From: a virus
Reading direction: 5' to 3' (one strand)
Virus record (IMG/VR): IMGVR_UViG_3300002835_000601
Coordinates: 1-34,568 of that record
Length of the DNA: 34,568 nucleotides
Shown: in pieces, positions 1-34,568 of the stretch
How the letters are laid out: the number at the start of each line of letters is the position of its first letter
Numbering within the stretch: the first letter of the stretch is position 1
Translations under genes and position numbers: made by a program
The notes under the pieces: generated by a model
Told to the model about the DNA's origin: nothing
The model's input: the letters and a program-made list of their open reading frames with translations, nothing else
Database searches by the model: none

Positions 1-308
1 CGATAGTACTTACCTATGATTGAATTATCAAAACGATTCCTGCCGGCCGATATTCCGATACAATGTGTTTTACAGTGATTGTGCCTGGGACAGACATTAA
101 CTCCAGAATGATCGGCCGGTAGAAGCGCAACATATGCGCTTCGATATTGTGGATAAAGTTTGTACGACTTTGCAAGTTTAGTGTTTTGAGTCTCTGCCGT
201 ACATAAAATGGAATTCCTTTGAAAGTGCATGATCAGATCATGATCAGAGACCTCAGGTAAGGTTATTGCGCCGCCCGTATAGATTGATTGTGCCGATACT
301 GTGGACAT
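1..308 (-). CDS. Gp88/DUF7227-like phage protein, C-terminus cut by window edge
   Basis: This reading frame opens at an ATG at 308 (leftward), preceded by an AAGGA ribosome site about 9 bases upstream, and runs without a stop to base 1, giving about 102 residues. Near the end of the visible part it reads VALLPADHSGVNVCPRHNHC followed by KTHCIG and SAGRNRF. This resembles the phage Gp88/DUF7227 family, where a 'P...SG.NVCP....C...C....AGR' core carries conserved cysteines. The biochemical role of that family is not established. The gene lies alone, reading away from the repeat-rich non-coding region. The family match is from memory of the motif pattern, so it is moderate; the frame being coding is more certain. 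Confidence 0.6.
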   Translation of the reverse strand, partial: MSTVSAQSIYTGGAITLPEVSDHDLIMHFQRNSILCTAETQNTKLAKSYKLYPQYRSAYVALLPADHSGVNVCPRHNHCKTHCIGISAGRNRFDNSIIGKYY

Positions 309-1023
309 TAGATCGATTCCTTATCTGTTGACTAATTCAGGGGAAACATTCCCCCGCCGCAAGTAGTATCGATCCGAATATCTGTATTTTCAAGCCATTT
401 TTACGAGATCGGACTGGAACGTAAGTCTCTGGCCTGGCTGGCCTTTGGGGCGATTTCTGGGGGCTGGCTGGCCCCCTGGAGGGGGCTGGATGGGCGAGCG
501 TGTGCATGGGCGTGTTTGGCTTAGTGTCACTGTGTCACTGTATCCATGAGTGTCAGTGTATCACTGTGTCACTGTGTGGCCTCCTGCCTGATTATCAGGT
601 GGTCGTAGTTCCGTAAGTGTCACTGTGCGAGTATGTTACGATTTTGGATCTGGCAGAATGGCAGAGAAGTGGCAGAAAATGTCAACGATCTGGGCGAATG
701 TTGAACAAATTGCAAGGGAGCCAGAAGTCAACAAGATTGTGAAATAAAGAACGAAGTCCCGAGCCGGAGGGATTGGAGGTCAGTGGCAGGGTGACGGGCG
801 TGAGCCTGGGGCGAGGGTGCTGGGCTGGCTCGTTTAGGCTTAATTAAGCGTGATTAGGTCCCAAAGCGAGCTTTTTTAAGAAAAGTGGCAGTGTGTGCAA
901 TCACAAACCCTCCTCCCAATCTCCTCCCCTGAACCAATCATCACTAAGTTGTGTAAGATGGTGATATATGGTTTGCTGGTTAATAACTTACAACCTATCC
1001 CCGCGCCGTGTATGATGTTGCGT
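309..1023. other. Non-coding region with repeats and palindromes
   Basis: I see no convincing gene in this stretch. It contains a G/C-rich block at 459-486 where GGGGGC, GCCCCC and GGGGGC alternate, so two hairpins compete for the same central strand. It also contains the CACTGT repeats (524-626), a 13-base palindrome CCTGATTATCAGG at 587-599, three GGCAGA copies at 652-676, and a perfect 12-base palindrome GCTTAATTAAGC at 838-849. Such density of dyads suggests regulatory or replication sites. No function can be assigned. Confidence 0.5.
524..626. repeat. CACTGT repeat cluster A
   Basis: CACTGT occurs at 528, 536, 562, 570 and 621, with a CAGTGT variant at 554. Several copies sit in the longer word GTGTCACTGT, and the copy at 536 reads CACTGTATC. 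The same core builds the larger array at 2322-2495, so the two clusters on either side of the leftward gene group probably bind the same factor. Confidence 0.6.
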
Positions 1024-1057
1024 AAATAACAAAGAAGCCCAGCGGGTTGCTGGGCTT
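1024..1057 (-). terminator. Intrinsic terminator of the leftward gene ending at 1087
   Basis: A perfect 9-bp stem (AAGCCCAGC paired with GCTGGGCTT, 1035-1043 and 1049-1057) with a 5-base loop lies just after the stop of the 1087-1578 gene. Read leftward, the stem is followed by a T-rich run (CTTTGTTATTT), as expected of a Rho-independent terminator. Confidence 0.75.
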
Positions 1058-1086
1058 GAAATCGTATCTGGATTGTGGCGAGTGGA

Positions 1087-1578
1087 TCAGATCAGATAGA
1101 GTGGATTGCGTGCGAATTCAGGCCCATCGGCCCATCCTGTAAGTTTTTTTACCTGCTCAAGTTCATCCTCATGGATCATAACGCTCTCGGTTGTCAGAGT
1201 GTCGCCAAAGCGTTCAGCTATCTCGGGATGATCTTCGCGTAATTCAGCCCAAAATTCGTCTGCGGAATATTCAAAATCGACCGACACTCGAAACCAAGTC
1301 TCACCGTCATGGTCAATGTAGATCAATTTCCAATCTTGAGTGGTATCATCCAGCTTCAGGAAAATACCTTCCCATTCGCCCCAACTGCTATCACTGCCAC
1401 ATTCAAAGGCTCCACGCCCGTTAGGCCAGCGGCACATCGTACCAGTCCAAGATTGACCAAATTCATTTTCGCCTCTAACGTCCCAGATCTCGCAACCAAT
1501 CTCCAGTTCGGCGAGTTGATCGTGGGCGAAACTCATGCTTTTGGCTGTTTCGAGGTCTGCTGCTGTTTCGATTTTCAT
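1087..1578 (-). CDS. Hypothetical acidic protein (163 aa)
   Basis: I do not recognise this protein. The start at 1578 (MKIETAADLETAKSM) is chosen because AAGGAT lies 8 bases upstream; an upstream in-frame Met at 1626 lacks a site. The product is acidic and rich in Trp (for example SSWGEWEGIF and TGWADG) with no membrane segment or signal peptide, so it is probably a soluble cytoplasmic protein. It is the last gene of a leftward trio (2097 to 1087) and is followed directly by a strong terminator. Its position in an accessory arm next to a repeat array suggests a host-takeover or maintenance role, but nothing in the sequence proves it. Confidence 0.75.
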   Translation of the reverse strand: MKIETAADLETAKSMSFAHDQLAELEIGCEIWDVRGENEFGQSWTGTMCRWPNGRGAFECGSDSSWGEWEGIFLKLDDTTQDWKLIYIDHDGETWFRVSVDFEYSADEFWAELREDHPEIAERFGDTLTTESVMIHEDELEQVKKLTGWADGPEFARNPLYLI

Positions 1579-1684
1579 CTGTCTCGATCCTTCCGTTGGA
1601 AACATGTTTACCATTTGAGATACCAACCAATCTGATCCAATATAACCACTGACCTGGCAACAAGCCAGATCATTTAATCCGCTT

Positions 1685-1876
1685 TCATCTGGTCAATTCC
1701 TGAAAAGTGTAAGCTGCAAGATCAGACGCAAATCCGGTGGAATCACCACACAGGCCCAACAGGCCTCCAGCCACGGTGTCATCCGGTTCGCAGTCCACAA
1801 CGCAGCATCGATTCGCATCCCAATAGTGATGCCCTGCGATAGGACCATAATTCCTGAATCGTACGTACAAGATCAT
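1685..1876 (-). CDS. Small hypothetical protein (63 aa)
   Basis: A short leftward ORF starting MILYVRFRNYGPIAGHHYWD. It has a good ribosome site (AAGGGGC, 6-7 bases before the ATG at 1876) and starts 11 bases after the stop of the gene ending at 1888, consistent with co-transcription. It has three cysteines in the middle (RCCVVDCEPDD) but no recognisable fold. No family is assigned. Confidence 0.6.
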   Translation of the reverse strand: MILYVRFRNYGPIAGHHYWDANRCCVVDCEPDDTVAGGLLGLCGDSTGFASDLAAYTFQELTR

Positions 1877-1887
1877 GATTCTGCCCC

Positions 1888-2097
1888 TTACTTAGAGTCG
1901 CAATAAGTTTGGAAACCTTGGCCTGTTTTGAGATACCTGGTCGCAGCCACAGACGTTTCCAGACTCCACCCAAGCTCATCATGCAAATAATCGCAGATCG
2001 CAACTGCGGATCGTCTCTTGGCAAGATCTCTTGCCTGAGTCAACTGACCGTTGATCAAGCTCTCAGCCATAAATTCAAACGCTTCTGATCGTTTCAT
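1888..2097 (-). CDS. Small hypothetical protein (69 aa), first gene of leftward trio
   Basis: The ORF starts MKRSEAFEFMAESLINGQLT at 2097, with AGGGA about 9 bases upstream. A longer in-frame version beginning at 2154 would start inside the leader and has no clear ribosome site. The protein is mostly helical by composition (AKRRSAVAICDYLHDELGWS). No known domain is recognised. A TTGACT-N17-TATATT promoter about 60-90 bases upstream would drive this gene and the two that follow. Confidence 0.65.
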   Translation of the reverse strand: MKRSEAFEFMAESLINGQLTQARDLAKRRSAVAICDYLHDELGWSLETSVAATRYLKTGQGFQTYCDSK

Positions 2098-2156
2098 GAT
2101 TCGTCGTCCCTTACTTGGTTTTGAGATTTCATCGAGAACATTTCCCCGACACACAA

Positions 2157-2185
2157 AATATATCGACCGGATGAGCCAGAGTCAA
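2157..2185 (-). promoter_or_regulatory. Sigma70-type promoter for the leftward 2097-1087 genes
   Basis: Read leftward, the -35 box is TTGACT (2185-2180), the spacer is exactly 17 bases and the -10 box is TATATT (2162-2157). It shares the 17-base spacing with the other promoters found in this window. The first gene starts at 2097. Confidence 0.65.
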
Positions 2186-2321
2186 AAAGATTTCTCAAAA
2201 AATGTCAACGGCCTTTGATCTAACTTAATGGCTTATTCCATAGGGTTTGACGCTGATTTGGGCCTGAACTTCGGCCTGAATATGGGTGCGCGTGTACATA
2301 CGCCTATAGGCGTGCGTGAGG

Positions 2322-2495
2322 CAGTGTATCCCCGTAGGATATCATATTTAGCACTGTATCTATAAGTATCACTGTATGACACTGTATCTGGGTAGATCAC
2401 TGTATCTATATTTGGCACTGTATCCGAATAAGGCACTGTATAGGTGTAGAGTGGTGTAGGACAGTGTATCAGGAGTCAGTTTACACCAGTGTATC
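2322..2495. repeat. CACTGTATC array with 18-bp period (cluster B)
   Basis: Nine copies of CA(C/G)TGTAT lie at 2322, 2352, 2370, 2380, 2398, 2416, 2434, 2462 and 2487, all in one orientation. The steps 2352-2370 and 2380-2398-2416-2434 are exactly 18 bases; the remaining gaps are 30, 10, 28 and 25. Same-face direct repeats of this kind are typical of iterons at replication origins or of arrays bound by a cooperative regulator. A leftward ORF through them (2233-2436) only translates the period as a repeated D-T pattern and is not believed. Confidence 0.7.
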
Positions 2496-2860
2496 TATAA
2501 GGCTGAATATACTACTGAGTGGGATACTGAACAAAGTTATACTTTGCATTTTACGTCTGTAATACTTCAGAGACAGAAGACGACCTTTTCCCCTACACTA
2601 CACCTGACTCACATCTTGTTTCCTCTAGGCCTTGTATGAGAATCCTCATATCACCTATCAGAAACCTGTGAATCCTGATTCAACTCAACCTTAGACGTCA
2701 TTTCCCACTTAAGGGAACATTCCATCTGGCTGAAAGAATCTGGTAGTGGGCGAATACTAGGTCTGGTCAGCTTACCGATTAGACTCGTTTTAGTGTAGGG
2801 ACCAGGTTGTTAGGTATCAACAGTGCCTGGATTCGATAGTGAGTCTACCCGTCAAGCCGA
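2496..2860. other. Intergenic, no feature recognised
   Basis: No ORF with a ribosome site, tRNA or hairpin terminator is seen here. The region directly follows the repeat array and could be part of the same control or origin region, but that is conjecture. Confidence 0.4.
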
Positions 2861-3307
2861 ATGGCGATCCTCATTTACCACTGTCCAGTGCTGCACTCAG
2901 CGAGCGTTCGTCAAACGCCTTCCCCCTGGACACTCATCTATCACTCACTGACCCTTGCCGGAGGATCTGACCAACTTCCCAGTACTGGGTATGTGTGGCA
3001 AGGAAACCTGTACTACGATATTGATCGCGTTTTTAGGCTGTCAGCGTTTTCTTGTCAAAGAGTTGTGAGATATACGACGGATGCGATCCAGTTCGCGTAT
3101 AGGCGGGTGATTGACTCACCACTTATCTTGCCTCCGTCACCCAGTTTAACCGTCGGTTCATGCTGGGTAGTAGATTCAGCTCTCGCTGATGAGGGGGTTA
3201 TCGTATTCAGCGCAAGGCTTGGTCCGCTCTTTTTCAACCCTGATCTCACCATCAATTGTACATCACCCTCATATCCATGTCAACGACCTACCAAACGCAT
3301 AGCTTGA
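2861..3307 (+). CDS. Possible hypothetical ORF (148 aa), doubtful
   Basis: This is an uninterrupted 149-codon frame starting MAILIYHCPVLHSASV. A stop codon lies shortly upstream, so it cannot be extended, and no ribosome site precedes the ATG. The sequence is rich in Ser, Pro and hydrophobic residues and matches no family I know. It is followed by an A/T-rich stretch and the promoter of the next operon. It may be a chance open frame; it is listed because it is the only sizeable frame in a gap of about 1.4 kb. Confidence 0.25.
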   Translation: MAILIYHCPVLHSASVRQTPSPWTLIYHSLTLAGGSDQLPSTGYVWQGNLYYDIDRVFRLSAFSCQRVVRYTTDAIQFAYRRVIDSPLILPPSPSLTVGSCWVVDSALADEGVIVFSARLGPLFFNPDLTINCTSPSYPCQRPTKRIA

Positions 3308-3425
3308 CAGACTTACAAAAACGTATAAACACCATATATCCCACCCTCCCATTAAACTATAAGCCCTTACATTATAACGGATTGGCGAGTTTTTAAAAAA
3401 TATGTACATAAAATTTAGTCGCGTA

Positions 3426-3454
3426 TTGACATTCATATGTCGATAGACTAACAT
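3426..3454 (+). promoter_or_regulatory. Sigma70-type promoter of the rightward small-gene operon
   Basis: The -35 box is TTGACA (3426-3431), the spacer is 17 bases and the -10 box is TAACAT (3449-3454). The -35 lies inside a near-palindrome, ATTGACAT-TCAT-ATGTCGAT (3425-3444), that could be an operator covering the promoter. The first gene starts at 3501. Confidence 0.7.
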
Positions 3455-3500
3455 TCCTCCAAGGCTGGAACACATAAGAAACGTCACACAGGGAGGATCG

Positions 3501-3902
3501 ATGGCGAACTCGCTCAAGTACTCAACAGAATTTAATCCAGGTCAACTGGCAGCTATGAAGGGCATCCTGAGAAAGAATGGATGGGAGACAGAGGATACGA
3601 TTGTCAACGGCATCGAACTCTATGCATTTGGGTATGGATATGCCATCGCTGACTGGAAAAAGATCTGGTCCGAAAAACCTTTCCCTGAAGACTTCCCTTA
3701 TATACCGCTTCTCATGCTACCTCACCATAAACTGCTGGGAAAGATCCAGCACGACATTAACCATAATCCAGACCGCAAACGTCACATGGAGAAGATGCAC
3801 GAAAAGGCCTACTTGACTTACGTTGAGTCTTACCAAACAGATTGGGAGTCTCAAGACTTGCTTTATAGATACAAAAAACTGATGAAAGAGGCTCAAGTAT
3901 GA
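3501..3902 (+). CDS. Hypothetical early protein (133 aa)
   Basis: First gene of the rightward operon, with a strong GGGAGG ribosome site 4 bases before the ATG. The protein starts MANSLKYSTEFNPGQLAAMK and has a mixed charged/aromatic composition with an N-terminal helix that could bind DNA or protein (GQLAAMKGILRKNGW). There is no membrane segment and no known family. Its stop overlaps the next start as ATGA (3899), implying translational coupling. As first gene under the operon promoter it is probably an early-expressed accessory protein. Confidence 0.8.
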   Translation: MANSLKYSTEFNPGQLAAMKGILRKNGWETEDTIVNGIELYAFGYGYAIADWKKIWSEKPFPEDFPYIPLLMLPHHKLLGKIQHDINHNPDRKRHMEKMHEKAYLTYVESYQTDWESQDLLYRYKKLMKEAQV

Positions 3903-4237
3903 GGTTCAATACAAAAATACAGTTCACAACAGATCTCAGCGAGCCTGAGAAAGAGTATGTCAATGACTGCCTGATCTCACGCATGTATGAGTACTTCTCC
4001 AAAGAGTTCGAGACAGTGGCTCAAGTGGCAACAAAGTTTTGCCTGGATGGTAAAGGAGTCTGCCTGTTTGCTACCAGCTACAGGAACGAGATGGACGAGG
4101 TCATGATTATTGGCGTTGAAACAAAGGATTTAGCCACAGCCAAGTATTTGCAAGACGAGTTCCATGAATCCATGCGTGAGTTTGCTGAAGAAGGTTCCGA
4201 ATTTACATCCTCCTGGATCAACCCAGAACTTAACTGA
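3899..4237 (+). CDS. Hypothetical early protein (112 aa)
   Basis: Starts in an ATGA overlap with the previous gene. The sequence (MRFNTKIQFTTDLSEPEKEY...) alternates beta-like and helical stretches and ends in an acidic segment. It has two or three scattered cysteines and no recognisable catalytic motif. It is co-transcribed with neighbours of equally unknown role, and no function is assigned. Confidence 0.75.
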   Translation: MRFNTKIQFTTDLSEPEKEYVNDCLISRMYEYFSKEFETVAQVATKFCLDGKGVCLFATSYRNEMDEVMIIGVETKDLATAKYLQDEFHESMREFAEEGSEFTSSWINPELN

Positions 4238-4246
4238 GAGAGAATC

Positions 4247-4471
4247 ATGATCAAGGCCACAACATATACTCCTGTTTACGACAGGACAAAAGAACAAGAA
4301 GACTCCCCAGGTTTCATCGATAAACGCACCTTAAAAATCGCCTGGTGGCTCCTGAAGGATCGTCGAGACTGGCTTGTCCATGGTGAATCACCTACAGGCT
4401 GGACTGATAAAGTTGCCATGGCAAGGGAAGTCCAGAGAATCATGGATTTGATCGAGGAGCATTTCAAATGA
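4247..4471 (+). CDS. Small hypothetical protein (74 aa)
   Basis: The ATG at 4247 follows a purine-rich GAGAGAGA site 9 bases after the previous stop. The protein begins MIKATTYTPVYDRTKEQEDS and has a Trp-rich middle (AWWLLKDRRDWLVHG). The C-terminal half is a probable helix (MAREVQRIMDLIEEHF). Its last codons overlap the next start as ATGA. No family is recognised. Confidence 0.7.
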   Translation: MIKATTYTPVYDRTKEQEDSPGFIDKRTLKIAWWLLKDRRDWLVHGESPTGWTDKVAMAREVQRIMDLIEEHFK

Positions 4472-4614
4472 ACGCTGACGAAAAATGCCCTGACTGCGAA
4501 GAGGTTTGGGTGCTGTGTGAGTGCGAGGCTTATTGCGAGAAGTGCGGTAAGCACGAAGAAAAATGCCTGTGCGTAGATAACGAATGGGAGACCGAAACTG
4601 ATGACGATGAATAA
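4468..4614 (+). CDS. Tiny cysteine-rich zinc-ribbon-like protein (48 aa)
   Basis: This frame begins in the ATGA overlap with the preceding stop and encodes 48 residues, eight of them cysteine: C7, C10, C17, C19, C23, C26, C33 and C35. The CPDC and CEKCG pairs look like the two knuckles of a zinc ribbon, and the tail is strongly acidic (ETETDDDE). Small zinc ribbons of this kind commonly bind nucleic acid or RNA polymerase, so a transcription or nuclease modulator is possible. That is inference; only the Cys pattern and the coupled start are visible. Confidence 0.7.
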   Translation: MNADEKCPDCEEVWVLCECEAYCEKCGKHEEKCLCVDNEWETETDDDE

Positions 4615-4816
4615 AGACGAAACCCTGCATTCCCTGATAGGCATCCAGCCGAGACACCTGAGGTTGGCACAGTTCCACCTAAACAACTATTTCCGGTTGC
4701 TAAGTGAGCAGATGCAAGAAGGAGACGATTTCACAAAAACAACAATCTCGGAGTTACGGTATTTGGACCGTTTGATTTCTGGCATATTCGGAGACGATTT
4801 TAATGCGAGTTCCTGA
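4601..4816 (+). CDS. Small hypothetical protein (71 aa)
   Basis: Overlaps the end of the cysteine-rich gene by 14 bases. The start could be the ATG at 4601 (MTMNKDETLHSLIGIQPRHL) or the second Met at 4607. The sequence is mostly helical (LRLAQFHLNNYFRLLSEQMQ) with an acidic C-terminus. There is no recognised domain. The tight overlaps on both sides support it being a real gene of the operon. Confidence 0.65.
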   Translation: MTMNKDETLHSLIGIQPRHLRLAQFHLNNYFRLLSEQMQEGDDFTKTTISELRYLDRLISGIFGDDFNASS

Positions 4817-5039
4817 ACTAAGTTGCGGCAAATTCCTTGGCTACCGCATTTTGTGTAGAGGCGGTCTTCAAATCTACCTCAGTTCGGTGGAAGGAGTCGT
4901 GACGGCAGATCTGAACGATCTTCTAGATTTTGCTAAAAATATTGCCCCAAAGATGACATCGATATACGTTTACGAGTCTTACGAGGATCTTTACGCCTTG
5001 AGATACTCTCGCAAATTAGGCGAATGGAGTGGGACCTGA
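4803..5039 (+). CDS. Small hypothetical protein (78 aa)
   Basis: Starts MRVPELSCGKFLGYRILCRG, overlapping the previous gene by 14 bases. It has a beta-rich N-terminal half and a tyrosine-rich segment (SIYVYESYEDLYALRY) near the end. No membrane span or known motif is visible. It is followed by the paralogue-bearing gene at 5029, whose GTG start lies inside its last codons. Confidence 0.65.
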   Translation: MRVPELSCGKFLGYRILCRGGLQIYLSSVEGVVTADLNDLLDFAKNIAPKMTSIYVYESYEDLYALRYSRKLGEWSGT

Positions 5040-5364
5040 TGACCGAGAACACATACAAGAACGAATTAAAATTCCCACAACTCTATTACTCGCAATGACA
5101 ACGAGGTTAAAGGTGGACGAGAGTAGAGAACTTGTATCGATTGATCCCGACCTGATCACGATTAACTCTTTGACTGTAAACGGCATCACAATCGAACTCA
5201 TGAAAGAGAAAGAGGAATGCCCACTAGGCATACCCTACATCCTTCGCACAACGCCGAGAATCATGACAGGTGAAGACCCGTGTTGGTTTGGGCAATATTG
5301 GAAAGCTCAAATACATTTCAAGCGAATGGTAAATCGCGTGTCACCAATGATTGAGAGGAATTGA
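5029..5364 (+). CDS. Hypothetical protein (111 aa), paralogous at its N-terminus to the 6114-6380 product
   Basis: The proposed GTG start at 5029 gives MGPDDREHIQERIKIPTTLL. The stretch QERIKIPTTLLLAM is nearly the same as RERIVIPTTLLLAM at the C-terminus of the gene at 6114-6380, and the DNA is correspondingly similar. This supports the GTG frame over an ATG frame at 5039 that stops after 19 codons. A shorter version could start at the Met at 5095. The downstream part (LTVNGITIELMKEKEECPLG) is soluble and unrecognised. The duplication suggests a shared binding helix used by two operon products. Confidence 0.65.
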   Translation: MGPDDREHIQERIKIPTTLLLAMTTRLKVDESRELVSIDPDLITINSLTVNGITIELMKEKEECPLGIPYILRTTPRIMTGEDPCWFGQYWKAQIHFKRMVNRVSPMIERN

Positions 5365-5366
5365 AG

Positions 5367-5558
5367 ATGGACAAGAGCAGAAAAATTGTATTTCACATGG
5401 CTCGTAGAGCGATTTGGGCCAAAAGAGAGTTGCGAAAATTTGACAAGTCGGGATTTCAGAACCCGCATATGCGATTTGCGATTCACTTGGCATCCAACGA
5501 GGCTCATGAATGCTATCGGGTTGCGAAAATGGTTCTTAAAGAGGCGAAGTTTGACTAA
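5367..5558 (+). CDS. Small basic hypothetical protein (63 aa)
   Basis: The ATG at 5367 is preceded by GAGAGGA 7 bases upstream. The protein (MDKSRKIVFHMARRAIWAKR...) is strongly basic and helical, so nucleic-acid binding is plausible, but no family is recognised. A TTG at 5361 is an unlikely earlier start. Its stop overlaps the next ATG as TAATG. Confidence 0.65.
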   Translation: MDKSRKIVFHMARRAIWAKRELRKFDKSGFQNPHMRFAIHLASNEAHECYRVAKMVLKEAKFD

Positions 5559-5665
5559 TGGTTGACTCCGTACTGGAATGGGCCTCACTGATCTCCGCAA
5601 TCGTTGGTTGCATGGTGACGTTGCTACTGGTCGTGATTGAGATATCTAATAGACCTCGAATATGA
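5558..5665 (+). CDS. 35-aa single-span membrane peptide
   Basis: A very short gene fits exactly between its neighbours. Its ATG shares a base with the previous stop (TAATG, 5556-5560) and its TGA overlaps the ATG at 5662 (ATGA). The product has a short N-terminus (MVDSVLEWAS), one hydrophobic segment LISAIVGCMVTLLLVVIEI, and a short basic tail (SNRPRI). It should therefore insert into the inner membrane once. Tiny early phage membrane peptides often act on host membrane functions or superinfection, but nothing here shows which. The exact fit between coupled stops and starts is the main evidence that it is translated. Confidence 0.65.
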   Translation: MVDSVLEWASLISAIVGCMVTLLLVVIEISNRPRI

Positions 5666-5682
5666 AACGGAAGGTGATGAAG

Positions 5683-6117
5683 ATGAGTGATAGCGACATG
5701 GCCTCAAAACTGATTGCAGTGATTGTTGAACAACGAAACCAAATCGTCGAGCTAGAATCCCAGATTTCCAGGATAGACAAGGCCAATACAGATCTTCTGG
5801 GCCAATACGTTGAGGCTGCGGAGCGAGCCAGAGAACTGAAGATAGAACTCAACGCAAAACCTGATCCACCAGAACCGGAGGATGCTTATCTGAGCGACTT
5901 TAGGGTGCTGAAAACGGCGATTGAGATAGTCTCGTATGCAATGGACTCAAGGTCTAGAGACTTTGAATCAGCAATCTGCACAGAGACAAAGCGTCTCATC
6001 AGAAGTTTCACCGAGAATGTGAGACTGTGGGATGGGCTGGACGATCTTGAACCGTACCTATGGAGCAGTTTGGGATCTGGAGAAGAACACCTTGTCGATA
6101 GGGAGTGGAAAAAATGA
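5683..6117 (+). CDS. Coiled-coil hypothetical protein (144 aa)
   Basis: Two starts are possible. The ATG at 5662 overlaps the preceding stop but has no ribosome site, while the ATG at 5683 has AAGGTG 6 bases upstream and is preferred (MSDSDMASKLIAVIVEQRNQ). The first 60 residues show a heptad-like pattern (QRNQIVELESQISRIDKAN, then ELKIELNAK) indicating a coiled coil. A Pro/Glu hinge (DPPEPEDA) and a helical C-terminal domain follow. It is probably an oligomeric soluble protein of unknown role. Confidence 0.7.
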   Translation: MSDSDMASKLIAVIVEQRNQIVELESQISRIDKANTDLLGQYVEAAERARELKIELNAKPDPPEPEDAYLSDFRVLKTAIEIVSYAMDSRSRDFESAICTETKRLIRSFTENVRLWDGLDDLEPYLWSSLGSGEEHLVDREWKK

Positions 6118-6380
6118 GCGAGGCTGAACAGCTAGAAATCGTCATCAGAAACCTTGAGACGAGGCTTGATATCGCCCGCAAGAACCTTGACAAATTGAAC
6201 GTAGGCCCGATGACATCACCTGAGAAAGAACTACTAACACCAGAAGTCGTTGATGGATGGAAACGTGTTGCAACCGCGCAACTGGAGAACTATCGGGAAC
6301 GAATTGTCATTCCCACAACTCTTTTACTCGCCATGATCAACAAGATTCAGGCCAACGAGGCTAAAAATGAACATGGTTGA
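6114..6380 (+). CDS. Small helical hypothetical protein (88 aa)
   Basis: The start at 6114 (MSEAEQLEIVIRNLETRLDI) lies in an ATGA overlap with the previous stop and has GGGAG upstream; an in-frame Met at 6105 is less likely. The N-terminus is coiled-coil-like. The C-terminus NYRERIVIPTTLLLAM is the duplicated segment shared with the 5029-5364 gene. No known domain is recognised. Confidence 0.7.
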   Translation: MSEAEQLEIVIRNLETRLDIARKNLDKLNVGPMTSPEKELLTPEVVDGWKRVATAQLENYRERIVIPTTLLLAMINKIQANEAKNEHG

Positions 6381-6567
6381 ACGGACAATCGTCTACGGTA
6401 TTCCGGCTGATTTCTATACAGTCGAAGAGACAAAGCTGTTGATGGACGATATCATCGGTCGAAAAAAACTTGATCAGGATAAGTGGGCTGAGATTATCAG
6501 GGATGCTCGCTCGAGAATGGCCGAAAAAGAAAAACCGAATCTCCCCTTGCGCCCTGATCATCCATGA
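6367..6567 (+). CDS. Small hypothetical protein (66 aa)
   Basis: Overlaps the previous gene by 14 bases, with an AGG site 6 bases before the ATG. The protein (MNMVERTIVYGIPADFYTVE...) has a charged helical centre (DIIGRKKLDQDKWAEIIRDA) and a Pro-rich tail. No family is recognised. It is part of the same operon. Confidence 0.65.
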   Translation: MNMVERTIVYGIPADFYTVEETKLLMDDIIGRKKLDQDKWAEIIRDARSRMAEKEKPNLPLRPDHP

Positions 6568-6609
6568 GATAGAATTCATCCGTCCCTTAACACTCGAAAG
6601 GATAGAGAA

Positions 6610-6882
6610 ATGTCATACGAAGATGAGATCGAAGATAACGAAGAGTCGGAAAACGGATTTAATGTCCCTCGCTTCGATGAGGCTGAAACAGAAGAGTACA
6701 TGACGATCTTGATCGACTCTGTTTTTACGCCCGAAAGCCTGAGGAAACTGGGCTTTTTAGCCTTGGAAGACCTGAGGGAGCAGTACAAAAAGGCGGGTGA
6801 ATGGCCCAACTGTGAGCTAAGACAGGGAGAAGACTTCGGGAAAAGATTGCTCAATCAAATCGCCTGGAAAATGAACATCTGA
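6610..6882 (+). CDS. Acidic hypothetical protein (90 aa), last gene of operon
   Basis: Has a good ribosome site (AAGGAT, 6 bases before the ATG) and an extremely acidic N-terminus (MSYEDEIEDNEESENG), reminiscent of DNA-mimic or anti-host proteins, though no specific family is recognised. The rest is helical (FTPESLRKLGFLALEDLREQ). It is followed about 70 bases later by a strong intrinsic terminator that ends the rightward operon. Confidence 0.75.
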   Translation: MSYEDEIEDNEESENGFNVPRFDEAETEEYMTILIDSVFTPESLRKLGFLALEDLREQYKKAGEWPNCELRQGEDFGKRLLNQIAWKMNI

Positions 6883-6952
6883 CTTGTCAGATCCTAATTT
6901 TGCGTGTACAATATTTGCTCAGTCCTGGTCACGGACGATCAGAATCCATCAG

Positions 6953-6987
6953 CCCCTTGAGCTTGTTGCTTGAGGGGTCTTTTTTTT
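6953..6987 (+). terminator. Intrinsic terminator of the small-gene operon
   Basis: A 10-bp stem (CCCCTTGAGC with GCTTGAGGGG, two G-T pairs) around a TTGTT loop is followed by TCT and a run of eight T residues. The T tract lies only on the rightward side, so it stops the operon coming from 3501, not the leftward genes. Confidence 0.9.
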
Positions 6988-7345
6988 AATACTGCACATC
7001 GATTTCACGCACAGAATACGGGTAACAGCCTCTCGGAGGTAATCTCCTGACAAAGTTACCCACATTGACCTGTTCGTCGTCCGTAGGTGGCTTTACAGGC
7101 TCGCTATTGGCAATCCCTGCCATCTTGTTTCTACGCTTGATCTCAGCAGCAAAAGCTCTTGCCCCAGGCATCCCTAGCGACTTTTTAATTTTTGCTTTCC
7201 TGCACTCCTTGCAAACAACAGCCGAGTTTCCCGCCAAAGCCTCCTTGTCATTATTGACAATAGAGACAGTGACGGTTAAGTCGTTGATCCCACAGTAGAT
7301 GCAGGAGCGTTTATCACGCCCCACAATGGTTATCCAGTTTGTCAC
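6986..7345 (-). CDS. HNH-like zinc protein lacking the catalytic histidine pair (119 aa)
   Basis: The protein starts MTNWITIVGRDKRSCIYCGI. A CxxC pair (CIYC, residues about 15-18) and a second CxxC pair (CKEC, about 45-48) followed by RKAKIKK match the zinc knuckles that frame phage HNH endonucleases. However, the 'DH' normally found between the knuckles is replaced (TVTVSIVNN), so catalysis is doubtful. Its ATG overlaps the stop of the ORF overprinted on the methyltransferase gene (ATGA at 7342-7345), implying coupled translation. HNH proteins near terminase often assist packaging; a non-catalytic zinc adaptor or DNA binder is the alternative. It is the last gene of the packaging operon. Confidence 0.6.
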   Translation of the reverse strand: MTNWITIVGRDKRSCIYCGINDLTVTVSIVNNDKEALAGNSAVVCKECRKAKIKKSLGMPGARAFAAEIKRRNKMAGIANSEPVKPPTDDEQVNVGNFVRRLPPRGCYPYSVREIDVQY

Positions 7346-8040
7346 GATTCGATCCTTCTTCCAAGCATCACGCCGTCGATTTCAACGTATTCAAATTCAT
7401 CCTGAGTTGGGCCAGGCATCAGGCAATCCTCGGCATAGTCAACGCCGCATGGGCAATTCCCATCCTCATCGCAATCAACTGAGAAGATCACGGGCAACCA
7501 TGGGTTCTCTGGTAACGGTGTTCCGAAGTGATTGTTCAAGTATTTTCCATGCTGTTGCTGCCACAACCGGAACCTGACCGTTCCCAAGGGCTTTAAGCCT
7601 TCCCACCCTATCGGCCACCCCATGATCCAACCGACCCACAGAGGGTTCAGCTGACCACCAGTCTTGGATTCCTCTCTCTCTCTCTCTCTCTCTCTCGCAA
7701 AGACCTGTCTGGGCAGTTGGTCCAGCCGATTCCGTACAGTCCCGTCCTTGTTGATCGATGTGGTCTTCTGACCCGCAGTATCCTTCCAGTCCCGGCTGTT
7801 GGGAGTGACCCACTTCTCTTTCGCACAAGATCCAGATGCGTTTTCTGAGGTGGTTAGCTCCACAGTCGGCAGCAGATAACACTGTCCACGCCGCATCAAA
7901 CCCGAGGTCGGCCATTTCTCCGAGAACTCTGTCGAGTCCTCTTGAGGTAAGGGCTGGGACGTTTTCCAGGAAAACGAATCGGGGTTCCACTTCGCGAATG
8001 ACTCGAACGGCTTCAAAGAAGAGCGATGATTTTTCGCCAT
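7342..8040 (-). CDS. ORF overprinted on the methyltransferase gene (232 aa)
   Basis: A second long frame runs inside and beyond the cytosine methyltransferase gene, overlapping it by 566 bases. It has its own strong ribosome site (GGGGGAAGG, 5 bases before the ATG at 8040). It ends in an ATGA overlap with the next gene, filling what would otherwise be a 130-base gap. Its sequence matches a family I remember as common in phages next to dcm: FSWKTSQ, EFSEKWPTSGLM, a WVTPNSRDWKD block, and LNPLWVGWIMGWPIGWEGLK near residue 130. The C-terminus is Cys/acid-rich (CDEDGNCPCGVDYAEDC). The function is unknown, possibly a methyltransferase partner or specificity element. The (CT)12 tract lies in its frame as alternating Arg-Glu. 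Confidence 0.5.
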   Translation of the reverse strand: MAKNHRSSLKPFESFAKWNPDSFSWKTSQPLPQEDSTEFSEKWPTSGLMRRGQCYLLPTVELTTSENASGSCAKEKWVTPNSRDWKDTAGQKTTSINKDGTVRNRLDQLPRQVFAREREREREESKTGGQLNPLWVGWIMGWPIGWEGLKPLGTVRFRLWQQQHGKYLNNHFGTPLPENPWLPVIFSVDCDEDGNCPCGVDYAEDCLMPGPTQDEFEYVEIDGVMLGRRIES

Positions 8041-8308
8041 GTATACCTTCCCCCTTGCCAGCCAGACTGATGTCCGTGCAAGGAAATCCGGCAGCGATCA
8101 CATCCACGTAGTTTCGCCAGCCTGTTGCGTCAAAGGTCTTTATGTCATCGTGGATATGCATCTCGGGGAGGAACCCATCGGCAATCCTCTGAGCCAGCAC
8201 CTTGCGGCAATATGGATCAATCTCCACAGCACAAACAGGCGTATGCCCCAGTAGTAATCCACCAAGGATTCCTCCACCAGCCCCAGCAAATAGATGCATT
8301 TCCCGCAT
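7475..8308 (-). CDS. dcm: DNA (cytosine-5) methyltransferase (277 aa)
   Basis: Transfers a methyl group from S-adenosylmethionine to C5 of cytosine in a short DNA target, probably protecting phage DNA or regulating it. Motif I is MHLFAGAGGG (residues 4-13). The catalytic PCT loop is GFPCTDIS (Cys77), motif VI is ENVPAL (115-120), motif VIII is AADCGANHLRKRIWIL, and motif X is LKALGNGQVPVVAATAW near the end. The region between VIII and X, where target recognition lies, is short and carries a (CT)12 tract read as Glu-Arg repeats. The start at 8308 is chosen for GGAG 8 bases upstream; an in-frame Met at 8341 is weaker. A second ORF is overprinted in another frame. The gene lies between terminase and an HNH-like gene. 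Confidence 0.9.
   Translation of the reverse strand: MREMHLFAGAGGGILGGLLLGHTPVCAVEIDPYCRKVLAQRIADGFLPEMHIHDDIKTFDATGWRNYVDVIAAGFPCTDISLAGKGEGIHGEKSSLFFEAVRVIREVEPRFVFLENVPALTSRGLDRVLGEMADLGFDAAWTVLSAADCGANHLRKRIWILCEREVGHSQQPGLEGYCGSEDHIDQQGRDCTESAGPTAQTGLCERERERERGIQDWWSAEPSVGRLDHGVADRVGRLKALGNGQVPVVAATAWKILEQSLRNTVTREPMVARDLLS
7672..7696. repeat. (CT)12 simple sequence repeat in the methyltransferase gene
   Basis: Twelve CT units plus a C (25 bases) lie inside both overlapping frames. Length change by one unit moves the reading frame by two bases. Gain of one unit joins the methyltransferase N-terminus to the C-terminus of the overprinted ORF; loss of one unit ends the methyltransferase after a few residues. 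Dinucleotide tracts of this length are typical slippage sites for phase variation. Confidence 0.9.
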
Positions 8309-8362
8309 GTGACACTCCAGTAGACCCTGTAAATATGTCAACGCAGAATATCATAATACATG

Positions 8363-9643
8363 TCAAACAGCAATCACTCTTCTCATATTACCGCATAAAT
8401 GCGTGTAACCTAACGAGATACTATCCACGCAGTCGTCATGTACATCCGCAGGAGTCCCAGTAAAGGAATCGATCTCCTCGAAGCATGCATCCGTCCAGCC
8501 ACCAAGAACATAGAAAATGTTTCCAGCTGATGCCGCGCGGCTAAAAGGGACTGCCCTTGTCAATTTGTTTGACCCAGGTGAACTCCAGGCAACACGCCTT
8601 CCGGCCAGATTCTTCAGTTGATGCTGCAACAACCGCTTCCCAGCCGAGCCAGGCTCAACCTCAATTACAATCGTTGTTCCAGGTCCATCCTCATCCGATG
8701 TTTGCGAGATTTTTGGATCAACGTCCTCAGCCGAATATTGCTGGCGAATCTGGTCAAAGATGATCACCTTCTCTGTCCCTGGAATCAGGCCCATCAGAGT
8801 CCCAACCGTGTAATCCGACCTTCGGCCCACAGTCGCAGCACAGTCCCAACTTCGGCACATAATGAGCCTCTCGGGTATCGGTCCTTGCCATGGTCTGATC
8901 CACGATGACTTCATCAAAGCCCCGTCCGTATCGCAAAACAGCCCTTCAACTTCCTGTTTGTAGAAAGCCCCATCATAAGCAGCCTTAAGGCTTTGCACGA
9001 AGAAGTCAGGGTTGAACGTGTTGGAATATGATGGAGCATGGATCATCTCAGCAATGCCAGCCTGGATGGCTCGGTATTCCCACCTGTTTTTCCCTCGAGG
9101 GGTAAAAGTTGCCCATAACTTACCGGGATTCTTTCTTAAGCGGCCCAGCAGAACTTTATAGGTATCTTCATCGCAAAAGCTGGCCTCATCCATGTACACA
9201 GCCCCAGCATTAGTCCCCCGCAGCCTGTCCGGCTTATCCGCAGATCTCCACAAAATTGTCCGGTCACCTTTGACCTTCGTTTCCATATCCGTTTTGTTGT
9301 GGCTCATGATCAGGCCAGACTGACCGTAAAGCTCTTCAAACATACGGAACGTGGAGTCTTTGAGGATCGTAAAAGTCGGTGCAACGACAATCGTGAGCGT
9401 CCCTTTAGGCTGGTTCATAATCTCGATCACGCCAGCACGAGTCTTCCCAGCACCAACCCCACCCACAAAAAATTTCTGCTTCGATGGAGAGACCCAGAAC
9501 TGCAACTGCTGTGGAGTAAAGGTACTTACATTATGTATCTGACGACGACCCGTCTTCTCCTTCCGAAGCTGCGAGAACAGGGAGTTCTGATTCATTCGTT
9601 CCAGCCGGAAGTCGTCCTGATCCATCGACATATTTTTTGACAT
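8363..9643 (-). CDS. terL: Terminase large subunit (426 aa)
   Basis: The ATPase/nuclease motor that pumps DNA into the prohead and cuts it. The start at 9643 has AGGGG about 6 bases upstream; the longer open frame before it has no site. The Walker A motif is GGVGAGKT (residues 61-68) and Walker B is AVYMDEA (Asp152-Glu153). A LWATFTPRG segment follows as motif III. The RNase H-like nuclease half shows SWDCA (Asp267), IVIEVEPGSAGK (about 326-336) and a terminal VHDDCVDS. All key acidic residues are present and the length is typical. The start overlaps the small terminase gene by 113 bases, more than usual. Confidence 0.95.
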   Translation of the reverse strand: MSKNMSMDQDDFRLERMNQNSLFSQLRKEKTGRRQIHNVSTFTPQQLQFWVSPSKQKFFVGGVGAGKTRAGVIEIMNQPKGTLTIVVAPTFTILKDSTFRMFEELYGQSGLIMSHNKTDMETKVKGDRTILWRSADKPDRLRGTNAGAVYMDEASFCDEDTYKVLLGRLRKNPGKLWATFTPRGKNRWEYRAIQAGIAEMIHAPSYSNTFNPDFFVQSLKAAYDGAFYKQEVEGLFCDTDGALMKSSWIRPWQGPIPERLIMCRSWDCAATVGRRSDYTVGTLMGLIPGTEKVIIFDQIRQQYSAEDVDPKISQTSDEDGPGTTIVIEVEPGSAGKRLLQHQLKNLAGRRVAWSSPGSNKLTRAVPFSRAASAGNIFYVLGGWTDACFEEIDSFTGTPADVHDDCVDSISLGYTHLCGNMRRVIAV

Positions 9644-10298
9644 TTTCGTTCCCCTGGTACTGCCTCGAGAGTTCTGAACTAATTTCTGCCAGCGTTTTCC
9701 CTGCGATTCGCTGCTCAACCTGGTCGTTCGACATCTGCCTGTCCCAGAACTGCAACTTGACCTCAGGTTTGGCGAATTCCATACCCCTGGTACGCTCAAG
9801 CCACCATGCCGCAGGAATCCAGTTCCCCTTCTTGGCTGCGTCCAGGATCACGTTTACACAAAGGTCTCGAGTCGCGTTCTGGGCATTATCAAAATCTATT
9901 TTTCGCTGTGGGTTCTTCTTCATGTACAGCCAGAGCGTTTTGCGATGCACGCCGATAGCTTTAGCGATTGCACTGATCTCATAACCCATCTTTGCCGACT
10001 CAATAATCTTGGCCCAGTGATTACGTATCTTCTTCTGAGGCTGATTGTTAGCCAATCCCTTGCGAGTCAGGAACGCCGGCTTCGTCGTCATCAATTCCAG
10101 ATTGGCTTCAACGTCATCACTAAAGTCGTAACGAGTATCAAGATTAGGAACCTTAACAGACTTCTTGGGCTTAACTTTAGGAGTAGGCTCGACTTCGGTT
10201 TCGGTTTCGATCTCGGCTTTATGAACAGTTGTTTTCGGTGGTCGTCCACGCTTTTTAGGCGTTTCGCCGGATTCAGATGGGGCTGATTTCTTTGCCAT
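9531..10298 (-). CDS. terS: Terminase small subunit, AT-hook and HTH (255 aa)
   Basis: Recognises phage DNA and hands it to the large subunit. The N-terminus has an AT-hook-like KKRGRPPK followed by a long charged linker (about residues 22-60). A helix-turn-helix follows (GYEISAIAKAIGVHRKTLWL), then NWIPAAWWLERTRGMEF, a phrase typical of small terminases. The start at 10298 (MAKKSAPSESGE) is chosen because the longer open frame would run through the preceding gene. The ribosome site is weak, so it may be translated by coupling to the 65-aa ORF it overlaps by 26 bases. The family is judged from the HTH/WWLER pattern and from its place directly before terL. Confidence 0.85.
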   Translation of the reverse strand: MAKKSAPSESGETPKKRGRPPKTTVHKAEIETETEVEPTPKVKPKKSVKVPNLDTRYDFSDDVEANLELMTTKPAFLTRKGLANNQPQKKIRNHWAKIIESAKMGYEISAIAKAIGVHRKTLWLYMKKNPQRKIDFDNAQNATRDLCVNVILDAAKKGNWIPAAWWLERTRGMEFAKPEVKLQFWDRQMSNDQVEQRIAGKTLAEISSELSRQYQGNENVKKYVDGSGRLPAGTNESELPVLAASEGEDGSSSDT

Positions 10299-10470
10299 AA
10301 TTGCTTGTCGCTTCCTCGATGGAGTCGGGTTCCAGCGTCTGTTCAATAATGTCCACAACGATTTCCGGCACAGCACCCATTTCCGCTCCAGCAGCGATAT
10401 AGAGTGCCATTTCGACAGGGTCAATCACCCTATCAGGCTCGACAACGAGAACAGATAAGCATTCATTCAT
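10273..10470 (-). CDS. Small acidic protein (65 aa), leaderless start, first in packaging operon
   Basis: Starts MNECLSVLVVEPDRVIDPVE at 10470 with no ribosome site. The -10 box TAATAT ends 6 bases before the ATG, so the transcript should begin at or next to the start codon. The protein is acidic, helical and unrecognised. It overlaps the small terminase start by 26 bases and is probably translated first so as to couple terminase expression. Confidence 0.65.
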   Translation of the reverse strand: MNECLSVLVVEPDRVIDPVEMALYIAAGAEMGAVPEIVVDIIEQTLEPDSIEEATSNYGKEISPI

Positions 10471-10476
10471 ATGTAT

Positions 10477-10505
10477 ATATTAACATGTTATGTCGATATA
10501 GGCAA
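10477..10505 (-). promoter_or_regulatory. Promoter of the packaging operon
   Basis: Read leftward: -35 TTGCCT (10505-10500), 17-base spacer, -10 TAATAT (10482-10477), then ATACAT and the ATG at 10470. The region also contains the palindrome TAACATGTTA (10481-10490), a possible operator inside the spacer. It is divergent from the rightward promoter at 10529. Confidence 0.65.
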
Positions 10506-10528
10506 TCTAAATCGTGTTACTTTTTGTG

Positions 10529-10557
10529 TTGACATATTCTGTGGAATTGTGTACATT
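10529..10557 (+). promoter_or_regulatory. Promoter for the tRNA-like gene and the exonuclease
   Basis: The -35 box is TTGACA (10529-10534), the spacer is 17 bases and the -10 box is TACATT (10552-10557). The tRNA-like gene begins at 10584, about 20 bases past the expected start point. Confidence 0.7.
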
Positions 10558-10583
10558 TATGCCATCGGACGTTACGTCTGGTT

Positions 10584-10655
10584 CCACGGGTCGCCACATG
10601 GGTAGGCAAAAGGCTCAAGGGCTTTCGGATGCAGGTTCAAATCCTGTCCCGTGGA
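10584..10655 (+). tRNA. tRNA-like gene, anticodon CAA (Leu codon UUG) but short variable loop
   Basis: The sequence folds as a full cloverleaf of 72 bases. The acceptor stem is perfect (CCACGGG with CCCGTGG), the D arm has 3 bp with a GG in the loop, and U8 is present. The anticodon arm has the loop CTCAAGG (U33, purine 37), and the T arm is GCAGG-TTCAAAT-CCTGT; the discriminator base is A. The anticodon stem has a G-G mismatch next to the loop. CCA is not encoded. The anticodon would read UUG (Leu), yet the variable region has 5 bases, whereas bacterial leucine tRNAs carry a long arm. It may therefore be a diverged phage tRNA with altered identity or one not used as a standard tRNA. Confidence 0.75.
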
Positions 10656-10774
10656 TTGGCTGCCAGGTCGCATACTTCTTCGGTATGATCCTCAAGACAC
10701 GCTCGGCCTGGTTCAGCCTTCAAATCCTAAAGATCCTCCCTACCCATGGAAGGGGAATCTCTAAGGACTGCCAC

Positions 10775-11629
10775 TTGCAACGTCATCACTACCTCGGTGC
10801 TTCAGAAATTGCCTGTATTTTAGGCATCTCGCCATTTGGCGACAAATTTAAAGTCTGGTATGGAAAAACCCATCCAAGAGAATTCGATTCAACCCCGACA
10901 GGCAAGATGCAACTGGGGCTTGATACGGAAGACTTCGTTCTCACCCAGTTTGAAAAGCGGTTTAATACAACCGTCACTCGCAAACAAGAGCGGATGCGTC
11001 ACTGGCTGGAAGACTGGGCTGGTTGCACTCTTGACGGTATGGCCGTTGTAAACGGCGAGAAAGCCGTGATTGAAGCCAAGACAATTGGCACATCCATTTA
11101 CAACACGCCTCCCGATTACTACGTCATCCAGGTGCTTTGGCAGCAGTGGGTTGCTGGCGTTGATCAAGGTTATCTGGTCGTCTGGTCCACCAAAGATCTT
11201 GCGTTTGAATCCTATCCGATCCATATTGCAGATCACCAGGCCAAATTGACTGAAGCTGTTCAGGCCGGAAAAGAATTCTGGATGAACCACGTTGTAACCG
11301 AAATCCCCCCGGAACGAAATACAACTGAACGTCAAGACAAAGAATTACCGGAAGATCTTCTCGAAGAATATTGCCATGTCCAGGACCAGATCAAAGATCT
11401 CACCGTCAGGAAAGATATTCTTCGCCAGCAAATCGTCGAAGCCATGGGTTGTCCTAGCGAATTGAAAAGCCAGTCTTCAAAATACCAGCTTGACATCACA
11501 ACGACACAGACCAAACGATTGAATTCCAAAAAACTGGAGAGTGACAATCCAGAACTCGTGCAAAATTATTTTGAAACCTCGAGCAGTCAAAGGGTAGTTG
11601 CCAAAAGATTATCTGCTCGAATTTCCTGA
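10775..11629 (+). CDS. YqaJ-type viral recombinase / exonuclease (284 aa)
   Basis: A lambda-exonuclease-fold nuclease that would resect DNA ends for phage recombination. The start is likely the TTG at 10775, which has AAGGA 7 bases upstream and gives MQRHHYLGASEIACILGISP, the usual opening of YqaJ proteins. The open frame continues upstream only through the tRNA. Visible motifs are GASEIACILG, GLDTEDFV, the active-site pair GCTLDG and VIEAKT, and a following QVLWQQWVAGVDQGYLVVW strand-helix. An ATG at 10685 is an alternative start without a ribosome site. The C-terminal third is a charged helical extension. Its end overlaps the convergent gene at 11609 by 21 bases. Confidence 0.85.
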   Translation: MQRHHYLGASEIACILGISPFGDKFKVWYGKTHPREFDSTPTGKMQLGLDTEDFVLTQFEKRFNTTVTRKQERMRHWLEDWAGCTLDGMAVVNGEKAVIEAKTIGTSIYNTPPDYYVIQVLWQQWVAGVDQGYLVVWSTKDLAFESYPIHIADHQAKLTEAVQAGKEFWMNHVVTEIPPERNTTERQDKELPEDLLEEYCHVQDQIKDLTVRKDILRQQIVEAMGCPSELKSQSSKYQLDITTTQTKRLNSKKLESDNPELVQNYFETSSSQRVVAKRLSARIS

Positions 11630-12028
11630 TTTGATTTTGAAGGCCTTCTTAAACAAGTCCATCGCTTTAGGCTGACCTTTGACAGGGTTGGCCTTTTCTG
11701 TTTCTGTGGGCATATCCATGGCATGCGTATTGATCACGCAGTTTTCCCAAGGTCGTAGCTGCACGGTTGGAGCAGTAGCCGCTGGCTGAACAATCGCTTT
11801 TGAACCTGGAACAAGTTTACGAATTTCAGTCTCTGTTGCTGTTCCGTACCTCTCAGTCATCGCCGAAACAATCACATCGTTGATCGTTGTTCTGCCTTCC
11901 ATGGAAATCAACTTTAATTTAGCCCATAGAGCTTCCGGCATAATAATAGAGGCCCGCCGTGAGGCAGACCTCCTTCCGGTTGGATGATTATTCTTCTTGT
12001 ACTTCTTGTCTGCTGGCTTCTGAGTCAT
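11609..12028 (-). CDS. Putative ribbon-helix-helix DNA-binding protein (139 aa)
   Basis: The start at 12028 (MTQKPADKKYKKNNHPTGRR) has AAGGGA about 6 bases upstream. After a basic N-terminal arm comes RRASIIMPEALWAKLKLIS and then GRTTINDVIVSAMTERYG. This is the beta-strand, helix, turn, helix pattern of CopG/Arc-type ribbon-helix-helix proteins. The rest is a linker and a small basic tail. It could be a transcription regulator of the lysogeny or integrase region. The match is by pattern only; the next gene upstream is co-directional. Confidence 0.6.
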   Translation of the reverse strand: MTQKPADKKYKKNNHPTGRRSASRRASIIMPEALWAKLKLISMEGRTTINDVIVSAMTERYGTATETEIRKLVPGSKAIVQPAATAPTVQLRPWENCVINTHAMDMPTETEKANPVKGQPKAMDLFKKAFKIKSGNSSR

Positions 12029-12084
12029 GTATCTATCCCTTAGAGAAGAGAATCCATTCTCACAAACCAGTCCATTGAAGTCAA

Positions 12085-12432
12085 TCACGCAGCCAGTACT
12101 GGGTTACGGATTAGAGCGATCATGTCAAGTGCGGCTTCTGTGAGGCTCACAGGTTCATACTCTAAGTCATCGCTCAAACTACCGTCCATGTGCATCAATC
12201 GCCCATCGGAAGTCGGTATCAGCCAGTTACCATCACCGTAAGCGACTTCATCAGGAGATCTTAAGTAAGCCTTTATCCAAGCACAAGGCAGAGAGTCATC
12301 GACAAAGTTGCCCACCAGAGCCAGAGCGAAATCCTTGGGACAAGGTTCACCCTCTCTCCAGTTCGACCAGGTCGAAACAACACGAGAATCATTAACAATT
12401 TCAAGGCCCATACCGAAGCTAAGAGTAGACAT
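12085..12432 (-). CDS. Hypothetical protein (115 aa)
   Basis: Begins at the first Met (MSTLSFGMGLEIVNDSRVV) downstream of a TTGACT-N17-TAGTAT promoter whose start point would fall near 12520, so earlier in-frame Mets are outside the transcript. The protein is acidic and Trp-containing (STWSNWREGEPCPKD) with no membrane span. No family is recognised. It lies between the integrase and the ribbon-helix-helix gene, and is probably co-transcribed with the latter. Confidence 0.65.
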   Translation of the reverse strand: MSTLSFGMGLEIVNDSRVVSTWSNWREGEPCPKDFALALVGNFVDDSLPCAWIKAYLRSPDEVAYGDGNWLIPTSDGRLMHMDGSLSDDLEYEPVSLTEAALDMIALIRNPVLAA

Positions 12433-12526
12433 ACGAACACTTTCTATCCTACCGAAGGTGCAAATAGGTATCGCCAGACCAAACAAACACCCATCGTGAG
12501 TGAAAGAGCTTGATCTGCGCGGATGT

Positions 12527-12555
12527 ATACTACTGAACATCGAGACACTAGTCAA
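12527..12555 (-). promoter_or_regulatory. Promoter for the 12432-11609 genes
   Basis: Read leftward, -35 TTGACT (12555-12550), a 17-base spacer and -10 TAGTAT (12532-12527). The leader to the start at 12432 is about 90 bases. Confidence 0.6.
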
Positions 12556-12678
12556 GAGCTAAAGAGTGGGTATCAGGAAAAAGCTCTAAAACATTCCGTT
12601 TCTGCCATTCCTGACCACCCTAACCTCTTTTACTTCATATTGTTAACGCGATTGCGAATTTTCGCTTCCTGCCATGGG

Positions 12679-13710
12679 TCAAGCTGGCTTAACCAGCCCC
12701 TTCGCTTTCATCGCCGACTCAGCCATGTACTCCTTGTCCTGGTGAACCTGTGAGTAGACCTTCATGATCATGGTTACGTCCCTGTGTCCCATCAGCTTTG
12801 CCAATGTCACAGGATCAACCCCGTTTTGCAAAGCCTGTGTGCAGTATCCTTTACGGAATGCTCCAAGGTGAATCTTGACTCCAAACTTATTGCGAAGACG
12901 AATCATCGCATCCTTTACGGAAGTCTTATTCCACGGGTTGCCCTGTGTGTTGACCATAATTGGCCCCTCAGAGCGTCTCTTGGCATAATCCGACAGAATC
13001 TCCATGGCTCGATCCGATGCGATGTAGACCGTTCTGGCGTACTTCTTGCCCTTGGCCTCTGCCGCAGGGAACACGATCATTCGCTCATCCTTACGGAAGT
13101 GCCGAGCCTCGATCAGGACCAGTTCCTGAGGTCGCATACCTGTATCCCAGGCAAGAATCATAAGATCCTTAAGCGGAGACTCAGGGATGTTGGACTCGAT
13201 AAACGACCACTGCTCAGGCGTTATGTAATCTTCTCGGGCTTCAGGAGAACACTTTTCAAGATGCTCCACTGGGTCAGTCTCGATCAGCCTGTTTTTTTTG
13301 GCCCAGCTAAATAGCCTTTTGATAGCCCGTGCGAAGTTGTAACGGCTGTTGGCCTTCCATGTCCGCTGGCTGGAAATCATAAGAGAAATCTGGCTCAAGC
13401 TGACATTCTCTGCCACCGTATCTCCTTTCACGTACTGGGCTAACTTATCAAAATACATACCATACCACTGCCACGTTCGCTCGGAACGAGACGTTTTCAT
13501 CTCCTCAATGAAGGCATCACAGATGGTTTTGACCGTTGGCTTGTTCGATTCCTCAGGAACCCCACCAGCCATGATCAAGTGCCATTTGGCCCAAGATTCT
13601 GCCTTGCTTTCTGCCAACTTTATCTGCCGCTTACCAACTTGTAAGTACCACGCTCTACGTGATTTACGGTAGAACGGTTCATTTCGCGATTCCATAGCTT
13701 GTACTCGCAT
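12679..13710 (-). CDS. int: Tyrosine recombinase integrase (343 aa)
   Basis: Integrates the phage at a tRNA-Ala gene and helps excise it. The N-terminus (PFYRKSRRAWYLQVGKRQIK) is the arm-binding region, followed by a SAM-like core-binding domain (about 60-150). The catalytic domain shows the full set: Arg in DTGMRPQEL, Lys in the KGKKYARTV hairpin, HLGAFR (His-x-x-x-x-Arg box), GHRD, and the nucleophile Tyr in MKVYSQV. The length is normal. The opening pattern is one I associate with Planctomycete integrases (weak). It reads away from the attP core, which begins about 75 bases upstream of its start. A second possible start is Met6 at 13695. Confidence 0.93.
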   Translation of the reverse strand: MRVQAMESRNEPFYRKSRRAWYLQVGKRQIKLAESKAESWAKWHLIMAGGVPEESNKPTVKTICDAFIEEMKTSRSERTWQWYGMYFDKLAQYVKGDTVAENVSLSQISLMISSQRTWKANSRYNFARAIKRLFSWAKKNRLIETDPVEHLEKCSPEAREDYITPEQWSFIESNIPESPLKDLMILAWDTGMRPQELVLIEARHFRKDERMIVFPAAEAKGKKYARTVYIASDRAMEILSDYAKRRSEGPIMVNTQGNPWNKTSVKDAMIRLRNKFGVKIHLGAFRKGYCTQALQNGVDPVTLAKLMGHRDVTMIMKVYSQVHQDKEYMAESAMKAKGLVKPA

Positions 13711-13784
13711 TTACTGCCAGTACAACAGAATATAGCCGTTTACGAACTCTAACGTCTCGCTGTAAGTTCTTATTGTCTAAGGAA

Positions 13785-13828
13785 TGGAGACGATCGGGAT
13801 CGAACCGACAACCCCCTGCTTGCAAAGC
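13785..13828 (-). other. attP core: 3' half of tRNA-Ala(TGC)
   Basis: The reverse complement reads as the 3' part of an alanine tRNA: anticodon loop TTTGCAA with the 3' stem GCAGG, a T arm GTCGG-TTCGATC-CCGAT, acceptor 3' strand CGTCTCC, discriminator A. The matching 5' half (acceptor GGAGACG, D arm) is absent. A 3' tRNA fragment next to an integrase is the classic phage attachment core, which restores the host tRNA on integration. Phage genes flank both sides, so this is attP and not attL or attR. Confidence 0.85.
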
Positions 13829-13927
13829 TGAGGGCAAACTGTTGTACTGTATGGGTTTAGGTCATTTTCATCCCGCCGAACAGCTCGACGGGACAAGAGT
13901 GAATTTAGACTTCCGACCACCTGACTG

Positions 13928-14185
13928 TCAAGAAAAATCTTGATCCATTTCTTCAAGTTCTTTTTCAAGTTCCTTGAGAGCAGGTTTCATCATGGCGATT
14001 TGCTCGTCGAGAGTCAGATCTAAATAACATTTTAGTAAAGCTGATACGAGAGCTTCGGCTGAGACCTGTCGGCCTTCAAAAACCAATCCTCGTTCAGAGA
14101 GTTCGATGCAGTTACGCTTAATGCCTTCGTGTATACGAGGCGTTGATCGGGCATTAACTCGCGGTCCAGAGCTTAACGTAGCCAT
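13928..14185 (-). CDS. Small hypothetical protein (85 aa) beside attP
   Basis: Starts MATLSSGPRVNARSTPRIHE with AAAGGG upstream. The C-terminal third is a strongly charged helix (ALKELEKELEEMDQDFS) and the middle is helical (SAEALVSALLKCYLDLTLDE). No HTH or other domain is certain. Being between attP and the replication promoter, with two tandem promoters of its own, it is a candidate lysogeny regulator or excisionase, but no family supports that. Confidence 0.65.
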   Translation of the reverse strand: MATLSSGPRVNARSTPRIHEGIKRNCIELSERGLVFEGRQVSAEALVSALLKCYLDLTLDEQIAMMKPALKELEKELEEMDQDFS

Positions 14186-14218
14186 TACTATACGACCCTT
14201 TCCACGTGGGACGATTGA

Positions 14219-14280
14219 GATTTAGACACAAGACGTTCTTGCGTCAACCAAATAGTAGTCCGGCTCGAAACGATTGTCAA
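14219..14280 (-). promoter_or_regulatory. Tandem promoters for the 13928-14185 gene
   Basis: Two leftward promoters overlap. One has -35 TTGACA (14280-14275), a 17-base spacer and -10 TACTAT (14257-14252). The other has TTGACG (14247-14242), a 17-base spacer and TAAATC (14224-14219). Both point to the gene starting at 14185. Confidence 0.6.
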
Positions 14281-14525
14281 CAAGAAAGTCAAAAATATTT
14301 TTTCCTGGACATGTCAGCGTTGACCCCTCTTCTTGTAAAGGAATTCTTGTCAGAGATTCGGTGGATAGACATTTCTGGTTCCACGACCTCCTGCGTATTT
14401 TTAAGCGTTTCGTGAAAAACCTGAAAATTTTTTCGTATTTGCTGTTGACATGTTTTGCGGGAACCGATATCTTCCACTATCCCAACTGGGGGATGACAAG
14501 AAGTCTTAACGAAGGGAGTCCAGCA
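14281..14525. promoter_or_regulatory. Leader of the replication operon with promoter at 14445-14473
   Basis: No gene is seen here. Rightward -35 TTGACA (14445-14450), a 17-base spacer and -10 TATCTT (14468-14473) form the promoter of the replication operon, whose first gene starts at 14526. The A/T-rich stretch 14410-14440 just upstream could act as an UP element. Confidence 0.65.
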
Positions 14526-15032
14526 ATGGATTTAAAGAATCAAGCTGTTGTGTTGGTACGTGCAGGAATCGCCAAAAAGATTGGCAGACCACACTTTAGC
14601 TCGTACGAAGCAAATTGCCAGATTGAAATGTCGGTCGATCTCGGAATGGTCACTGATGAGCGTTTTCCACAATTGCTGGGAGATATTTACGACCGTGTAC
14701 AAAAAGCAGTGGATCAGCAGATTGCCGAAGAAGTTGGTCGAGACGGAGTCTCTGCCACACCACCTCCTGCCAAGCAAAACCTGATTGAACAGGCCGCTGA
14801 ACAGCCAACCGTGATTAAACCTGAAAAACCTTTCAGGGATTTCTTGCTGGCTAAGTCTCAGGAACTGGCTGTTGCTCCACAAGGGCTTGTCAAGCACTGG
14901 TACAAATGCTTTGTCGATGGCTCGGAAACGGATTTCCAGAAGCAGGGCAAAGCTCTTGCCGACTTGTGGGATGCTGGTCGCGTGGGTCCATTAGTCATGA
15001 CGGAACGACTTACTCAACAACCTGTTGTCTGA
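14526..15032 (+). CDS. Hypothetical protein, first gene of replication operon (168 aa)
   Basis: The start at 14526 has AGGGAG about 7 bases upstream; the open frame before it runs through the promoter and is not translated. The protein (MDLKNQAVVLVRAGIAKKIG...) has a first domain of about 80 residues, a Pro-rich linker (SATPPPAKQ), then a helical C-terminal part (KPFRDFLLAKSQELAVAPQG). The closing half suggests a small DNA-binding fold, but no family is recognised. Being first in the operon, before csrA and prim-pol, it is probably a replication or early-control protein. Confidence 0.75.
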   Translation: MDLKNQAVVLVRAGIAKKIGRPHFSSYEANCQIEMSVDLGMVTDERFPQLLGDIYDRVQKAVDQQIAEEVGRDGVSATPPPAKQNLIEQAAEQPTVIKPEKPFRDFLLAKSQELAVAPQGLVKHWYKCFVDGSETDFQKQGKALADLWDAGRVGPLVMTERLTQQPVV

Positions 15033-15039
15033 TAAGAAC

Positions 15040-15054
15040 TGATCAGGAGGATCA
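15040..15054 (+). promoter_or_regulatory. GGA-loop hairpin over the csrA ribosome site
   Basis: The leader of csrA folds as a 5-bp stem TGATC / GATCA around the loop AGGAG, 3 bases before the ATG. The loop is both the Shine-Dalgarno sequence and a GGA motif in a hairpin, the canonical form of a CsrA-binding site. This is what an autoregulated csrA leader should look like. Confidence 0.65.
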
Positions 15055-15057
15055 ACC

Positions 15058-15276
15058 ATGCTAGTACTTTCAAGAAACCCTGGCGAATCGATTCAATTGT
15101 TTGGACCTGAGGGGAGGTTGCTTGCAACGATAACGTATATCACTCTGTCAAGCACGAGGTCGATCAGGGTTGGCTTTGAGGCTGAACCAGACATTACGAT
15201 AGTTCGCTCCGAGATTTCGGGTAGACCTAATAATGGGAAAAAACCCGCTCACTCTCGGATGGATAAAACTACTTAA
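15058..15276 (+). CDS. csrA: CsrA-like RNA-binding regulator (72 aa)
   Basis: CsrA binds GGA-loop hairpins in mRNA leaders and blocks or stabilises them. The protein begins MLVLSRNPGESI, the near-invariant CsrA opening (Leu4 in place), continues through SIRVGFEAEPDITIVRSEI, and keeps the RNA-contacting Arg (Arg50, equivalent to Arg44 of the E. coli protein). The usual His before it is Val. Compared with cellular CsrA, the first hairpin is longer by about 4-6 residues (FGPEGRLLATITYITLSST), and the tail is a short basic extension. It sits in the replication operon and overlaps the prim-pol start by 44 bases. A hairpin over its own ribosome site suggests autoregulation. Confidence 0.88.
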   Translation: MLVLSRNPGESIQLFGPEGRLLATITYITLSSTRSIRVGFEAEPDITIVRSEISGRPNNGKKPAHSRMDKTT

Positions 15277-16087
15277 GGATCATGGGATAAACACTGTCCC
15301 GATGTCTTCGGAACAGAAAATGCCATTGATTCAAACATCACAATATTGGAGCGGTTTTCCCTTGTCGGCCATGAATGATTTGCAACCCAAGAATATCGCT
15401 GCTTTGCCAGGGCTGGCTTCACGACTTCTCGTACTGGACCTGGATGGTCCACAGGATATGATGCGTGCATTCTTCGAAACTCGACCAGCTTTACCGCGAA
15501 CTTGGCAAGTTAGTACTGGCGGGGGTGGTTTGCACCTCTGGTTCAGGCTACCTCACTGGTACAAGCGACCCATCCCCAACGTGCGACTGTGGCAAGGTAC
15601 TGGAAAACACGAAGAAGTCCTCGTCCTTGGTGACAGAAGGCTTGCTTCCTGCCCTCCTACTCAGTACGGCTCTGGGAAAATGTACAAATGGACGGGTTCA
15701 GTCAACCCGCTCACGGGCAAATGTGGCATCGCGCCGCAGTGGTTGCTCAGTGAAATCGAAGACAAAACGACTCAGAAGAAGCAACCTTTTACAGGATCAT
15801 TGACATTTTCTGCGTCTCGTTCTCTTGCCCCATCCGATGAGATCCCTGAACGACTCTCTATCTTGCAGAGTTATGGCTTGAGGCTGGCTGGAAAGCCCAA
15901 TCAGGCTGGATGGATTCCATGCTATCGACCAGGTGACCCGCATGATAGTCGGCCCAGTGCCTCTGTGCGAGTTGATGGATCGGTAGTCTGGACTAGTGGT
16001 GGCTCTATGGATTTCTGGGGTGCATTGGTTGCACTCCATGCTTTTGACTCGATTGAAGCCGCAGTGACGGCAATAAGAGGGATTTGA
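15233..16087 (+). CDS. Primase-polymerase (prim-pol) N-terminal-type protein (284 aa)
   Basis: Likely makes RNA/DNA primers for phage replication. Residues 60-105 contain the archaeo-eukaryotic primase signatures: LLVLDLDGP (Asp69 and Asp71, metal binding) and STGGGGLHLWF (His101). SGKMYKW further on completes the prim-pol core. After about residue 200 comes a second module (WIPCYRPGDPHDSRPSASV, then GGSMDF) that looks like a CHC2-type zinc domain of DnaG with most metal ligands lost. No helicase domain is fused; the separate SF2 helicase downstream may replace it. The start at 15233 has only a weak ribosome site and lies inside csrA, consistent with coupled translation. Confidence 0.82.
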   Translation: MGKNPLTLGWIKLLKDHGINTVPMSSEQKMPLIQTSQYWSGFPLSAMNDLQPKNIAALPGLASRLLVLDLDGPQDMMRAFFETRPALPRTWQVSTGGGGLHLWFRLPHWYKRPIPNVRLWQGTGKHEEVLVLGDRRLASCPPTQYGSGKMYKWTGSVNPLTGKCGIAPQWLLSEIEDKTTQKKQPFTGSLTFSASRSLAPSDEIPERLSILQSYGLRLAGKPNQAGWIPCYRPGDPHDSRPSASVRVDGSVVWTSGGSMDFWGALVALHAFDSIEAAVTAIRGI

Positions 16088-16764
16088 TGAATTACTCTAG
16101 TGACTATACGAAGTCGGACGAAAAGGCTCCTCGCCACATTATGCCTGAAGGTACTCACCTGGGCAAAATCTTTGCAGTCGTTGATGTCGGGTCTCATCCC
16201 AAGACCTTTGAAGGTATCACGAAAGACTCCAGGACGATCAAGGTTGGCTTTGAGTTTCCCCCAGAGACCACAGGTGGTCGGCCCATCACCAAATGGAATG
16301 ATTACGGGGCGTCGATGTATGCCACTTCCAAGCTACGACAGTTGGTCGAGAACGTGATTGCCAAACCGCTGAATAACACAGAGGCTGGCGAGTTCAGGAT
16401 CGAATCTATTGTCGGCAAGTTCGTCTCTGTCGTTTTCACCCACTCGGTCAGCAAAAGGGATGGAGAGACGTATAGCAACATTGCACGCATCTTTCCGACA
16501 GCCAGCACCTTTAATTCTCAGGTCGCTGAGTACAGTTGGTGCGTTGACGAAGACGAAACGGCTTCTCTACCAGAATGGCTTTCTCGTATTGCAATGCAGT
16601 CGAAAGAGTTTAAACGCAAAACAGGTGGGAATTTAAGCCAGCCAGCTTATGTCATGGGGCAACAGGTTAAGGGATCAGAAGTGGACTTCACTCCACCTCC
16701 ACCAGCACCCGCCCCTCCAGCCCCTGCAAAAGATCCTAATGTGGCTATGACGTTTGGTTTCTAA
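16087..16764 (+). CDS. Putative single-stranded DNA-binding protein (225 aa)
   Basis: The start codon shares a base with the prim-pol stop (TGATG); AGGG lies upstream. An in-frame TTG at 16084 is possible but less likely. The body (APRHIMPEGTHLGKIFAVVD; TTGGRPITKWNDYGASMYAT) has the pattern of phage SSB/recombination proteins that start with a G-x-x-x-A-x-V-D-V-G phrase. A Pro-rich linker (PPPPAPAPPAPAK) leads to a short tip ending MTFGF, comparable to the C-terminal hook by which SSBs recruit partners. Its position between prim-pol and helicase fits. The function is inferred from pattern and place, not from a certain fold. Confidence 0.6.
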   Translation: MNYSSDYTKSDEKAPRHIMPEGTHLGKIFAVVDVGSHPKTFEGITKDSRTIKVGFEFPPETTGGRPITKWNDYGASMYATSKLRQLVENVIAKPLNNTEAGEFRIESIVGKFVSVVFTHSVSKRDGETYSNIARIFPTASTFNSQVAEYSWCVDEDETASLPEWLSRIAMQSKEFKRKTGGNLSQPAYVMGQQVKGSEVDFTPPPPAPAPPAPAKDPNVAMTFGF

Positions 16765-16813
16765 GGATGTGGGAACGCTCCATGGACGGGGCAACTTTTA
16801 CTAGGAGGCAGTG

Positions 16814-17230
16814 ATGATGGATGCAGATCAGAAAATCAGAAATGCTTTTTCGGACGCTGAAAAGGCTGTACCAGATGCAGAATTGAAATACACGATTATC
16901 CGAGAGGCTTTTGAGTCTCACAAAGATGATGATGAACGACAGTACGAGTACATTTACGAGCGATTGGCGAAGCCTAAAAGGTCTGCTCTTGCCCGTGATA
17001 TGAACGCATGGTTATATCTACATAAGATAGCACATGAACTTCTGGCTCAGTCTCAGATCTGCTTACTTAATGCTGAAGGTGAAACACCTGGCCCACTACT
17101 TGCCCGATTGCAACGCCCAGTGATTAGGTCGCCCAGGAACTGGAGGATTTGCGGCATCTGTGATGGGACTGGTGAAGACCCAACGATTGCTCATTGCAAT
17201 GGATGCTGGGGACACGGGTATTATGTCTGA
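16814..17230 (+). CDS. Hypothetical protein with DnaJ-type zinc knuckle (138 aa)
   Basis: AGGAGG is followed by GTG (16811), ATG (16814) and ATG (16817); the ATG at 16814 is chosen. The first about 105 residues are helical (MMDADQKIRNAFSDAEKAV...). The C-terminus has two CxxCxGxG-like units, CGICDGTG (Cys113, Cys116) and CNGCWGHG (Cys128, Cys131), the zinc-binding repeats of DnaJ-type fingers, so it probably holds one zinc ion. Its stop overlaps the helicase start (ATGTCTGA, 17223-17230). It may be a loader or adaptor for that helicase, which is inference from coupling. Confidence 0.75.
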   Translation: MMDADQKIRNAFSDAEKAVPDAELKYTIIREAFESHKDDDERQYEYIYERLAKPKRSALARDMNAWLYLHKIAHELLAQSQICLLNAEGETPGPLLARLQRPVIRSPRNWRICGICDGTGEDPTIAHCNGCWGHGYYV

Positions 17231-19628
17231 GCTAACCTATTCTGCGTTAATGGATTGCGAGTTTTCAACTTATCCGTACCAGGATGAGGCGATTGATAAG
17301 ATTAGGTCATGGGTCTACGAGGATGATCATAAAGCTGGAATTCTCCAGATGGCGACCGGATGTATATCCGGTGATGCAATCGTGACTATTAACCGTGGAG
17401 GCAAGGGTGTTACTCGGTCTCTTCGGGATCACTTTAGGCTTCAGGCTGACCCAAGGGTCAAACCTCATGTAGTAAAGCGTGTCCGAAGTTTTAACGGTAA
17501 GCACGTTGAATGCAATGGATTCAGCCGTATCCAGTCCAGCGGGGTCAAGCCTGTTGTTAGGGTTCGATTTGCAAGTGGACGAGAACTCGTATGCACTCCT
17601 GATCATAAGATCTTGTCGTCGAATGGATGGGTTGAAGCAAAGGACTCGTCAGGCAAGAGTATCGTAGTCGAAGCAAGCCAACGCAAGTCCGGTGACCGGG
17701 AGCCGAAGCCTAAGAAGCGATACAGGCAAGTTAACAAACTTTACTATCACCCGTACGCTGGGAAATGCGTCTCGAACAGAAGAGGAAAGTCTCTAAGGCT
17801 TTATCGCGTGGCTTACCATAGGCTTGTGGTTGAGTCTGAAATGAATGAGATGCCCCTTGACAAGTACATTGAATGCTTGAGAAACGGAGACATTGGCAAG
17901 TCATGGGTTTATCTTGACCCAGCAGTAACCGCAGTTCATCACGTCAACGGAGATCATACTGACAACAGGAGCGGAAACCTGGCGATTATGAGTCATCAGG
18001 AGCATTGGTCTCTTGAAGGCAAACAAAGCAATCACCTGAACATCGGCAAAACGCTGGTTGAAACAGACAATGTCTTTGCCGTTGAGAATGCTGGCTGGAT
18101 CGATACCTACGACATCGTTAGCGTAGACAAGACAAGCAATTTCATTGCCAACGGAGTCGTTGTACATAACTGTGGAAAGACCGTAACCGTAGGTATTCTG
18201 ATTCGTCAGTTGATTGAGGAGGGGTTTATCTCTCGAGCCTTGTTCGCAGTCCACCGGACAGAACTTGTGAAACAGGCAATAGACACGTTTGAATTGTGCG
18301 GGCTAATGGTGGGTCGTGAGCAAGGTTCCCATCACGGGTTTGCCCTAGGTGATCCGCATGTGGTTTGCACAACCATTCAGTCCATGACCAAGCGATGCAA
18401 GCGGTATCAGCCGGACGATTTCCAGTTGATCATCACGGATGAAGTCCATCACGCAGGAGAATCCAATAAGACATACTCATCCGTTTACGACCACTTCCCT
18501 GACTCAAAACTTGTTGGGGTCACTGCAACGATTGATCGGCCTGACGGACAGAGTCTGAAGCGTTTCGAGGAAGTCGTTTACAGCTACTCGCTTTATGACG
18601 CGATCCATGATCCTGCTGGCCCATTTTTATCACCTGTCAAGTTTGTCCGGTGTTCTCTGGGGGTTGACCTGAGGGGATGCAAAACAACGGGTAAGAATGG
18701 CGATTTCGCTCAGGGAGATCTTGGTCGTAAGATCCAGCCAGCCATCGAGCTATTAGCGAACGCGATCAGCAAAGAGATTGAGGACCGAAAGAAGATCATT
18801 GTCTTCATGCCTGATGTTGGCTCGTCTATCGCGATGGCTGATGCCTTGAAGCAACTGGGACATGCTGCGGACTGGGTCTCCGGTGATAAGCCTGACCGTG
18901 ATAGCACGATACAGCGTTACAAAAACGGTCTCACAAAGATCCTTGTCAACTGCCAGATCCTCACCGAGGGGTTTGATGACAAGCCCACAGACTGTGTTGT
19001 TCTAAAGCCCACTCGAAGCCGGATCGCATACGCCCAGATGGTGGGTCGTGGTACGAGGCTTTGCAAAGATAAATCAGACTGTTTGATTCTGGATTTCTCA
19101 CACACGACAGACATGGATCTGATTGGGCCAAGCTCGTTGACAGATTGTGAGGAGGTTGATTCCAAGCGTGCTGAGGAGTTGGTCGAGGAGGGTGTTGATC
19201 TGTGGCAAGCTGTGGAGCGAGCCAAGACGGAACGTAAACAACGACAGGAGATCAAGGTTCCGGTTGCCAGGCTGGACATGAGTTATCGGCGGGTCGAGAT
19301 TAATCCATTTGAGCTTGCGGCTTCATTGGGTGTGTCCCGAGCCATGCTGACCAACGCCAATCGATTCGGAGAGCTTGCGACTCCCGCCCAGAAGGATTTT
19401 CTGAACAAGTCTGGGATGGCAGATGTCAATAACATGACCAAGCGTCAGGCTTCGCAGTTGATCGGCCAGATCATTGACAGACGAAACTCGGGGCTGTGTT
19501 CGATCAAACAGTTGAACTACCTGATTTCGCTGGGGATGAAGCCTGAAAAGGCTCGAGGATTGCAGTTTGGACAGGCAGCAGAAGCGATTCAAAAGTACAG
19601 GTCGAATCAGGCTGGATCGCAAGAGTAA
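17223..19628 (+). CDS. SF2 DNA helicase interrupted by an intein (801 aa precursor)
   Basis: ATP-driven strand separation or remodelling at phage replication forks. The start at 17223 overlaps the previous stop by 8 bases. The helicase begins YPYQDEAIDKIRSW, and its Walker A (MATG-CGKT) is split by a 270-aa intein at residues 47-316. After splicing the host protein is about 531 residues. Downstream come the DEVHH box (ITDEVHHAG), GVTAT, a motif-V-like ILTEGFD and motif VI QMVGRGTRL, all in order. The C-terminal tail (LATPAQKDFLNKSG; SIKQLNYLISLGMK) has two similar helical units that resemble each other and may bind DNA or a partner. Without splicing the ATPase would be inactive. Confidence 0.93.
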   Translation: MSELTYSALMDCEFSTYPYQDEAIDKIRSWVYEDDHKAGILQMATGCISGDAIVTINRGGKGVTRSLRDHFRLQADPRVKPHVVKRVRSFNGKHVECNGFSRIQSSGVKPVVRVRFASGRELVCTPDHKILSSNGWVEAKDSSGKSIVVEASQRKSGDREPKPKKRYRQVNKLYYHPYAGKCVSNRRGKSLRLYRVAYHRLVVESEMNEMPLDKYIECLRNGDIGKSWVYLDPAVTAVHHVNGDHTDNRSGNLAIMSHQEHWSLEGKQSNHLNIGKTLVETDNVFAVENAGWIDTYDIVSVDKTSNFIANGVVVHNCGKTVTVGILIRQLIEEGFISRALFAVHRTELVKQAIDTFELCGLMVGREQGSHHGFALGDPHVVCTTIQSMTKRCKRYQPDDFQLIITDEVHHAGESNKTYSSVYDHFPDSKLVGVTATIDRPDGQSLKRFEEVVYSYSLYDAIHDPAGPFLSPVKFVRCSLGVDLRGCKTTGKNGDFAQGDLGRKIQPAIELLANAISKEIEDRKKIIVFMPDVGSSIAMADALKQLGHAADWVSGDKPDRDSTIQRYKNGLTKILVNCQILTEGFDDKPTDCVVLKPTRSRIAYAQMVGRGTRLCKDKSDCLILDFSHTTDMDLIGPSSLTDCEEVDSKRAEELVEEGVDLWQAVERAKTERKQRQEIKVPVARLDMSYRRVEINPFELAASLGVSRAMLTNANRFGELATPAQKDFLNKSGMADVNNMTKRQASQLIGQIIDRRNSGLCSIKQLNYLISLGMKPEKARGLQFGQAAEAIQKYRSNQAGSQE
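17361..18170 (+). mobile_element. Intein with HNH homing endonuclease, inserted in the Walker A motif
   Basis: The insert starts with Cys (CISGDAIVTINRGG, block A) and ends VVVHN before a +1 Cys, giving the full splice chemistry (Cys1, penultimate His, terminal Asn, Cys+1). Block B is CTPDHKILSSNGWVEAKD with the conserved Thr and His. Block F is the WIDTYDIVSVD stretch. The centre holds VHHVNGDHTDNRSGN and MSHQEHW, an HNH nuclease core (about residues 238-262 of the precursor), rather than the commoner LAGLIDADG type. Removal yields an intact MATGCGKT P-loop. As the nuclease looks complete, it is likely a mobile element able to home into intein-free alleles. Confidence 0.93.
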
Positions 19629-19639
19629 GGAGGAACTCG

Positions 19640-19933
19640 GTGGAGTACACCCGTGAGTATATGGCAGCAATGGATAAGCGACTGGCTTTTGTGTCGGCTC
19701 ACATGAGATTGACAACGAGATGCCCGTCATCGGAATTGATGGATGAGAAAGTGCCGTTGCCCCCCTGTGAGTTGCAGGAAATGGGACATGTCAACGGTGT
19801 TCGCAGCGCGAAGTTGAGAGAAAGGAAGAGGAGAAATGCTGGAAGAGAACCAGGTTGGAGAGCTAGGCAGAGAAATGCAAACAGGCAACAGATGGTCAAC
19901 GATAGACGGGGCTACGATCACCCTGGTGGATGA
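19640..19933 (+). CDS. Possible small basic protein (97 aa)
   Basis: A GTG start follows AGGAGG by 6 bases, right after the helicase stop. The N-terminal half (MEYTREYMAAMDKRLAFVSA) looks like a real protein. The C-terminal half is very rich in Arg (RSAKLRERKRRNAGREPGWR) because it overlaps the next gene in another frame by 98 bases. It may be a genuine overlapping gene or may be shorter in function than it appears; no family is recognised. Confidence 0.45.
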   Translation: MEYTREYMAAMDKRLAFVSAHMRLTTRCPSSELMDEKVPLPPCELQEMGHVNGVRSAKLRERKRRNAGREPGWRARQRNANRQQMVNDRRGYDHPGG

Positions 19934-20129
19934 GCCTTATAAGGCTGAGATCTTCTACTATGACGAGCAGGATTTGCATTACTTGACGGTTTACGTGCTT
20001 GTCGATGGAGTCTTTGCTAAAGATCAAGCCTTTGGGTTTTTGGAGTGGGAAGGTCATCCATCGAGGAAGCTGGCAATTCAGGCATTTCAATCCTACGTAA
20101 CAGCACAAAGGGCAAGCTCATGCAGTTGA
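19836..20129 (+). CDS. Hypothetical protein (97 aa)
   Basis: Starts MLEENQVGELGREMQTGNRW after a strong GAGGAG site. A beta-rich middle (AEIFYYDEQDLHYLTVYVLV) is followed by a basic end. No domain is recognised. Its last 10 bases overlap the thyX start, so the two are co-translated, and its place between helicase and thyX suggests a nucleotide or DNA metabolism accessory role without proof. Confidence 0.7.
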   Translation: MLEENQVGELGREMQTGNRWSTIDGATITLVDEPYKAEIFYYDEQDLHYLTVYVLVDGVFAKDQAFGFLEWEGHPSRKLAIQAFQSYVTAQRASSCS

Positions 20130-20917
20130 TATACGAACCCAAGGTAAAGGTTGCAACAGTGTCGGTTTTCCGAGACTACGATCTTAAAGATTATGCGTCA
20201 GGCATGCACGCCCAGAACACACACAGCTTGGACCACATTCCCGAGTTTGCTGGCCGAGTATGCTACCAATCGTTCAAAAACCCTCGTCCTGGGGGCAACA
20301 GGGGTTACATTGGTCATATACTCGAGGTTGGTCATGGAAGCGTCCTGGAACACTCCTACGTGGGCTTATTGATCACAGGTGTTTCACGCAGCCTGACTCA
20401 TGAGTTGATCCGTCACAGGGCTGGAACCGCGATTTCCCAGCTATCTCAAAGATTTTGCGAACCTGACAATCTGGGCTACATTGTTCCACCTCTGATCATT
20501 AGAGATCTTGTTGCGGAGCAATGCTTCAAATCAGAAGTGACTGCTGCGTCTGCCTCTTATGACCGGATGCTCAATGTTTGCACCACAGCTATCAGCCGGA
20601 GATGGCAGGATGATCATCCTGACGAGACAGCTGACCGTGAAGCATTGACGTATATCCGTAAAAAGGCTCGCGAAGCCGCGAGATCTGTTCTGCCAAACTC
20701 GATTGAAACTCACCTGTTCATGTCTGGGAATCTAAGGGCATGGCGAAATATCCTTGAACAGAGGGGTTCGATTCACGCTGACCTGGAAATCAGGCGACTT
20801 GCTGTGGCGATAGCTCGAGAAATCTACGTCTATGCAACAAGCGTCTTTCAAGATATGCACATATTCATTGATGTTGATGGGTATGAGTCTTTACGATTTG
20901 ACCACAGAAAGGTTTGA
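20120..20917 (+). CDS. thyX: Flavin-dependent thymidylate synthase ThyX (265 aa)
   Basis: Makes dTMP from dUMP using FAD and methylenetetrahydrofolate, supplying thymidine for phage DNA. The start at 20120 has AAGGG 7 bases upstream and overlaps the previous gene. Visible marks are GHGSVLEHSYVGLLITGVSR (the HxSxxEH region), the signature ELIRHRAGTAISQLSQRF (residues 95-112), the PNSIETHLFMSGNLRAWRNI strand-helix and a terminal helix. The signature carries eight residues between RHR and the conserved Ser instead of the usual seven. Length is normal and all other motifs are intact, so it is probably active. Confidence 0.93.
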   Translation: MQLIYEPKVKVATVSVFRDYDLKDYASGMHAQNTHSLDHIPEFAGRVCYQSFKNPRPGGNRGYIGHILEVGHGSVLEHSYVGLLITGVSRSLTHELIRHRAGTAISQLSQRFCEPDNLGYIVPPLIIRDLVAEQCFKSEVTAASASYDRMLNVCTTAISRRWQDDHPDETADREALTYIRKKAREAARSVLPNSIETHLFMSGNLRAWRNILEQRGSIHADLEIRRLAVAIAREIYVYATSVFQDMHIFIDVDGYESLRFDHRKV

Positions 20918-20919
20918 CC

Positions 20920-21078
20920 ATGGACCATTACATCATGCTGCTCAGGCTTCTAAAACTGATTCAGTTGATTGGCGAAGTCTCGGAAGAGAGGCCTGAATTG
21001 AATTTCAATTGGTGGCTTCCTCTTGCAGAAAACAGGCTCAGATTAGAGATAAACGCATCCTCAGGGAGTATAATATAA
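20920..21078 (+). CDS. Small hypothetical protein (52 aa)
   Basis: ATG at 20920, 2 bases after the thyX stop, with AAAGG 7 bases upstream. It encodes MDHYIMLLRLLKLIQLIGEV, then a charged segment and FNWWLPLAENRLRLEINAS. The N-terminus is an amphipathic or weakly hydrophobic helix, not a clear membrane span. Its stop abuts the next ATG (TAAATG), as expected in an operon. No family is recognised. Confidence 0.6.
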   Translation: MDHYIMLLRLLKLIQLIGEVSEERPELNFNWWLPLAENRLRLEINASSGSII

Positions 21079-21339
21079 ATGATCAACTTTCAGTTGGAAG
21101 TGTTCAAGGATGGGCTTGAAGTTCAGGCTTACAAGGACTTGAGACAAAAGAATCCCGACAAGGCTGATAAGCTCCATTCTGTTGAAATCGATCTGACGAA
21201 TCGGGTTTTGACACAGAGGGATGCGGAAGGCGTTGCACTCAAACGATATGAGATTAAAGAAAATGGCAAGCTCGTCGGAAAGCGAACAATATACGCACAG
21301 TCGAATCAGCAATTGCCCAGAGTACTACCGATTGGCTGA
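21079..21339 (+). CDS. Hypothetical protein (86 aa)
   Basis: Begins directly after the previous stop. The sequence (MINFQLEVFKDGLEVQAYKD...) is charged and helical with a few beta-like stretches (HSVEIDLTNRVLTQ). No domain is recognised. It overlaps the next gene's start by 77 bases. An operon member, probably expressed with thyX. Confidence 0.65.
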   Translation: MINFQLEVFKDGLEVQAYKDLRQKNPDKADKLHSVEIDLTNRVLTQRDAEGVALKRYEIKENGKLVGKRTIYAQSNQQLPRVLPIG

Positions 21340-21589
21340 TGGGAGGCCTTTCTGGCTGTTCTCAGCAACAGATCTGACCACCACACTGTGGAACCATGGA
21401 ATTGTTGGCTGGCCTTATCACTGTGCGATTTCTGCTCTGGAACATCTGTTTCGGATGGGAGTCAAAGAGGGTGAGGCAGAAACGGATATGGAGTCGTTCC
21501 AATGGTGGTGGCATGATGTGCCAGACACTCTGGGTAGACGAAAAGCATACGACCTGGTAATCATCGAACGCAGAAAGCTGGGCAGATAA
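21263..21589 (+). CDS. DUF3310-like protein (108 aa)
   Basis: The start at 21263 (MASSSESEQYTHSRISNCPE) has AAAGA upstream; an earlier frame from 21221 is unlikely. The middle (WPYHCAISALEHLFRMGVKE, then GEAETDMESFQWWW) follows the DUF3310 pattern, in which a helix with an N-A-x-K-Y-x-R-like line is followed by G-x-K and a D-x-x-K-A-x-x-Y/W helix, a family seen near phage nucleotide metabolism genes. Key residues are substituted, so the match is only moderate. The next gene starts directly at its stop. Confidence 0.55.
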   Translation: MASSSESEQYTHSRISNCPEYYRLADGRPFWLFSATDLTTTLWNHGIVGWPYHCAISALEHLFRMGVKEGEAETDMESFQWWWHDVPDTLGRRKAYDLVIIERRKLGR

Positions 21590-22075
21590 ATGGCTGTTTA
21601 CATAGGTTTTGATCCAGGCTTGAAGGGTGGGATATCAGCTGTCAACGAATACGGAGACATCCTGCATGCTCAGTCCATGCCTGTGGTCAAAGGTGAGAAA
21701 GGGTCGAGCATTGATTTTCATGCTGTCGCGACTCTTGTGAGGGAATGGGAACCGGACTTTTCTGTGATCGAGAAGGTGAACGCGATGCCTGGGCAAGGCG
21801 TGACAAGCATGTTTACCTTCGGCATGGGCTTTGGAGGCTTACAGGCTGTGCTTTGCACTCTTGACAGCCCATTTGCCCTTGTGAGACCTCAGGTCTGGCA
21901 ATCCGCTGTGTTCAAGGGGCTGGACAAGAAACTGGGCAAAGCTCGCTCGATCATCTACTGCCAGCAACGGTGGCCTGATCAGGGTAAGCTCAAGGATGGC
22001 CCAGCAGACGCTTTGTGCGTAGCAGTTTACGCGAGGTCGTTGAAGAACTCGGGAATCATTGACAGTCGTTATTGA
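21590..22075 (+). CDS. RuvC-like Holliday junction resolvase (161 aa)
   Basis: Cuts branched DNA before packaging. It has the RNase H-like fold signatures: YIGFDPGLKGG (Asp8), FSVIEKV (Glu61) and DGPADALCVAV (Asp140), which together form the metal site. Length fits the phage RuvC-like class. A FTFGMGFGGLQAVL segment corresponds to the typical G-rich helix after the second acid. It is the last gene of the replication operon, followed by a terminator at 22219. The terminal HxxD of cellular RuvC is read here as GPAD. Confidence 0.85.
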   Translation: MAVYIGFDPGLKGGISAVNEYGDILHAQSMPVVKGEKGSSIDFHAVATLVREWEPDFSVIEKVNAMPGQGVTSMFTFGMGFGGLQAVLCTLDSPFALVRPQVWQSAVFKGLDKKLGKARSIIYCQQRWPDQGKLKDGPADALCVAVYARSLKNSGIIDSRY

Positions 22076-22218
22076 GACAACCGGAAACTGTAGGCCGATT
22101 TTTGCATCGATTTCGTCGGTGCTATCGCTGTGTTTTGCTGGCGAGCGACTCAGACATTCAAGTTGCAGTGACCCAGCACGACTGATCCAATCGAGAGGCG
22201 ATAGCAAGCAGTTTCCGA

Positions 22219-22242
22219 GGCCCATGGATGGGCTACTTTTTT
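22219..22242 (+). terminator. Intrinsic terminator of the replication operon
   Basis: A 6-bp stem GGCCCA / TGGGCT with a TGGA loop is followed by AC and six T residues. It lies where the rightward operon meets the convergent late genes; the T tract faces rightward. Bases 22076-22218 before it hold no gene that I can see. Confidence 0.65.
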
Positions 22243-22585
22243 AGAAACTTGTGTAATCCGTACATCTTTTCTCGCAGTCTTCTTCGGCTGTTCTGGGCTG
22301 TGGATGATGGCACTCAAACAGGGGAATCTCCGACTTCATTCCACCGCATCCGCATGTTCTGCGAATCTTTTGATTGCCAAACTCGTTTAGAACTGGATCG
22401 CCTTTCAAGGCACAACCGTTGAGTATGCCGAGCTTTCTGCCTCTTTCTTTGTACCACTGGGATACGATTGAGGCTCGGGATTGGTTGTTGAAGCAGTTGC
22501 GGCAGATATCGTAATCGGTATCGCTCATCTCTCGTTTGAAGAAATTGCAAGTGCCTGGTTCTGTGCATGTGCATGTGTGAGCCAT
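22241..22585 (-). CDS. Cysteine-rich hypothetical protein (114 aa), last late gene
   Basis: The ATG at 22585 shares a base with the stop of the PKD-tail gene (TAATG). The protein is rich in cysteine, with clusters CTCTEPGTC, CRNC, RTCGCGG and ECHH, suggesting two zinc sites. The middle is basic (YKERGRKLGILNGCALKGDP). No family is recognised. It closes the leftward late operon and could be a virion or assembly accessory, or a late regulator. Confidence 0.65.
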   Translation of the reverse strand: MAHTCTCTEPGTCNFFKREMSDTDYDICRNCFNNQSRASIVSQWYKERGRKLGILNGCALKGDPVLNEFGNQKIRRTCGCGGMKSEIPLFECHHPQPRTAEEDCEKRCTDYTSF

Positions 22586-24411
22586 TATGGTGCGACCCTG
22601 ATATAGGTTTTCGATCTGTCCGGTCCACGCCCTGACGCTTCTGTGTAAGTCACTTCCATAGATATCGTGTAGTCTCCAGCAGTATCCCATTGGTGCTTGA
22701 TGGGTGTATCGAGGAAACAAGCGTCTGCAAGACCATCGCCCCAGTCGAGAGTGACAGTTTTTATGATTGAAGCTCCTCCGAAATCGACTCGAGGCAAGTA
22801 AGTCCATGGGACAAACGTGTAGGGATTTCCCACAGAACCTTTTACGGTGATATGGAATCCGCAAGTCGGCAGAAAATCCGTATTGTTTGGTCCGAATGGG
22901 ATGCAGACGAGATAGGCTTCATTTCCCTCTTCATCCATTGGACTTCCTTCGTGGTCGGGGTCTTTCTCTGATGGAGGAATCGGCAGGTCACCCCCATAGC
23001 CAGGGAACAAGGATTTATCGGTCGCCTTCCATGGGATAGCGTTAGCCCTGTTGCCCCCAGTAATGTACGAGTCAGGACCGCTCCCGACAGATTGCCTGAA
23101 GTTGACTCCGATCAGAACTCCATCGTAGTACCAACTAATGTGAACGTACTTGTAGTGGTTCAGCGGTTCTTTAAAGTTGAAGATAAAGCCCATGCTATCG
23201 GCGTAAGTTGGATCGCACTCGATACCGTACTGATTGTGGTCAGGGTCAAATTCATGGACTGTCTTTCTGGGAATAGCTGTGGTGTAGACAGTCTCATCGG
23301 CAGGACGATCCTCTTCTGTCTTCAGCATAACAGTGTAAGGGTCTGGAATGTTAAGCTGAGGAAGATTGGACGATGGGTCGTAGTCTCCAGGCAACTTTTT
23401 CCATGCTTTTGCCACGGCTTTAATATTAAACCTGTCCAGTCCTTTGTTCTGGTTGGCCTCGATCCATCGACCGATGTGAAAGTGGTGACCTCCGCTCAAC
23501 TCAAAAGCAGATCCAAACACGGTGTTCCCGTTGTCGTCGAGACTTGATTCGCTGGTGCTATCGCCAAAATAACCGTCTTCACAAGGCGTTGAAAATGCAT
23601 ATCCGTATGTAAGGAAGTTTCCAGATCCCAACGTAGCAAAAAACTTTTGACTGAGTTCTGGTTTGAGAACATGATCACCAAAGTGTGCATACCACCCATT
23701 AAGCCTGATTCTTATAGCGTTGCGACCGTCAATTAGGATCAGATTGTCAGATCCAGGCTTAAGAAGAATGTTTGTTGCCTTACTAGGTAAGATGTAAGAT
23801 CCGTATTCAGAACTCCAGTCTCGAATCCCAGGAAACCTCCCATGCAGCATGACGCTGCATTTACCTGACAAGCTAAACCGAAGTTGGTGGTTAATCTTGT
23901 TCAAGCTGTCGCCCTGGGGGCCATACAAATAACTCATCCGTATCGGACCTGGGAAACGATTCCATGATACTGGAACGAAATTTCCATTTGAATCTACGTA
24001 CGACTCAACCGTTTCGCCAAACGAGTGTCCCTCGAACTCAGTTAAACCCCTGAACAGGTAATCAAGACCAAAAAACTCTTCACCGTCGTGTACTGGAGGA
24101 TTTACAAATTGAGGCCTGTTGTACCAGTACTCTGTGAGGTCTTTCCACCCGCTACGATTCGTGCCGGGATTCAGTTCGGACTGCTGGGTTACGTTGAGGT
24201 CAATCTGCGATGTCGAAGCAGAGGCTTGGAAGTACCAACCCGACCACCCGCGAAACTGGTAGACCTTGGAATCTCCGTTCAAGTCCTGAGCTGAAACCCG
24301 CCCGATTTTAAAGTCCTGAATGTGCGTTATAGCATCCTTGTCAGGGATCGAGGGGTTGACGTAGTATTGACCTGTGTCAGGATCGACTAGATCGATATAA
24401 CCAAATTCCAT
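22585..24411 (-). CDS. Distal tail / receptor-binding candidate with PKD domain (608 aa)
   Basis: The C-terminal about 65 residues are a PKD-like domain (KTVTLDWGDG..., then HQWDTAGDYTISMEVTYTEA). The N-terminal 500 residues are beta-rich, Gly/Asp/Asn-rich and Trp-containing, as in extracellular fibre or baseplate proteins. No enzymatic motif is recognised. It follows the tape measure and a small tail gene, the usual place for distal tail and adsorption proteins. The frame is open upstream of its ATG as far as a T10 tract inside the preceding gene, so a one-base slip would extend it into that gene. The start at 24411 has GGTGG close upstream. Confidence 0.72.
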   Translation of the reverse strand: MEFGYIDLVDPDTGQYYVNPSIPDKDAITHIQDFKIGRVSAQDLNGDSKVYQFRGWSGWYFQASASTSQIDLNVTQQSELNPGTNRSGWKDLTEYWYNRPQFVNPPVHDGEEFFGLDYLFRGLTEFEGHSFGETVESYVDSNGNFVPVSWNRFPGPIRMSYLYGPQGDSLNKINHQLRFSLSGKCSVMLHGRFPGIRDWSSEYGSYILPSKATNILLKPGSDNLILIDGRNAIRIRLNGWYAHFGDHVLKPELSQKFFATLGSGNFLTYGYAFSTPCEDGYFGDSTSESSLDDNGNTVFGSAFELSGGHHFHIGRWIEANQNKGLDRFNIKAVAKAWKKLPGDYDPSSNLPQLNIPDPYTVMLKTEEDRPADETVYTTAIPRKTVHEFDPDHNQYGIECDPTYADSMGFIFNFKEPLNHYKYVHISWYYDGVLIGVNFRQSVGSGPDSYITGGNRANAIPWKATDKSLFPGYGGDLPIPPSEKDPDHEGSPMDEEGNEAYLVCIPFGPNNTDFLPTCGFHITVKGSVGNPYTFVPWTYLPRVDFGGASIIKTVTLDWGDGLADACFLDTPIKHQWDTAGDYTISMEVTYTEASGRGPDRSKTYIRVAP

Positions 24412-24472
24412 GATGCCACCAAACCCGAATAAGCTGACAGGCCAGCCTGGGTCTTGCGGAGCTTTGCACCCT

Positions 24473-24931
24473 CTAGGAAAAAAAAAATAAAACCCCGGTG
24501 TGAGGATCTCGGGTTACTGGGTAAACCGTACTGACGTATTTTACAGAGGAATTTCCTAAAGTCCCCTCTGCGGTTATCGGTATCCTCTGCGTGGGATCAA
24601 AATTGTAAACCGGATCAAAAGAGAAATGCCCGCTTCGAGAGGACGACTTCCTCCAACTGCCAGCCCCTTGATCAAACTGCACCTCTGTCCATGAGTACCT
24701 GTAGATCACCCTGCCGGATGCAAAACTCTGGTCAACCTGTTCAGCGTTTTCTTCGTCAATCGAGACCCAGAATGATTCAACACCAGATACATCTGGTTGT
24801 ACCGACCCGAATGTCGATCCGCTTTTAACGTATGAGCCAGGACCGTAATAGCCTGTAGTGTTTGTGCTTGCCGAGTTCCGGTTCAGCTTGGAGGCCGAAA
24901 GTGGTTCGCCAGCCCTAAATCGATCAGTCAT
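24473..24931 (-). CDS. Tail-module protein (152 aa), ends at a T10 slippery tract
   Basis: The ATG at 24931 is 2 bases beyond the stop of the tape measure gene. The protein (MTDRFRAGEPLSASKLNRNS) opens like many phage tail proteins that begin with the phrase F-x-x-G-E-P-L-S-A-x-x-L-N. The remainder is Ser/Gly-rich and beta-like. It stops just after GVLFFF because the T10 run (24478-24487 on the + strand as A10) shifts into TCC-TAG. With one base fewer it would read on as PRGCKAPQDPGWPVSLFGF into the 608-aa protein. It is probably the N-terminal part of a longer tail protein made by slippage, or the frame is broken by a homopolymer error. Confidence 0.7.
   Translation of the reverse strand: MTDRFRAGEPLSASKLNRNSASTNTTGYYGPGSYVKSGSTFGSVQPDVSGVESFWVSIDEENAEQVDQSFASGRVIYRYSWTEVQFDQGAGSWRKSSSRSGHFSFDPVYNFDPTQRIPITAEGTLGNSSVKYVSTVYPVTRDPHTGVLFFFS
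24478..24487 (-). other. T10 homopolymer, possible slippage site joining two tail genes
   Basis: On the coding (leftward) strand ten T residues precede CCTAG. A net loss of one base, or gain of two, joins the 152-aa frame to the 608-aa frame with no stop in the 22 linking codons. Runs of nine or more U/A are known to induce polymerase slippage; sequencing or assembly error is the rival explanation. Confidence 0.55.
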
Positions 24932-24933
24932 GT

Positions 24934-27744
24934 TTATGCCCCTAGATAAGCAACCTTGCCGCCACTGAGCAGCGAGTTTACGCTTGCGGTTTCGGTAAGT
25001 TTTTGAAGGTAAGTTGCCATTTCAGCCGTGTTTGCAGCAGTCTCTTCGGCAGCGTTTAGCCCTCTATCAGAACCAGCGATCTCGTCTCGGAATGCCGCAG
25101 GAGAGAAGTAGGTCGAAAGTCGGCCTTGCATAGCCATCGGCGGGAGCGGTTGGAACTTGGCTTCGCGTTCTGTGGACATGGTGATGAATTTCATGACTTC
25201 CTTGTACATTTCGGAGTCAGGGACATCGGGCAATCCCTTGCTGAAGAACTCTTTAAGATCGTCGATACTTCTAATGTTTTGAAATGATTCGGCCAACTTC
25301 ATAAGCCTGTCGCCAACTCCACTGCCAGCCGTATCCTGTGTGCCGTAGACGAATGACCGAGGGCTTCCTGCTGAAACAGCATTGATTCTAGCCTGAGCCT
25401 CAATAACGGCTTTTGACATACCAGGAAGTTTCGTACCAGGTCTTGCGATCAACCCTCGGTTTTCACGATTTAGCCTTATCGACCCTTCGACAAGTTGTTG
25501 ATCTGCATAGAACTTTTTATCTGCTTCCTTCTGGGCGGGAGACTGGTATCCTGTTTGTCGAGCAATGAACTCCGAGATGGAGATAATCGTGTTGCCCATA
25601 TCCTTTAAGGCTACTTCAAACCCGCCAAATGACTCAATAATCTTAATGAAAACGCCTGTCATCTTCAGGCTGAAGACAACGAGGTCCCTTGCTATGGTGA
25701 GAATTTGAATTCCAAACGCTTTGCCATACTCCATGATCGTGCTTCTGGCGTTATATGCGGCTTGCCCAAAAGCGTAGATATAGTCACCAGCACGCGAGAT
25801 CGCGTAGACAAAAGATGTCAAGGCAGTTCCAAACCCACCTCCAGTGCCTCCAGCACGCATATCTTCAATTGACGCTTTAGCACCTTCCGCAAACCCTTTG
25901 AGTTTGTCGTATACGGTAGTCAACAGAGTGTTGCTGACAATTAACAAGCCCTTGGCAAAAGGCTCAACAACACGCCCCAACTGAACGAACATGCCCTCGA
26001 ACAGACCGAGAATCTTACGCTGCTGGTTGGCAAATTCGTACTGCGTTTTCTCTAAGTCACCTGTGAACGGCATCGTTTGACGCTTGAATTCTGAGAGCAT
26101 CGACATCGTCCGGCCTTCAAACATCGTCCCAGGCTTGCCCCGTGAGGCATCGTTCTTTGTGATCTGGTCCAGCATTGGAGCAGACATTGTTACGCCCATC
26201 CGTCTACCTGGCGTAAACCTTCCAGCAATCATTGACTGGATCATCTTGCCCATGTCATCGACTGAAAGGTTTAACACTGATCCTGCTTCTGCGACCTGTT
26301 TGAAAATATCCACGGCAGCCTGGGCCGACTCATCACTGGAAAGCGATGTTGTTTGGCGAACCTGTCCTGCGATACGAGTCATAAGCCTAAGCGAGTCGGT
26401 TGCCGAGATCCCGTATCTGGACTGGTAGTCCATCGAAGTGTCGATCAGCTTGCCGGAACCCTTACCCACGTAAACCTTTGCGGCGTTCTCTAATTCTGTC
26501 AGGGTAGATGCGGCTTGCACGGCTCGGGAGAGAATTCCGCTCACACCAAGAGTCAAGTTCGTAACGAAGTTAATAATCCCGCCCACGGCTTTGGAAAGCG
26601 AGTCCACGAAAAAGGTTAACGCCTTGGAGGCGATATCTAAGCCTGTCATCAATCCTTGGCCGAGCATGGAAACAAATGGGCCGATTACGGGGATTGCACT
26701 GCCTAAGGATGTGGCAAACGAAAGACCGATCTGTGTGAAACCTGTCAAGGCTCGAACAGAGTCTGTACCAGCGGAAGTGATACCCTTGAATAGACCTTCG
26801 ACGCCACGACCAGCAGAGTAAACAGCATTGTTCATGATGTTCGCAGCATCGCCCAGAGCAAACGGATTGCGTTCCGAGCCTGGAAATGGCCGCTGAAATA
26901 CTCGGAAACGGCTCATCAGGGGCATCTGACCGGGATTGCCGAAGCGGGAAACCATGAGCGGATTGCCCGAGCCACCGCCAAGTAAGCCTTTGGCTGATTG
27001 GAAGTCAAAGAGATTCTTGAGACCGAGCTTGCGTCTCCATGCACTTGTTGCAAGATTGCCGATAGTATTGCTGGCAGAAGAGTCTGAGATCAGCTTGTTG
27101 CGAGACTTTCTTGCCATCTCTTCTTGCTGTGCCGCGACCCTTTCACTGGCTTTTGCTGCCCTCTCTGCTGCTTTAGCGTCACGTTCCTTGGCTCTGGCGA
27201 TTGATGCGTCGTATCGTTTCTGGGCTATGCCTTGGTCGATTGGACCAACAAAGTAAGCCGACCCTTGCCGACCTTTCAGCTTTTCAACATACAGTGCATC
27301 CTTTGCAGCTTTCATCTCCATTTTTTTATTGAACTTATCCGCTTGAAGCATGGCATGGAGACTGGAAGCGAAGTTGTTCTTGAGGTCGGAGGCAGGATTC
27401 CTAAAGTACCCAGTGTCAGAACTGATCCAGAACCCACTCTTATCTTTGCTTTTACCTCCACCTCCACCTGAACCTCCTCCAGATCCACCACCAGAGAGAA
27501 CCTTGATCGACCCGATTCCTTTGAGTCCTTTGAGGGCTGTGGCGAGACCATCGGCGCGGATTCTGGCGACTGCGAGTTTACCGTTCAGGGCATCCAGAGA
27601 AGAAAACAGCTTTGATCCACTGAAGTTAAGCTGAAACATCGAATCAATCTTGGCGTTGGCTTTCGCTGCTACCCTGTTGATCGTGGAGAGAGCTTTAGTC
27701 AGTTCGCCGAAGTCTGATCCCGTGATATTGACAGAGTTTGACAT
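24934..27744 (-). CDS. Tail tape measure protein (936 aa)
   Basis: Sets tail length and helps DNA passage into the cell. It is the longest gene here, as expected for a tape measure, and starts after AGGG upstream of 27744. The N-terminus is helical, then comes a Gly/Ser linker (SGGGSGGGSGGGGG, about residues 84-97). A charged coiled region (AKERDAKAAERAAKASERVA) and a hydrophobic region (IPVIGPFVSMLGQGLMTGLD; VGGIINFVTNLTLGV) that could span the membrane follow. The rest is helical. It lies after the tail chaperone-like genes. Confidence 0.85.
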   Translation of the reverse strand: MSNSVNITGSDFGELTKALSTINRVAAKANAKIDSMFQLNFSGSKLFSSLDALNGKLAVARIRADGLATALKGLKGIGSIKVLSGGGSGGGSGGGGGKSKDKSGFWISSDTGYFRNPASDLKNNFASSLHAMLQADKFNKKMEMKAAKDALYVEKLKGRQGSAYFVGPIDQGIAQKRYDASIARAKERDAKAAERAAKASERVAAQQEEMARKSRNKLISDSSASNTIGNLATSAWRRKLGLKNLFDFQSAKGLLGGGSGNPLMVSRFGNPGQMPLMSRFRVFQRPFPGSERNPFALGDAANIMNNAVYSAGRGVEGLFKGITSAGTDSVRALTGFTQIGLSFATSLGSAIPVIGPFVSMLGQGLMTGLDIASKALTFFVDSLSKAVGGIINFVTNLTLGVSGILSRAVQAASTLTELENAAKVYVGKGSGKLIDTSMDYQSRYGISATDSLRLMTRIAGQVRQTTSLSSDESAQAAVDIFKQVAEAGSVLNLSVDDMGKMIQSMIAGRFTPGRRMGVTMSAPMLDQITKNDASRGKPGTMFEGRTMSMLSEFKRQTMPFTGDLEKTQYEFANQQRKILGLFEGMFVQLGRVVEPFAKGLLIVSNTLLTTVYDKLKGFAEGAKASIEDMRAGGTGGGFGTALTSFVYAISRAGDYIYAFGQAAYNARSTIMEYGKAFGIQILTIARDLVVFSLKMTGVFIKIIESFGGFEVALKDMGNTIISISEFIARQTGYQSPAQKEADKKFYADQQLVEGSIRLNRENRGLIARPGTKLPGMSKAVIEAQARINAVSAGSPRSFVYGTQDTAGSGVGDRLMKLAESFQNIRSIDDLKEFFSKGLPDVPDSEMYKEVMKFITMSTEREAKFQPLPPMAMQGRLSTYFSPAAFRDEIAGSDRGLNAAEETAANTAEMATYLQKLTETASVNSLLSGGKVAYLGA

Positions 27745-27747
27745 GGA

Positions 27748-29388
27748 TCAGCCCTCTATTGTTATTTCTGGGTCGAATTGGACTTTGTCGCCCACCATCC
27801 CGTAGTAAAGAAGGTTCTTAAATTCCTTGTACGGATAAGGGTATACGGCTTGAAAATCGTCTGCTCCTGCCATTCTTACTCGGAAAACACGTCTGCCTCC
27901 GGCGGCTGGAAGCATTTGCACTACGTAGCCAGTATTAAATGATGGAGTGCTAGTATCCGCAGGGACTTCGTTTACATTGAATGCAACTGTGACTGGAGCG
28001 GTCTTTCTGCTGTACCACTTGGCTACCGAGTCTGGTATTGGCTGATAATCGCCCGTATATCTCGTCTGGTTCCATTCCATGTTAGGATTAACTATAAATT
28101 CGTGCGAAATTTCGTAGCCAATCTTCCCCGTGATCGGACTTGTAGATTCAGTGATCTCTGCGGAATTATATAATACTCTGCCCCTAGAATACCCCAAGAA
28201 AGATTTCTTGTTGACACATCCGATGTACAGACCCTCAGGTGTTAATAGGGGGCCAACTTCTCCGGCAAATCCCGTTGTGCTATTCAAGTCTAACTGTTTA
28301 GGATTACCGATAGGACCGGCGTTTAACAAGTCTTTGAGGCTAACCCACGGGTATGACACCTTGAAAGTGATCTGAGGTTCTCTGACAGGAAATCCTGTTG
28401 ATATTGGTTGAATCCATTCAGGCTTACCCATGTAATCGACGGGTGCGAGCTTGTTCATATTGCCTGGGTCGGACTGGTCTCCACCTGGAGTTCCTTTACG
28501 AATCACGATCACGTTAGGATCTATGAGGGTAAACTCCGGTTGCCCGTCAGACCTGGTGGGGACAACTCCCATTGGTACGTTCTTCAGCGACTCCATTCGT
28601 AACGAAGGCTGTATGTCGATTTTTGCGTAACGAATTCCATATCTGTTCTGATACGGATCAGGTTGCCAAGTGATATTGATTTGCCAAAACTGAGATCGGA
28701 TACGTGGAAACGGTTGCTGATAGTTCTTTAAGAAGTCTGTTTCTATTCCATTTGTGGTCGTCATACGGAGTTGCTGCTGAACCATTCGGGTAAACTCAAG
28801 AACATCGGCATTATCCTTGTCCCATCGAGTCGTATCCCCGGTGTTGGACATTACTCCAAGCGAAGTCCGAGTCCCCGTGTCAGACACAGTCTTGGATTCC
28901 GACTGCGAGTCGAGTAGATCCGTTCTCGGTATAAGCTCAATATCCGTAATGACTAGATTTCTGTACTGGTTCTTTCCATGGCTGCGAAGGTCTTTATCGT
29001 TGGCAATATCCGTATCCCAGAACTTATTGTAGTAAGAGTAACGCTCGCGATTCCAACTCAGCATTTGCCTGAGGACAACAGGTAGGTACGCTACGACAGC
29101 CTTCTCGGTAGGACGACCATCTTCACTGTCTGCTATAACCTTGCACTTCCATGGGGCAACCCACGACTGCTGGCAACTCGTCAATCCGTTTTTGCCGTAA
29201 CCTACACGCCAGCCAGTCATATCGGGAAACCAGTAGCGAGTGTGCGACTGAATGATCCCTGGGTCGAGCCATGAAATATCTACATCGTTTGGTTCGTCTG
29301 GAATTTTATCAATTTGATTGTATGGGATACCATCTACAGTAGTCGGGGTCGGAGGATTGATTATCCAAAAGGGGGTTGGGTCAGCCAT
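27748..29388 (-). CDS. Tail structural protein of unknown type (546 aa)
   Basis: Starts MADPTPFWIINPPTPTTVDG with GGAGA upstream. The protein is Trp/Tyr/Asn-rich and beta-like throughout, with no enzymatic motif. It lies between the tail chaperone pair and the tape measure, unusual for a large structural gene, so it may be a tail-associated protein such as a distal tail or baseplate hub precursor. I do not recognise a family. Its start overlaps the end of the previous small gene by 8 bases. Confidence 0.75.
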   Translation of the reverse strand: MADPTPFWIINPPTPTTVDGIPYNQIDKIPDEPNDVDISWLDPGIIQSHTRYWFPDMTGWRVGYGKNGLTSCQQSWVAPWKCKVIADSEDGRPTEKAVVAYLPVVLRQMLSWNRERYSYYNKFWDTDIANDKDLRSHGKNQYRNLVITDIELIPRTDLLDSQSESKTVSDTGTRTSLGVMSNTGDTTRWDKDNADVLEFTRMVQQQLRMTTTNGIETDFLKNYQQPFPRIRSQFWQINITWQPDPYQNRYGIRYAKIDIQPSLRMESLKNVPMGVVPTRSDGQPEFTLIDPNVIVIRKGTPGGDQSDPGNMNKLAPVDYMGKPEWIQPISTGFPVREPQITFKVSYPWVSLKDLLNAGPIGNPKQLDLNSTTGFAGEVGPLLTPEGLYIGCVNKKSFLGYSRGRVLYNSAEITESTSPITGKIGYEISHEFIVNPNMEWNQTRYTGDYQPIPDSVAKWYSRKTAPVTVAFNVNEVPADTSTPSFNTGYVVQMLPAAGGRRVFRVRMAGADDFQAVYPYPYKEFKNLLYYGMVGDKVQFDPEITIEG

Positions 29389-29545
29389 TTACAATTCTCC
29401 GGTATAGATCTGGATCAACTTCGCCTGGCGGGATCGTGTTTTCGGACATGAGAGCAGCGATCTGTAAAGGAGTTAAATCAAGAACCTCATGGAAGGACAT
29501 ATGTCCATCGACAACGAGATTCTTGATCAACTTCTGATAATTCAT
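29381..29545 (-). CDS. Small tail assembly chaperone-like protein (54 aa)
   Basis: The best ribosome site (AAAGGTGAT) precedes the ATG at 29545 (MNYQKLIKNLVVDGHMSFHE). A start at 29578 overlaps the upstream stop as ATGA and would add 11 residues. It follows the larger chaperone-like gene and precedes the large tail gene, where siphophages place the second (gpGT-like) chaperone. Here it is a separate coupled gene and not an obvious frameshift product. The assignment is positional. Confidence 0.6.
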   Translation of the reverse strand: MNYQKLIKNLVVDGHMSFHEVLDLTPLQIAALMSENTIPPGEVDPDLYRRIVNG

Positions 29546-29574
29546 TCCTGAATCACCTTTATGCGAACCGCTGC

Positions 29575-30024
29575 TCATTCCGCTTTTGGGTCGTTGTCTG
29601 GATCTTCTCCAGAGACAGCAATGGCGGCAATCCGCATGAATTCTGCGTAGGAGAGTTCCCCATACAGATCTTCAATCGTGGAATCAGAGACACCTTCGTT
29701 ACGACCGATTGCGGCTTTTAAGAGTGCCTTCTGGCCTTCGTCTGAGTTGACCAGTAATTGCAAACCTTCGGGGGATGCCACCGGAGTCGGATAGAAAAGA
29801 TCAGCTTTCAGGGCTTCTTTCATGACATCTCCCGCAACTTGTTTATCCATTCCGATGACCAGCTTTTTGGCCTTTTCTGATGGGAATGGTTGCAGTTTGC
29901 GGATGATTGCCTGAAGAACGCCCTGATCGCGAAGTGTAAGCTGACGAACCCGAAAGGTCGCCCCTGCCATCTTGACTTCGATTCCAGAGTTAGCCAATTT
30001 GTCGATGTAAAATGCTTCTGACAT
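29575..30024 (-). CDS. Tail assembly chaperone-like protein (149 aa)
   Basis: Starts MSEAFYIDKLANSGIEVKMA with AGGTGG 8 bases upstream; the earlier in-frame GTG at 30036 is weaker. The order major tail protein, this gene, small gene, (large tail gene), tape measure is that of siphophage tail modules in which gpG-like chaperones coat the tape measure. The N-terminal part (FRVRQLTLRDQGVLQAIIRK) is the kind of region found in gpG-like proteins. The C-terminus is acidic (SGEDPDNDPKAE). Function is inferred mainly from order. Confidence 0.68.
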   Translation of the reverse strand: MSEAFYIDKLANSGIEVKMAGATFRVRQLTLRDQGVLQAIIRKLQPFPSEKAKKLVIGMDKQVAGDVMKEALKADLFYPTPVASPEGLQLLVNSDEGQKALLKAAIGRNEGVSDSTIEDLYGELSYAEFMRIAAIAVSGEDPDNDPKAE

Positions 30025-30054
30025 AGTGAATCCCACCTTTCAAGTGGATAGTGA

Positions 30055-30663
30055 TTAAGCGGAAGGAGCGGGAGCCAAAGCCCCGACAGCCACATACCCT
30101 TGGACTATCTGCTTGCCAGACAATTCAACGCTCATAGAGACTTTAACTGCGTCGTCTGGGCTAATCGTTACAGATCCAGTTTTAAAGAATCCGTTAGGAA
30201 GCTCTTTAAGGTTTTGAATGTCTGCTATGAGAGCAAACGGGATCTCTGGGTCTAAAGTCGTTTCGACGCCAAAGAAGTTTTCATCTGGATTTTGAAGGGA
30301 ATAGACGAAAGCAACGCACGGTTCGCCGAGGTACTGCATGATGTCATGCTTGTTTCGGGCTGTGGTTGGATCAAAGGTCATACCAGGACCGGGAGTCTGA
30401 TTCACAGACGAGGCGATGTAGCCTGTAAAACTGAGAGTCCCAGACTTTAGTCCAGGAAGTTTAACCTTCCATCCATTCTGACAATTAGAGTTAATCTCAA
30501 TAGTATCTGTGTCCAGGGAAAGCGTCCCTTCGGAAATACAGATGGAAAACCCTACGTCATAGGTGCTTGCTGCTGAGGTCAGGCCGCGAAAGTAGAGTTC
30601 TACAAAGCTGTTACGCCCTAGTGCGTATTTGTCAACTGGCGTTGGTCTTGGTGTTACTGCCAT
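30055..30663 (-). CDS. Major tail (tube) protein (202 aa)
   Basis: Forms the tail tube. It starts MAVTPRPTPVDKYALGRNSF after a strong AAGGAGA site, as for an abundant virion protein. The segment NGWKVKLPGLKSGTLSFTGY matches the 'N-G-W-x-x-x-L-P-G-L-x-S-G-T-L-S-F-T-G' line of TP901-1-like major tail proteins. Length is typical. It is followed by the chaperone genes. The alternating-strand composition fits a beta-barrel tube subunit. Confidence 0.85.
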   Translation of the reverse strand: MAVTPRPTPVDKYALGRNSFVELYFRGLTSAASTYDVGFSICISEGTLSLDTDTIEINSNCQNGWKVKLPGLKSGTLSFTGYIASSVNQTPGPGMTFDPTTARNKHDIMQYLGEPCVAFVYSLQNPDENFFGVETTLDPEIPFALIADIQNLKELPNGFFKTGSVTISPDDAVKVSMSVELSGKQIVQGYVAVGALAPAPSA

Positions 30664-30684
30664 CGGAGTCTCCTTGGTGGGATA

Positions 30685-31053
30685 TTAGTGTCTGACTCGG
30701 AATTCCAAAGTCGCAGTCCATATGCGGTTGCCTGTAAGGTTGGGCTGTTCGCTGTAAGAGGTGGCTCGATTGAGCAGTGTCATGTCAGCAACCCCGTCAA
30801 ATTTCTTGCGGTCATAAGTCTGGATCGCTACCGAAGCCAGAGACTCGCAGTTTGCAAGTGTTGTGTGAGCCACGCTCAATTGCAGAAGAGACTCCGTCCA
30901 GAGTATCGCGTTTCCGCTGAGTGTCACCTGATTGCTTTGCACCACGTTGAGTGCGGCATAAGGTGGGAACAAGCCTTCAGGAATAGCCCCGACATACATC
31001 GGAGCTACTGAATAAGCTGTCCAGCGGTTGACGATCTGGGCAAATGGAATCAT
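30685..31053 (-). CDS. Tail terminator / completion protein candidate (122 aa)
   Basis: The ATG overlaps the preceding stop as ATGA. The protein (MIPFAQIVNRWTAYSVAPMY) has the hydrophobic opening and 'PYAALNVV' phrase seen in DUF3168/gpU-like tail completion proteins that cap the tail tube at the head end. It directly precedes the tail tube gene, the normal place. No catalytic features are expected. Moderately sure. Confidence 0.6.
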   Translation of the reverse strand: MIPFAQIVNRWTAYSVAPMYVGAIPEGLFPPYAALNVVQSNQVTLSGNAILWTESLLQLSVAHTTLANCESLASVAIQTYDRKKFDGVADMTLLNRATSYSEQPNLTGNRIWTATLEFRVRH

Positions 31054-31613
31054 CGTTGGTAGGCGATTGTCACAACGGCATCGGCTGTGGAGTTAGCTGT
31101 GGCACACGTCAAAGTGAAGTTGGCTGCGGTGACAGCGATTCCATCCAGAGGTGCGCCAATCTGTGCGTATCCGTAAGACGGAACCTTGATGATGTCGCCC
31201 GTAGCACCTGTCAGGTTGTCAAAGACAAAATTGATCGGCACATTGGAGTTGTTCTTGACGCTGACAGAGTTGACCTTAGAGATCGTGCCAGTGTTACAAA
31301 ACAAGTCTGGGAATGAACTGAGCGATACGGTAGTTGTCGCATTGGCCGCGATGCCCGTATAAGTCTTCTTGAAGATGCGGTCGGCGTACATCTGGGTGAG
31401 TTCTGTCGCTGTAGGCGAGGCGGGAACCCCTGTGGATGGCCGAGTGACGGATGATAGTGAGTTTGACTGAGTGACCGTGGATGTGCTATTCACATCAGAA
31501 TCGGTCAGAGTCATGCTGGTAGACGCGCTGATTACGCCGGAAGCTGTGATGGGCATGGAGGTTCCCCCTGTAGTAGTACCGTTACCTGTTTCAGATCCAA
31601 TTGAGGTTGGCAT
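31050..31613 (-). CDS. Thr/Ser-rich virion protein (187 aa)
   Basis: The N-terminal 65 residues are very rich in Thr, Ser and Gly (GNGTTTGGTSMPITASGVIS). The C-terminal about 120 residues look like a beta-sandwich (TVSLSSFPDLFCNTGTISKV). It sits between a gp10-like and a tail-completion-like gene, so it is probably a small virion decoration or head-tail protein. The low-complexity arm could be a flexible tail. No family is recognised. Confidence 0.65.
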   Translation of the reverse strand: MPTSIGSETGNGTTTGGTSMPITASGVISASTSMTLTDSDVNSTSTVTQSNSLSSVTRPSTGVPASPTATELTQMYADRIFKKTYTGIAANATTTVSLSSFPDLFCNTGTISKVNSVSVKNNSNVPINFVFDNLTGATGDIIKVPSYGYAQIGAPLDGIAVTAANFTLTCATANSTADAVVTIAYQR

Positions 31614-31628
31614 TTACGAGACCCGCCT

Positions 31629-32480
31629 CTAGAGACGATTTTTGTTGTCGGAAATGTACGGAACACGAAGACCACGGTTGTAAGTGACCTTGAGGGTCGC
31701 TTTATCTGCGAGCGATTTAAAGGCAGCTGGAAGTTTGTCTCTCAGGTAGGCCTTGTAGACTCCCTCCAGTTCCTTTGCGGTATCAGGCCAAGCCAGTCGT
31801 GATAGATAGGGTCGTGATGGATTCCATTTTGGGCCTTCCCGCTTCTCGCTCTTGGGGACAGACTGCCGTTTGATTTTCTGGCCCGAACCTTCGCTTTTAG
31901 GTCGTTTGTCGCCAAACCCGTCGTTCCCCTTGGAATACCAACCCGTTTCCAGGTAAAAGCTGTAATACTCAAGGCGACTGCGTTCAGATCTGTCTACAGC
32001 CCGAGGATTCACTTGAATGATTCGAGTTCCAATGGACTTGTTCTGTCGGGCTGGGTAGGGCGTAATGGCCGAGTTGTCGCTGAAACCTTCTCTTTGGATC
32101 TTATCTCGCCATGCGTAATCTGCTGGCTTCTTGGCGGCAAATCTCTTCTCGTCGCTGGCAGAATTGCTGGCTGGTCCTGGGAATTGACGGGATTCTACGC
32201 CCCTTCGCCAGTGGATTGAATCTTGGAGAGTTCCCGTTCTGCGTGCAGGGGCTTCGCCTGGTTGAGAGGACGGTGGATACTTTTCGCCCAATGATGTCTT
32301 TACTATTCGTACGGCATGTCTTGCGACAGCATCCAAGGCAGCGGAGTTAATCTTTTGAACCTGATTATTGTCTGAGATCCACTGCTTCGAGGCCTTTTGG
32401 GGCATGCTCTGGCTGGAACCGGACGTTACGCCGCTCTTTGCGATCTGATTAATCAGTTTCATTGCGGAGTTAATATCCAT
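31629..32480 (-). CDS. HK97 gp10-like head-tail / minor tail protein (283 aa)
   Basis: The start at 32480 shares a base with the previous stop (TGATG) and has GGAGA 7 bases upstream, so an earlier Met at 32501 is set aside. PSSQPGEAPARRTGTLQDSI is the diagnostic phrase of gp10-like proteins, followed by EYYSFYLETGW and RPYLSRLAW near the end. The middle contains a long basic insertion (SEGSGQKIKRQSVPKSEKRE) that makes it longer than typical members. It sits in the connector block between the head closure and tail genes. Confidence 0.78.
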   Translation of the reverse strand: MDINSAMKLINQIAKSGVTSGSSQSMPQKASKQWISDNNQVQKINSAALDAVARHAVRIVKTSLGEKYPPSSQPGEAPARRTGTLQDSIHWRRGVESRQFPGPASNSASDEKRFAAKKPADYAWRDKIQREGFSDNSAITPYPARQNKSIGTRIIQVNPRAVDRSERSRLEYYSFYLETGWYSKGNDGFGDKRPKSEGSGQKIKRQSVPKSEKREGPKWNPSRPYLSRLAWPDTAKELEGVYKAYLRDKLPAAFKSLADKATLKVTYNRGLRVPYISDNKNRL

Positions 32481-32803
32481 CAGGATGTCTCCACTACGCA
32501 TTCAGCGGTTGTGTGATGGCTCAAAGAATTCCAGTCATTACATCTTACCACGTTATAAACATATGTTCCAACCTTTATCTGATTGCGTGCCGTAAGGTTA
32601 CGCGAGCCTTTAAGCAGGATGTTATGCGTTGCAGCAGAACCGTCTTTGGCATCTTCACGGTCAACACCACCGGATCTAGGCTGGACAAGGCATTTGACTG
32701 TCAGAACGGGTATCCAGGATTGATACACGCCGCCCTGAACATCCTTTAGGGATTGCAGTTCGCTGATTACGGCTGTCTGGTTGAGGAAGTCGTCAAATGC
32801 CAT
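32480..32803 (-). CDS. Head closure / head-tail adaptor candidate (107 aa)
   Basis: A short beta-rich protein (MAFDDFLNQTAVISELQSLK) of the size of gpFII or gp7-like head closure proteins. It is located exactly between the gp6-like connector and gp10-like genes, the position these proteins hold in HK97-like genomes. RNQIKVGTYVYNVVRCN is a typical strand-rich C-terminal segment. Assigned by size and order. Confidence 0.65.
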   Translation of the reverse strand: MAFDDFLNQTAVISELQSLKDVQGGVYQSWIPVLTVKCLVQPRSGGVDREDAKDGSAATHNILLKGSRNLTARNQIKVGTYVYNVVRCNDWNSLSHHTTAECVVETS

Positions 32804-33464
32804 TGACTGAATACCTCACGTAAGGAGCTAAAAGGTTAGCAACGGGATGCTTTGCTGTAAGAAAGGGTGTAGCACCAGATCGCGTGTATGAGTAGTCGCC
32901 AATTCTTTCGGACTGGAGCGACCCATCATACTTTGAAGAAGAGTACATCCCGTTGACCAGCTGGGCAATTGCGAGTTTTACAGGTTCTGGGCAATAGTCA
33001 AAGCCACCCGTGTAATCGACTGTGTAAAAATATTGCAAACTGTACGGGTTATCTTGCTTGATGAATGACTTAAATCTGTTTATATATGGATTGACGAATG
33101 TAAGCACGCCTGTGGATGGCTCGAGAACGTATTCGAGATTGATGTCCAGCTTTGTTTCGGTCAGGTTTGTTTCGCTGGAGTTGTAGCTGTCCACATAGCC
33201 GCAGGAATCGCCCTTGACAGGGTCTGACTGCTGGTAGATTGCGACTCGGGAAACACTTGTAACTGGTGTTCTGCGAAGGTAGATCCGCTGGCTTTGATTG
33301 ATAACGTAACGCTCGGTGACTGTGTCCGATAGGAAAATCCGATTGCAGAACTTCTCTACTAACCTCGACGCAGCATCGATATAAACCTGGACCGTAGCAG
33401 ATGGAGCATCCGCTAAAGCAGGAATGTACGTCAGGCATTCGTTTAGAGTCAGCAGAATATCCAC
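32793..33464 (-). CDS. Head-tail connector, gp6-like (223 aa)
   Basis: Uses a GTG start at 33464 behind AGGAGG. The opening (MDILLTLNECLTYIPALADA) followed by YIDAASRLVEKFCNR matches the gp6-like pattern in which a short helix bundle ends in 'I-x-x-A-S-x-x-V-E-x-F-C-N-R'. The rest is a beta-rich insertion and a helical C-terminus. It would attach below the portal and start the connector stack. It overlaps the next gene by 11 bases. Confidence 0.78.
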   Translation of the reverse strand: MDILLTLNECLTYIPALADAPSATVQVYIDAASRLVEKFCNRIFLSDTVTERYVINQSQRIYLRRTPVTSVSRVAIYQQSDPVKGDSCGYVDSYNSSETNLTETKLDINLEYVLEPSTGVLTFVNPYINRFKSFIKQDNPYSLQYFYTVDYTGGFDYCPEPVKLAIAQLVNGMYSSSKYDGSLQSERIGDYSYTRSGATPFLTAKHPVANLLAPYVRYSVNGI

Positions 33465-33492
33465 AAGCCCTCCTTAAGCTCTCGAACCCCAA

Positions 33493-33514
33493 GGGACGAC
33501 CCGAAGGTCGCCCC
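33493..33514 (-). promoter_or_regulatory. Stable UUCG-loop hairpin between capsid-side and connector genes
   Basis: On the transcribed strand GGGGCGACC-TTCG-GGTCGTCCC forms 9 base pairs (one G-T) closed by a C(UUCG)G tetraloop, one of the most stable RNA caps. No T tract follows, so it is not a simple terminator. It may protect the 3' end of the capsid-gene mRNA or attenuate downstream genes. It lies in a 70-base gap between two late genes. Confidence 0.6.
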
Positions 33515-33534
33515 AGAGGGCCGAAAGGTGGGAA

Positions 33535-34041
33535 TCAGTTGGTTCCCTTGGTCTCGATGGCAACATCAGGTTGCGGAACCGGAGTCAGGTTCGAGTTGTG
33601 CAGCAAGGCAACACCGTAAGTGGCTGTGCCAGTGGTCGCTACAACACGCATGTAAGGCTTGCTCACAAAAGCGGTTGTGTTTGACACTTGGACAGCCGTG
33701 TCCTTGCCTGGGTGGTTGACGCTGATTGCCAGAAACTGGTTTGTCGCAGCTGTCGTAGCAGATGCAGAGATTGCAGCACCAGGAACAGCAGGGACGGCAG
33801 TGATCGGTACGCCAAATGTGGTTGATACCTGATAACCGACCGTAAGGTCAGTCCACGTGGAACCATCGGCTGATTCCTGAACCTTGATTGCCGAGGATGC
33901 AGCTAGAGCGAAGTTGACCAGAAAGGTCGCCCCACCGAAGAGTCCGTTGGCACTGTTTACCTGAACAGACGAGCTGTTTCCCGAGGTAAACACAAGGTGC
34001 TTGACTTGAACACCACTTAAGAGCTGATTATGACGGGACAT
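33535..34041 (-). CDS. Virion structural (decoration-type) protein (168 aa)
   Basis: Starts MSRHNQLLSGVQVKHLVFTS with AGAGGAG upstream. The sequence (SSAIKVQESADGSTWTDLT, then KPYMRVVATTGTATYGVALL) has the pattern of beta-sandwich proteins that sit downstream of major capsid genes in HK97-like phages, often decoration proteins. It is followed by the stable hairpin at 33493. The family is by pattern and place. Confidence 0.65.
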   Translation of the reverse strand: MSRHNQLLSGVQVKHLVFTSGNSSSVQVNSANGLFGGATFLVNFALAASSAIKVQESADGSTWTDLTVGYQVSTTFGVPITAVPAVPGAAISASATTAATNQFLAISVNHPGKDTAVQVSNTTAFVSKPYMRVVATTGTATYGVALLHNSNLTPVPQPDVAIETKGTN

Positions 34042-34064
34042 ATGGTTCTCCTCTTGTGCTTATA

Positions 34065-34568
34065 TCAAGATACCTTGATGAATTTGCCGTATTGTTCTTG
34101 GATCGTGTCTGCACCCCAACGCAAACGGAAGAGGTAAACACGGCGATTGTTCACGGCTTCGATTTCATTTAAGACCCGTACAGATAAGCCCATACGAATC
34201 GGCATGAACACGCCTTGCAGCGATCCGAAGAACGCAACTGCGTTACCACTCGTACCTTGAAGAGGAGCGAACTGGCAGTAGCTGATTGGGAACCCGTCAA
34301 TCGAGTCAGGAATCGGCTGGACGATGCCAGGGAAGTTCTGACCGCTCTGGAACAGGTACTGACCGTTGGACGCTTTGAACAGGCTCACAGTCTTCGCTGT
34401 TTGCTGGTGCATCACGAAGCTGAAGTTTGGCTGGGCGTATTGAGGCAGAATGCTGAACCGCATGGATTTAACCGTATCAGCGTCCAGCGTTGAGCTAGAA
34501 CCAGATGCAGTCACGAAGCCGAATTTACCTGCCTCGCCACCCGAACTGCTGGAAATCGAGTTCCAGAT
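34065..34568 (-). CDS. Major capsid protein, C-terminal part (runs off right edge)
   Basis: The frame is open to base 34568, so the visible 167 residues are only the C-terminal portion. An apparent GTG start at 34514 is not the real start. The segments SFVMHQQTAKTVSLFKASNG, GIVQPIPDSIDGFPISYCQF and AVAFFGSLQGVFMPIRMGLS follow the order of the HK97 capsid A and P domains (a 'W/F-V-M-x-x-x-T' helix, then 'G-x-P-V/I', then 'F-G-D/S...'). The end (FRLRWGADTIQEQYGKFIKV) is the usual last strand. The rest of the gene, the protease and the portal should lie to the right. Confidence 0.8.
   Translation of the reverse strand: MWNSISSSSGGEAGKFGFVTASGSSSTLDADTVKSMRFSILPQYAQPNFSFVMHQQTAKTVSLFKASNGQYLFQSGQNFPGIVQPIPDSIDGFPISYCQFAPLQGTSGNAVAFFGSLQGVFMPIRMGLSVRVLNEIEAVNNRRVYLFRLRWGADTIQEQYGKFIKVS

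Follow-up and report, generated by a model that had tools for sequence, protein, structure and literature searches.

A conserved direct-repeat array and an adjacent candidate structured RNA in a lineage of uncultured temperate-type phages

Nine short direct repeats, CASTGTAT (S is C or G), form a genuine array that is conserved among related, uncultured phages of temperate type. Our leading reading, given about an even chance, is that a protein binds the array cooperatively, as an operator or upstream activator site, to control modular promoter cassettes. Beside it lies a candidate structured RNA that is undescribed as far as Rfam goes, and this is the more surprising part of the locus.

The stretch of DNA analysed (34,568 nt, positions 1 to 34,568 of IMG/VR record IMGVR_UViG_3300002835_000601; "the window") is most of a temperate-type tailed phage. 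Both ends of the window overlap with a 37.6-kb sequence, G001 (from L072), which adds about 13 kb between them. Joined in this way, the map is circular, about 47 kb long, and has the portal gene and late operon immediately to the left of a second repeat cluster. The following genes were recognised in the window:

8363-9799: terminase
10514-11629: YqaJ/RecE-type exonuclease ORF
12679-13710: tyrosine integrase
15058-15276: phage-encoded CsrA-like protein
15233: Prim-Pol
17160-19628: intein-bearing helicase
20045: thymidylate synthase
21590: resolvase
34568 down to 22585, minus strand: structural genes, transcribed leftward

The segment at 13790-13840, adjoining the integrase gene, resembles the 3' half of tRNA-Ala(TGC) and was judged by eye to be a likely attP; given the integrase and this attP-like segment, the phage probably integrates. 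An intein with an HNH domain appears to split the helicase gene. A tRNA-Leu(caa), detected with ARAGORN and Rfam at 10583-10656, lies inside the 5' part of the exonuclease ORF, so the start of that ORF is probably further in. Among 50,697 phage records there was no match to region 1-3500, to the Prim-Pol or to the structured RNA of a distant relative (G007), and the terminase had distant relatives only, with less than 30% identity among the matches listed. A search of 84,980 species genomes gave no 24-mer of the RNA and no relative of the portal protein; judged by these searches, the phage has no close cultured relative among the phage records and species genomes covered.

The repeat locus and its leftward transcription unit comprise these features:

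2322-2494, plus strand: main array, nine 8-bp CASTGTAT copies with 10-bp linkers near the consensus CTGTRTARRS
2300-2313, no strand: perfect 14-bp palindrome ACGCCTATAGGCGT, seen in the sequence, adjoining the array
2284-2299, plus strand: motif GGGTGCGCGTGTACAT, found in alignments between array and promoter and common to the second cluster
2180-2210, no strand: AT-rich, near-invariant block AGTCAAAAAGATTTCTCAAAAAATGTCAACG, located at the -35 box and upstream from it
2157-2185, minus strand: conserved leftward promoter of predicted sigma70 type, TTGACT-17-TATATT, its -35 box 137 bp from the first copy
1888-2097, minus strand: orphan ORF, 69 aa from its ATG, in a swappable slot behind the array
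1087-1626, minus strand: further leftward orphan gene with homologues in relatives
1035-1057, minus strand: hairpin resembling an intrinsic terminator, closing the leftward unit
3426-3454, plus strand: predicted divergent rightward promoter TTGACA-17-TAACAT, heading an early operon of small genes from 3501

The nine copies begin at 2322, 2352, 2370, 2380, 2398, 2416, 2434, 2462 and 2487, the last ending at 2494, and all nine lie on the plus strand in one orientation (six CAC, three CAG). They are separated by steps of 30, 18, 10, 18, 18, 18, 28 and 25 bp, so that the earlier sequence-only reading, which had described nine direct repeats with four steps of exactly 18 bp, was borne out. That reading had also placed both clusters outside any believable gene, and we agree: the longest ORF across the main array, a minus-strand frame of 67 aa, simply reads through the repeat. 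A scan of the whole window on both strands, a check it had proposed, gave 12 exact CASTGTAT copies, where shuffled sequence averaged 1.54 and never exceeded 5; nine of the 12 are packed into 173 bp. The motif is not spread through the rest of the genome either, because G001 carries just the same two clusters plus isolated copies. A literature search on the motif returned nothing relevant.

Folding of the array was no better than that of shuffles when the strand was treated as RNA (z -0.06) and not markedly above them as DNA (z -1.42). A folded element was ruled out on these values, and the lack of unusual RNA folding argues for action as double-stranded DNA. A LexA (SOS) box or half-site was likewise rejected, since the CTGT-N8-ACAG dyad is absent and all copies are direct repeats in one orientation. 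As a separate observation, ATGTCAACGRYCT (CGTTGACAT on the minus strand) occurs three times in the window, at 679-691, 2202-2214 and 3277-3289; one copy is part of the AT-rich block of the array module and another is the -35 of the promoter predicted for the RNA.

The second cluster, also noted in the earlier reading, is real, though looser, and is arranged in the same way:

526-626, plus strand: same core (CASTGTRT) with steps of 8, 18, 8 and 8 bp and an outlier near 621
365-393, minus strand: conserved predicted leftward promoter TTGAAA-17-GATACT, its -35 box 135 bp from the cluster
3-308, minus strand: first gene behind that promoter, running off the window

Exact CASTGTAT stands at 536 and 554 and CASTGTGT at 528, 562 and 570, so that the looser cores span 528-577, with a degenerate copy near 621, and no convincing gene overlaps the cluster. 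Its motif GGGCGAGCGTGTGCAT at 492-507 matches GGGTGCGCGTGTACAT of the main array, the two clusters sharing the GGGYRAGCGTGTRYAT-type motif. The distance from cluster to -35 box is 132-136 bp at 12 loci, near-duplicates included. The -10 box reads GATAAT in most relatives and GATACT in the window, at least five unrelated ORFs occupy the position behind this module among relatives, and the portal gene and late operon follow the cassette on related contigs.

The main-array locus was also found in L007, L034, L035, L049, L060, L066, L072 and L005, the last nearly identical to the window and not independent of it. Nine array modules from eight contigs were compared. Copy number varies among relatives from 7 to 13, with orientation and spacing grammar kept: steps of 18 bp occur 46 times, of 10 bp 15 times and of 28 bp five times, with a few others. 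Comparison of 55 18-bp units shows a core that is all but constant except for C/G at position 3, a constancy that is partly by construction as CASTGTAT was the search pattern, and 10-bp linkers that are only biased. Leftward of the array, the alignment shows strong conservation of a GCGTGTACAT motif, the palindrome (intact in most modules, degraded in L034a and L035, with one change in L066), the AT-rich near-invariant block and the TTGACT-17-TATATT promoter, of which the AT-rich block doubles as the upstream part. The -35 box lies 137 bp from the first array copy in seven of the nine modules and 131 bp from it in the other two, and start codons follow 57-71 nt past the -10 box. All promoters given here are consensus matches on sequence. 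Other viral contigs with 18-bp-spaced copies were rejected as carrying unrelated repeats, many resembling coding repeats; weak terminase matches were the only proteins they had in common with the phage family.

What lies behind the module is exchanged. Six unrelated orphan ORFs were found in the slot downstream of this one module type, each swappable gene sitting behind its own predicted promoter in the manner of a moron; unrelated ORFs fill the slot in L066, L034a, L034b/L049, L035 and L072. L034 carries the promoter-plus-array module twice with a different gene behind each, and so has three arrays, against two in each of the other phages of the lineage. The homologue in L035 of the orphan gene at 1087-1626 stands directly behind an array module. 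Terminator-like hairpins are predicted at 1057-1035 and 1668-1649. The stretch separating the portal gene from the leftward orphan genes carries tandem repeats of about 45-50 bp, each with a hairpin of about 20 bp, in L095, L096, L101, L102, L106 and L109; the hairpin sequence differs among relatives and several contigs break there. In L112 and L113, which belong to a distant clade, arrays of ATATGTTCATATGTGAATATC-like repeats lie directly upstream of the portal gene, as do GGTGGCGGCCCC repeats in L113.

Between the main array and the rightward early operon, a further element was identified that, like the promoters and the modular layout, the sequence-only reading had missed:

2540-3248, minus strand: candidate large structured non-coding RNA beside the array, 5' end near 3248 and 3' end near 2540
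3255-3283, minus strand: predicted promoter of this RNA, TTGACA-17-TACAAT, largely conserved in relatives

The region is about 80-90% conserved in relatives, and a coding gene was rejected because no long ORF is common to nine of them. Folding was stronger on the minus strand (z -4.0) than on the plus strand (z -3.0; 20 shuffles each), and whole helices are gained or lost among relatives. In four helices, both partners differ in nine of 23 pairs, against a mean of 2.1 in shuffles and 0-1 in slid controls, in an alignment that includes the distant relative G007, the source of most of the double changes, and with helices picked after the RNAalifold output and G007 had been seen, so that the comparison was not blind. 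Covariation support comes mainly from G007, since in RNAalifold on the seven close relatives alone the covariation term was slightly unfavourable, with nine of 167 pairs changed on both sides. G007 is 52% identical to the window phage in terminase and 72% in portal. A covariance model of the RNA scored 121 bits on G007, which is in its training set, and 99 bits on L125, which is outside the training set and resembles G007. None of the Rfam covariance models, GOLLD, ROOL and OLE included, matched. The element is thus a candidate minus-strand structured RNA of ~ 700 nt, with covariation in its favour and absent from Rfam. A 56-nt fragment in non-coding DNA of L124 (10935-11900) scored 32.8 bits against the model, a tentative match; that phage has no detectable protein homologues here, and the locus itself had been picked out by a pattern drawn from the same motif. 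The CsrA-like protein is a possible RNA-binding partner, as a candidate only.

Directly after the RNA, both G007 and L125 carry a tandem array whose 12-13-bp repeats are unrelated to CASTGTAT (GGACCAACCAGC; GATGRCCCACCR). Both contigs end inside that array, before any promoter side, and the two are mutually related and count as one further clade. As unrelated repeats follow the same RNA, the order "RNA, then direct-repeat array" has been kept and the repeat sequence replaced. RNA and 3' array might accordingly form one device whose array sequence is wholly replaced between clades, controlling late-gene or accessory-gene cassettes, or replication, by an as yet undescribed mechanism that combines an RNA with a protein-bound array; we regard this as possible, if somewhat improbable. 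Such a device would represent a new class among large phage RNAs, one tied to an array of direct repeats that evolves fast, and the pairing of array and RNA in two clades with unrelated repeats offers a natural experiment for finding the binding protein.

Two clusters of the same orientation and geometry, before two promoters of swappable genes, are best explained as transcription control elements. We propose that the main array and the second cluster act as double-stranded DNA operator arrays, on which a phage- or host-encoded protein would occupy neighbouring 8-bp CASTGTAT sites in a cooperative manner. The bound protein would control the two leftward sigma70-type promoters about 135 bp away, either by repression, through spreading or looping, or by activation. 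Each promoter would head an expression cassette made of a conserved leader and then a frequently exchanged orphan gene, the second cassette leading into the portal gene and late operon. The sequence-only reading had offered a cooperatively bound repressor array as one of two options. Comparative anatomy, namely the fixed promoter distance, the duplication in L034 and the gene swapping, speaks for its regulatory part, be it repression or activation. The operator reading is also supported by the array's corresponding place in G007 and L125 despite the unrelated repeats.

Some points count against it. Simple repressors do not usually act from sites more than 130 bp upstream, a step of 18 bp does not correspond to full turns of the helix, and part of the conserved array-promoter distance may reflect common descent and not constraint. 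The search for the array-binding protein did not find it and left two candidates with uninformative predicted structures: the suspected ribbon-helix-helix proteins at 3501-3902 and 13928-14185 were set aside with AlphaFold mean pLDDT of 57 and 71 from shallow alignments, and Foldseek found no significant match to the predicted structure of the second. Several relatives that carry the array also lack the 3501 gene. Pfam and PHROGs gave nothing usable for the small genes beside the array.

The other option in the sequence-only reading was an iteron origin of replication, over which we favour the operator or upstream-activator array; the operator reading stands at about an even chance, the origin we consider doubtful, though possible. 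There, an initiator would bind the direct repeats and melt the AT-rich block (2155-2210), perhaps primed by the transcript of the structured RNA, with the second cluster as an accessory replication site, as in phage P4. Direct repeats of one orientation in non-coding DNA, next to an invariant AT-rich block that is also part of a promoter, fit this reading, and no other iteron array was seen at the other intergenic gaps examined. Over most of the genome, genes to the left and right are transcribed away from the array, the RNA transcript points at it, and the replacement of the repeats in distant relatives is what co-evolution of initiator and site could produce. However, there are two arrays per phage and three in L034, each behaving as part of a gene cassette, and the Prim-Pol and helicase genes lie 12-17 kb away. 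No initiator was recognised at or near the array, as the earlier reading had said, and the binding factor was likewise not found. The GC-skew check it had suggested went against an origin here: neither GC nor third-position skew switches at the array, a weak test in which coding bias dominates, and the cumulative skew minimum of the window falls near 14 kb. Nor is the 18-bp step about two helical turns.

Less probable than the origin, and in our view unlikely, is an insulator or roadblock, in which a bound protein would stop RNA polymerase coming from the promoter of the structured RNA, set the 3' end of that RNA and protect the next promoter. The RNA is directed toward the array in each of the two clades, whose repeat sequences differ, and no intrinsic terminator is predicted between the two; yet the second cluster is not beside the RNA and already lies beyond an intrinsic terminator, and such a role needs no fixed distance to the downstream promoter. 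A partition (centromere) or packaging site, bound by a segregation protein or by terminase, seems very unlikely. Centromeres of the ParR or ribbon-helix-helix kind are arrays of short direct repeats too, and the array is a few kb from the portal gene, but no partition gene was recognised in the window, a phage with an integrase and an attP-like tRNA-Ala segment probably integrates, the small terminase gene is 7 kb away, and one phage would carry three such sites. We give slightly less credence still to a tandem duplication without function, gaining and losing copies through slippage. Copy number does vary among relatives, and 18-bp units can expand in this way; against this, the core is almost letter-perfect in 55 units while the linkers vary, allowing for a search pattern that favours intact cores, and the same position and related spacing recur in two cassette types.

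The operator reading yields a testable model: exchangeable accessory genes in this lineage of uncultured phages of temperate type may be controlled through a single conserved cassette of promoter plus array, placed ahead of one orphan gene or another. The candidate RNA may add a large structured phage RNA outside Rfam, where the functions of GOLLD and ROOL are themselves still unknown.

Several known systems resemble parts of this locus. Ribbon-helix-helix regulators, such as omega of pSM19035 and those reading MetJ boxes, bind cooperatively to 7-8-bp sites repeated near promoters, and the arrays here are like them in consisting of short repeated sites near promoters; they differ in their steps of 8, 10, 18 and 28 bp and in a start over 130 bp upstream of the -35 box. 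No ribbon-helix-helix protein was identified. Phage P4 has ori1 plus crr, with direct repeats in two separated clusters. This likeness, shared with iteron origins, is offset by the cassette context, the lack of a skew switch and of a neighbouring initiator, and the three arrays in L034. The start-associated and extended start-associated sequences of mycobacteriophages lie at the start codon, singly or as inverted repeats (PMC3203893). They too are phage-specific repeats, mostly of one orientation, before many unrelated genes (PMC3203893), whereas the present ones form long direct-repeat arrays far upstream of a promoter. In phage moron cassettes, a swappable accessory gene stands behind its own promoter (PMC7067206); the cassettes described here, known from sequence, add a conserved direct-repeat array and a leader. 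GOLLD, ROOL and OLE are large, elaborately folded non-coding RNAs, of which GOLLD and ROOL are phage-encoded (PMC12286853). The RNA at 2540-3248 shares their size and elaborate predicted fold, but has no Rfam match and adjoins a repeat array, not a tRNA island.
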